A DNA stretch of 46,734 nucleotides from Agrococcus sp. (lineage in GTDB: Bacteria > Actinomycetota > Actinomycetes > Actinomycetales > Microbacteriaceae), in assembly GCA_031179215.1 (NCBI GenBank), contig JAPSIA010000008.1, positions 1-46,734 of the forward strand. The letters run 5' to 3'. A program made the position numbers and the translations under genes. The first letter of the stretch is position 1; each line of letters opens with the position of its first letter. Of the stretch, positions 1-46,734 are shown piece after piece. Under the pieces are notes generated by a model. That model worked only from the letters and a program-made list of their open reading frames with translations, was not told the origin of the DNA and searched no databases.

Positions 1-213
1 CGCCGTGCGCGGCCGCTGCAGCGAGTCGGCGAGCTCCTGCATCGTGGCGGCCTTCACGAAGCCGGCCTCGGGATGCGCGGCGATGAGCGCGTCGGTCTTG
101 GCCGTCGTGCGGTTGTACACCGCGACGATGTTGCCCTCGCGCGAGGCGAGGTTGCGGGCCAGGTTCGAGCCCATCACGGCGAGGCCGACGACGGCGATGT
201 TTGCGGAAGGCAT
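1..213 (-). CDS. gnd: 6-phosphogluconate dehydrogenase, N-terminal part (gene runs off the left edge)
   Basis: Reverse-strand translation from ATG (cat at 211-213): MPSANIAVVGLAVMGSNLARNLASREGNIVAVYNRTTAKTDALIAAHPEAGF..., the typical 6PGDH Rossmann N-terminus (GLAVMGSNLA). Confidence 0.9.
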   Translation of the reverse strand, partial: MPSANIAVVGLAVMGSNLARNLASREGNIVAVYNRTTAKTDALIAAHPEAGFVKAATMQELADSLQRPRTA

Positions 214-497
214 GGCGGGAGTCCTCTCGAGGTCTGCGGCTCCCAGGCTATGCGCTCCCGCATGCGGGTCGGCGGGAGCACCGGCGTCGGCCGGGAGGCC
301 CGGAGGATCGGCGGCTGAGCGGACGCTCGGCTGGATGAACCACCCATGGGGCCGCTGAGCCGCGGATCCTCCGGGCACCCGGCGGTGCACCACCCATTCG
401 TCGCTCGCTCGCCGACGGCCGCGCGGGGCGTGCCGCGGCGGCGCGCGTGGCCGGGCCCCCGGTGCGCATCGCCTAGCCTGAGGAGGAAGGAGGCGCC

Positions 498-1550
498 ATG
501 CCCGACACCCTCACGGTGGCCGTCGCGGTCACGATCGACGACGCATCCGCCGACCGCATCCGAGAGCTCGAGCCGAGGGTCAGGCTCGTGCGCGAGCCGG
601 AGCTCACGCGTCCCTGGCGCTGGCACGGCGACTGGGAGGGCGACCCGGACTGGCAGCGCAGCCCCGCGCAGCAGGCGGCGTTCGAGGCGATGCTCGACGG
701 CGCCCAGGCCCTCTTCGGCATCCCCGACGTCTCGCCGCGCGAGCTCGCGCGGACCGTGCGCGCGAACGCCGCGCTGCGGTGGGTGCACACGACCGCGGCG
801 GGCGGCGGCGGGCAGGTCAAGGCCGCCCAGCTCTCGCAGGAGGACCTCGAGCGCGTCACCGTCACCACGAGCGCGGGCATGCACGCGTCGACGCTCGCCG
901 AGTGGGCGCTCTTCGGCGTGCTCGCGGGAGCGAAGGGGCTGCGCCGGCTCGAGGCCGACCAGGCCGCGCGCGTGTGGGGCGACGGTCGCCGGATCATGCG
1001 CCACGTGAGCGAGATGACGGTGCTCGTCGTCGGCCTCGGCGGCATCGGCAAGGTCGTCGCCGAGCGGTTCTCGGCCATGGGCGCGACCGTGTGGGGCACC
1101 ACGCGCCGCGGCGAGCCCGTCGAGCACGTCGACAGGCTCGTGCCGATCGAGCGGCTCGCGGAGGCGGCCGGCCAGGTCGACGCGATCGTCTCGACCCTGC
1201 CGGGCACCGATCGCACCCGGGGCCTCATCGGTGCCGACGTGCTCGGCGCCGTGCGCGACGACACCATCCTGGTCAACGTCGGTCGCGGCACCGTCGTCGA
1301 CGAGCCGGCGCTGCTCGAGGCGCTCGACGCCGGTCGCATCGGCTTCGCGGCGCTCGATGTGACGGCCGTCGAGCCGCTGCCGGCCGAGAGCCCCCTGTGG
1401 GCCCACCCGAGCGTGCTCATCAGCCCGCACACCGCGGCCCTCTCGACGCAGGAGCCGCGCCGCATCGCCGAGCTGTTCGCGGCGAACGCGACGAGGCTCC
1501 TCGACGGCGCGCCGCTGCAGAACGTCATGGACACGAAGGAGTTCTACTGA
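498..1550 (+). CDS. D-2-hydroxyacid dehydrogenase (NAD-binding; possible 2-ketogluconate/hydroxypyruvate reductase type)
   Basis: 350-aa ORF with GLGGIGKVVAERF Rossmann motif, NVGRGTVVDEPAL and SPHTAALS signatures of the 2-hydroxyacid dehydrogenase family; RBS-like ggaggaagg upstream. Confidence 0.88.
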   Translation: MPDTLTVAVAVTIDDASADRIRELEPRVRLVREPELTRPWRWHGDWEGDPDWQRSPAQQAAFEAMLDGAQALFGIPDVSPRELARTVRANAALRWVHTTAAGGGGQVKAAQLSQEDLERVTVTTSAGMHASTLAEWALFGVLAGAKGLRRLEADQAARVWGDGRRIMRHVSEMTVLVVGLGGIGKVVAERFSAMGATVWGTTRRGEPVEHVDRLVPIERLAEAAGQVDAIVSTLPGTDRTRGLIGADVLGAVRDDTILVNVGRGTVVDEPALLEALDAGRIGFAALDVTAVEPLPAESPLWAHPSVLISPHTAALSTQEPRRIAELFAANATRLLDGAPLQNVMDTKEFY

Positions 1551-2326
1551 TGCCGACGGGCACCGCGCTGTTCGACCTCACCGGCCGCACCGCCCTCGTG
1601 ACGGGATCGAGCCAGGGCATCGGGCGCGCGCTCGCGCAGGGCCTCGCCGAGGCGGGCGCGACCGTCGTCGTGCACGGCCGCGATCGCGCCAAGGCCGAGC
1701 GCGCCGCCGCCGAGATCGCCTCGACGACCGGTCGCGAGGCGCACGTGGTCGTCTTCGACGTGACGGATGCGTCGGCGGTCGACGCCGGGATCGCCGACGT
1801 CGAGGCGCGGCTCGGCACGCCCGACATCCTCGTCAACAACGCCGGCATCCAGCGGCGCGCCCCGATCGCCGAGTTCTCGGACGAGGACTGGCACGAGCTC
1901 GTCGCGACGAACCTCACGAGCGCCTTCCTCCTCTCGCGCCGCGTCGCGCGCGGCATGATCGCGCGCGGCTCCGGTCGCATCGTCTCGATCGGCTCGGTGC
2001 AGTCGCAGCTCGCGCGGCCCTCGATCGCGCCCTACAGCGCGACGAAGGGCGCGATCGTCATGCTCACGAAGGGGCTGTGCGCCGACCTCGCGCCGCACGG
2101 CATCGGCGTCAACGCGCTCGCCCCCGGCTACTTCGCGACCGAGCTCACCCAGCAGCTCGTCGACGACGCCGCCTTCTCGGCCTGGGTCGCCCAGCGCACT
2201 CCTGCGGGCCGCTGGGGGCGGGTCGAGGAGCTCGTCGGGGCGCTCGTGTTCCTCGCGAGCGACGCGAGCGCGTTCGTGAACGGCCAGACGATCTTCGTCG
2301 ACGGCGGCATGACGGCCGTCGTCTGA
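1550..2326 (+). CDS. SDR family oxidoreductase, gluconate 5-dehydrogenase / 5-ketogluconate reductase-like
   Basis: FDLTGRTALVTGSSQGIGRALAQGLAEAGA...NNAGIQRR...YSATKGAI: classical SDR TGxxxGIG, NNAG, YxxxK. ATG overlaps the upstream TGA. Context with gluconokinase and gluconate permease supports IdnO-like function. Confidence 0.85.
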   Translation: MPTGTALFDLTGRTALVTGSSQGIGRALAQGLAEAGATVVVHGRDRAKAERAAAEIASTTGREAHVVVFDVTDASAVDAGIADVEARLGTPDILVNNAGIQRRAPIAEFSDEDWHELVATNLTSAFLLSRRVARGMIARGSGRIVSIGSVQSQLARPSIAPYSATKGAIVMLTKGLCADLAPHGIGVNALAPGYFATELTQQLVDDAAFSAWVAQRTPAGRWGRVEELVGALVFLASDASAFVNGQTIFVDGGMTAVV

Positions 2327-2345
2327 CGCGCGGAAGGAGCAGGAC

Positions 2346-3404
2346 ATGAGCCAGAACGTGGCGCTCGTCGCCCACGCGAAGGAGGACGTGCGGATCGAGG
2401 CGCTGCCCGAGCCCGCGCCTGCGGCCGACGAGGCGGTGGTCGCGATCGCCTACGGCGGCATCTGCGGCTCCGACCTCCACTACTGGCTGCACGGGGCGGC
2501 CGGGCAGTCCATCCTGCGCGAGCCGATGGTGCTCGGGCACGAGATCGCCGGGACCGTGCTCATCCCGGCGGCCGACGGCACCGGCCCCGCTGCCGGCACG
2601 CGCGTCGCCGTGCATCCTGCGACCCCGATCGACGACGGCTCCGCGCCCTACCCGGCCGATCGCCCGAACCTCAGCCCCGCGGGCACCTACCTCGGCTCGG
2701 CCGCGCGCGTGCCGCACACGCACGGTGCCTTCGCGAGCCGCGTCGCGCTGCCCGCGCGCATGCTCCGCCCGCTGCCGCCGGGCCTCGACCTGCGACTCGC
2801 CGCGCTCGCCGAGCCGGCCGCCGTCGCGTGGCACGGCGTCGGCCAGGCGGGCGACGTCGCCGGCGCGCGCGTGCTCGTGATCGGCGCCGGACCGATCGGG
2901 GCGCTCGCGATCGCCGTCGCGAAGCACCACGGTGCCGCCGAGATCATCGCGACCGACCTGCACGAGCACCCGCGCGCCCTCGCCGAGGCGCTCGGCGCCA
3001 GCGCGCTCGACGCAGCGGATGCCGAGGGCATCGCCGCCGTGCACGCCGATGTCGTCATCGAGTCCTCGGGCACCGTGCCCGGCCTCGCCGCCGCGATCAG
3101 CGGCGCGCGCCGCGGCGGCACCGTCGTCATGCTCGGGCTCCAGCGCGCCGACGACATCGCGGTGCCGATGGCCACGGCGATCACGCGCGAGCTGACGCTC
3201 GTCGGCTCGTTCCGCTTCAACGACGAGCTCGACGCGGTGCTCGAGGCGCTCGCCGACGGCTCGCTCGAGGCCGAGGCCGTCATCAGCCACGAGCTGCCGG
3301 TCGCCGAGGCCCTGCGCGCCCTCGAGCTCGCGCGCGACGCATCCGTATCCTCGAAGGTGCTGCTGACCTTCCCGACGGCCGGCGGAGAAGGAGTGGACCG
3401 ATGA
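2346..3404 (+). CDS. Zn-dependent alcohol dehydrogenase, L-idonate 5-dehydrogenase-like
   Basis: MDR family: GGICGSDLHYW, GHEIAGTV, GAGPIGALAIAVAKHHGA. Operon context matches idnD. Confidence 0.82.
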   Translation: MSQNVALVAHAKEDVRIEALPEPAPAADEAVVAIAYGGICGSDLHYWLHGAAGQSILREPMVLGHEIAGTVLIPAADGTGPAAGTRVAVHPATPIDDGSAPYPADRPNLSPAGTYLGSAARVPHTHGAFASRVALPARMLRPLPPGLDLRLAALAEPAAVAWHGVGQAGDVAGARVLVIGAGPIGALAIAVAKHHGAAEIIATDLHEHPRALAEALGASALDAADAEGIAAVHADVVIESSGTVPGLAAAISGARRGGTVVMLGLQRADDIAVPMATAITRELTLVGSFRFNDELDAVLEALADGSLEAEAVISHELPVAEALRALELARDASVSSKVLLTFPTAGGEGVDR

Positions 3405-3985
3405 CCGAGACCCGCTATCCGTCGATGATCATCATGGGCGTGCAGGGCTCCGGGAAGTCCACGATCGGCGCCGCGCTCGCGCAGCGGCTCAACATCGACT
3501 TCATCGACGGCGACGACCTGCACCCGCCCGCCAACAAGGAGAAGATGCGCGCCGGCACGCCGCTCACCGACGAGGATCGCGTGCCGTGGCTCAAGACCAT
3601 CGGCCAGACGATCGCCGACGGCGCCGCGAAGGGCCGCGTCACGATCGTCGCGTGCTCGGCGCTCAAGCGCTGGTACCGCGAGCTGCTGCGCTCGAGCGAC
3701 CCCTCGCTCGTGTTCGTGCACCTCGTGGGCGACAAGGGCCTGCTCGCCGACCGGCTCGCGCACCGCGACCACGAGTACATGCCCACGACGCTCCTCGACA
3801 GCCAGATCGAGACCCTCGAGCCGCTCGCCGAGTGGGAGCACGGCATCGCGATCTCCGTCGAGCAGACGCCTGCCGCCATCGTCGACGAGGTCACCCGGAT
3901 CCTGATCGCGCGCGCCACAGGCCGCTCGATCGAGCCCGACCCCGGCACGACCGTCACGGGCGCCATCCGCATCCCCGCCGCCTGA
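3401..3985 (+). CDS. gntK: Gluconokinase
   Basis: MGVQGSGKSTIGAALAQRLN...DGDDLHPPANKEKMRAGTPLTDEDRVPWL, a hallmark gluconokinase sequence; ATG overlaps the preceding stop. Confidence 0.93.
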   Translation: MTETRYPSMIIMGVQGSGKSTIGAALAQRLNIDFIDGDDLHPPANKEKMRAGTPLTDEDRVPWLKTIGQTIADGAAKGRVTIVACSALKRWYRELLRSSDPSLVFVHLVGDKGLLADRLAHRDHEYMPTTLLDSQIETLEPLAEWEHGIAISVEQTPAAIVDEVTRILIARATGRSIEPDPGTTVTGAIRIPAA

Positions 3986-4047
3986 CCCGACCGCCCCACG
4001 AGGGCGGCGTCCCGCTCCGCACCACCCACGCACCAAGGAGTCCGACC

Positions 4048-5457
4048 ATGGAAGACCTCGTCCTCAACTGGGACCTCGGCACCGGCGGCCTGCTGGTGCT
4101 CGCCGCCGCGTCGATCGCGCTGCTGCTCGTGCTCATCATGGCGTTCAAGATCCACGCCTTCCTCGCCCTGATGATCACGAGCCTCCTGACAGCCGTCGCG
4201 GCGGGCATCCCGTTCAACCGGCTGCTCGAGGCCATCGCGTTCGGCTTCAACCCCACCCTCGGCAACGTCATGCTGCTCGTCGCGCTCGGCGCGATGCTCG
4301 GGCGCATGATCGAGACCTCCGGCGGCGCGCGCGTGCTCACCGACAAGCTCATCGGCCGCTTCGGCGAGCAGCGGGCCGGCATGGCCGTCGGCGTCGCGAG
4401 CCTGCTCATGGGCTTCCCGATCTTCTTCGACGCCGGCCTCGTCGTGATGCTGCCGATCATCTACGCCGTCGCCCGGCGGCTCGGCGGCTCGCTCCTGAGC
4501 GTCGCCTTCCCCGCGGCGCTCGCGTTCAGCGCCATGCACATCTTCGTGCCGCCGCACCCGGGCCCGGTCTCGGCATCCGCGATCCTGGGCGCCGACGTCG
4601 GCCTCGTGCTCATCCTCGGCCTCGTCGTCGCGATCCCCGTCTGGTACCTCGTCGGCGTCCTCTTCGGCGGCTGGGTCGGTCGGCGGTACGACATCCCCGT
4701 GCCCTCCATCCTCCAGGGCACGCCCGACGAGGAGCGGGAGATGGAGTCGAACCCGTCGTTCGGCCGCATCGTGATCCTCCTCGCGCTCCCGCTCGTGCTC
4801 ATCATGCTCAACACGGGCCTCAACATGTTCGCCGCGACGCAGGAGGACCCGGACGCGTTCAAGGCCGAGCCCGTCATCGCGCTCCTGCGCACGCTCGGCG
4901 AGACGCCCGTCGCGCTGCTGATCACCGTGCTCGTCTCGATGTGGCTGCTCGGGTGGGGCATGGGCAAGCGCGGCTCCCTCATCGAGAAGGTCGCCGACAG
5001 CGCGCTCGGGCCCATCGCCTCGGTCGTGCTCGTCACCGGCGCCGGCGGCATGTTCGGCGGCGTGCTGCGCGCCACGGGCATCGGCGACGCGATCGCCGAG
5101 TCGCTCAACGCGATCGGCATGCCGGTCATCCTCGCCGCCTTCCTCATCTCGCAGATCGTGCGCATCGCGCAGGGCAGCGCGACGGTGGCGCTCACGACCG
5201 CCGCGTCGCTCATGGCGGGCGTCGTGGTCGACGCGGGCTTCAACCCCGTCGAGCTCGCCGCGATCGTGCTCGCGACCGCCGCGGGCTCGGTGGGCTTCAG
5301 CCACGTCAACGACTCCGGCTTCTGGCTCGTGAGCCGCTTCTTCGGCCTCGACGTGAAGACGACGCTCAAGACGTGGACGATCGCGCAGGGCCTCATGGCC
5401 ATCGTCGGCTTCGCCATCTCGGTCGTGATCTTCCTCGTCGGCGGGCTGCTCGGCTGA
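4048..5457 (+). CDS. gntP: Gluconate:H+ symporter (GntP family)
   Basis: Polytopic protein with ...GAMLGRMIETSGGARVL...FPIFFDAGLVVMLPI...HPGPVSAS...RIAQGSATVALTTAASLM, GntP family motifs; RBS aaggag. Confidence 0.92.
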   Translation: MEDLVLNWDLGTGGLLVLAAASIALLLVLIMAFKIHAFLALMITSLLTAVAAGIPFNRLLEAIAFGFNPTLGNVMLLVALGAMLGRMIETSGGARVLTDKLIGRFGEQRAGMAVGVASLLMGFPIFFDAGLVVMLPIIYAVARRLGGSLLSVAFPAALAFSAMHIFVPPHPGPVSASAILGADVGLVLILGLVVAIPVWYLVGVLFGGWVGRRYDIPVPSILQGTPDEEREMESNPSFGRIVILLALPLVLIMLNTGLNMFAATQEDPDAFKAEPVIALLRTLGETPVALLITVLVSMWLLGWGMGKRGSLIEKVADSALGPIASVVLVTGAGGMFGGVLRATGIGDAIAESLNAIGMPVILAAFLISQIVRIAQGSATVALTTAASLMAGVVVDAGFNPVELAAIVLATAAGSVGFSHVNDSGFWLVSRFFGLDVKTTLKTWTIAQGLMAIVGFAISVVIFLVGGLLG

Positions 5458-5474
5458 CGAGCGCCGCCGACCGG

Positions 5475-5503
5475 CGAGCGGGCCCGCCTCGGCGGCCCGC
5501 TCG
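5475..5503. terminator. Predicted hairpin terminator after gntP
   Basis: CGAGCGGGCC - nested GCC/GGC - GGCCCGCTCG inverted repeat just downstream of the gntP stop. Confidence 0.6.
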
Positions 5504-5512
5504 TCGGGCATG

Positions 5513-5518
5513 TATGAT
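5513..5518 (+). promoter_or_regulatory. Putative -10 element (TATGAT) for rplY
   Basis: ggcatgTATGATcgg between the terminator and a roughly 140-nt leader before rplY. Confidence 0.45.
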
Positions 5519-5664
5519 CGGAGGCTGAACTTCGGCGAGGGATGCACGAGCATCCGTGATCGACGCGGTGGCAGCAGCGGGACAGCCTCCAGCAGGCGCA
5601 GTCCGCTCGCGTGGCGCGTCCGAGTCGACACCACGACGGGCTGCGGCCCACAAGGAGCACTTCC

Positions 5665-6258
5665 ATGAGCACCGAGTACGACCAGCTCGAGACCGAGATC
5701 CGCGAGTCCTTCGGCAAGGGCGCGGCTCGCAAGCTGCGCGCCGCGGGCAAGGTCCCCGCCGTCCTCTACGGTCACGGCGCCGAGCCGCAGCACCTCAGCG
5801 TCGACGCGCACGCCCTCTACCTGCTCGTCCGCCGCTCGAACGCCATCATCGAGCTGCAGATCGAGGGCACGTCGGAGCTCGCGCTCGTGAAGGACGTGCA
5901 GCGCAACCCCGTGCTGCAGGGCATGCAGGCGATCGAGCACGTCGACCTCATCCTCGTCCGCCGCGGCGAGCAGGTCGTCGTCGACGTGCCGGTGCACGTC
6001 GAGGGCGAGTCGGCACCCGGCACGATCTCGAACCTCGAGACGAACTCGCTCTCGATCGAGGTCGAGGCGCTGCACATCCCCGACGCCATCGTCGTCTCGA
6101 TCGAGGGCCTCGAGGAGGGCACGCACGTGCTCGCCCGCGACGTCGAGCTGCCGAAGGGCGCGACGCTGCTCACCGACCCCGAGGCGCTCGTGGTCGGCAT
6201 CATGGCGCCCGCCGCATCGGCGACCGGCGACGAGGCCGAGCAGGCCGACGCGGAGTAG
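5665..6258 (+). CDS. rplY: 50S ribosomal protein L25/general stress protein Ctc
   Basis: ETEIRESFGKGAARKLRAAGKVPAVLYGHGAEPQHLSV...PEALVVGIM, typical L25/Ctc; RBS aaggag. Confidence 0.94.
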   Translation: MSTEYDQLETEIRESFGKGAARKLRAAGKVPAVLYGHGAEPQHLSVDAHALYLLVRRSNAIIELQIEGTSELALVKDVQRNPVLQGMQAIEHVDLILVRRGEQVVVDVPVHVEGESAPGTISNLETNSLSIEVEALHIPDAIVVSIEGLEEGTHVLARDVELPKGATLLTDPEALVVGIMAPAASATGDEAEQADAE

Positions 6259-6289
6259 TCGCATCGCCGACATCGCGCAGACGTGGCTC

Positions 6290-6850
6290 GTGGTCGGGCT
6301 CGGGAACCCCGGGCCCGACTACGCGCGCACGCGCCACAACATCGGCCAGCTCGTCGTGGCCGAGCTCGAGCGTCGCGCGGGCGCGACCGCGAAGCGGCAC
6401 GGCAAGGCCGAGGCGCTCGTCGCCGAGTCGCGCGTGGTCGGCGGGCCCAAGGTCGTCACCGCCTTCCCGCTGTCGTACATGAACCGCTCCGGCGGCCCCG
6501 TCGCGAAGCTCATGGACTACTACGGCGTCGACGCCGAGCACGTCATCGTGCTCCACGACGAGCTCGACCTCCCGCTCGGGCAGGTGCGCCTCAAGCAGGG
6601 CGGCGGCCACGGCGGGCACAACGGCATGCGCGACATCATCGCCGCGCGCGGGCCCGAGGTGCTGCGCGTGCGCCTGGGCATCGGCAGGCCGCCCGGCAGG
6701 CAGGATCCGGCCGACTTCGTGCTGAAGCCCTTCGCGAAGGGCGAGCAGGCCGAGGCGGAGCTGCTCGTGCAGCTGGGCGCCGACGCGGTCGAGCGCGTCA
6801 TCGCCGAGGGCTTCCTCGCCGCGCAGCAGCGCCTCCACGCGCCGTCGTAG
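6290..6850 (+). CDS. pth: Peptidyl-tRNA hydrolase (start codon uncertain)
   Basis: VVGLGNPGPDYARTRHNIGQLV...SYMNRSGGPVAKLM...HDELDLPLGQVRLKQGGGHGGHNGMRDI, classic Pth. Confidence 0.93.
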   Translation: MVGLGNPGPDYARTRHNIGQLVVAELERRAGATAKRHGKAEALVAESRVVGGPKVVTAFPLSYMNRSGGPVAKLMDYYGVDAEHVIVLHDELDLPLGQVRLKQGGGHGGHNGMRDIIAARGPEVLRVRLGIGRPPGRQDPADFVLKPFAKGEQAEAELLVQLGADAVERVIAEGFLAAQQRLHAPS

Positions 6851-6957
6851 CCGCTCGGCGCGCGGCGCTAGCATGGACTGCTTGGAGGCCGAGCCCCATC
6901 GGGCCCCGGCAGCGCCAGCGCCCCGGCGCCGGCGAACCGACCACCAGGGAGACGAAC

Positions 6958-7437
6958 ATGCGGACTCGCTCGATCGCGGCCCTGTGCATGGCCGTCCTCG
7001 TGCTCACGGGCTGCGCGGGCGGCGGCGGCGAGCGCTCCCGCGCTCAGGGCCCAAACGGCTACTCGCTCTCCGCCACGTTCGAGGACGGATCGCTCCTCTG
7101 GTGGGACCGCAGTCCGGAATCGGGCATGACCGACCTCATCGTGCTCGACGCCTCCGGGCAGCGGTCGGCCTCGTGCCTCGCGGGTGAGCCGGCCTACTGC
7201 GTCGAGGGCCAGAGCGGCTCGCAGGTCGTGCTCGTCATCGGTCCCGCCGGCTCGCAGCGCGCGGTCATGCAGTGGTTCGGCCAGGAGGTCGAGCTCGTGC
7301 GCGGCGAGCTCCCCGCCGATGCGGGCGACGACGCGCTGCCCGTCTTCGGCGGCATCATGCCGCCGCCCGCCGATGAGGAGCAGGGCTACCACCTCGACGT
7401 GCTCGACGACGCGGGCGAAGTCGTCTTCTCCTCGTGA
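6958..7437 (+). CDS. Putative lipoprotein of unknown function
   Basis: MRTRSIAALCMAVLVLTGCAGGG: lipobox LTGC signal peptide; ATG preceded by a ccagggagac RBS; possible TAGCAT -10 at about 6869. Confidence 0.75.
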   Translation: MRTRSIAALCMAVLVLTGCAGGGGERSRAQGPNGYSLSATFEDGSLLWWDRSPESGMTDLIVLDASGQRSASCLAGEPAYCVEGQSGSQVVLVIGPAGSQRAVMQWFGQEVELVRGELPADAGDDALPVFGGIMPPPADEEQGYHLDVLDDAGEVVFSS

Positions 7438-10400
7438 GCCTGCAGCCACTGCTCGACCTGCTCGAGCGCGGCGCGCTCGCGCCCGTCGCCGAGGCGACCG
7501 TCGGCGGCGCGCTCACCGGTATCGAGGCGATGCGCGCCCCCGTGGTCGCGACCCTCGCCCGGAACCCGGAGCGCCCGCTGCTCGTCGTCACCGCCACGCG
7601 TCGCGAAGCCGACGCCGTGCGCGACGACGTCTCGGCGTGGCTACCCGAGGCGCGCGTGCTCGACCTGCCGGCGTGGGAGACGCTGCCGCACGAGCGGCTG
7701 AGCCCCTCCGCCGAGACCGTCGGCCAGCGCGGCGCGACGCTGCGCGCCGTCGCCGGCCGCGACGGGTCGACGCCCACGATCGTGATCGCGTCGGTGCGCG
7801 CCGCGCTGCAGCCCGTCGCCGACAACCTGCTCTCCGTCGAGCCCGTCGAGCTCGTCGCCGGCGCGAGGGGCGTCGACCTCGCCGCGCTGTCGCGCCGGCT
7901 CGTCGACCTCGCCTACGCGCGCGTCGACATGGTCACGCGCCGCGGCGAGTTCGCCGTCCGCGGCGGCATCGTCGACGTCTTCAGCCCCGCGGAGGATCAC
8001 CCCGTCCGCATCGAGCTCTTCGGCGACGAGATCGAGCAGATGCGCTGGTTCCACGTCGCCGACCAGCGCTCCGACGCGACGCCCGTCGAGCGCATCGTGC
8101 TGCCGCCCAGCCGCGAGCTGCTGCTGACCGATGCCGTGCGCGCCCGAGCCCGCCAGCTCGCGCCGGAGCTGCCGGGCATCCAGCAGATGCTCGAGAAGAT
8201 CGCCGCGGGCATCCCCGTCGAGGGCATGGAGTCGCTCGCGCCGGCGCTGCTGCCGCGGCTCGTGCCCATCACGCACTACCTGCCCGACACGGGCGTGGTC
8301 GTGCTCGGCCCCGAGCGCATCCGCGACCGCGTCGCGAGCCTCAACGAGACGAACCAGGAGTTCCTCGAGGCGGCGTGGAGCGTGGCGACCGCGGGCGGCG
8401 CCGCGCCCGTCGACCTCTCGAGCGGGTTCCTGAGCCTCGACGAGCTGCGGGCATCGGCCCAGGGCCCGTGGTGGACGTTCTCGGTGCTCGCCGCCGACGA
8501 ATCGGTCACGACCGTCGCGGCCGAGCCCGTGCCGAGCTTCACCGGGCGCGCCGACGGCGCGATCGAGCACGTGCGCGACCGCGCGCGCGCGGGCTGGCGC
8601 GTCGTGGTCACCGCCGCCGGTCACGGCCTCGTCGAGCGCGCCGCGCAGGTGCTCGGCGAGCACGAGGTCGCGGCGCGCGTCGTCGACGCCCTGCCGGTCG
8701 AGCTCGAGCCCGGCGTCGTCCACGTGACGCAAGCAGCGGTCGAGCACGGCTTCTCGCTGCCCGAGGAGCGCATCGAGCTCGTGAGCGAGGCCGAGTTCTT
8801 CGGCCGCGCCGTCGGCGTCGACGCGCGCCAGTCGCGCAAGCTCGCGACCCGCCGCCGCTCGGTCGTCGACCCGCTGCAGCTCAAGCCCGGCGACTACGTC
8901 GTGCACGAGACCCACGGCGTCGGCCGCTTCGTCGAGCTCACGCAGCGCACCGTGTCCACGGGCGGGCGCAACCCCGTCAAGACGACGCGCGAGTACCTCG
9001 TGATCGAGTACGCCCCCTCGAAGCGCGGCCACCCGGGCGATCGCCTCTCGGTGCCGACCGACCAGCTCGACCAGCTCAACCGCTACGTCGGCGGCGAGGC
9101 GCCGCAGCTGTCGAAGATGGGCGGCAGCGACTGGCAGCAGTCGAAGGCGAAGGCGCGCAAGGCCGTGCGCGAGATCGCGGTCGAGCTCGTGCAGCTCTAC
9201 TCGAAGCGCATGGCCTCGAAGGGTCGCCGGTTCGGCCCCGACACCCCGTGGCAGCGCGAGCTCGAGGACGCCTTCCCCTACGCCGAGACGCCCGACCAGC
9301 TCACGACGATCGACGAGGTCAAGCGCGACATGGAGCGCGAGGTGCCGATGGATCGGCTGCTCTCGGGCGACGTCGGCTACGGGAAGACCGAGGTCGCCGT
9401 GCGCGCGGCCTTCAAGGCGGTGCAGGACGGCGCGCAGGTCGCGGTGCTCGTGCCGACGACGCTGCTCGTGCGCCAGCACTTCGAGACCTTCGCCGCGCGC
9501 TTCGCCGGCTTCCCCGTGCACGTGCGGGCCCTCAGCCGCTTCCAGTCCGACAGGGAGGTGCGCGAGACGATCGCGGGCCTCGCCGACGGCACGGTCGACG
9601 TCGTGATCGGCACCCACCGCATCCTCTCCGACACCATCCGCTTCAAGGAGCTCGGGCTCGTCATCGTCGACGAGGAGCAGCGCTTCGGCGTCGAGCACAA
9701 GGAGAAGCTCAAGGCGCTCAAGACCAACGTCGACGTGCTCTCGATGTCGGCGACCCCCATCCCGCGCACGCTCGAGATGGCCGTGACGGGCATCCGCGAG
9801 ATGTCGACGCTCGCGACGCCGCCCGAGGCGCGCCACCCCGTGCTCACCTTCGTCGGCGCGTACAACGAGCAGCAGGTGGCGGCGGCCATCCGACGCGAGC
9901 TGCTGCGCGAGGGGCAGGTGTTCTTCGTGCACAACCGCGTCTCGTCGATCAACCGCGTCGCGGCGCAGCTGGCCGAGCTCGTGCCCGAGGCCCGCATCGG
10001 CGTCGCGCACGGCAAGATGCCGGAGGCGGCGCTCGAGCGCGTGATCGTCGACTTCTGGGAGAAGCAGTACGACGTGCTCGTCTCGACCACGATCGTCGAG
10101 ACGGGCCTCGACATCCCCAACGCCAACACCCTCATCGTCGACCACGCCGAGCGCTACGGCCTCAGCCAGCTGCACCAGCTTCGCGGCCGCGTCGGCCGCG
10201 GTCGCGAGCGCGCCTACGCCTACTTCCTCTACGACGCCGACAAGCCGCTCTCCGAGACCGCGCACGACCGGCTCGAGACGATCGCCGTGCACAACGAGCT
10301 CGGCGCCGGCATGCAGGTCGCGCTCAAGGACCTCGAGATCCGCGGTGCGGGCAACCTCCTCGGCGGCGAGCAGTCGGGCCACATCGCGGGCGTGGGCTTC

Positions 10401-10973
10401 GACCTCTACCTGCGGATGGTGGGGGAGGCGGTGGCCGTCTTCCGCGGCGAGGAGGACGAGGGGCCGAGAGAGCTGCGGCTCGAGCTGCCCGTCGACGCCG
10501 TGGTGCCGGAGGAGTACGTCGAGTCGGAGCGGCTGCGCCTCGAGGCCTACCAGAAGCTCTCGGCGGCGGCGTCCTCGCGCGACGACGACGCGATCGACCA
10601 GGTCGCCGAGGAGCTGCGCGATCGCTACGGCGAGCCCCCGGCGCAGGTCTCGGCGCTCATCGCCGTCGCCCGGCTGCGGCGGAAGGCGCAGGCGGCGCGG
10701 CTCTCCGAGGTCATCACCGTCGGCCCCAACCTGCGCGTGGGCCCGGCAGAGCTGCCCGACTCGATCCAGCTGCGCCTGCGCCGCATGTATCCCGAGGCGA
10801 AGCTCAACACGAAGGCGAAGACGCTCATCGTGCCGATCCCGACCGCGGGCGGCGGCCGCCTCGCCGGCACGCAGGCGGAGCCGCTGCCCGACGCCGAGCT
10901 GCTCGCGTGGGTCGACGGGCTGCTCACGGCGATCTTCCCGCCGCCGAAGCCGCCCGCCGAGGAGGCGTCGTGA
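7434..10973 (+). CDS. mfd: Transcription-repair coupling factor Mfd
   Basis: 1179 aa; GDYVVHETHGVGRFVEL (RNAP-interaction domain), LSGDVGYGKTEVAVRAAFKAV, DEEQRFGVEHKEKLK, HQLRGRVGRGRERAYAYF. Confidence 0.97.
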   Translation: MSLQPLLDLLERGALAPVAEATVGGALTGIEAMRAPVVATLARNPERPLLVVTATRREADAVRDDVSAWLPEARVLDLPAWETLPHERLSPSAETVGQRGATLRAVAGRDGSTPTIVIASVRAALQPVADNLLSVEPVELVAGARGVDLAALSRRLVDLAYARVDMVTRRGEFAVRGGIVDVFSPAEDHPVRIELFGDEIEQMRWFHVADQRSDATPVERIVLPPSRELLLTDAVRARARQLAPELPGIQQMLEKIAAGIPVEGMESLAPALLPRLVPITHYLPDTGVVVLGPERIRDRVASLNETNQEFLEAAWSVATAGGAAPVDLSSGFLSLDELRASAQGPWWTFSVLAADESVTTVAAEPVPSFTGRADGAIEHVRDRARAGWRVVVTAAGHGLVERAAQVLGEHEVAARVVDALPVELEPGVVHVTQAAVEHGFSLPEERIELVSEAEFFGRAVGVDARQSRKLATRRRSVVDPLQLKPGDYVVHETHGVGRFVELTQRTVSTGGRNPVKTTREYLVIEYAPSKRGHPGDRLSVPTDQLDQLNRYVGGEAPQLSKMGGSDWQQSKAKARKAVREIAVELVQLYSKRMASKGRRFGPDTPWQRELEDAFPYAETPDQLTTIDEVKRDMEREVPMDRLLSGDVGYGKTEVAVRAAFKAVQDGAQVAVLVPTTLLVRQHFETFAARFAGFPVHVRALSRFQSDREVRETIAGLADGTVDVVIGTHRILSDTIRFKELGLVIVDEEQRFGVEHKEKLKALKTNVDVLSMSATPIPRTLEMAVTGIREMSTLATPPEARHPVLTFVGAYNEQQVAAAIRRELLREGQVFFVHNRVSSINRVAAQLAELVPEARIGVAHGKMPEAALERVIVDFWEKQYDVLVSTTIVETGLDIPNANTLIVDHAERYGLSQLHQLRGRVGRGRERAYAYFLYDADKPLSETAHDRLETIAVHNELGAGMQVALKDLEIRGAGNLLGGEQSGHIAGVGFDLYLRMVGEAVAVFRGEEDEGPRELRLELPVDAVVPEEYVESERLRLEAYQKLSAAASSRDDDAIDQVAEELRDRYGEPPAQVSALIAVARLRRKAQAARLSEVITVGPNLRVGPAELPDSIQLRLRRMYPEAKLNTKAKTLIVPIPTAGGGRLAGTQAEPLPDAELLAWVDGLLTAIFPPPKPPAEEAS

Positions 10974-11632
10974 GCGCCATCGACGAGCTCGTCGCGGTGA
11001 TGGCGCGGCTGCGCGGACCGGGCGGCTGCCCGTGGGACGCCGAGCAGACGCACGCCTCGCTCGTGCCGTTCGTGATCGAGGAGGCGCACGAGCTCGCCGA
11101 GGCCATCGAGGCGGGCGACGAGGCGCACGTGCGAGAGGAGCTCGGCGACGTGCTGCTGCAGGTCGTCTTCCACGCCGACATCGCGCGCGCCGAGGGCCGC
11201 TTCGACCTCGACGACGTGGCCGGCGCCCTCGTCGAGAAGCTGCGCCGCCGGCATCCGCACGTCTTCGCCGAGACCGCCGTCGCCGGCGTCGACGAGGTCG
11301 TCGCGAACTGGGATGCCATCAAGCGCGCGGAGAAGCCCGAGCGCGGCAGCGCCCTCGACGGCATCCCCTCGAGCCTGCCGGCGCTCGCGCGCGCCGAGAA
11401 GGTGCTGCGCCGCGCGCGGCGCGCGGGCCTCGAGGCGCCGACGGAGGCGGACGCTGCGGGCGTCGACACGGAGGCGGAGCTCGGTCGCGCGCTGCTGCGC
11501 ACCGTCGCCGCGGCGGCCGAGCGCGGGCTCGACGCCGAGCGCGCGCTGCGCGGCGCCATCCGCGAGCTCGAGTCGGCCCTGCGCGCCCAGGAGGGCGAGC
11601 GAGGAGCCGCGGGGGAGGCCGCCCTGCCGTGA
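10970..11632 (+). CDS. mazG: MazG family nucleoside triphosphate pyrophosphohydrolase
   Basis: GTG start overlapping the mfd stop; LRGPGGCPWDAEQTHASLVPFVIEEAHELAEAIE...EELGDVLLQVVFHADIA. Confidence 0.93.
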   Translation: MSAIDELVAVMARLRGPGGCPWDAEQTHASLVPFVIEEAHELAEAIEAGDEAHVREELGDVLLQVVFHADIARAEGRFDLDDVAGALVEKLRRRHPHVFAETAVAGVDEVVANWDAIKRAEKPERGSALDGIPSSLPALARAEKVLRRARRAGLEAPTEADAAGVDTEAELGRALLRTVAAAAERGLDAERALRGAIRELESALRAQEGERGAAGEAALP

Positions 11633-12267
11633 CCTCGACCGCGACCGCGACCATCGACGCCCGGCTCTCGCGCCGCCGTCGGGCGGTCGCCGCCGCGCTC
11701 GCGGTCGCCGCTGCCACGACCGTCATCACGGGTTGCGCGCACTCCCTCGGGGGCGGCTCCGCGCCCGACGCCCTGCTGCTCGCGACCGCGTTCGTCGCGA
11801 CGCTGCTCGTGCTCGCTCCCGTGCTCGCTCCCGCAGGCGGCAGGCGATCCCCGGGCGGTCGCCTCGTGCGGCAGGTCGCCGCGGTCGCCGTCGCGCAGCT
11901 GCTGCAGCACGTGCTGTACGCGCTGCCGGAGCGCGCGTCGTCGATGCCGACCCACGAGCACGCGCACCTGCACGACGCGGTCGCGGCGATGCATGCCGCC
12001 GCGGTCGTCCACGAGCACGCGAGCATGCCGCTCGCGCACGCGGCCGCCGGGCTCGGCACGCTCGCCCTGCTGCGCCTCGCGCCGCGCGCCGTCGACGCGC
12101 TGCTCGCGGCGATGTCGCTCCGCCTCGTCGCGGCGGTGCTCGCGTGGACGCCGGCGCCCGAGCCGGCGCGCGCGTCCGTCGCGGCAGCGAGCGCCCCGCG
12201 TCGGGCCTCGCTCGACGTCCTCCGCAGCGCGCAATCGCGTCGCGGTCCTCCGCTCGCCCTCGTGTGA
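11629..12267 (+). CDS. Hypothetical multi-pass membrane protein with His-rich loop
   Basis: GTG start overlapping the mazG stop; several hydrophobic segments and loop MPTHEHAHLHDAVAAMHAAAVVHEHASMPLAHA; next gene is YcnI. Confidence 0.7.
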   Translation: MTSTATATIDARLSRRRRAVAAALAVAAATTVITGCAHSLGGGSAPDALLLATAFVATLLVLAPVLAPAGGRRSPGGRLVRQVAAVAVAQLLQHVLYALPERASSMPTHEHAHLHDAVAAMHAAAVVHEHASMPLAHAAAGLGTLALLRLAPRAVDALLAAMSLRLVAAVLAWTPAPEPARASVAAASAPRRASLDVLRSAQSRRGPPLALV

Positions 12268-12377
12268 ACCCATCCGTGCGCCCTCGGCGCACGAACCCTT
12301 CGGCGACCGCACTCGCGGCTCGCCGCCCACACGACCGCGCCGCGCCTCCGGCGCCGCGCACAGCAGCAGGAGATCTC

Positions 12378-13169
12378 ATGCACATGCCCACCACCCGTCC
12401 CGACACCCACCTCACGCCCGGCGGCGCCCGCGCGCGCCGCGCGCTCGCCGGCTCGGCCGTCGGCGTCGCCGCCGCCGCGCTCGTGCTCGCCGCGCCCGTC
12501 GCGGCGAGCGCCCACGTCCACGTCACCCCCTCCTCGACCGAGGCGGGGGCGACCGCCGAGCTCGCCTTCTCGTTCAGCCACGGCTGCGAGGGCTCGCCCA
12601 CGACCCGCGTCGAGGTCACCGTGCCCGACGAGGTCTCCTCGATCGCGCTCATCGCGAACCCCGGCTGGGATGTCGCGTCGGAGCTCGTCGACGGCGCGCG
12701 CACGGTCGTCTTCGCCGCCGACGAGCCGACGCCCGACGGCGTGCGCGAGACGCTCGAGGTCGAGGTCACGCTGCCGGAGGACGCCTCCGACGGCACGGTG
12801 CTCGCCTTCCCCGCCCTGCAGGTGTGCGAGACCGGCGAGACGCTGTGGGGTGACGAGGACCCGGCGTCCGAGACCCCCGCGCCGACGCTCACCATCGGCG
12901 AGTCGGCGGGTGCGCACGCGCACGGCGGCTCGGCAGAGCACGGCGACGCGCACGGCGACTCGGCCGACGCGGATGCGTCCGACGGCACTGGCGCCGGCAG
13001 CGACAGCGACGAGGGCGACGCGGAGGGTGCCGCCGGCGAGGCGGCCGCGACCCAGCCTGCCGGGGAGGACGCGGCCGCCCTGCCCGTCGCGATCGCCGCA
13101 CTCGTGGTCGCGATCGTGGCGGCGGCGCTCGCGGCGTTCGCAGCCTTCCGCCGCCGCTCGGCGAGCTGA
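12378..13169 (+). CDS. YcnI family (DUF1775) copper-binding-type secreted/membrane-anchored protein
   Basis: Signal peptide then ...ASAHVHVTPSSTEAGATAELAFSFSHGCEGSPTTRVEVTVPDEV...NPGWDV...; His/Asp-rich linker and C-terminal TM segment. Confidence 0.88.
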   Translation: MHMPTTRPDTHLTPGGARARRALAGSAVGVAAAALVLAAPVAASAHVHVTPSSTEAGATAELAFSFSHGCEGSPTTRVEVTVPDEVSSIALIANPGWDVASELVDGARTVVFAADEPTPDGVRETLEVEVTLPEDASDGTVLAFPALQVCETGETLWGDEDPASETPAPTLTIGESAGAHAHGGSAEHGDAHGDSADADASDGTGAGSDSDEGDAEGAAGEAAATQPAGEDAAALPVAIAALVVAIVAAALAAFAAFRRRSAS

Positions 13170-13176
13170 GGCAGCG

Positions 13177-13213
13177 GTGCTCGGCGCCGTCCCGCACCGG
13201 CGGCGCCGAGCAC
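13177..13213. terminator. Bidirectional hairpin terminator between convergent genes
   Basis: GTGCTCGGCGCCG-N11-CGGCGCCGAGCAC, perfect 13-bp stem. Confidence 0.7.
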
Positions 13214-13221
13214 GGCCTCGG

Positions 13222-14169
13222 CTACGGACGCACCACGATGCTGCCGACCTTGCGGCGCGAGTCGGCGATCTCGTAGGCGCGCGCGATCTCCTCGAGCGGC
13301 AGCGACTCCTGGATGACCGGATCGAGCTCGCCCCGCTCGACGAGCGCGAGCACCCTCGCCACGAGCGCAGCGTGGCCCGGCGCGGTGCCGGCCTTGACGG
13401 CCCCGCGAGCCGCGAGCATCTGGCTGAGGTCGGCGGCCACGAGCACCGCGGTGCCGCCTTCGCGCAGCAGCGCCCGAGCCTCGCGGGGCGAGAGCGTCCC
13501 GACGGTGTCGAGGACGACGTCGAAGCGGCGACCGAGGCCCGTCACCGGCGTCGTGGTGTAGTCGACGTGCGCATCGATGCCGAGCCGGTGGAGGAGCTCG
13601 AGGTTGCGCGTGCTCGCGACCGCCGTGACGGTGGCCCCGCTGCGCTTCGCGAGCTGCACCGCCGCCGAGCCGACCGCACCGGAGGCACCGACGACCAGCA
13701 CGTCGTGCCCCGCTCGCAGCCGTGCGACGTCGAGCAGGAAGTGCATCGCGGTCGATCCGCCGAAGATCGCGGCCGCCGCCGCGTCGTGGGTGACACCGGC
13801 GGGCTTGCGCACGAGGCGGTCGGTGGCGACGGCGACGCGCTGGGCGTGCGCGCCCATGCGCTGCCCCGCCATGCCCGCGACCTCGTCGCCGACCTCGAGC
13901 TCCGTGACCGCGCTCCCGCGCGCTTCGACGACTCCCGAGAGGGCCATGCCGAGCACGCGAGCCCGCGGGCCGCTGACGCCGAGCGCGAGCCGGCCGAGCA
14001 GGTTCATGCCCTTCGGGAACGTGCCGCTGCGGATGCGCGCGTCCCCAGCGGTCACGGCGGTGGAGACGACGCGCACGAGCACCTCGTTCGGCCGCGGGAC
14101 GGGATCCGGGACGTCCATGATCCGAGCGGTGCTCGGGGGACCGTACCGCTCGACGACGACTGCGCGCAT
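13222..14169 (-). CDS. NAD(P)-dependent zinc-type alcohol dehydrogenase / quinone oxidoreductase family
   Basis: MRAVVVERYGPPSTARIMDVPDPVPRPNEVLVRV...GASGAVGSAAVQLAKRSGATVTAVAS; RBS aaggaag. Confidence 0.85.
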   Translation of the reverse strand: MRAVVVERYGPPSTARIMDVPDPVPRPNEVLVRVVSTAVTAGDARIRSGTFPKGMNLLGRLALGVSGPRARVLGMALSGVVEARGSAVTELEVGDEVAGMAGQRMGAHAQRVAVATDRLVRKPAGVTHDAAAAAIFGGSTAMHFLLDVARLRAGHDVLVVGASGAVGSAAVQLAKRSGATVTAVASTRNLELLHRLGIDAHVDYTTTPVTGLGRRFDVVLDTVGTLSPREARALLREGGTAVLVAADLSQMLAARGAVKAGTAPGHAALVARVLALVERGELDPVIQESLPLEEIARAYEIADSRRKVGSIVVRP

Positions 14170-14176
14170 GTGCTTC

Positions 14177-14190
14177 CTTACGTGTGTAAG
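14177..14190. promoter_or_regulatory. Putative TetR operator 1
   Basis: CTTAC-gtgt-GTAAG palindrome in the divergent intergenic region. Confidence 0.65.
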
Positions 14191-14212
14191 CCTATGGTGC
14201 TCGAAGCGTAGC

Positions 14213-14226
14213 CTTACACTCGTAAG
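14213..14226. promoter_or_regulatory. Putative TetR operator 2
   Basis: CTTAC-actc-GTAAG palindrome, same arms as operator 1, 36 bp centre to centre. Confidence 0.65.
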
Positions 14227-14237
14227 CGACGCAAGGC

Positions 14238-14951
14238 GTGGACGAGCACGGGCGCGAGGAGGGCGAGATGCGGGCGGACGCACGGGCGCGAGGACGCCTG
14301 AGCGCCGAGCGCGTCGTCGCCGCGGCCGCCGCGGTCGCGGACCGGTCGGGGCTCGCCGGGGTGACGATGCGCAGCGTCGGCAGGGAGCTCGGCGTCGAGG
14401 CGATGTCGCTGTACCACCACGTGGGGGGCAAGGAGGAGCTGCTGGATCGGCTCGCCGGATGGCTCATGGCGCAGATCCATGCCCCCGATGCCGACGGCGC
14501 GTGGCGTGCGGGGCTCGCCGCCCGCTCGCACTCGGCGCGTGCGGTGCTCGGCGCGCATCCGTGGGGGCTCTCGCTGCTCGAGTCTCGACGCTCGCCGGGC
14601 GCCGAGCTGCTGCAGGGGCACGAGGCCGTGCTCGCGTGCTTGCGCGCGGGAGGGTTCTCCGTGCGGCTCGCAGGGCACGCCTTCGCCGTGCTCGACGCCT
14701 ACGTCTATGGCTTCGTGCTCGCCGAGCAGCAGCTGCCGTTCGCGCCGGGGGAGGCCGACGGCGTGCTCGAGGAGATGGCGATCCCCGTCGATCGCTTCCC
14801 CGCGCTCGGCGAGTTCGCGAGCGAGCTCATCGTGGGGAAGGACTACGCCTTCGGGGACGAGTTCGCGTGGGGCCTCGAGCTCGTGCTCGACGGCCTCGAG
14901 GCGAGGCTCGCGGAGGAGCGCGGCTCGGCACGAGCCCCGGGTCCGCGGTAG
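14238..14951 (+). CDS. TetR/AcrR family transcriptional regulator (TetR_C-type)
   Basis: RLSAERVVAAAAAVADRSGLAGVTMRSVGRELGVEAMSLYHHVGGKEELLDRLAGWL; divergent from the dehydrogenase gene. Confidence 0.88.
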   Translation: MDEHGREEGEMRADARARGRLSAERVVAAAAAVADRSGLAGVTMRSVGRELGVEAMSLYHHVGGKEELLDRLAGWLMAQIHAPDADGAWRAGLAARSHSARAVLGAHPWGLSLLESRRSPGAELLQGHEAVLACLRAGGFSVRLAGHAFAVLDAYVYGFVLAEQQLPFAPGEADGVLEEMAIPVDRFPALGEFASELIVGKDYAFGDEFAWGLELVLDGLEARLAEERGSARAPGPR

Positions 14952-15577
14952 CGCAGCCTCCCGACTCCCGCGACGACGAGGATGCCGAGCACGAACGCGA
15001 GGAGCACTTGCCCGGTCGGCCAGAGCAGTCCCGCCCATCCGCCGTGCTCGCCCGGGTCGAGGAACGGGTACGGGTACCAGCCGTCGAGGAGCGCGCCGCG
15101 CGCCCACGAGCACGCGAGGTACGCGAGCGGGTACAGCATCCACCACGAGGCGCGCGCGACGCGGAGGGGCCGCGCCGTCGCCACGAGCAGCCAGTCGAGG
15201 CCCACGAGCCACGGGATGATGCGGTGCTGCGCCGCGTTCGTGAACTCGATCGACCACGACCACACCTCCTCGGGGTCGGCGAGCAGCACCGCGTAGACGA
15301 GCCCGGTGAGCACGATGTACGCGGTGACGGCGCCGCGCGCGTGGTCGAACCAGCGCGGCCGGCGCTCGGGCGGCACGAGCAGCAGCGCCAGCATGAGCGC
15401 GATGACGGCGAGGTTCGCCTGCACGGTGAAGTACGCGAAGTGCTCGCTCGCGCGCTCGCCGGACGCGAGCATGTCCTTGATGTTCCACGCCTCGGCGCCG
15501 ACGCCCATGAGCAGGATGGCGGTGCGCCAGGCGACGACCGGCACGGCTCGGTCGTGGAAGGGCCATCGTCGTCGCAC
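14843..15577 (-). CDS. Pr6Pr family membrane protein
   Basis: Reverse-strand polytopic ORF: ...FAYFTVQANLAVIALMLALLLVPPERRPRW...VLTGLVYAVLLADPEEVWSWSIEFTNAAQHRIIPWLVGLDWLL...; likely GTG start at 15577. Confidence 0.78.
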   Translation of the reverse strand: MRRRWPFHDRAVPVVAWRTAILLMGVGAEAWNIKDMLASGERASEHFAYFTVQANLAVIALMLALLLVPPERRPRWFDHARGAVTAYIVLTGLVYAVLLADPEEVWSWSIEFTNAAQHRIIPWLVGLDWLLVATARPLRVARASWWMLYPLAYLACSWARGALLDGWYPYPFLDPGEHGGWAGLLWPTGQVLLAFVLGILVVAGVGRLRYRGPGARAEPRSSASLASRPSSTSSRPHANSSPKA

Positions 15578-15633
15578 GCGCTCATCCTGGCACCGGCGCC
15601 GGCCCCGCGGCAGGGCACCGGCGGCGCGTGCGC

Positions 15634-15639
15634 GAGAAT
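15634..15639 (+). promoter_or_regulatory. Putative leaderless-type -10 (GAGAAT) for hisS
   Basis: GAGAAT followed by exactly 6 nt then ATG. Confidence 0.4.
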
Positions 15640-15645
15640 GGGCGC

Positions 15646-16866
15646 ATGGCAACCCAGGTGCACCCGCCGCGCGGCATGCGCGACTTCCTGCCCGTCGACA
15701 AGCGCGCGCGAGAGCGCGTGCTGCGCGTCATCCGGGGGGCCTACGAGGCGCACGGCTTCGAGGAGATCGAGACGCCGGTCGTCGAGGACACCGAGCGACT
15801 CCACGCGGGCCTCGGCGGCGACAACGAGAAGCTCGCCTTCGCGGTCATGCGTCGGGGACTCACGGTCGACGACCTGCGCGCGGCAGCCGCACCGCTCGAG
15901 CTCGCCGACCTCGGCCTGCGCTTCGACCTCACGGTGCCGCTCGCGCGATTCATCGCCTCGCACCGCGCGAGCCTGCCGCCCGTCTTCCGCGCCATCCAGA
16001 TCGCGCCCGTGTGGCGCGCCGAGCGCCCCCAGCGCGGCCGCTATCGCCAGTTCATGCAGTGCGACATCGACATCGCGGGCGAGCCGGGCATCGCCGCCGA
16101 GCTCGAGCTGCTCGCCGCGACGGGGGATGCGCTCACCCGGCTCGGGATCCCCGACGCGTTCATCCGCATCAACGACCGCCGCATCCTCGCGGCCGCGCTC
16201 GAGCACGCGGGCGTCGCCGAGGAGCTGCGCGAGGCCGCGCTCATCACGGTCGACAAGCTCGACAAGATCGGCCGCGACGGGGTCGCCGCGGAGCTCGCCG
16301 AGCGCGGCGTCGACGGAGGCAGGCTGCTCGCGACCCTCGACGCGCTGCGCGACGGCGAGGCGCCTGAGGGCATCGACGCCGCGGTGCTCGCCCCGGTGCA
16401 GGAGCTGCTCGCCGCCGACGTCGGCATCCGGCTCGAGCTCGACCCGACGCTCGTGCGCGGCATGGGCTACTACACCGGCCCCATCTTCGAGATCGCGCAC
16501 CCGGAGCTGCCCTTCTCGATCGGCGGCGGCGGCCGCTACGACGGCATGGTCGGGCGCTTCCTCGGCCAGGAGCTGCCCGCCGTCGGCATCTCGCTCGGCT
16601 TCGAGCGCCTCGTCGACCTCGTGCGCCTTCCCCAGGAGCACGCCGGCGAGACCATCGCGCTGCTCGTCGACAAGTCGGTCGAGCCCGGTGAGGCGCTCGC
16701 GATCAAGCGAGCGCTCGTCGCCGCCGGGCAGACGGTGCGGATGCAGCGCCGCACCAAGAACGTGACCGGCCTCCTCGAGCAACTCGCCGCATCCGGTGCG
16801 ACCCACTTCGCCTTCGTGCGCCCCGGCGACACGGCCCCCACGCTCGACGTGAAGCCCATCGCCTGA
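15646..16866 (+). CDS. hisS: Histidine--tRNA ligase
   Basis: PPRGMRDFLPVDKRARERVLRVI...EERLHAG...LRFDLTVPLARF...RAERPQRGRYRQFMQCDID...GMGYYTGPIFEI...GGGGRYDGMVGRF. Confidence 0.95.
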   Translation: MATQVHPPRGMRDFLPVDKRARERVLRVIRGAYEAHGFEEIETPVVEDTERLHAGLGGDNEKLAFAVMRRGLTVDDLRAAAAPLELADLGLRFDLTVPLARFIASHRASLPPVFRAIQIAPVWRAERPQRGRYRQFMQCDIDIAGEPGIAAELELLAATGDALTRLGIPDAFIRINDRRILAAALEHAGVAEELREAALITVDKLDKIGRDGVAAELAERGVDGGRLLATLDALRDGEAPEGIDAAVLAPVQELLAADVGIRLELDPTLVRGMGYYTGPIFEIAHPELPFSIGGGGRYDGMVGRFLGQELPAVGISLGFERLVDLVRLPQEHAGETIALLVDKSVEPGEALAIKRALVAAGQTVRMQRRTKNVTGLLEQLAASGATHFAFVRPGDTAPTLDVKPIA

Positions 16867-16880
16867 CTCGCCCCTCCGCG

Positions 16881-17080
16881 CCGCTGCGCCCCGCAGCACC
16901 GAGTGGCGCTCCGCAGCGCCGAGTGGCGCCTCACAGCATCGAGTGGCGCATCCCGCCATCGAGTGGCGCCCCACATCAACGAGTGGCGGCTCGCGGCATC
17001 GAGTGGCGGCTCGCGGCATCGAGTGGCGGCTCGCGGCATCGAGTGGCGCTTCTTGGGCTCGAATGGATCAGGGACGAGGG
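16881..17080 (+). repeat. Array 1: about 10 tandem 20-bp units, consensus GAGTGGCGSCTCRCRGCATC
   Basis: GAGTGGCG-type units start at 16901, 16921, 16941, 16961, 16981, 17001, 17021, 17041 (exactly 20 bp apart); degenerate units at 16881 and 17061. Units 16981/17001/17021 are identical. Confidence 0.95.
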
Positions 17081-17105
17081 CCGTGATCGCGTCGGCCCCC
17101 GCGCT

Positions 17106-18883
<1,778 letters not shown>

Positions 18884-18940
18884 CGAGCGCGAGAGCGCGA
18901 CGAGCGGGCGGTTCGACCGTCGCTGGAGGGCACCCGCCGG

Positions 18941-18946
18941 TAGCAT
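18941..18946 (+). promoter_or_regulatory. Putative leaderless -10 (TAGCAT) for the septum initiator gene
   Basis: TAGCAT, 6 nt, then GTG start codon at 18953. Confidence 0.5.
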
Positions 18947-18952
18947 CGGCGG

Positions 18953-19402
18953 GTGCCCTCCTCTGACGTCGCCCTCGGGCAGCTGCGCGTGTCGTGGCTG
19001 CTGCTGATCGTCGTCGGCCTCATCGTGACCGGCTTCGTCGTGCTCGCGCCGACCGTCGGCCTGCTGCTCGAGCAGCGCCGCGACATCGCCGCCCTCGAGG
19101 CGCAGGTCGCCGAGCAGCGCGCGAACGTCGAGAGCCTCGAGGCGGAGGTCGCCCGCTGGGACGACCCGGCGTACATCGAGGCGCAGGCCCGCGACCGCCT
19201 CTTCTTCGTCTACCCGGGCGAGACGAGCTTCGTGCTGCTCGACGACCGCTCGGCGCTCGAGACGGCCTCCTCCGAGGTGCCCTCCGCGTCGCTCGAGGCG
19301 CCGAGCACCGATTGGTCGACCGCCGCGGCGACGTCGTTCCTCCTCGCGGGCCTCACCTCCGAGGGCCCCGCCTCGCTCGCCCCCGCGCAGGATCCGCAGT
19401 GA
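18953..19402 (+). CDS. FtsB/DivIC family septum formation initiator
   Basis: Single N-terminal TM, coiled coil (EQRRDIAALEAQVAEQRANVESLEAEVARWDDPAYIEAQARDRLFFVYPGE), immediately after eno as in other Actinobacteria. Confidence 0.88.
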   Translation: MPSSDVALGQLRVSWLLLIVVGLIVTGFVVLAPTVGLLLEQRRDIAALEAQVAEQRANVESLEAEVARWDDPAYIEAQARDRLFFVYPGETSFVLLDDRSALETASSEVPSASLEAPSTDWSTAAATSFLLAGLTSEGPASLAPAQDPQ

Positions 19403-19923
19403 TCGAGCCCGCGACCGAGCGCGACCTCGAGATCATGGCGCTGCAGCTGGGCCGCACGATGCGCGGCGTGCTCGGCGTCGGCGCGCGCTGCGCGTGCGGC
19501 GCGCCCACGGTCGTCGTCACGAGCCCGAGGCTGCCCGACGGCTCGCCGTTCCCGACCTTCTACTACCTGACGCATCCCGCGGCGACGGCCGCCGCCTCGC
19601 GCCTCGAGGCCGACGGCACGATGGCCGAGCTGCAGGAGCGCCTCCGCGAGCCCGAGGTGGCGGATGCGTACGCCGCAGCGCACGCGGCGTACCTCGCCGA
19701 CCGCGAGGCCCACGGCCACGTCGAGGAGATCGCCGGCATCAGCGCCGGCGGCATGCCCGCGCGCGTGAAGTGCCTGCACGCCGTGCTCGCCCACGCGCTC
19801 GCGGCCGGCACGGGCGTCAACCCCATCGGCGACGCCGTGCTCGAGCTGGGGGACTGGTCGCCCGCCGAGTGCGCGTGCGCGCCGGAAGCGCGCGGCACCG
19901 CCGACGGCGCGAGCGCATCCTGA
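19399..19923 (+). CDS. DUF501 domain-containing protein
   Basis: LGRTMRGVLGVGARCACGAPTVVVTSPRLPDGSPFPTFYYLTHPAATAAASRLEADGTMAEL...RVKCLHAVLAHALAAG; conserved eno-ftsB-DUF501 order. Confidence 0.88.
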   Translation: MIEPATERDLEIMALQLGRTMRGVLGVGARCACGAPTVVVTSPRLPDGSPFPTFYYLTHPAATAAASRLEADGTMAELQERLREPEVADAYAAAHAAYLADREAHGHVEEIAGISAGGMPARVKCLHAVLAHALAAGTGVNPIGDAVLELGDWSPAECACAPEARGTADGASAS

Positions 19924-19976
19924 GCGCGATAGAATCGCAGCGCATCCACATCTGATACCTGGGAAGAAGTGCGCCT

Positions 19977-21311
19977 GTGAACAAGATCCTGATCGTCGGG
20001 GGCGGTTACGCCGGCCTCTACACCGCTCGGGGACTCGAGCGTCAGCTGGGCGCCGCCGAGGCGGAGATCACCATCGTGGACCCGCTGCCCTACATGACCT
20101 ACCTGCCGTTCCTGCCGGAGGTCGCGGCCGGCTCGATCGAGCCGCGCCACGTCGTGGTGCCGCTGCGCCGCCACCTCAGCCGCACGAAGGTCGTGCAGGC
20201 GAAGGTGACCGGGATCGACCACGCGAGCAAGGTCGCGACGATCCAGCCGGACCTCGGCGAGGCGCGCACGATCGACTACGACGTGCTCGTGATGACCGCG
20301 GGCTCCGTCTCTCGCACCTTCCCGATCCCGGGCGTCGCCGACGAGGCGATCGGCATGAAGACGATCGAGGAGGCCGCCGCGGTGCGCGACCGCCTCATCT
20401 CCAACTTCGCCAAGGCCGCGGCGCTGCCCGCGGGCCCCGAGCGCGAGCGCCTGCTCACCGTCGCCGTCATCGGCGGCGGCTTCGCGGGCATCGAGACGAT
20501 CGCCGAGCTGCGCGACTTCGCGACCCACCTGCTCTCGCGCTTCCGCGAGATCACCTTCGACGAAGTCTCGTTCCACCTCGTCGAGGCCATGGGCCGCATC
20601 ATGCCCGAGGTCAGCGCCGAGACGGCCGACTGGGTCGTCGAGGACCTGCGCAAGCGCGGCGTCGACGTGCACCTCGAGACGCAGCTGCAGAGCGCGGTCG
20701 GCGGCGTGTGCGAGCTCTCGACCGGCGAGCGCTTCGCCTCCGACCTCATCATCTGGACCGCCGGCGTCATGGCGAACCCCGTCGTGCGCGCGACCGACCT
20801 CCCGCTCGACGACCGCGGCCGCGTGACGGCGCTCGCGACGCTGCAGGTCGCGCGCGACGGCGTCGTGGTGCCGGATGCGTGGACGGCGGGCGACGTGTCG
20901 GCGGTGCCCGACAAGTCCAAGACCCCCGGTCCCGGCGGCTTCGCCGTTCCCAACGCGCAGCACGCGGTGCGCGAGGCCAAGCTCATGGCGAAGAACATCG
21001 CCGCCGTGCTGCGCGGCGACGCGCCGCGCGAGTACATCCACGACAACCAGGGCGCCGTCGCGGGCCTCGGCCAGTGGAACGGCGTCTTCCAGCGGCGCAA
21101 CTTCGCCATCAAGGGCCCCGTCGCGTGGCTCATGCACCGCGGCTACCACGGCCTCGCGATGCCGATGTGGGAGCGCAAGTGGCGCGTCTTCGGCGACTGG
21201 TGGAGCCAGTTCTGGCTCGGCCGCGACATCGTCGAGCTCTCGGAGCGCGAGCACCCGCGCCGCGCCTTCGAGACGTACGCCTCGCGCCCGAAGCCCAAGG
21301 TCGAGGCCTAG
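19977..21311 (+). CDS. NAD(P)/FAD-dependent oxidoreductase, type II NADH dehydrogenase-like
   Basis: KILIVGGGYAGLYTARGLERQL...VIGGGFAGIETIAEL...WTAGVMANP...AGDVSAVPD; TAGAAT -10-like at about 19929. Confidence 0.87.
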   Translation: MNKILIVGGGYAGLYTARGLERQLGAAEAEITIVDPLPYMTYLPFLPEVAAGSIEPRHVVVPLRRHLSRTKVVQAKVTGIDHASKVATIQPDLGEARTIDYDVLVMTAGSVSRTFPIPGVADEAIGMKTIEEAAAVRDRLISNFAKAAALPAGPERERLLTVAVIGGGFAGIETIAELRDFATHLLSRFREITFDEVSFHLVEAMGRIMPEVSAETADWVVEDLRKRGVDVHLETQLQSAVGGVCELSTGERFASDLIIWTAGVMANPVVRATDLPLDDRGRVTALATLQVARDGVVVPDAWTAGDVSAVPDKSKTPGPGGFAVPNAQHAVREAKLMAKNIAAVLRGDAPREYIHDNQGAVAGLGQWNGVFQRRNFAIKGPVAWLMHRGYHGLAMPMWERKWRVFGDWWSQFWLGRDIVELSEREHPRRAFETYASRPKPKVEA

Positions 21312-21324
21312 GCTCCGCTCGCGC

Positions 21325-21365
21325 ACGACAGCGCCGCGCCCCGCTCGGGGGCGCGGCGCTGTCGT
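21325..21365. terminator. Strong hairpin terminator after NDH-2
   Basis: ACGACAGCGCCGCGCCCC-gctcg-GGGGCGCGGCGCTGTCGT, perfect 18-bp stem. Confidence 0.8.
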
Positions 21366-21530
21366 ATGGTGGCGCATGGACGACTGTCCACGTCCGGGGG
21401 TGATCGGAGCGCGAGTGGCGAGGAAGCCGGCCGAGGAGCGGCGCGGGGAGCTCGTCGGGGTCGGCCTCGGCGCATCCCGCCGCTGCGTCCTCACCGCCGC
21501 GCGCGGCTGCGCGATCGCGAGGCGCTGATC

Positions 21531-22742
21531 GTGCTCGACCTCGCGACTGCCCCGCCGTGGTCGGCGCACGGCCACTGGGAGCGGATGGACGCGGCGCTCG
21601 CCGACACCGACGGGCCGGTCGCCGCGCTCTCGCTCGGCGCGCTCGCGCAGAACGCGCGGGACATGGTCGCGCGAGCGGGCGGCACGAGCCTGCGGCTCGC
21701 GACGAAGTCGGTGCGCTGCCGCCCCTTGATCGACGCCGTGCTCGCGACGCCCGGGTGGCGCGGCGTGCTGGCCGCCACGCTCCCGGAGGCGCTGTGGCTC
21801 TCGGCGACGGTCGACGACGTGCTGCTCGGCTACCCATCCGTCGATCGCGCCGCGCTCCGCGCGCTCGTCGCGGACGAGCGCGCCCTCGAGCGCGTCACGA
21901 TCATGGTCGACAGCGCCGAGCACCTCGACCTCATCGACGCGCTGCTCCCCGGGCACCCCGAGCTCCGGGTGGCGCTCGAGCTCGACGCGTCCTTCCGCCT
22001 CGGCCCGTGGCGTGCCGGTGTGCTGCGCTCGCCGCTGCGATCCCCGCAGCAGCTCGCGGCGCTCGCCCGCACCGTCGTCGAGCGGCGCGGGTTCCGGCTC
22101 GCGGGGCTCATGTCGTACGAGGCCCAGATCGCGGGCGTGCAGGACGACCGGCGCCGCGGCCTGCGCCCCGCCGCCGCGATCCGAGCGATGCAGCGCCGCT
22201 CGAGGGCCGAGCTGCTCGACCGGCGCGCGGCGGCCGTCGCGGCCGTGCGCGCGCTCGCCCCCCTCGAGTTCGTCAACGGCGGCGGCACCGGATCGATCGA
22301 GGCGACCGCGGCCGACGGCGCCGTCACGGAGATCGGCGCGGGCAGCGGCCTGTTCGGCGCCCACCTGTTCGACGGCTATCGCGGCTTCCGCCCCGCGCCG
22401 GCGCTGGCGTTCGCGCTCTCGGTCGTGCGTCGCCCGGGCCCGGGCGTCGTCACCCTGCTCGGCGGCGGGTGGGTGTCGTCCGGACCGACCGTGCTCCATC
22501 GCGACCCCGTCGTGGTCTGGCCGGAGGGGCTGCGGATCGTGCCGGAGGAGGGGCCGGGCGAGGTGCAGACGCCGGTGCGCGGCAGCGCCGCCGACCGGCT
22601 GCGCATCGGCGACCGCGTCTGGCTGCGGCACGCGAAGGCGGGGGAGCTGTGCGAGCGCACCGACGCGCTGCACCTCGTCGACGGCGAGCGGGTCGTCGAC
22701 GCGCTCCCCACCTACCGCGGCGAGGGCCGGGGGCTGCTGTGA
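21531..22742 (+). CDS. Amino acid deaminase/aldolase (alanine racemase N-terminal fold, D-threonine aldolase-like)
   Basis: ...LRLATKSVRCRPLIDAVL...LLGYPSVDRAAL...VTIMVDSAEHLDLI...ALELDASFRLGPWRAGVLRSPL...LAGLMSYEAQIAGV...FVNGGGTGSIEAT. Confidence 0.82.
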   Translation: MLDLATAPPWSAHGHWERMDAALADTDGPVAALSLGALAQNARDMVARAGGTSLRLATKSVRCRPLIDAVLATPGWRGVLAATLPEALWLSATVDDVLLGYPSVDRAALRALVADERALERVTIMVDSAEHLDLIDALLPGHPELRVALELDASFRLGPWRAGVLRSPLRSPQQLAALARTVVERRGFRLAGLMSYEAQIAGVQDDRRRGLRPAAAIRAMQRRSRAELLDRRAAAVAAVRALAPLEFVNGGGTGSIEATAADGAVTEIGAGSGLFGAHLFDGYRGFRPAPALAFALSVVRRPGPGVVTLLGGGWVSSGPTVLHRDPVVVWPEGLRIVPEEGPGEVQTPVRGSAADRLRIGDRVWLRHAKAGELCERTDALHLVDGERVVDALPTYRGEGRGLL

Positions 22743-24031
22743 CGTGGACGAACTGGGCGCGGTGCCAGCGCGCGGAGCCGACCGAGGTGCTCGCGCCGAC
22801 GACCGTCGACGGGGTGCAGCGCGCCGTCGAGCGCGTGCGCGAGCGCGGCGGCTCGCTCCGGCCCGTCGGCAGCGGCCACTCGTTCTCGGGCGCCGCGAGG
22901 CCCGACGACGCGCAGCTCTCCATCGGCGCGCTCTCGGGCATCGTCGCGGTGGACGCAGAGCGCTCGCGCGTGACGGCGCTCGCCGGCACGACCCTGCGCG
23001 AGCTCTCCGCGCTGCTCGTCGAGCACGGGCTCGCCCTCGACAACCTGGGCGACATCGATCGGCAGACGCTCGCGGGCGCCATCTCGACCGGCACCCACGG
23101 CACCGGCATCCGGCACCGCTCCGTGGGCGCATCCGTCGTCGCCGCGACGCTCGTGACCGCCGACGGCGCCGTGCTGCGCGTGAGCGAGGCGGAGCGGCCC
23201 GAGCTGCTGCCGGCGATCCGGCTCGGGCTCGGCGTGCTCGGCGTGCTCGTCGACGTCACGCTGCAGTGCGTGCGCGCGTTCGCGCTCGAGGCGGTCGAGA
23301 CGGTCGTGCGGCTCGATGCCGTCCTCGAGGACTGGCAGGGGATCCTCGATCGCACCGACCACTTCGAGCTCTACTGGTTCGCCGCGACGCGGCTCGCCGT
23401 CACGAAGTCGAACGCGCGCGTCACGGGGCCCCTCGAGCCGCGCTCGCGGATCGGCCGCTTCGTCGACGAGCGCGTGCTGACCGACCTCGGGCACCGGGCC
23501 CTGCTCGCGGTCGGCGCGCTCGTGCCCGGGAGCGCCCGCGCCCTCAACCAGGTCGCGGCGCGCGGCATGGCGCGCGGGCGGTTCGTCGAGCCGAGCAGCG
23601 ACGTCTTCACCGCCGAGCGGGCCGTGCGCTTCCGCGAGATGGAGTACGGCATCCCCGTCGAGGCGCTCCCGGACGCGCTGCGCGCGATCGACCGCGCGCT
23701 CCGCGCCGCGCGCCTCGTGCCCACCTTCCCGTTCGAGGTGCGGGCGATCGGCGCCGACGACGCGCTGCTGTCGACCGCGAGCGGCCGCGACACCGCGTAC
23801 ATCGCCGCGCACCGCTGGTGGCGCGAGGATCCCTGGCCGCTGTTCGCGATCGTCGAGCCGATCCTGCTCGAGCACGACGGCAGGCCGCACTGGGGCAAGC
23901 TGCACTCGCTGCGCGCCGACGACCTCGCGGCGCGGTTCCCGGGCTTCGGCGCCTTCCTGGCCGTGCGCGACGAGCTCGATCCCGAGCGCCGCTTCGCGAG
24001 CGCGTGGACGCGCAGGGTCCTCGGCGCCTGA
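22739..24031 (+). CDS. FAD-linked sugar-lactone oxidase (D-arabinono-1,4-lactone oxidase / L-gulonolactone oxidase family)
   Basis: TWTNWARCQRAEPTEVLAPTTVDGVQRAV...RPVGSGHSFSGAA...ISTGTHGTGIRHRS...HWGKLHSL...PGFGAFLAVRDELDPERRFAS. Confidence 0.88.
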   Translation: MTWTNWARCQRAEPTEVLAPTTVDGVQRAVERVRERGGSLRPVGSGHSFSGAARPDDAQLSIGALSGIVAVDAERSRVTALAGTTLRELSALLVEHGLALDNLGDIDRQTLAGAISTGTHGTGIRHRSVGASVVAATLVTADGAVLRVSEAERPELLPAIRLGLGVLGVLVDVTLQCVRAFALEAVETVVRLDAVLEDWQGILDRTDHFELYWFAATRLAVTKSNARVTGPLEPRSRIGRFVDERVLTDLGHRALLAVGALVPGSARALNQVAARGMARGRFVEPSSDVFTAERAVRFREMEYGIPVEALPDALRAIDRALRAARLVPTFPFEVRAIGADDALLSTASGRDTAYIAAHRWWREDPWPLFAIVEPILLEHDGRPHWGKLHSLRADDLAARFPGFGAFLAVRDELDPERRFASAWTRRVLGA

Positions 24032-24051
24032 GCGATCTCGGCCGCGCCGCC

Positions 24052-24057
24052 TACAGT
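24052..24057 (+). promoter_or_regulatory. Putative leaderless -10 (TACAGT) for the lemA-like gene
   Basis: TACAGT, 6 nt, then ATG at 24064. Confidence 0.5.
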
Positions 24058-24063
24058 GGAGGC

Positions 24064-24612
24064 ATGGACTGGCAGCTCATCGTCTGGATCCTCGTCGGCG
24101 CCCTCGTCGTCCTCGGCATCATCGGTGCCGTCGTCACGCTCGCGACGCGCGCGTCGATGCGTCGGCTCGCCGCGACGGTCGACGAGCGGTGGGCGTCCCT
24201 CGCCGCGACCCTCGAGCGCCGCAGGAGCGTCGCCGAGCCGCTGCTCGCGACGGCCAGCGAGCAGCAGCGCTCCCTCGCCGCGGATGCGTTCACGGCGCTC
24301 GAGCGGGCCGTGCCGCCCTCCGCGAAGGCGGAGGCGGAAGCTGAGGTGCAGCGGGCGCTGCGTCCGCTCGTGCAGGCGGCGGGCGCGCAGCCGATCGGCT
24401 CCGACGCCGCGGAGGCGCGCACCGCGCTCGCCGCGCTCGACGACGAGGCGCAGGCGCGCCGACGCGACTACAACACGAGCGCGCGCGAGCTGAACGCGAA
24501 GGCGCGTCGGTTCCCGACCTCGATGTGGGCGGGATCCGTCGCCGCGCCGCGCGAGTTCTTCGAGGTCGACCAGGCCGGTGCGGTCGCGGAGCCGCCCCGC
24601 ATCCAGTTCTGA
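24064..24612 (+). CDS. LemA family protein
   Basis: N-terminal TM then ...DYNTSARELNAKARRFPTSMWAGSVAAPREFFEVDQ, typical LemA C-terminal motif. Confidence 0.78.
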   Translation: MDWQLIVWILVGALVVLGIIGAVVTLATRASMRRLAATVDERWASLAATLERRRSVAEPLLATASEQQRSLAADAFTALERAVPPSAKAEAEAEVQRALRPLVQAAGAQPIGSDAAEARTALAALDDEAQARRRDYNTSARELNAKARRFPTSMWAGSVAAPREFFEVDQAGAVAEPPRIQF

Positions 24613-24619
24613 GGCCCTG

Positions 24620-25837
24620 CTACGCCCGCACGGCGAGCGCCACCTCGCGCGCCCACGTCCCTGGCCCCGCGACCTCGACGCGGTCGAGCCCCTGCCAGGC
24701 CGCGGCCTCGGCGAGCGCGGGTGCGAGGCGCGCGGCGAGCTCGCCGGCCCGATCGGCGTGGGGCGGCTCGATCGTCGCGTGCTGCACGCGCAGGACGCCC
24801 ACCCGCCGGTCGCTCTTGAGGTCGACGCGACCCACGAGCTCGTCGTCGACGAGCACGGGCAGCACGTAGTAGCCGTGCTCGCGGGCAGCTGCCGGGGTGT
24901 AGATGGAGATGCGGTACGCGAAGCCGAACGCCCGCTCGGCTCGCGGCCGGAACCACACGAGTGGGTCGAAGGGCGACAGGAGCGCGGTCGCCCGCACGCG
25001 CCGCGGCATCCTCGCCCCGACGGTGAGGTACGCCGGCCGCCCCCAGCCCTCGACCTCGACGGGCTCGAGCTCGCCGGCGTCGACGAGCGCCGCGACCGCC
25101 GCCCGCGCGTCGGCGACCTTGAGGCGGTGGTAGTCGGCGAGGTCGTCGAGCGTCGCGATGCCGCACGCGCGCGCCGCCCGCCGCACGAGCTCGCGATGCG
25201 CCTCGTCGCGCTCGACGTGCGCCCTCGCCGGCTCGGGCAGCACCGCATCGGCGACCGCGTACCGGCGCTCGAAGCGCGAGCGGCCCATCGTGACGAGCGA
25301 GCCGCGGCGGAAGAGCACGCTCGTCGCCCAGTACGCATCCGACTTGTTCCACCACCCGCCCGGCAGCCGCTCGTGGAGCGGATGCCGCATCTCGCTCGGC
25401 CGCAGGGGTCCGCGCTCGGCGAACTCGGCGAGCACCTCGTCGATGAGGCCCGCGTGCTCGGCCGCCCACTGCTCGGTCGACGGCCGCATGGGCGATCGTC
25501 GCTTCCACCCCCACAGGGGCCAATCCGCGACCGGGATGACGGCCGCCTCGTGGGCGAGGTACTCGGTGTAGCCGCCGAGGCCGCGACCGTGGTCGTGGTG
25601 GAGCAGCCGATCGAGGGTCGTGCGGTCGTAGGGACCGAGGCGCGCGAGCAGGGGCAGGTAGTGGCTGCGCTCGAAGACGTTGACGGAATCGAGCTGCAGC
25701 AGCCCGAGCCGCGCGATCGCGCGCTCGAGCGTGCGCGCTCCCGCCCGGCCGCGCTCGCCCGGCACCGCGCCGTCGAGGCCCGCGGCGGCGACGGCGATGC
25801 GCCGCGCCTGCGCGGCCGAGATCCTGCGATGGGTCAC
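24620..25837 (-). CDS. Winged-helix DNA-binding protein, YcaQ/AlkZ-like DNA glycosylase family
   Basis: RISAAQARRIAVAAAGLD...IARLGLLQLDSVNVFERSHYLPLLARLGPYD...LLSPFDPLVWFRPRAERAFGFAYRISIYTPAAAREHGYYVLPVLVDDELVGRVDLKSDR. Confidence 0.85.
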   Translation of the reverse strand: MTHRRISAAQARRIAVAAAGLDGAVPGERGRAGARTLERAIARLGLLQLDSVNVFERSHYLPLLARLGPYDRTTLDRLLHHDHGRGLGGYTEYLAHEAAVIPVADWPLWGWKRRSPMRPSTEQWAAEHAGLIDEVLAEFAERGPLRPSEMRHPLHERLPGGWWNKSDAYWATSVLFRRGSLVTMGRSRFERRYAVADAVLPEPARAHVERDEAHRELVRRAARACGIATLDDLADYHRLKVADARAAVAALVDAGELEPVEVEGWGRPAYLTVGARMPRRVRATALLSPFDPLVWFRPRAERAFGFAYRISIYTPAAAREHGYYVLPVLVDDELVGRVDLKSDRRVGVLRVQHATIEPPHADRAGELAARLAPALAEAAAWQGLDRVEVAGPGTWAREVALAVRA

Positions 25838-25895
25838 GAGTCGTGAGGCTAGCAACGGCCGCCCACGCATGCGGCGCGGTCATCGCGCGCGCCCG

Positions 25896-25901
25896 TAGGA
25901 T
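25896..25901 (+). promoter_or_regulatory. Putative leaderless -10 (TAGGAT) for the AI-2E transporter gene
   Basis: TAGGAT, 6 nt, then ATG at 25908. Confidence 0.5.
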
Positions 25902-25907
25902 CGAGCA

Positions 25908-27056
25908 ATGCTGCTCCGACGCCCCCAGCCCCAGGGCCACCGCGCGAGCCGCGCCCTCGGCGACGACGCCGTGTCGCGCGGCATCCGCATCGCGGGTGCG
26001 TGGTCGTGGCGCTTCGTCGCCGTCGCGGCCGCCGCCGCGATCGTCATCGCGCTCGTGGTGATGTTCCGCATCGTCGTCATCCCGCTGCTGGTCGCCGCGC
26101 TCATCACGACCGCGCTGCTGCCCGTCGTCGAGGGGCTCGTGCGGGCTCGCTGGCCGCGCGGCCTCGCCGTCGCCGTCGCCGTGGTCGGGCTGCTCGTGGC
26201 GATCGTCGGGCTCGCGTGGCTCGCCGTGTCGCAGATCCGGGCCGAGTACCCCGTGCTGCAGGATCGCGCCGTCGCGTTCTGGGACGACACGCAGGCGTGG
26301 ATCACCTCGCTGCCCTTCGGCATCGACGCGGCCGAGATCACGGCGCTCGGCGAGAACCTGCTCGTCACCGTCCAGCGCGACATCTCGTCCATCCTCTCGA
26401 GCGCGCTCTCGGTCGGCTCCTCCGTCGGCCACTTCCTCGCCGGCGCGCTCCTGACCCTGTTCGCGCTCATCTTCACGCTGCTCGACGGCCGGGGCATCTG
26501 GCGCTGGATCGTCGGCGTGCTGCCGCGCGCCGCGCAGCGCCCGACCGACGAGGCGGCGCGCACCGGCTGGGGCACGCTCGGCAGCTTCGTGCGCGTGCAG
26601 GTGCTCGTGGCGTTCATCGACGCCGTGGGGATCGGCCTCGGCGCGTTCATCCTCGGCCTGTTCTTCGAGGGCGGGATGCCGCTCGTCATCCCGATCGCGA
26701 TCCTGGTCTTCCTGGGCTCCTTCATCCCGATCATCGGCGCGGTCGTGACCGGCGCGATCGCGGTGCTCGTCGCGCTCGTGTCCTTCGGCGTGTGGCCCGC
26801 CGTCATCATGCTCGGCATCGTGCTGCTCGTGCAGCAGCTCGAGAGCCACGTGCTGCAGCCGCTCGTCATGGGCACCGCGGTCAAGGTCCACCCGCTCGCC
26901 GTCGTCCTCTCGGTGGGTGCGGGCTCCACGATCGCCGGCATCGCGGGAGCCTTCTTCGCCGTGCCGCTCGTGGCCTTCCTCAACACGTTCGTCTCGTCGA
27001 TCGCCGCCGGTGCCCGCCGGACGAGCGCGGCGACGGCGATCGAGGACGCACGATGA
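25908..27056 (+). CDS. AI-2E family transporter
   Basis: Polytopic; ...FIPIIGAVVTGAIAVLVALVSFGVWPAVIMLGIVLLVQQLESHVLQPLVMGTAVKVHPLAVVLSVGAGSTIAGIAGAFFAVPLVAFL. Confidence 0.93.
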   Translation: MLLRRPQPQGHRASRALGDDAVSRGIRIAGAWSWRFVAVAAAAAIVIALVVMFRIVVIPLLVAALITTALLPVVEGLVRARWPRGLAVAVAVVGLLVAIVGLAWLAVSQIRAEYPVLQDRAVAFWDDTQAWITSLPFGIDAAEITALGENLLVTVQRDISSILSSALSVGSSVGHFLAGALLTLFALIFTLLDGRGIWRWIVGVLPRAAQRPTDEAARTGWGTLGSFVRVQVLVAFIDAVGIGLGAFILGLFFEGGMPLVIPIAILVFLGSFIPIIGAVVTGAIAVLVALVSFGVWPAVIMLGIVLLVQQLESHVLQPLVMGTAVKVHPLAVVLSVGAGSTIAGIAGAFFAVPLVAFLNTFVSSIAAGARRTSAATAIEDAR

Positions 27057-28282
27057 GGGCGCTGCCCGGACCGACGCTCGCGGACTTCGAGGCGGCGCAG
27101 CAGCGCCTCGTCGGCATCGTGCAGGAGACGCCCATGGAGGTCTCGCGCTACCTGGGCGGCATGCTCGGCGCCGACGTGCACCTCAAGTGCGAGAACCTGC
27201 AGCGCACGGGTGCCTACAAGATCCGCGGGGCGTACAACATGCTCGCGAAGCTCACGGACGAGCAGCGGGCGCGGGGCGTCGTCGCCGCCTCGGCAGGCAA
27301 CCACGCCCAGGGCGTCGCGTTCGCGGCGACCGCGCTCGGCGTGCGGTCGACGATCTTCATGCCGCTCGGCGTCGCGCTGCCGAAGCTGCAGGCGACGCGC
27401 GACTACGGCGCGGACGTCGAGCTGCGCGGGCTCGACTTCCAGACGGCGCTCGGCGCCGCCGTCGAGCACGTCGAGCGCACGGGCGCGACGTTCGTGCCGC
27501 CCTACGACCACGCCGACATCGTCGAGGGCCAGGGCACCCTCGGGCTCGAGATCCTCGACCAGGTCCCGGATGCGGCGACCGTCGTCGTGCCCGTCGGCGG
27601 CGGCGGGCTCGCGGCGGGCGTCGCATCCGCGATCCGGCAGCGCGCCGAGCGCGACGGCCGCAGCGTCAGGGTCGTCGGCGTGCAGGCCGAGCGGGCGGCC
27701 TCCTTCGTCGCCTCGCTCGAGGCCGGGGTGCCGACGACCATCGCCACGCTGCCCACGATCGCCGACGGCATCGCGGTCGCGCGGCCGGGCGCCCTGCCGT
27801 TCGCGATCGTCCGCGAGGCGGTCGACGAGATCGTCACGGTCTCCGACGACGACATCGCGAGGGCGATGATCATGCTGCTCGAGCGCGCCAAGCTCGTCGT
27901 CGAGCCGGCGGGGGCGGTCGCGACAGCGGCCATCATGACCGGTCTCATCGCATCCGACGGACCGGTCGTCGCGCTGCTCTCCGGCGGCAACATCGACCCG
28001 CTGTTCATGGAGCGCGTCATCGGCCGCGGCCTCGCGGCCTCGCAGCGCTACCTGAAGGTGCGCATCGCGCTGCCCGATCGCCCCGGCCAGCTCGCGATCA
28101 TCGCCCAGATCGTCTCCGACGAGTCGGCGAACGTCGTCGAGGTGCTGCACTCGCAGCACGACTCGTGGACCTCGATCAACGACGTCTCGATCGACATCTC
28201 CGTCACGACGCGCGGGCCGGAGCACGCCGAGCGGGTGCTCGAGGCGCTGCGCCGCGCCGGCTACGAGCCCCAGGTGCTCTGA
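27053..28282 (+). CDS. ilvA: Threonine ammonia-lyase (with C-terminal ACT-like region)
   Basis: VHLKCENLQRTGAYKIRGAYNML...AASAGNHAQGVAFAA...VPVGGGGLAAGV...PDRPGQLAIIAQIVSDESANVVEVLH. Confidence 0.92.
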   Translation: MRALPGPTLADFEAAQQRLVGIVQETPMEVSRYLGGMLGADVHLKCENLQRTGAYKIRGAYNMLAKLTDEQRARGVVAASAGNHAQGVAFAATALGVRSTIFMPLGVALPKLQATRDYGADVELRGLDFQTALGAAVEHVERTGATFVPPYDHADIVEGQGTLGLEILDQVPDAATVVVPVGGGGLAAGVASAIRQRAERDGRSVRVVGVQAERAASFVASLEAGVPTTIATLPTIADGIAVARPGALPFAIVREAVDEIVTVSDDDIARAMIMLLERAKLVVEPAGAVATAAIMTGLIASDGPVVALLSGGNIDPLFMERVIGRGLAASQRYLKVRIALPDRPGQLAIIAQIVSDESANVVEVLHSQHDSWTSINDVSIDISVTTRGPEHAERVLEALRRAGYEPQVL

Positions 28283-28288
28283 GACGAC

Positions 28289-28320
28289 GAGGGGCCCCGC
28301 GGCGTGCCGCGGGGCCCCTC
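28289..28320. terminator. Bidirectional terminator between ilvA and greA
   Basis: GAGGGGCCCCGCGG-CGTG-CCGCGGGGCCCCTC, perfect 14-bp stem, 4-nt loop. Confidence 0.8.
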
Positions 28321-28330
28321 GATCCGGCGA

Positions 28331-28819
28331 TCAGCCGCGGTAGGTCTGGACGTCCTTGATCTCGACGTCGATCGTCGCGCCGGAGGGCGCCTGGTACGAC
28401 GCGCGCTCACCGATGCGCTTGCCGAGGATCGCGGCCCCGAGCGGGCTCGCCTCGCTGTAGACGTCGAGCTCGTCGCCGGCCTCGGCGATCTCGCGATTGC
28501 CCACGAGGAAGGTCGTCTCGTCACCGGCGATGGTCGCCGTCACGACGGTGCCGGGCTCGACGACGCCGTTCGCCGTCGGCGCCTCGCCGACCTTGGCGGT
28601 GCGCAGCAGCTGCGTGATCTGGGCGATGCGAGCCTCGATCTGCGCCTGGTCGTCCTTGGCGGCGTGGTAGCCGCCGTTCTCCTTGAGGTCGCCCTCGTCG
28701 CGGGCCTCCTCGATGCGCTTGGCGATCTCGGCGCGGACGGGCCCCTGCAGGTGCTCCAGCTCGCCCTGCAGGCGGTCATGCGCCTCCTGGGTGAGCCAGG
28801 TCTCCGTAGTGCCGTTCAT
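28331..28819 (-). CDS. greA: Transcription elongation factor GreA
   Basis: TWLTQEAHDRLQGELEHLQGPVRAEIAKRIEEARDEGDLKENGGYHAAKDDQAQIEARI...SEASPLGAAILGKRIGE. Confidence 0.95.
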   Translation of the reverse strand: MNGTTETWLTQEAHDRLQGELEHLQGPVRAEIAKRIEEARDEGDLKENGGYHAAKDDQAQIEARIAQITQLLRTAKVGEAPTANGVVEPGTVVTATIAGDETTFLVGNREIAEAGDELDVYSEASPLGAAILGKRIGERASYQAPSGATIDVEIKDVQTYRG

Positions 28820-28841
28820 GTCGTCTCCTGATATGCACAGA

Positions 28842-28862
28842 ACCGGCCCCGAGTGGGCCGGT
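28842..28862. terminator. Hairpin between the DUF4307 gene and greA (likely terminator for the minus-strand DUF4307 gene)
   Basis: ACCGGCCC-cgagt-GGGCCGGT. Confidence 0.55.
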
Positions 28863-28873
28863 CCACCGGCATG

Positions 28874-29266
28874 CTACGGCACCCAGCACTCCGAGACCAA
28901 TCCCGTGGTCGCGAGCTCGCTCGTGCGCACCTCCACGACATGCGTGCTCGTGAAGCGCTCGGCGGGCGGCAGCTCGAGCTGCACCCAGCCGACGATCCCG
29001 TAGGCGGTGTTGAGCGCCTCGACGCCGCACTCGACGACGGTGCCCGGCTCGACCGAGACCTCGAAGACGACCTCGACCCTCGAGTCGTCCACGATCGTCA
29101 TGCCGATGTCGCGCGACTGCAGCTGCGTCGACTCCTGCTCGGTGCCGACCCACCACACCCACAGCGTCGCCCCGAGCAGGATGGCGACGAGCACCCCGAC
29201 GCCCAGGAGCCGCTCGCGACGCGAGCGCGCGGGCGTGCGACCGTAGCGGGCTTCGAGGTGGGTCAT
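28874..29266 (-). CDS. DUF4307 domain-containing protein
   Basis: MTHLEARYGRTPARSRRERLLGVGVLVAILLGATLWVWWVGT...VEVVFEVSVEPGTVVECGVEALNTAYGIVGWVQLELP; located between greA and mca as usual in Actinobacteria. Confidence 0.85.
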   Translation of the reverse strand: MTHLEARYGRTPARSRRERLLGVGVLVAILLGATLWVWWVGTEQESTQLQSRDIGMTIVDDSRVEVVFEVSVEPGTVVECGVEALNTAYGIVGWVQLELPPAERFTSTHVVEVRTSELATTGLVSECWVP

Positions 29267-29356
29267 GCGGCCTGTCCGTGGAAGAATGGAGTCCGCTTCC
29301 AGCCTATCCGTCGCGCCCCCGCGCGCGTCGCGCGCTGGACGAGGAGGGGAGAGGCC

Positions 29357-30211
29357 GTGCGACGACTGCTCGCGGTGCATGCGCACCCGGATGACGAGTC
29401 GAGCAAGGGCGCCGCGACGCTCGCGCGCTACGCCGCGGAGGGCGCCGAGGTCACCGTCGTCTCCTGCACGGGTGGCGAGAGCGGCAGCGTGCTCAACGAG
29501 AAGTTCGAGCTCGGCCATCGCGCAGCCCGCGACATGACGGGGCTGCGCAGGCTCGAGATGGCGGCGGCGCAAGCGGCGCTCGGCATCGACCACGTCTGGC
29601 TCGGCTACGTCGACTCGGGGCTGCCCGAGGACGGCGAGCCGCTGCGACCGCTCTCCTTCGCCACGATCCCGGTCGAGGTCTCCGGCCGACCGCTCGTGCG
29701 GCTCATCCGCCGGCTGCGGCCGCAGGTCGTCGTGACCTACGACGAGACCGGCGGCTACCCGCACCCCGACCACATCCGCTGCCACGAGGTGACGATGTGG
29801 GCCGTCGAGCGCGCGGCGGCGGGGCTGCCGGAGCTCGGTGAGCCGTGGGAGGTGCAGAAGCTGTACTTCGACCGCAGCATGAGCGGCGCTCGGACGCGCG
29901 CGCTGCTGGAGGCGCTCGAGCACGCGGCTCCCCACGACGAGCGGCTGCCGTTCGTGCGCGAGTGGGCGGCGCGGCTCGCCGACCGCGGCGAGACGATGAC
30001 GACGCGCGTCGACGTGAGCGCGCACCTCGAGGCGCGCGACACCGCCCTGCGCGCGCACGCGAGCCAGGTCGATCCCGACTCGCGCTTCTTCTTCTGGCCC
30101 AACGAGCTGCTGCGGCAGACGTGGCCGACCGATGACTACGAGCTCGTGCGACCGCGCGGGCCGCGCGCCGCCGTGGAGGACGACCTGTTCGCAGGCGTCG
30201 AGGAGGACTGA
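29357..30211 (+). CDS. mca: Mycothiol S-conjugate amidase
   Basis: LLAVHAHPDDESSKGAATLARYAAEGAEVTVVSCTGGESGSVLN...TYDETGGYPHPDHIRCHEVT...WPNELLRQTWPTDDYEL. Confidence 0.9.
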   Translation: MRRLLAVHAHPDDESSKGAATLARYAAEGAEVTVVSCTGGESGSVLNEKFELGHRAARDMTGLRRLEMAAAQAALGIDHVWLGYVDSGLPEDGEPLRPLSFATIPVEVSGRPLVRLIRRLRPQVVVTYDETGGYPHPDHIRCHEVTMWAVERAAAGLPELGEPWEVQKLYFDRSMSGARTRALLEALEHAAPHDERLPFVREWAARLADRGETMTTRVDVSAHLEARDTALRAHASQVDPDSRFFFWPNELLRQTWPTDDYELVRPRGPRAAVEDDLFAGVEED

Positions 30212-30507
30212 TGCGCCTGCTGAGCCAGGAGCTGCCGTACGACCCCAACCAGGTCACGCCCGGCGTGATCGGGTTCGTCGTGACCGCGCTGCTCGCGGTC
30301 GTCGTCATGCTGCTGCTGTGGGACTTCAATCGCCGCGTGCGCCGCATCAACGACCGCGAGGAGATCAAGGAGCGGCTACAGGCCGAGCTCGCCGCGAGCG
30401 AGCGCTTGAGCGCCGCGGCATCGTCCTCGGCGCCGGCCGACGGCGACGCGCAGGCTCCCTCGGAGTCCACTGCGGAGCCAGAGGCGCCGCAGCCGCCGCG
30501 CGGCTGA
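30211..30507 (+). CDS. Hypothetical small membrane protein
   Basis: 98 aa, one TM (GVIGFVVTALLAVVVMLLLWDF) plus charged coiled region; overlaps the mca stop. Confidence 0.75.
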   Translation: MRLLSQELPYDPNQVTPGVIGFVVTALLAVVVMLLLWDFNRRVRRINDREEIKERLQAELAASERLSAAASSSAPADGDAQAPSESTAEPEAPQPPRG

Positions 30508-30543
30508 CCCCGATCGCCCGGGCGCTCGCGGCAGCGAGAGCGA

Positions 30544-30936
30544 TCACAGGACGCGGATCGCCGTCGCGCGCCACCTGCCGTCGAGGCCCTCGAGCCTGAT
30601 CGCGACCGCGCGGGTGCGCGCGGCCGAGCGGACGACGACCGCGCCTTCGACGACGCCGTCCGCGGCGTGGCACGCGCGCACGCTCCCGATCGCGAACCCG
30701 GGGACCTCGCGCTGCCGCTGCCTCGCGCGCTCGCGCCTCGCCACGAGCGCGCGCTCGGTCAGCAGGTCGAAGAGCGGCTCGGTCACGAAGCGCGCGATCT
30801 GCTGCACCTCGCGCACGCCGAGCAGGATCTCGATGACCGCTGCGGCCAGGTTCTCGAGCAGCGGCCCCGGCGCCGGCAGGTCTGCGGAGGAGCAGGGCTG
30901 GAAGTCGAAGAACTCCTCGGCGTCCACGGTGGTCAT
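30544..30936 (-). CDS. Rv3235 family protein
   Basis: MTTVDAEEFFDFQPCSSADLPAPGPLLENLAAAVIEILLGVREVQQIARFVTEPLFDLLTERALVARRERA...RACHAADGVVEGAVVVRSAARTRAVAIRLEGLDGRWRATAIRVL. Confidence 0.75.
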   Translation of the reverse strand: MTTVDAEEFFDFQPCSSADLPAPGPLLENLAAAVIEILLGVREVQQIARFVTEPLFDLLTERALVARRERARQRQREVPGFAIGSVRACHAADGVVEGAVVVRSAARTRAVAIRLEGLDGRWRATAIRVL

Positions 30937-31098
30937 CCGCTGTCTCGTCGCACGCACACTGCCTCCTCGCAACCGCTGCCGCGGTGGCGGCCCGCCCTGG
31001 CGCCGCCGTGGGGGAGAACGTAGTCCTCTCGGCGCGAGCGGGTCGATGGGCAGAGGTCCCCTGTGGACAACCGGTCTCCGGCTCGCGCTCGGGCGGCA

Positions 31099-31104
31099 TA
31101 GATT
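31099..31104 (+). promoter_or_regulatory. Putative leaderless -10 (TAGATT)
   Basis: TAGATT, 6 nt, then GTG at 31111. Confidence 0.5.
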
Positions 31105-31110
31105 CGCCGC

Positions 31111-31680
31111 GTGCGCTTCGAGGACCTGTTCGACGACCTGGAGAGCCAGCTCGAGGCCGAGCTGGGCGCCGAGCAGCGCGACCTGCAGGCGGAGGAGGAG
31201 CGCTTCCGCATCGGCCGGCTCGAGCTGCGCGACCGCATCGCCGCCGCGCCGAGGCTGCTCGACCTGACGCTGCGGGCGGGAGCGCGGCTGCGCGTGCGGC
31301 GGATGGCGCTCGGGCGCGACTGGCTCAACGGCATCGTCGTCGAGGGCGCCCCGGCCGACACGGGCGCCGTCGTGCCGCTGCACGCCATCGTCGGCGTCGA
31401 GCTCGACGGCGACGGCGCGGCGGCGTCGGTGCGGCCAGCGGGCTCGCAGCCGGACCTGCAGGCGCGGCTCAGCTTCGCCTTCGCGCTGCGCGATCTCGCG
31501 CGCCGCCGCGCGACGGTCATCCTCGAGGGCGCGGCGCCGGTCGCGGGCACGATCGACCGCGTGGGGCGCGACCACCTCGACCTCGCCGTCCACGAGCCGG
31601 GGGAGCCGCCTCGGCTGGGCGCCGTGCGAGCGTGGCGCGTCGTGCCGTTCGCCGCGTTCGACTGGGTCCGGCTGCCCTGA
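31111..31680 (+). CDS. Hypothetical protein
   Basis: Open frame from GTG; MRFEDLFDDLESQLEAELGAEQRDLQAEEERFRIGRLELRDRIAAAP...; promoter-like element upstream, consistent coding bias. Confidence 0.72.
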   Translation: MRFEDLFDDLESQLEAELGAEQRDLQAEEERFRIGRLELRDRIAAAPRLLDLTLRAGARLRVRRMALGRDWLNGIVVEGAPADTGAVVPLHAIVGVELDGDGAAASVRPAGSQPDLQARLSFAFALRDLARRRATVILEGAAPVAGTIDRVGRDHLDLAVHEPGEPPRLGAVRAWRVVPFAAFDWVRLP

Positions 31681-31710
31681 GCCGAGCGCGCCGCGGCGCT
31701 CGCCACGCGC

Positions 31711-31959
31711 TCAGCGGTCGCCGAAGAGGTCGGCGATGCTCGCAGACTGTGCCTCGCGCCACAGCCCCCGCCGCCGCTCGAGCTCGAGCTCGCGGTCGAT
31801 CCACGCCTCCACCTCGTCGTCGGCGACGCGCCACGCGCCGCGCACGCGCAAGCCGCGCAGGTCGCCCGCCTCGAGCAGCTCGACGACGGCGGCGGGCGTC
31901 GTGCCCAGCACGTCGGCGACGTCGGCGACGGCGAGGAATCGACGGGGCTCCATCGGCAT
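31711..31959 (-). CDS. Helix-turn-helix (excisionase/MerR-like) DNA-binding domain protein
   Basis: MPMEPRRFLAVADVADVLGTTPAAVVELLEAGDLRGLRVRGAWRVADDEVEAWIDREL. Confidence 0.82.
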   Translation of the reverse strand: MPMEPRRFLAVADVADVLGTTPAAVVELLEAGDLRGLRVRGAWRVADDEVEAWIDRELELERRRGLWREAQSASIADLFGDR

Positions 31960-31960
31960 G

Positions 31961-31975
31961 GCCCCATTGTGGGGC
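31961..31975. promoter_or_regulatory. Inverted repeat overlapping the promoter of the HTH gene
   Basis: GCCCCA-TTG-TGGGGC immediately upstream of the minus-strand ATG; contains CACAAT (minus strand), 6 nt from the start. Confidence 0.5.
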
Positions 31976-32063
31976 ACGCCTCCCGTGCGCGAGCGGACGC
32001 TGTGGAGAACTTCCGCGGCGTGTCGACGCGACCTGCCAGGTTGGGTGCGTCGAGGAGGATGGC

Positions 32064-32675
32064 ATGGCAGCACGCCGCACGTGGATGGACCCGAGGCTCG
32101 TGATCGGCGTGGCGCTCGTGCTCGCATCGCTCGCCGGGGTGTGGCTCGTCGTCGAGCAGTCCTCCCGCACCGAGACCGCCTGGGCCGCGACGCGCACGCT
32201 CCTCCCCGGCGAGGTGGTCGCCGCCGATGCCGTGGAGCGCGTCGAGGTGCGCCTGCCGCACGCGCAGGGGCGGTACCTCGATGCGTCGGCCGACCCGGTG
32301 GGCATGGTGGTCGCCTCGACCGTCGGCGCGGGGGAGGTGCTGCCGCTGCGAGCCCTCGGCGACGAGGCGAGCGAGGACCGCGCCGCGGTCGTCATCGACG
32401 TCGAGGGGGCGCTCGCGAGCGCGGTGCGCGCCGGCGCGCTCGTCGACGTGTGGACGGCGGCGCCGGGCGACGAGGGCTTCGAGGCACCGGCCGTGCTCGT
32501 CGACGACGCGATCGTCGTGGGGGTCGTCGAGGACGAGTCGATCCTCGCGAGCTCCGCTCGGCAGCTCGAGCTCCTCGTCCCGAGCGACGAGACCGCCGCG
32601 CTGCTCGAGGCGATCGCCGACGAGCACGCGCTCTCGGTCGTGCCGCTCGCGCAGCCCCTCGGAGCCGCGCCGTGA
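32064..32675 (+). CDS. SAF domain-containing protein (CpaB-like)
   Basis: N-terminal TM, then RTLLPGEVVAADAVERVEVRLPHAQGRYLDASADPVGMVVASTVGAGEVLPLRAL, a SAF/Flp pilus assembly CpaB pattern. Confidence 0.8.
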   Translation: MAARRTWMDPRLVIGVALVLASLAGVWLVVEQSSRTETAWAATRTLLPGEVVAADAVERVEVRLPHAQGRYLDASADPVGMVVASTVGAGEVLPLRALGDEASEDRAAVVIDVEGALASAVRAGALVDVWTAAPGDEGFEAPAVLVDDAIVVGVVEDESILASSARQLELLVPSDETAALLEAIADEHALSVVPLAQPLGAAP

Positions 32676-33922
32676 TCGGCATCGCCGTCTCCGCGCCGCT
32701 CGAGCGCGAGGACGCGATCGTCCGCGAGGCCGCCCGGCACGGCCACCGCATCGCGATCCGCGCCGCGACCGCCGACGACCTGCTCGAGCGGCTCGCCGCG
32801 AGGCCGGCGGGCGCCGAGCCCCGCATCGACCTCGTGCTCGTCGTCGCCGACGAGCGCCACCTCAGCCGAGGGCTCGTCGACGCGTGCGACGCCCGCGGCC
32901 TGCGGCTCATCGCCCTCGCCGACGGCCCGGCGGAGCGCGCGCGAGCGCAGACGCTCGCGGTCGACGCCGTCGCGTGGGCAGCGGGCTTCGCGGCGGTCGA
33001 GCAGCGCGCTCGCCCGACGGCCCAGCTCCGCGATGCGGTGCCTCCGCGCGGCAGGGTCGTCGCGGTGTGGGGGCCCGCAGGATCGCCCGGGCGCACGACC
33101 GCGGCGATCGCGCTCGCGGCCGAGCTCGCGCTCCTCGGGCAGCGCGTCGCGCTCGTCGACGCCGACACGACGAGCGCCGCGGTCGCGCCCGCCCTCGGCC
33201 TGCTCGACGAGTCGCCCGGGTTCGCGGCGGCCGCGCGCCTCGCGCGGGCGCGCAGCCTCACGGTCGACGAGCTCGACCGCATCAGCCAGTGCGTCGAGAC
33301 GATGGGAGGCTCGTTGCGCGTGCTGACCGGGATCGGGCGCGCGAGCCGCTGGCCGGAGCTCGGAGCCGACCGGGTCTCGGAGGTGCTCGAGCGCTGCCGC
33401 GACTGGGTCGACGTCGCGGTCGTCGACGTCGCGGCGAGCATCGAGCGCGACGAGGAGATCTCGAGCGACCTCTTCGCACCGCGCAGGCATGCCGCGACCA
33501 TCGCGACGCTCGAGGCCGCCGACGAGGTCGTGGCGATGGCGGGCGGAGACGCGGTCGGCATCGCCCGGCTCGTGCGGGCGCTGCCGGAGCTGCGCGAGGT
33601 CGTCCCGCACGCGCGGGTGCGCGTCGTCGTGAACAAGGTGCGCGCATCCGCGATCGGCGTCGCGCCCGAGCGCGCCGTGCAGGAGACCCTGCGCCGGCTC
33701 GCGGGCGTCACGCCGGAGGCGTGCTGGCCCTTCGACGCGCGCGCGGCCGACGCCGCGCTGCTCGAGGGGCGACCGCTCGTCGACGTCGCGGGACGCTCGC
33801 GGCTGCGCCGGCGCGTGCAGGAGCTCGCGACGGCGCTCGCGCCCGCCGCCGCGCCCGCGAGCCGCGCGTCGCTGCGGGCCGCGGAGCGTCCGCGGAGGCG
33901 CTGGCTGCCCGCGCTACGCTGA
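32672..33922 (+). CDS. ParA/MinD-like P-loop protein (CpaE-like)
   Basis: GTG overlaps the upstream stop; VVAVWGPAGSPGRTTAAIALAAELALLGQRVALVDADTTSAAVAPALGLLDESPGFAAAARLAR. Confidence 0.78.
   Translation: MIGIAVSAPLEREDAIVREAARHGHRIAIRAATADDLLERLAARPAGAEPRIDLVLVVADERHLSRGLVDACDARGLRLIALADGPAERARAQTLAVDAVAWAAGFAAVEQRARPTAQLRDAVPPRGRVVAVWGPAGSPGRTTAAIALAAELALLGQRVALVDADTTSAAVAPALGLLDESPGFAAAARLARARSLTVDELDRISQCVETMGGSLRVLTGIGRASRWPELGADRVSEVLERCRDWVDVAVVDVAASIERDEEISSDLFAPRRHAATIATLEAADEVVAMAGGDAVGIARLVRALPELREVVPHARVRVVVNKVRASAIGVAPERAVQETLRRLAGVTPEACWPFDARAADAALLEGRPLVDVAGRSRLRRRVQELATALAPAAAPASRASLRAAERPRRRWLPALR
33915..33920 (+). promoter_or_regulatory. Putative leaderless -10 (TACGCT)
   Basis: TACGCT, 6 nt, then GTG at 33927. 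Confidence 0.4.
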
Positions 33923-33926
33923 ACCG

Positions 33927-35438
33927 GTGACGAGCCTGACCTCGATCGCCGAGCGATACGGCCAGCTGAGCCAGCCCGACGTGCAGTGGCTGCATCGGCT
34001 CGTGGCCGACTTCCAGCTGCTCGCCGACCTCGCGATCGGCGACATCGTGCTGTGGCTGCCCACCGGCGACGACGACGGCTACATCGCCGTGCAGCACGCC
34101 CGCCCCGCGGGCGCGGCGACGCTCTTCTACCGCGACATCGTGGGCCAGCCGGTGCGGAACGCGTGGCGCGAGCAAGTGGGCCGCGCGTTCGAGGAAGGCG
34201 TCTCGCTCGACGCCGACTCGCCCGAATGGGGCGTCGAGTCCGACGCGAAGGTGCGCGCCATCCCGGTGCGCCGCCGCGAGGTCGAGCCGTCGGTCGCCGT
34301 CATCCCGCGGCCCATCGCCGTCATCACCCGGCACGCCAACTACGCCGACACGCGCAGCGCCGGCCGGCTCGAGCGCACGTTCCGGGACTGCGCCGCCGAG
34401 CTGTTCCGCATGATCGCCGCGGGCGACTTCCCCGATCAGGCGGCGCCGTCGGGCCCGCGCAGGGGGGCCGCTCGCGCATCCGACGGGCTCATCCGCCTCG
34501 ACCAGGCGGGCATCGTCACCTTCGCGAGCCCGAACGCGCTCTCGGCCTTCACGCGGCTCGGCTTCCGCGGCGAGCTCGAGGGCGAGTCGCTCGCCGAGAT
34601 CACGACCGAGCTCATCGACGAGTCGCACGAGGTCGACGAGGCGCTGCCGCTCGTCGTCACCGGGCGTGCGCCGTGGCGCACCGACATCGAGACGCGCCTC
34701 GTGACGCTGACGCTCCGAGCCGTGCCGCTGCGGCGCGGGTCCGAGCGGCTCGGCGCGATCGTGCTCGTGCGCGACGTCACCGACATGCGCGCGCAGGAGC
34801 AGACGCTCATCACGAAGGATGCGACGATCCGCGAGATCCACCACCGCGTGAAGAACAACCTGCAGACCGTCGCCGCGCTGCTGCGGATCCAGTCGCGGCG
34901 CACGAGCAGCGAGGAGTCGCGGGCGGCGCTGCAGAACGCCGAGCGTCGCGTCTCGTCGATCGCCGTCGTGCACGACACGCTCTCGGAGGGCCTCAGCCAG
35001 TCGGTCGACTTCGATCAGGTCTTCGACCGCGCGATGAAGCTCACGAGCGAGGTCGCCTCGATCCACGGCGCGCACGTGCGCACCGAGCGGAAGGGGTCGT
35101 TCGGCGTGCTGCCGAGCGGCTACGCGACGCCGCTCGCCCTCGCGCTCACGGAGCTCGTGACGAACGCCGTCGAGCACGGCCTCGCGGGCAGGCAGGACGG
35201 GCTCGTGCGCATCACGGCGACGCGCGACGAGGGCTGGCTCACCGTGCAGGTGTGCGACAACGGCTCCGGGCTGCCGCCGGGCCGCGTGGGCTCCGGCCTC
35301 GGGACGCAGATCGTCAAGACGCTCGTCACGGGCGAGCTCTCGGGCTCGATCGACTGGGGCGCGAGGGCCGTCGAAGGCACCGAGGTGACGGTGAAGGTGC
35401 CGCTGTCGTACATCCGCGAGGACGACGAGCGCGTCTGA
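33927..35438 (+). CDS. Sensor histidine kinase, PdtaS-like (HisKA_2 type)
   Basis: GAF-like N-terminus, PAS, then IREIHHRVKNNLQTVAALLRIQSRR...LALALTELVTNAVEHGLAG...VCDNGSGLPPG. Confidence 0.9.
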   Translation: MTSLTSIAERYGQLSQPDVQWLHRLVADFQLLADLAIGDIVLWLPTGDDDGYIAVQHARPAGAATLFYRDIVGQPVRNAWREQVGRAFEEGVSLDADSPEWGVESDAKVRAIPVRRREVEPSVAVIPRPIAVITRHANYADTRSAGRLERTFRDCAAELFRMIAAGDFPDQAAPSGPRRGAARASDGLIRLDQAGIVTFASPNALSAFTRLGFRGELEGESLAEITTELIDESHEVDEALPLVVTGRAPWRTDIETRLVTLTLRAVPLRRGSERLGAIVLVRDVTDMRAQEQTLITKDATIREIHHRVKNNLQTVAALLRIQSRRTSSEESRAALQNAERRVSSIAVVHDTLSEGLSQSVDFDQVFDRAMKLTSEVASIHGAHVRTERKGSFGVLPSGYATPLALALTELVTNAVEHGLAGRQDGLVRITATRDEGWLTVQVCDNGSGLPPGRVGSGLGTQIVKTLVTGELSGSIDWGARAVEGTEVTVKVPLSYIREDDERV

Positions 35439-35462
35439 GCGAGCCTGGCCCCGCGCACACGA

Positions 35463-35492
35463 GAGCGGGGCCGCCCGAAGGCGACCCCGCTC
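35463..35492. terminator. Bidirectional terminator between the PdtaS-like gene and whiB
   Basis: GAGCGGGGccGCC-cgaa-GGCgaCCCCGCTC. Confidence 0.7.
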
Positions 35493-35508
35493 CTGTGCGT
35501 TCGCTGCG

Positions 35509-35757
35509 TCAGCCGGCGCGACGGGCGCGCGCTGCGCGGCGCTTGAGCGCGCGGCGCTCGTCCTCCGACAGCCCGCCCCAGACACCCGAGTCCTGGTTCG
35601 TCTCGAGGGCGTACTGCAGGCACTGCTCGGTCACCGGGCACGTCGCGCACACGGCCTTCGCCTTCTCGATCTGCTCGAGCGCCGGACCGGTGTTGCCGAC
35701 CGGGAAGAACAGCTCCGGGTCCACCGTGAGGCAGGCAGCGTCATCACGCCAATCCAT
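35509..35757 (-). CDS. WhiB family transcriptional regulator (WhiB1-like)
   Basis: MDWRDDAACLTVDPELFFPVGNTGPALEQIEKAKAVCATCPVTEQCLQYALETNQDSGVWGGLSEDERRALKRR: four Cys and GVWGG. Confidence 0.95.
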   Translation of the reverse strand: MDWRDDAACLTVDPELFFPVGNTGPALEQIEKAKAVCATCPVTEQCLQYALETNQDSGVWGGLSEDERRALKRRAARARRAG

Positions 35758-35895
35758 ACATGTGCTCCTTGTACATTGGAGGGGGGAAGTCGCGCTTCGC
35801 GGTCGCCCGCGGCGCAGAAGTCTCAGGGCGCAGCTCCGGTGCCGCCCGACGTTCCATGCTTCCACAGCGCCCCATGAGAGGCAAGGGTTTCTTCT

Positions 35896-36297
35896 GTGAG
35901 CGATCACTCCAGGCTTCGTCCCGCGACGGCCACGTGGGCCGGATCGCTCCTCCTGCTCGAAGCGCTCGGGATGCTGGCGATCGCCGCCTGGACGGCGATC
36001 GAGGCGCTCGGCGACCCGCCGGCGCACATCGCCGGCGGCCTCTTCCTCGCGGCGATCGCGGCCGGCTCGGCCTTCTTCCTGCTGCAGACGGGGCGGGCCA
36101 TGCTCGACGGGCGCGCGTGGTCGCGATCGGCGGCGGTCGTGTGGCAGGTGCTGCAGATCGGCGTCGCGGCGGGCACGTTCGACGGGGGCGAGGGGCCGGT
36201 GTGGCTCGCGCTCATCCTCGCGGGCCTCGCAGGCACGGTCATGGTGCTCGTGCTGCGCGGCAGCGTCACGCGCTGGCTGCATCCCGACGCCGCGTAG
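35896..36297 (+). CDS. Hypothetical membrane protein
   Basis: 133-aa GTG-start ORF with four hydrophobic segments. Confidence 0.72.
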   Translation: MSDHSRLRPATATWAGSLLLLEALGMLAIAAWTAIEALGDPPAHIAGGLFLAAIAAGSAFFLLQTGRAMLDGRAWSRSAAVVWQVLQIGVAAGTFDGGEGPVWLALILAGLAGTVMVLVLRGSVTRWLHPDAA

Positions 36298-36351
36298 TCC
36301 TGCCCGCTGGCGATGCCTCCCGCGGGCGCCGAGCGGCTCGAGGCGTCGGCG

Positions 36352-36822
36352 TCAGGCGCCGAAGCCGAGCCGCTTGCCGAGCATCGCGAGGTGCCCCTTC
36401 GCCTTCGTGTTGTAGAAGGCGTGCGTGACGACGCCCTGCTCGTCGAGCACGAACGTCGAGCGCCGCACGCCCTCGACGATGCGGCCGTAGCTGTTCTTCT
36501 CGCCGAAGGTGCCCCACGCGCGATGCACGGCGAGGTCCTCGTCGCTCAGCAGCGGGAACGTGAGCCCATCGAGCTCGTGCGCGCGCGCGAGCCGCTCGAT
36601 CGGGTCGCGTGAGATGCCGACCACGGCGTAGCCGTGCTCCGCCAGGTCCGGCAGCCGGTCGCGGAAGTCGCACGCCTGCTGCTTGCACGCGACGGTGAGC
36701 GCCTGCGGGTAGAAGTAGACGATCGCCTTGCGGCCGCGGAGGTCGGCGAGCGAGACGGGAGCGCCGTCCTGATCGGGCAGCGTGAAGTCGGGTGCTGGCA
36801 TGCCTGGCTCGAGGTGCGTCAT
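36352..36822 (-). CDS. bcp: Thioredoxin-dependent thiol peroxidase (Bcp/PrxQ-type)
   Basis: GMPAPDFTLPDQDGAPVSLADLRGRKAIVYFYPQALTVACKQQACDFRDRLPDL...GISRDPIERLARAHELDGLTFPLLSDED. Confidence 0.92.
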   Translation of the reverse strand: MTHLEPGMPAPDFTLPDQDGAPVSLADLRGRKAIVYFYPQALTVACKQQACDFRDRLPDLAEHGYAVVGISRDPIERLARAHELDGLTFPLLSDEDLAVHRAWGTFGEKNSYGRIVEGVRRSTFVLDEQGVVTHAFYNTKAKGHLAMLGKRLGFGA

Positions 36823-36891
36823 CCGCTCCATCCAAGCAGTGCGCACGAGCGCGGATCTTCTGCTACAGTTGATCCTCGGCCGCCAGGCCAT

Positions 36892-36964
36892 GCACCTCTA
36901 GCTCAATTGGCAGAGCAGTTGACTCTTAATCAATTGGTTCCGGGTTCGAGTCCCGGGGGGTGTA
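36892..36964 (+). tRNA. tRNA-Lys (anticodon CTT)
   Basis: GCACCTC TA GCTCAATTGGCAGAGC A GTTGA CTCTTAA TCAAT TGGTT CCGGG TTCGAGT CCCGG GGGGTGT A: full cloverleaf, no encoded CCA. Confidence 0.93.
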
Positions 36965-36969
36965 CAGCG

Positions 36970-37011
36970 GAAGGGCCCCTGATCGGCAGCAGTGCGGAGC
37001 AGGGGCCCTTC
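36970..37011 (+). terminator. Terminator after tRNA-Lys
   Basis: GAAGGGCCCCTG-N18-CAGGGGCCCTTC, perfect 12-bp stem. Confidence 0.75.
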
Positions 37012-37182
37012 TCTCGTCCCCAGGCCCCCGCGGGAGGCGGCGGTCGCGCCGCAGGGGCTCCACGCGACGTCGGCGGCGATGCTGCGCGCGAGCTGGCGCC
37101 GCGACGACGGCTGTACGCGACGCCCGTGCTCTGATGGACTGATGGCGACTGCTCGCCTGCTGTCGACGAGGGAGATGCGCTG

Positions 37183-37917
37183 ATGACGATGGATCACGAG
37201 CACCGCGACCGCTCCGAGGTCCACGGTCATGCGCCGGGCGATCACGGCCACGCGAGCGGACAGCACGGAGCGCACCCCGCCGCGGGCCACGACGGACACG
37301 TCGACGCCGGCAGAAGCCACGAGGGCCACGGCGCCGCAGGAGGCATCGATCGGATGGCGGCGAGCGCGACCCTGCACTGCCTCACCGGATGCGCGATCGG
37401 TGAGATCACCGGCCTCATCGTCGGCACCGCCCTCGGCCTGCCGACGCTGTGGACCGTGGTGCTCGCCGTGGGCCTGGCGTTCCTCTTCGGCTACGCGCTC
37501 TCGACGCTGCCGCTGCTCAAGGCCGGTCTCGCGCTCGGGCGCGCGCTGCGCGTGGTGCTCGCTGCCGACACGCTGTCGATCGCCACGATGGAGCTCGTCG
37601 ACAACGCGGTGATGGCCATCATCCCGGGAGCCATGGACGCCGGGCTCGTGAACGTCGTCTTCTGGATCGGGATGCTCATCGCGCTGACCGCCGCGTTCCT
37701 CGCGGCCTATCCGGTCAACCGCGTGCTCCTGCGGCGAGGGAAGGGGCACGCGCTCGCGCATGAGCACCGTCACGGCGCGCAGCCCGCCAGCGGCGCGCGT
37801 CGCTTCATCCCCGACCTGTCGTCCGGCCTGCTCGTGGCGATCATCCTGAGCTTCATGCTCGGCGGGCTGCTCGTCGCCGCCGCCGCGACGCTCGGGGGCG
37901 TCGGCGCGCACGGCTAG
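37183..37917 (+). CDS. DUF4396 domain-containing membrane protein with His-rich N-terminus
   Basis: DHEHRDRSEVHGHAPGDHGHASGQHGAHPAAGHDGHVDAGRSHEGHG then ATLHCLTGCAIGEITGLIVGTALGL...YALSTLPLLKAGL...MELVDNAVMAIIPGAMDAGL. Confidence 0.85.
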   Translation: MTMDHEHRDRSEVHGHAPGDHGHASGQHGAHPAAGHDGHVDAGRSHEGHGAAGGIDRMAASATLHCLTGCAIGEITGLIVGTALGLPTLWTVVLAVGLAFLFGYALSTLPLLKAGLALGRALRVVLAADTLSIATMELVDNAVMAIIPGAMDAGLVNVVFWIGMLIALTAAFLAAYPVNRVLLRRGKGHALAHEHRHGAQPASGARRFIPDLSSGLLVAIILSFMLGGLLVAAAATLGGVGAHG

Positions 37918-38012
37918 CGGCGAGGTGGACGCGAGCAGGACGCGCACGGCGACCCGTGTGCTCGTGGGATCCGCCCTCGGCGCCGCGCGCCACGCCCCCG
38001 ACGGCGCGAGGC

Positions 38013-39236
38013 CTACTGCCGATAGGAGGCGAGGAAGTCGCCGATGCGCTCGACGGCGTCCTCGAGGTCGCGCTTCCACGGCAGCGTCACGATGCGGAAG
38101 TGATCGGGCGTCGGCCAGTTGAACCCCGTGCCGTGGGTGACGAGGATCCGCTGCTGCTTGAGCAGGTCGAGCGCGAAGAGCGCGTCGTCGTGGATCTCGT
38201 GCACCTCGGGATCGAGGCGGGGGAACGCGTAGAGCGCTCCCTTCGGGTTGACGACGCTCACGCCCGGGATGCGCTCGAGCCCCTGCACCGCGGCATCCCG
38301 CTGCTCGAGGAGGCGCCCGCCCGGCAGGATGAGCTCCTCGATCGACTGATGGCCGCCGAGCGCCACCTGGATGCCGTACTGCGCCGGCACGTTCGGGCAC
38401 AAGCGCGTCGAGGCGAGCAGCGTGAGCCCCTCGAGGAAGCCCGCTGCGTGCGCCTTGGGGCCCGTGATCGCGAGCCACGCGGCGCGGAACCCGGCCGCGC
38501 GGTAGGTCTTCGAGAGCCCGTTGTACGTGAGCGTGAGCAGGTCGGGCGCGAGCGTCGCGATCGAGACGTGCTCGGCGTCGTCGTAGAGGATCCGGTCGTA
38601 GATCTCGTCGGCGAGGATGAGCAGCGAGTGCTTGCGCGCGAGGTCGACGATGCCCTGCAGCACCTCGCGCGAGTACACCGCTCCCGTGGGGTTGTTGGGG
38701 TTGATGACGACGATCGCCTTCGTGCGCGTCGAGATCTTGGCCTCGATGTCGGCGAGGTCGGGCGCCCACCCGGCCGCCTCGTCGGTGAGGTAGTGGATGG
38801 GGGTGCCGCCGCCGAGCGAGGTCATCGCCGTCCACAGCGGGTAGTCGGGCGCGGGGATGAGCACCTCGTCGCCCGCGTCGAGCAGCGCCTGCATCGTCAT
38901 GGTGATGAGCTCGGAGACGCCGTTGCCGAGGTAGACGTCGTCGACCGTCATGCGCGGGAAGCCCTCGACGCCCTCGTAGCGCGTGACGACGGCCCGACGG
39001 GCGGAGAGGATGCCCTTCGAGTCGGAGTAGCCCTCGGCGAGCGGCAGGTTGGCGATCATGTCCTGCACGATCGTGTCGGGCGTCTCGAAGCCGAACGGCG
39101 CGGGATTGCCGATGTTGAGCTTGAGGATGCGCTGGCCCTCGGCCTCCATGCGCGCGGCCTCGGCGGCGATCGGCCCCCGGATCTCGTAGAGCACGTGCTT
39201 GAGCTTCGAGGACTGGTCGAGCGACTTCAGGGCCAT
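38013..39236 (-). CDS. Pyridoxal phosphate-dependent aminotransferase (AlaA/AspC-like class I)
   Basis: ...ILKLNIGNPAPFGFETPD...YSDSKGILSARRAVVTRYE...INPNNPTGAVYSREVL...LADEIYDRILYDD...NGLSKTYRAAGFRAAWL. Confidence 0.92.
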   Translation of the reverse strand: MALKSLDQSSKLKHVLYEIRGPIAAEAARMEAEGQRILKLNIGNPAPFGFETPDTIVQDMIANLPLAEGYSDSKGILSARRAVVTRYEGVEGFPRMTVDDVYLGNGVSELITMTMQALLDAGDEVLIPAPDYPLWTAMTSLGGGTPIHYLTDEAAGWAPDLADIEAKISTRTKAIVVINPNNPTGAVYSREVLQGIVDLARKHSLLILADEIYDRILYDDAEHVSIATLAPDLLTLTYNGLSKTYRAAGFRAAWLAITGPKAHAAGFLEGLTLLASTRLCPNVPAQYGIQVALGGHQSIEELILPGGRLLEQRDAAVQGLERIPGVSVVNPKGALYAFPRLDPEVHEIHDDALFALDLLKQQRILVTHGTGFNWPTPDHFRIVTLPWKRDLEDAVERIGDFLASYRQ

Positions 39237-39242
39237 CGCACC

Positions 39243-39248
39243 ATGCTA
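39243..39248 (-). promoter_or_regulatory. Putative leaderless -10 (TAGCAT) for the aminotransferase gene
   Basis: Minus strand TAGCAT, 6 nt, then ATG. Confidence 0.5.
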
Positions 39249-39337
39249 GGCGTGCGCGCGGGAGCTGGACGTCGCGGCGCCAGCACCGGGGCCCGTCTCG
39301 AGCTCCGGTCGCGCTGGAGCTGCGGGTGCCGCGCTCG

Positions 39338-40222
39338 TCAGCCCGCGTCGCGCGGCAGCTGCAGCAGCCCGCCCGCTGTGCGCGTCGTCGCGGCCGCGAC
39401 GGCCATGGCGCGCTCGAGCGGTCCGGCCCATCCGCCCTCGTGGTCGCCCGCGACGACGGATGCGGTGAGGGAGGCGAGCACGCTGTCGCCGGCACCGATG
39501 GTGTCGACGACGGGCGCCGGGAGCTGCGGCACCGCCGCGCGCACGCGCTCGCCGCGCGTCGCGATGCTCGCTCCCTCGGGGCCGCGAGTGACGGCGACGG
39601 CGCACGCGCCGGCGTCGAGCCAGCGCGCGGCGGTGCGATCGGCGTCCTCCCCGTAGACGAGCTCGGTGTCCTCGTCGCTCACCTTCACGAGCAGCGCTCG
39701 CGCGGCGAGCGCGTCGAGCCCCGCCGCGAACCGCTCGCGGGCGCCGGGCTCGCGCAGGTAGGCCGGGCGGGCGTTGGGGTCGAGGAGCAGGCGCTCGCGC
39801 GACCCGGGGAGCGCGAGCAGCGGCGCGAGCTGCGCCTCGCGCTCGAGCGCGAGGCACGAGACGACGACGAGCGGGGCGGTCTCGAGCGCGTGCTCGAGCC
39901 CCGAGAGGTCGACGAAGCGCGTCGTGCCGGCGGCGTTGAAGTCGTAGCGCATCGTGTCGCCCTCGCGCACGGCCGTCGCGACCGCCGTGCCGCGCGGCGC
40001 GCTCGTCGCGAGCAGCTCGACGCCGTGGGCGGCGCAGTGCTCGCGCACGAGCCGGCCCGCGTCGTCGTCGCCGACCATCGCGACGAGCCTCGCCGGCAGC
40101 CCCAGCCGCGCGAGGCCGACCGCGACGTTGAGCGCGGCGCCGCCGACGACGCGCGCGGCACCGATCTCGTCGACGAGCGCGTCGCCGATGACGAGGATGG
40201 GCTCGGGGGAGCGCGCGCTCAC
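39338..40222 (-). CDS. PfkB family carbohydrate kinase
   Basis: ILVIGDALVDEI...GGAALNVAVGLARLGLPARLVAMVGDDDAGRLVREH...VDTIGAGDSVLASLTASVV. Confidence 0.9.
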   Translation of the reverse strand: MSARSPEPILVIGDALVDEIGAARVVGGAALNVAVGLARLGLPARLVAMVGDDDAGRLVREHCAAHGVELLATSAPRGTAVATAVREGDTMRYDFNAAGTTRFVDLSGLEHALETAPLVVVSCLALEREAQLAPLLALPGSRERLLLDPNARPAYLREPGARERFAAGLDALAARALLVKVSDEDTELVYGEDADRTAARWLDAGACAVAVTRGPEGASIATRGERVRAAVPQLPAPVVDTIGAGDSVLASLTASVVAGDHEGGWAGPLERAMAVAAATTRTAGGLLQLPRDAG

Positions 40223-40247
40223 CGCCGGGACGATTCCGTGGCGGCGC

Positions 40248-40472
40248 TCACTTGCCCTTGGCCGCCTTGCGGAGCTCGCGCTCGAGCTCCTGCTGCCGGA
40301 TGCCGTCCTCGCGCTGGTTGACCGCGCCGATCGCGAGCGCGACGCCGATGCCCCAGCTCGCCCACAGCAGTGCGAGCCGCCAGTCCCGCGGCCCCGTGCG
40401 GGTCGCCTTGAGCACGGCCATCCCGCTCGTGAGCGAGCTGATGACGCCTGCGTTCAACAGGTACTTGCGCAT
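40248..40472 (-). CDS. Hypothetical small membrane protein
   Basis: MRKYLLNAGVISSLTSGMAVLKATRTGPRDWRLALLWASWGIGVALAIGAVNQREDGIRQQELERELRKAAKGK; gaggagg RBS. Confidence 0.75.
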   Translation of the reverse strand: MRKYLLNAGVISSLTSGMAVLKATRTGPRDWRLALLWASWGIGVALAIGAVNQREDGIRQQELERELRKAAKGK

Positions 40473-40555
40473 GTCGCCTCCTCGTCGCCACCAACCTACT
40501 GACGCATGCTGGGCGCCGCACGCGAGCCGCGCATCCGTGCCTGCACGACGCGGCG

Positions 40556-40653
40556 GCTGCGAGCGCGGGGTGGCGGCCGTTCGGTGCAGGTGCCAGCGGC
40601 GATCTGCACCAAGTGGCCGCTGCGAGCGCGCGGTGGCGGCCGTTCGGTGCAGG
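40556..40653. repeat. 35-bp direct repeat, two copies at 63-bp offset, with long hairpin between
   Basis: GCTGCGAGCGCG[G/C]GGTGGCGGCCGTTCGGTGCAGG at 40556-40590 and 40619-40653 (one mismatch). Confidence 0.9.
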
Positions 40654-40679
40654 AGGGCGTACACGCGGCGCGCGGTCCT

Positions 40680-40691
40680 GACCGATCGGTC
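40680..40691. promoter_or_regulatory. Putative TetR operator half-array 1
   Basis: GACCGATCGGTC, perfect 12-bp palindrome. Confidence 0.75.
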
Positions 40692-40697
40692 GACTTC

Positions 40698-40711
40698 TGA
40701 CCGATCGGTCA
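40698..40711. promoter_or_regulatory. Putative TetR operator half-array 2
   Basis: TGACCGATCGGTCA, perfect 14-bp palindrome, 19 bp centre-to-centre from the first. Confidence 0.75.
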
Positions 40712-40726
40712 GTACGATGGCTCCTC

Positions 40727-41332
40727 GTGACCACTCGCGACGAGATCCTGGGCGCGGCGCTCGAGCGCTTCGCCCGGTTCGGCTACCTCGGCACCTCGAT
40801 CCAGCAGATCGCCGACGACGTCGGCACCTCGAAGTCGTCGGTGCTCTACCACTTCGACTCGAAGGAAGCGCTGCTCGAGGCGGCCATGGCGCCCGCGATG
40901 GATGCGCTCACGGAGCTCATCGGCGCCCTGCCGTCGGCCCACGACGACAAGCTCGCGGCGGCGCCCGGCCTCGTCGTGCGGTTCGTCGACACGCTCATGG
41001 CGCACAGCGCCGCGGTGTCGATCTTCGTCACCCAGCGCGGTGCGCTGCAGGACGTGCCCGCGATCGTGCGCGGCAACGAGGTCGTCGACGCCATCGCGTC
41101 GACCCTCGTGCTCGAGGCGCCCACGACGCGCTCGCTCACCCGCCTGTCGATCGGGCTCGCGGGTGTCGCGTTCATCCTCGCCGACACGACCGAGCCGCCC
41201 CACGAGCATCCCTCGCCCGGTGAGATGCGCGAGATCTTCATCGACACGCTGCTCGAGCTGTGCATGCCCGACGGCGGGGAGCGCGCTCGCTGCGCCATCG
41301 CCGCGGCCGGCGCGCACGGGAAGGACGACTGA
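40727..41332 (+). CDS. TetR/AcrR family transcriptional regulator
   Basis: [54 protein letters not shown]. Confidence 0.92.
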
Positions 41333-44286
41333 TGGCCACCTGGCTCTCCCGCGTCGGCGCGGCATCCATGCGCCGCGCCTGGCTCGTGATCGTCGCGTGG
41401 ATCGTGGCGCTCGCGGGCGTGCTCGGCGGCGCGCTCGCGCTCGGCCCCGACATGCAGGAGTCGTTCGAGATCCCCGGCACCGAGTCGCAGCAGGCGCTCG
41501 ACCGGCTCAGCAGCGTCTTCCCGCAAGTGGCGGGCAGCGCCGTGCAGGTCGTCTACCAGGCGCCCGAGGGTGACTCGGTCGAGCAGCACCGCGCCGCGAT
41601 CGACGCGCAGGTCGACGCGATCGCCGAGATCGACGACGTCGCGACGGCGCTCGGGCCGTGGGACGAGTACGCGGCTGACCAGATCTCCGGCGACGGGCGC
41701 TTCGCCTTCGCGCAGGTGCAGTTCGAGCCGCAGGGCGCCGGCGTGACGCCCGCGGGCCTCGACGAGCTCGTGGCGACGGCGGATGCGGCACGGGCGAGCG
41801 GACTGGCGGTCGAGTTCAGCGGCCAGGCCTTCCAGGCCACGAGCGTGCCGATCTCCTGGGTCGAGGGGCTCGGCGTGCTCTTCGCGGGCGTCGTGCTGTT
41901 CGTCACGTTCTGGTCGCTGCTCGCGGCGGGCCTGCCGCTCATCACGGCGCTCGTGGGGGTCGGCATCACGATGGGCGGCGTGCTCGGCGCCTCCGCGCTC
42001 GTGACGGTCTCGAACTCCGCGCCCCTCATGGCGCTCATGATCGGGCTCGCCGTCGGCATCGACTACGCGCTCTTCATCCTCTCGAAGCACCGCTCGCAGC
42101 TCGCGCGCGGCATGGGCATCGTCGAGTCGGGCTCGCTCGCGGTCGGCACGGCGGGGACGGCCGTGCTCTTCGCGGGCCTCACCGTCATCGTGGCGCTCGC
42201 CGGCCTGCTCATCGTCGGCATCCCGTTCCTGTCGGTCATGGGCATCGGTGCGGCCGTCTCGGTCGCGATCGCCGTCGCGGGCGCGGCGACGCTGCTGCCG
42301 GCGATCATGGCGCTGCTGGGGGAGCGGCTGCGGCCGAAGCCCGGCAGCCGCGCCGCGCAGCTCGCCGAGCGCGACGTCGACGAGCGGCCCACGCTCGGCA
42401 TGCGGTGGGTGACGGGCGTCGCGAAGCGCCCCTGGGTCGCGATCATCGGCGTGCTCGCCGTCGTCGGCGTCGCATCCGTGCCCGCCGCGAGCCTCGAGCT
42501 CGCGCTGCCCGACAACGGCCGCGAGGCGCAGGGCACGACCCAGCGGCAGGCCTACGACATGCTGCAGGAGGGCTTCGGCGAGGGCGCCACCGGCCCGCTC
42601 GTCGTCATGGCCGACATCACGCAGGTGACCGACATCATGCGCGTGCTCGATGCGCTCTCGGACGACCTCGCCGCGATCGAGGGCGTCGAGCGCATCGGCA
42701 CCGCCTTCCCCGACGAGACGGCCGACACCGCGATCATCCAGGTGATCGCCGAGACCGCGCCGACCGACCACGCCACCGCCGAGCTCGTCGAGCGCATCCG
42801 CGACGCCGCGCCCGCGCTCGAGGAGGCCCACAGCACCCCCATCGCCGTCACGGGCGCGACCGCGGTGCAGATCGACGTCTCGCAGCGCCTCGCCGACGCG
42901 CTGCTGCCGTTCGGCGCCGTCGTCGTGTCGCTCGCGATCGTGCTGCTCATGCTCGTGTTCCGCTCGATCCTCGTGCCCGTCACCGCAGCGCTCGGCTTCC
43001 TCGGCTCGGTGCTCGCCGCCTTCGGCACCGTCGTCGCGGTCATGCAATGGGGCTGGGGCATCGAGCTCCTGCACGCCGAGCCCGGCCCCATCCTCTCGTT
43101 CATGCCCGTGCTGCTCATGGCGGTGCTGTTCGGCCTCGCGATGGACTACCAGATGTTCCTCGTCTCGGGCATGCGCGAGGCGTACGCCCACGGTCGCGCC
43201 GACGACCCCGATCGCGCCGTGAGCGCCGTGCGGCTCGGCTTCGCGACCAACGCCCGCGTCGTCACCGCGGCCGCGCTCATCATGTTCTTCGTCTTCTTCG
43301 CGTTCGTGCCCGAGGGCATGGCGATGATCAAGGCCATCGCGCTCGGGCTCGCCGTCGGCGTCGCCGTCGACGCGTTCCTCGTGCGCATGACGCTCATCCC
43401 GGCGCTCATGGTGCTCATGGGCGAGCGCGCGTGGTGGCTGCCGCGCTGGCTCGACCGCGCGATGCCCGACATGGACGTCGAGGGCGACAGCCTCGGCCGG
43501 CACCGCGCCGCGCTGGCGTGGGCGGCGGATGCCGGCGGTCACCTCGCGCTCGAGCGGCTCCGCCCCGAGCTCGGCCACGACGCCCCCGGCAGCGCCTTGT
43601 GGACGATCACGGCGCCGCGAGGAGCGGTCGTGCGCCTCGACGCGCCCTTCGCCGAGCGCCAGCGGCTCGCGCACGCGCTGCTGGGCGACATCGGCGCCCG
43701 GGGCAAGGCGCACGTCGGCGGCGCGGCGCTGCCCGGCGACGTCGCGCGGCTGCGCGAGCGCATCGCGCTCGTCGACCTCGACCTGCCGGGCCACGGCGGC
43801 GCCGCCGAGTCGGCGCACGACGCGGCGCGCGCGGCGCTCGCGCTCCGCTCGCCCTTCGCGCTCGGCCCGGCGCTCGACCGCCGCGCGAGCGCGCTCGTCG
43901 AGCGGGCGGGCGCAGCCGCCGGCGCGCGCATCGACGCGGCGGCGCCGCTCTCGCGCCTCGCGCCGCTCGAGCGCGCCGCCGTGCTGCTGACCATCGCGGC
44001 GCTGCGCTCGCCGAGCGTCGTCTGGATCGACGCCGCGCGGGGCGCGCCCACGGGGGCCGCTGCGCTCGCCGCGCGCCTGCTCGGCGACGACGTGACGATC
44101 GTCACGAGCGAGGCCGCGCCCGAGGCGCACGAGCGGACCTCGCTCGAGCTCGCCCCGGCCGATGCAGCGGTCGAGGACCGCGACGCCCGCGCGGCACGGG
44201 GCGCTGCTGCCGGCGCCGCGCCCGAGACACCGACCGACAGCGACGCCCCGACGGGCGAGCTCGCGACCACGGGAGCAGACCGATGA
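41332..44286 (+). CDS. MMPL/RND family transporter with extra C-terminal soluble domain
   Basis: ATG overlaps the TetR stop; two RND halves (...MIGLAVGIDYALFILSKHR...; ...VLFGLAMDYQMFLVSGMREAY...), then about 260 aa of non-MMPL C-terminus from about 43500. Confidence 0.92.
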   Translation: MATWLSRVGAASMRRAWLVIVAWIVALAGVLGGALALGPDMQESFEIPGTESQQALDRLSSVFPQVAGSAVQVVYQAPEGDSVEQHRAAIDAQVDAIAEIDDVATALGPWDEYAADQISGDGRFAFAQVQFEPQGAGVTPAGLDELVATADAARASGLAVEFSGQAFQATSVPISWVEGLGVLFAGVVLFVTFWSLLAAGLPLITALVGVGITMGGVLGASALVTVSNSAPLMALMIGLAVGIDYALFILSKHRSQLARGMGIVESGSLAVGTAGTAVLFAGLTVIVALAGLLIVGIPFLSVMGIGAAVSVAIAVAGAATLLPAIMALLGERLRPKPGSRAAQLAERDVDERPTLGMRWVTGVAKRPWVAIIGVLAVVGVASVPAASLELALPDNGREAQGTTQRQAYDMLQEGFGEGATGPLVVMADITQVTDIMRVLDALSDDLAAIEGVERIGTAFPDETADTAIIQVIAETAPTDHATAELVERIRDAAPALEEAHSTPIAVTGATAVQIDVSQRLADALLPFGAVVVSLAIVLLMLVFRSILVPVTAALGFLGSVLAAFGTVVAVMQWGWGIELLHAEPGPILSFMPVLLMAVLFGLAMDYQMFLVSGMREAYAHGRADDPDRAVSAVRLGFATNARVVTAAALIMFFVFFAFVPEGMAMIKAIALGLAVGVAVDAFLVRMTLIPALMVLMGERAWWLPRWLDRAMPDMDVEGDSLGRHRAALAWAADAGGHLALERLRPELGHDAPGSALWTITAPRGAVVRLDAPFAERQRLAHALLGDIGARGKAHVGGAALPGDVARLRERIALVDLDLPGHGGAAESAHDAARAALALRSPFALGPALDRRASALVERAGAAAGARIDAAAPLSRLAPLERAAVLLTIAALRSPSVVWIDAARGAPTGAAALAARLLGDDVTIVTSEAAPEAHERTSLELAPADAAVEDRDARAARGAAAGAAPETPTDSDAPTGELATTGADR

Positions 44287-46460
44287 CCAGCACCCTGCAG
44301 AAGGCCGTCGCCCTCACCGCGGCCGCCGCGACGCCGTTCGCGGTCGCCGCCCTCGCCGCGTGGTCGCTCGGCCCCGCGGCCGACCTCGACCGCGACGTGC
44401 CCGCCGCGGTCGTGAACCTCGACGAGGTGCGCACGACCACGGCCGACGACGGCACCGAGTCGACGATGTTCGCCGGCCGGCAGGTCGTCACCGACCTCGT
44501 CGCCGACGAGCACGACGGGTTCGACTTCCGCATCCTGAACGAGGAGGACGCCGCGACGGCGCTCGCGGCGGGGGAGGTGCACGCGATCGTCACGATCCCC
44601 GCCGACTTCTCGCAGCGCGTGCTGAGCCTGCAGGGCGACGACCCGCAGCAAGCGGGCATCGACATCGTCGCCGACGCGACCTCGAGCGGCCTCGCGACCC
44701 AGCTCGCGACCGAGACGGGCGAGTCGATCATGGCGTCGTTCGGTGACCTCGTCACGAGCGGCTTCATCTCCGGCATCTACGGCGGCATGGGGCAGATGGC
44801 AGACCAGCTCGGCGCCGCGGCCGACGGGGCGGATGCGCTCGGCGCCGGCGGCGCGGAGCTCGCGACCGGTCTCGGCGAGCTCGCCGGCGGCATCGACCAG
44901 CTCGCCGACGGTGCCGGGCAGTCCCAGGACGGCGCGGCCCAGCTCGCCGACGGCGGGCGGCAGCTCGCGAGCGGCCTCAGCGCGGCGCACGCCGGCATCG
45001 GGCAGCTCGCCGGCGGCAGCGCGACGCTCAGCGACGGCATCGGCCAGTACACGGGCGGCGTCGATCAGCTGGCGGCCGGGGCGACCTCGCTGCGCGACGG
45101 CGTCGACACCTACACCGCGGGTGCCGAGCAGCTCGCCGCGGGCGTGCAGCAGGCGTCCTCGCGGCTCAGCGGCGGCATCGACGGCGCCACGGCCGGCGTC
45201 GGCCGCCTCGAAGCCGCGATCGACGACTCCAGCACAGGCGCCGCGCAGCTGCTCGCGCTGCTGGAGGCCGACGCCGACACCGACCCGCAAGCGCTCGCTG
45301 CCGCGCGGCAGCTCGCCGGCGGGCTCGGTCAGCTCGCCCAGCAGGACGTCAGCGGGCAGCTCGCGGCCGGCCTCGGCGAGGCGCAGGTCGGCTTCGCGGC
45401 GCTCGGCCGTGGCGCGGGCGAGCTCGCGGCGGGCGGGCCGGCGCTGCGCGACGGCGCCGCGCAGCTCGCGGCGGGCGTGGCGCAGGCCTCGGCGGGATCG
45501 CCGGCGCTCCGCGACGGCGCCGCGCAGCTCGCGAGCGGGCTCGCGCAGCTCGACGACGGGTTCGGGGCATCCGTCACGGGCGCCGAGCAGCTCGCGGACG
45601 GCTCGGGCGAGCTCGCGACCGGGCTCGGCGAGCTCGAGTCCGGCGCCGTCCAGCTCGCGGCCGGCGCGCGCTCGGCGCAGACGGGCGCCGCACAGCTCGG
45701 CGACGGCGGCGAGGAGCTCGCCGACGGGTTCGGCGAGGCGATCGCGGCGATGCCGCAGCTGAGCGACGACGAGCTCGAGCAGCTCTCCGAGGTCGCGACC
45801 AACCCGGTCGGCTTCGACCTCGCCGAGCAGCACGCCGCACCGAGCGGCGAGGCGCGCATCGCCACGATCGCCGTGCCGATCGGCCTGTGGCTCGGGGCGC
45901 TCGCGCTCGTGCTCGTGCTGCTGCGCGCGGGGCGCCGGGCGCTCGCCTCTGCGGAGTCGAGCGGCCGCGTGCTCGCGGCGCTCCTCATCCGCTCGGCCTG
46001 GGTCGTCGCCCTGCAGGCGGTGCTCGCGACCGTCGTCGTGCACGCGATCGGCGGCGTGGCGTGGGCGGCGGCCCCCGCGACCCTCGGCCTCGCGCTGCTG
46101 TTCGCCGCGGTCGCGACGCTCGTGCACATCGCGCTCGTCGGCTGGTGGGGCGTCGTCGGCGCCGTCGTCTCGCTCGTGCTGCTCGCCCTGCAGGCGGTCG
46201 CGGCCGGCGGGCTCGTGCCGCGCGCCGTGCTCGGCGACGGCTTCGCCGCGATCGCCCCCGCGCTGCCGATGACCCACGCCGTCGACGGCCTGCAGGCGCT
46301 CGCCGCGGGCACGGATGGCGCGGGAGCGGCTGCCGCGATGCTCGTGGTCTTCGCGGCCTTCGCGCTGCTCGCCGCGGCGCTCGCGGTGCGGTCGGCCAGG
46401 CGGCGCCAGACGGGCGAGCGCATCCGGGCGCTCGACGCGCTCGCGCCCGCCGCCGCCTGA
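44283..46460 (+). CDS. YhgE/Pip family membrane protein
   Basis: N-terminal TM, ...PAAVVNLDEV..., long GAAQLADG-like repeat region, C-terminal multi-TM domain; overlaps the MMPL stop (ATGA). Confidence 0.9.
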   Translation: MTSTLQKAVALTAAAATPFAVAALAAWSLGPAADLDRDVPAAVVNLDEVRTTTADDGTESTMFAGRQVVTDLVADEHDGFDFRILNEEDAATALAAGEVHAIVTIPADFSQRVLSLQGDDPQQAGIDIVADATSSGLATQLATETGESIMASFGDLVTSGFISGIYGGMGQMADQLGAAADGADALGAGGAELATGLGELAGGIDQLADGAGQSQDGAAQLADGGRQLASGLSAAHAGIGQLAGGSATLSDGIGQYTGGVDQLAAGATSLRDGVDTYTAGAEQLAAGVQQASSRLSGGIDGATAGVGRLEAAIDDSSTGAAQLLALLEADADTDPQALAAARQLAGGLGQLAQQDVSGQLAAGLGEAQVGFAALGRGAGELAAGGPALRDGAAQLAAGVAQASAGSPALRDGAAQLASGLAQLDDGFGASVTGAEQLADGSGELATGLGELESGAVQLAAGARSAQTGAAQLGDGGEELADGFGEAIAAMPQLSDDELEQLSEVATNPVGFDLAEQHAAPSGEARIATIAVPIGLWLGALALVLVLLRAGRRALASAESSGRVLAALLIRSAWVVALQAVLATVVVHAIGGVAWAAAPATLGLALLFAAVATLVHIALVGWWGVVGAVVSLVLLALQAVAAGGLVPRAVLGDGFAAIAPALPMTHAVDGLQALAAGTDGAGAAAAMLVVFAAFALLAAALAVRSARRRQTGERIRALDALAPAAA

Positions 46461-46490
46461 CGCGCCGGAGCGCGACGCGAGCCGGGAACC

Positions 46491-46734
46491 TCAGGCCGAG
46501 GGGTCGTGCTGCGCGGGAGCCGAGCCCACCGACTCCGAGTGCGCCTCGGCGGGCTCGTCGACCGCGAGGTGCTCGCGCGCGAACTCGATCGTCTCGGTCA
46601 GCAGCCTGAGGCGATCCCGCTCCGAGCGCGCCTGGCGCGTCTTGATCTCGGCGATGACCTGCCCCGTCCATCGCTGCCGCGCGAGCATCTGCAGCACCTC
46701 GGCGACCGGCTCGTTGCCGTGGCCGGGCAGCAGG
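46491..46734 (-). CDS. C-terminal part of a sugar phosphate isomerase/epimerase-like protein (runs off the right edge)
   Basis: Reverse translation ...LLPGHGNEPVAEVLQMLARQRWTGQVIAEIKTRQARSERDRLRLLTETIEFAREHLAVD..., resembling AP-endonuclease-2 family C-termini. Confidence 0.6.
   Translation of the reverse strand, partial: LLPGHGNEPVAEVLQMLARQRWTGQVIAEIKTRQARSERDRLRLLTETIEFAREHLAVDEPAEAHSESVGSAPAQHDPSA

Follow-up and report, generated by a model that had tools for sequence, protein, structure and literature searches.

Our study showed that the MMPL-family transporter encoded in the stretch of Agrococcus sp. DNA analysed here (46,734 nucleotides, hereafter the window) continues, after its last RND transmembrane segment, into a degenerate ABC nucleotide-binding domain (NBD), as judged from its predicted fold and from family-level homology that goes well beyond chance. 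The next gene encodes a YhgE/Pip protein with likeness to ABC-2 membrane proteins. Taking the sequence comparisons and structure predictions together, we interpret the domain as the cognate (pseudo)NBD of YhgE that has become joined to an RND pump, where it would dock YhgE and make transport by the two proteins dependent on the RND half; we give this reading a probability of about 0.62.

The locus consists of three genes, for a TetR-family regulator, the MMPL/RND transporter and the YhgE/Pip protein, which overlap consecutively on the plus strand of the window. The TGA of the regulator gene and the ATG of the MMPL gene overlap by 1 nt (TGATG; junction sequence GACTGATGGCC), and the ATG of the YhgE gene at 44283 overlaps the MMPL stop codon by 4 nt (ATGA); overlaps of this kind are typical of an operon. 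The MMPL frame is open from the ATG at 41332 to the TGA at 44286. The genes and the segments of the MMPL protein discussed below are as follows:

40727..41332, plus strand: TetR-family regulator (201 aa) that opens the apparent operon (Pfam TetR_N, E 1.1e-13)
41332..44286, plus strand: MMPL/RND transporter with predicted C-terminal pseudo-NBD, 984 aa (Pfam MMPL, PF03176, E 1.2e-80)
43462..44160, plus strand: predicted pseudo-ABC NBD, residues 711-943 (AlphaFold2 pLDDT 90.6, pTM 0.87; Foldseek; profile E 1.2e-7 to EcfA)
43462..43530, plus strand: junction segment MPDMDVEGDSLGRHRAALAWAAD, with P, D, E, G, L and W near-invariant in fused proteins (alignments A3 and A5)
43642..43665, plus strand: collapsed P-loop APFAERQR, with one residue fewer than Walker A and Arg at the Lys position (column counts; 3-residue strand-helix loop in the model)
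43948..44004, plus strand: former signature (LSGGQ) region LSRLAPLERAAVLLTIAAL (HMM alignment to the LSGGQ helix)
44005..44034, plus strand: Walker B-like RSPSVVWIDA, with the Asp kept and the catalytic Glu replaced by Ala (alignment)
44161..44283, plus strand: low-complexity-looking C-terminal tail of MMPL, about 40 aa, outside the predicted model (read from the translation)
44283..46460, plus strand: YhgE/Pip family protein, 725 aa (NCBIfam pip_yhgE_Cterm, E 4.7e-31, and Pfam ABC2_membrane_3, E 9.7e-9, both above cut-off)

The Pfam MMPL domain covers two stretches of the transporter and is present in both RND halves. Like other MMPL/MmpL members of the RND superfamily, the protein has in both halves the Asp-Tyr motif that forms part of the proton relay in this family (GIDYALF and AMDYQMF, read in the translation), which is consistent with an intact relay. 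It differs from same-genus MMPL paralogues, which are without the NBD-like tail. The downstream protein had been described in the initial annotation as YhgE/Pip and ABC-2-like. Its place in the YhgE/Pip family (TIGR03061/TIGR03062) rests on the C-terminal NCBIfam model (108 bits against a cut-off of 102.2), with the N-terminal model falling below its cut-off (84.5 against 96.15), and the ABC2_membrane_3 match points to a possible ABC-2 membrane domain. The predicted YhgE structure is moderately confident (pLDDT 76.5, pTM 0.51), and its Foldseek matches to ABCG/ABCH membrane domains are weak (E 0.01-1, best about 0.01). A very long extracellular coiled coil made up of LxxG-type repeats is also predicted for YhgE, and the first extracellular domain of the protein has a weak structural match to 3cni, an ABC-2 transporter domain from Thermotoga (TMt 0.52).

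The MMPL protein runs on for some 270 aa past the last RND transmembrane segment, from about residue 711 (window position 43462), close to the 260 or so residues counted in the initial annotation. AlphaFold2 predicts here an ordered ABC NBD fold with a RecA-like core and a helical subdomain, at a pLDDT of 90.6. Comparison of the model with the PDB by Foldseek gave 741 matches at E<=0.001, the best 50 of which are all ABC NBDs (best E 1.2e-8, TMq about 0.6); FtsE, CbiO/EcfA, MetN and MsbA are among the matches listed. As sole query, the window tail matched nothing in Pfam, in NCBIfam or among PDB sequences, and relatives were therefore needed to detect its ABC homology; those used for profiles came from the Microbacteriaceae, the window's own family. 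A profile of 7 family tails searched against PDB sequences with hmmsearch had only ABC proteins among its best 60 matches (best E 3.7e-6), and a profile of 51 tails matched an ECF ATPase (E 1.2e-7) over aligned positions 28-242, nearly the whole domain. Several fused and free-standing homologues exceed the Pfam ABC_tran (PF00005) cut-off, with all three of the Walker A-intact fused domains scanned from outside the order scoring 39.5-54.4 bits against a cut-off of 25, and the best NCBIfam matches of intact homologues include NodI and DrrA, ATPases that serve ABC-2 exporters. The failure of the window tail to match anything by itself could be taken to mean that its ABC resemblance is accidental and that it has some other fold. 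The chance of this is negligible, because the profiles, the predicted fold and the intermediate homologues are concordant, and we consider the idea refuted by the profile E-value, the Foldseek matches and the ABC_tran scores of the fused relatives. The likeness to an ABC NBD first noticed in the initial annotation is thus upheld, with profile E-values down to 1e-7.

The three motif strings on which that likeness had been based (APFAERQR, the former signature segment and RSPSVVWIDA) are all present in the translation at the positions given above. The accompanying statement that all catalytic residues look lost proved right for the Walker A Gly and Lys, the LSGGQ signature and the catalytic Glu, but wrong for the Walker B Asp (WIDA in the window), which is retained in 47 of 51 relatives. 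In the same 51 family members, where motif positions were assigned by alignment, the middle Gly of the P-loop is deleted and the Walker A Lys is replaced by Arg without exception (51/51 for each), and the 3-residue loop seen at the P-loop position in the predicted model agrees with this assignment. The window domain is without a Walker A GxxGxGK[ST] motif, and none of the 174 distinct fused tails from the order contains GK[ST]. The place of LSGGQ is taken by L-x-x-L-E-R-A in the family (LAPLERA in the window), and LSGGQ was not found in the fused or free-standing forms compared. Alignments and model together show a destroyed ATP site in the window domain and in every relative from the order that we examined, and we infer that canonical binding or hydrolysis of ATP is no longer possible for the window domain. 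A shortened fused domain of about 200 aa occurs in Microbacterium and several other families (L218-L241, L249-L271 and L353-L377); here the helical/signature subdomain is deleted, and the P-loop strand-helix and the Walker B-like strand (VVxDGLD) stay.

The initial annotation had named two outcomes that would refute its proposal, a non-NBD or disordered structure and an extension absent from orthologues, and neither came about: the predicted fold is that of an NBD, and MMPL orthologues with the NBD-like extension were found in the family, in the order at large and in some other orders. MMPL-YhgE loci of the window's type occur in genera such as Clavibacter, Leifsonia, Agromyces and Microbacterium. 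A class-level search also retrieved INTERMEDIATE forms, that is, Walker A-intact MMPL-NBD fusions, in nine genomes from three families outside the order; their Walker A variants are GPSGSGKT, GSDGAGKT, GPPGTGKT and GPPHSGKT, and YhgE is next in each. Another fusion (L253 in genome G034) has the motif GPHRSGRT, a single Lys-to-Arg step from intact. Since fused relatives exist both with an intact and with a destroyed Walker A, fusion is compatible with either state of the ATP site, and so, at the level of sequence, there are intermediates between the two among the MMPL-NBD fusions. The aligned fused proteins all share a junction motif, L-P-x-x-D-x-E-G-E...W (in A5 its P, D, E, G, E and W are invariant; P2, D5, E7, G8 and W20 are so in both A3 and A5), which favours one fusion event for all MMPL-NBD proteins. 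In a tree of 70 domains, canonical ABC NBDs, represented by five rows only, were split from the YhgE-linked NBDs with support of 100/98; the same tree gave no resolution on whether the fused proteins form one clade.

Within the window's genus (14 sequences, Nei-Gojobori), the median dN/dS is 0.33 for the tail compared to 0.35 for the preceding 330 MMPL residues, values that show the tail to be under purifying selection like the pump, and not drifting. The tail matched nothing in 8 of 24 genomes of this genus. We do not attribute this to the genus having lost the tail in places: the only MMPL proteins matched by the junction profile in these eight genomes are tail-less, and since one genome (G128) has both types of MMPL, it is the locus that is absent from the eight, not a tail that has been lost. 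Two other candidates were discarded, a tail-like match in L025 (G064), which is an unrelated protein, and a free-standing match in G140 (L283/L393), which is an ordinary ABC ATPase with LSGGQ.

The link between the domain and YhgE is close. YhgE lies in the fetched stretch of 208 of the 212 fused loci, counted as loci that are not independent, some genomes appearing twice; three of the other four end at a contig end (L040, L210 and L217), and in the fourth (L256) no YhgE was detected within 1.5 kb. No YhgE was found in the fetched flanks of nine tail-less MMPL paralogues of the window's genus. Most of 20 sampled YhgE genes of the Microbacteriaceae have either a free-standing NBD-like gene, often as degenerate as the window's domain, or a fused MMPL directly upstream; the clear exception has a TetR gene there (L333), and one locus is truncated (L339). 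Large-genome families have a pair consisting of an NBD-like gene (GPSGSGRT) and YhgE, with no MMPL within about 6 kb. The initial annotation had envisaged that an ancestral ABC ATPase gene located between MMPL and YhgE became fused to MMPL. Descent from an ABC ATPase is shown by the Walker A-intact fusions above the ABC_tran cut-off and by the free NBDs before YhgE; as to the original gene order, none of the loci examined had MMPL, NBD and YhgE as three successive separate genes, and what we found instead were NBD-YhgE pairs. From these sequences, the system appears to have begun as a pair of NBD and YhgE, with MMPL becoming attached to it. Because the intact homologues resemble NodI and DrrA, YhgE matches ABC2_membrane_3 and the two genes are paired, we regard the NBD family as most probably the partner of YhgE and the tail in the window as this partner tethered to MMPL.

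A second, more eroded free-standing NBD-like family stands directly before other YhgE paralogues in the Microbacteriaceae (L334, L336, L340-L344, L346-L349 and L352). Its pattern is ETExxPTLxxLIAxGRM...HGGD, for which no named family was found, and it has the appearance of a further lineage of dead ABC ATPases. In one genome, two tandem pairs of NBD-like and YhgE genes lie side by side (L323, 6896-14072).

In our model, the cognate NBD of the ABC-2-like YhgE would have become fused with an RND pump at an early stage of actinobacterial evolution, and the pseudo-NBD would now serve for docking on the cytoplasmic side, keeping YhgE attached to the proton-driven MMPL pump. It would dock on YhgE in the manner of an NBD, passing on no ATP-driven motion, and the MMPL half would be the energised part, which may only recruit YhgE or may drive it. 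This docking or coupling role is suggested by genomic linkage and selection. Counting against it are the loss from Microbacterium-type relatives of the helical/signature subdomain, the part of an NBD that normally contacts the membrane domain; the moderate YhgE model and its weak match to ABC-2 membrane domains; and the need of an ABC-2 transporter for two NBDs. It is also possible, if doubtful, that the ATPase of YhgE was disarmed and handed to the RND pump, with proton motive force replacing ATP in what would be a hybrid transporter built from two superfamilies, and that the different lineages stand at different stages of this process (intact Walker A, Lys to Arg, collapsed). In Saccharopolyspora hirsuta with cholesterol, the adjacent YhgE and MMPL genes are both up-regulated (F1721_04135, 3.82-fold, and F1721_04140, 3.33-fold; PMC9782250, Table 2). 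Provided that this MMPL is of the tail-bearing type, the co-induction lends indirect support to the model, and the induction by cholesterol hints at a hydrophobic or lipid-like substrate or at an envelope-stress response.

The pseudo-NBD might instead regulate or stabilise MMPL itself, as a cytoplasmic sensor or oligomerisation domain, with YhgE nearby through operon history and no complex between them. The tail is after all covalently part of MMPL and under selection similar to that on the pump, and other MMPL proteins, such as MmpL3, have cytoplasmic C-terminal tails unrelated to NBDs. We nevertheless think this unlikely, since tail and YhgE almost always occur together, YhgE is absent from the fetched flanks of the tail-less paralogues in the genus, and the same NBD family is found free-standing directly before YhgE without MMPL. 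We judge it similarly unlikely that nucleotide is still used by the domain, which might for instance pair as the dead half of a heterodimer with a real NBD encoded elsewhere in the genome, with transport driven by ATP: its P-loop is a 3-residue turn in the predicted model, fused and free forms have no signature motif, and the window holds no second NBD beside MMPL and YhgE. What speaks for continued nucleotide use is the Walker A kept in fused relatives outside the order, the conserved Walker B Asp, the invariant Arg at the Lys position and the well-known precedent of asymmetric ABC transporters, which have degenerate ATP sites and a conserved but catalytically dead NBD.

The erosion of every motif and the shrinking of the domain in Microbacterium and several other lineages could also be explained if it were a functionless vestige, kept only by its fusion to a useful pump. 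This seems very improbable for a domain whose dN/dS is about one third, the same as the pump's, whose fold is predicted with high confidence, whose alternative motif is fixed in 51 of 51 relatives and which persists across the order and in other orders.

The window domain has the same predicted fold as the ABC_tran NBDs of ABC-2 exporters (NodI, DrrA), but it differs from them in having no P-loop Lys, LSGGQ or catalytic Glu and in being fused to an RND pump, not to an ABC membrane domain. It resembles the dead half of asymmetric ABC transporters with one degenerate ATP site in being a conserved and, by prediction, catalytically dead NBD; there, however, the dead site pairs with a live one, whereas the window locus encodes no live NBD, and its energy source is probably the RND pump. 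In the open-access literature searched we found no account of an MMPL protein bearing an NBD-like domain, nor of a system made up of MMPL and YhgE, and the tight pairing of YhgE/Pip with a (pseudo)NBD, free or MMPL-fused, was likewise not found there. The components belong to known families; their combination, its wide conservation and the graded loss of the ATP site appear to be undescribed.

If our interpretation is correct, this locus represents a conserved transporter module that unites two superfamilies, RND and ABC, and whose fused relatives show differing degrees of ATP-site loss. YhgE/Pip proteins would gain a likely NBD partner family in actinobacteria, and it becomes a testable question whether a dead NBD can allow an RND pump to drive or gate a membrane domain of the ABC type.
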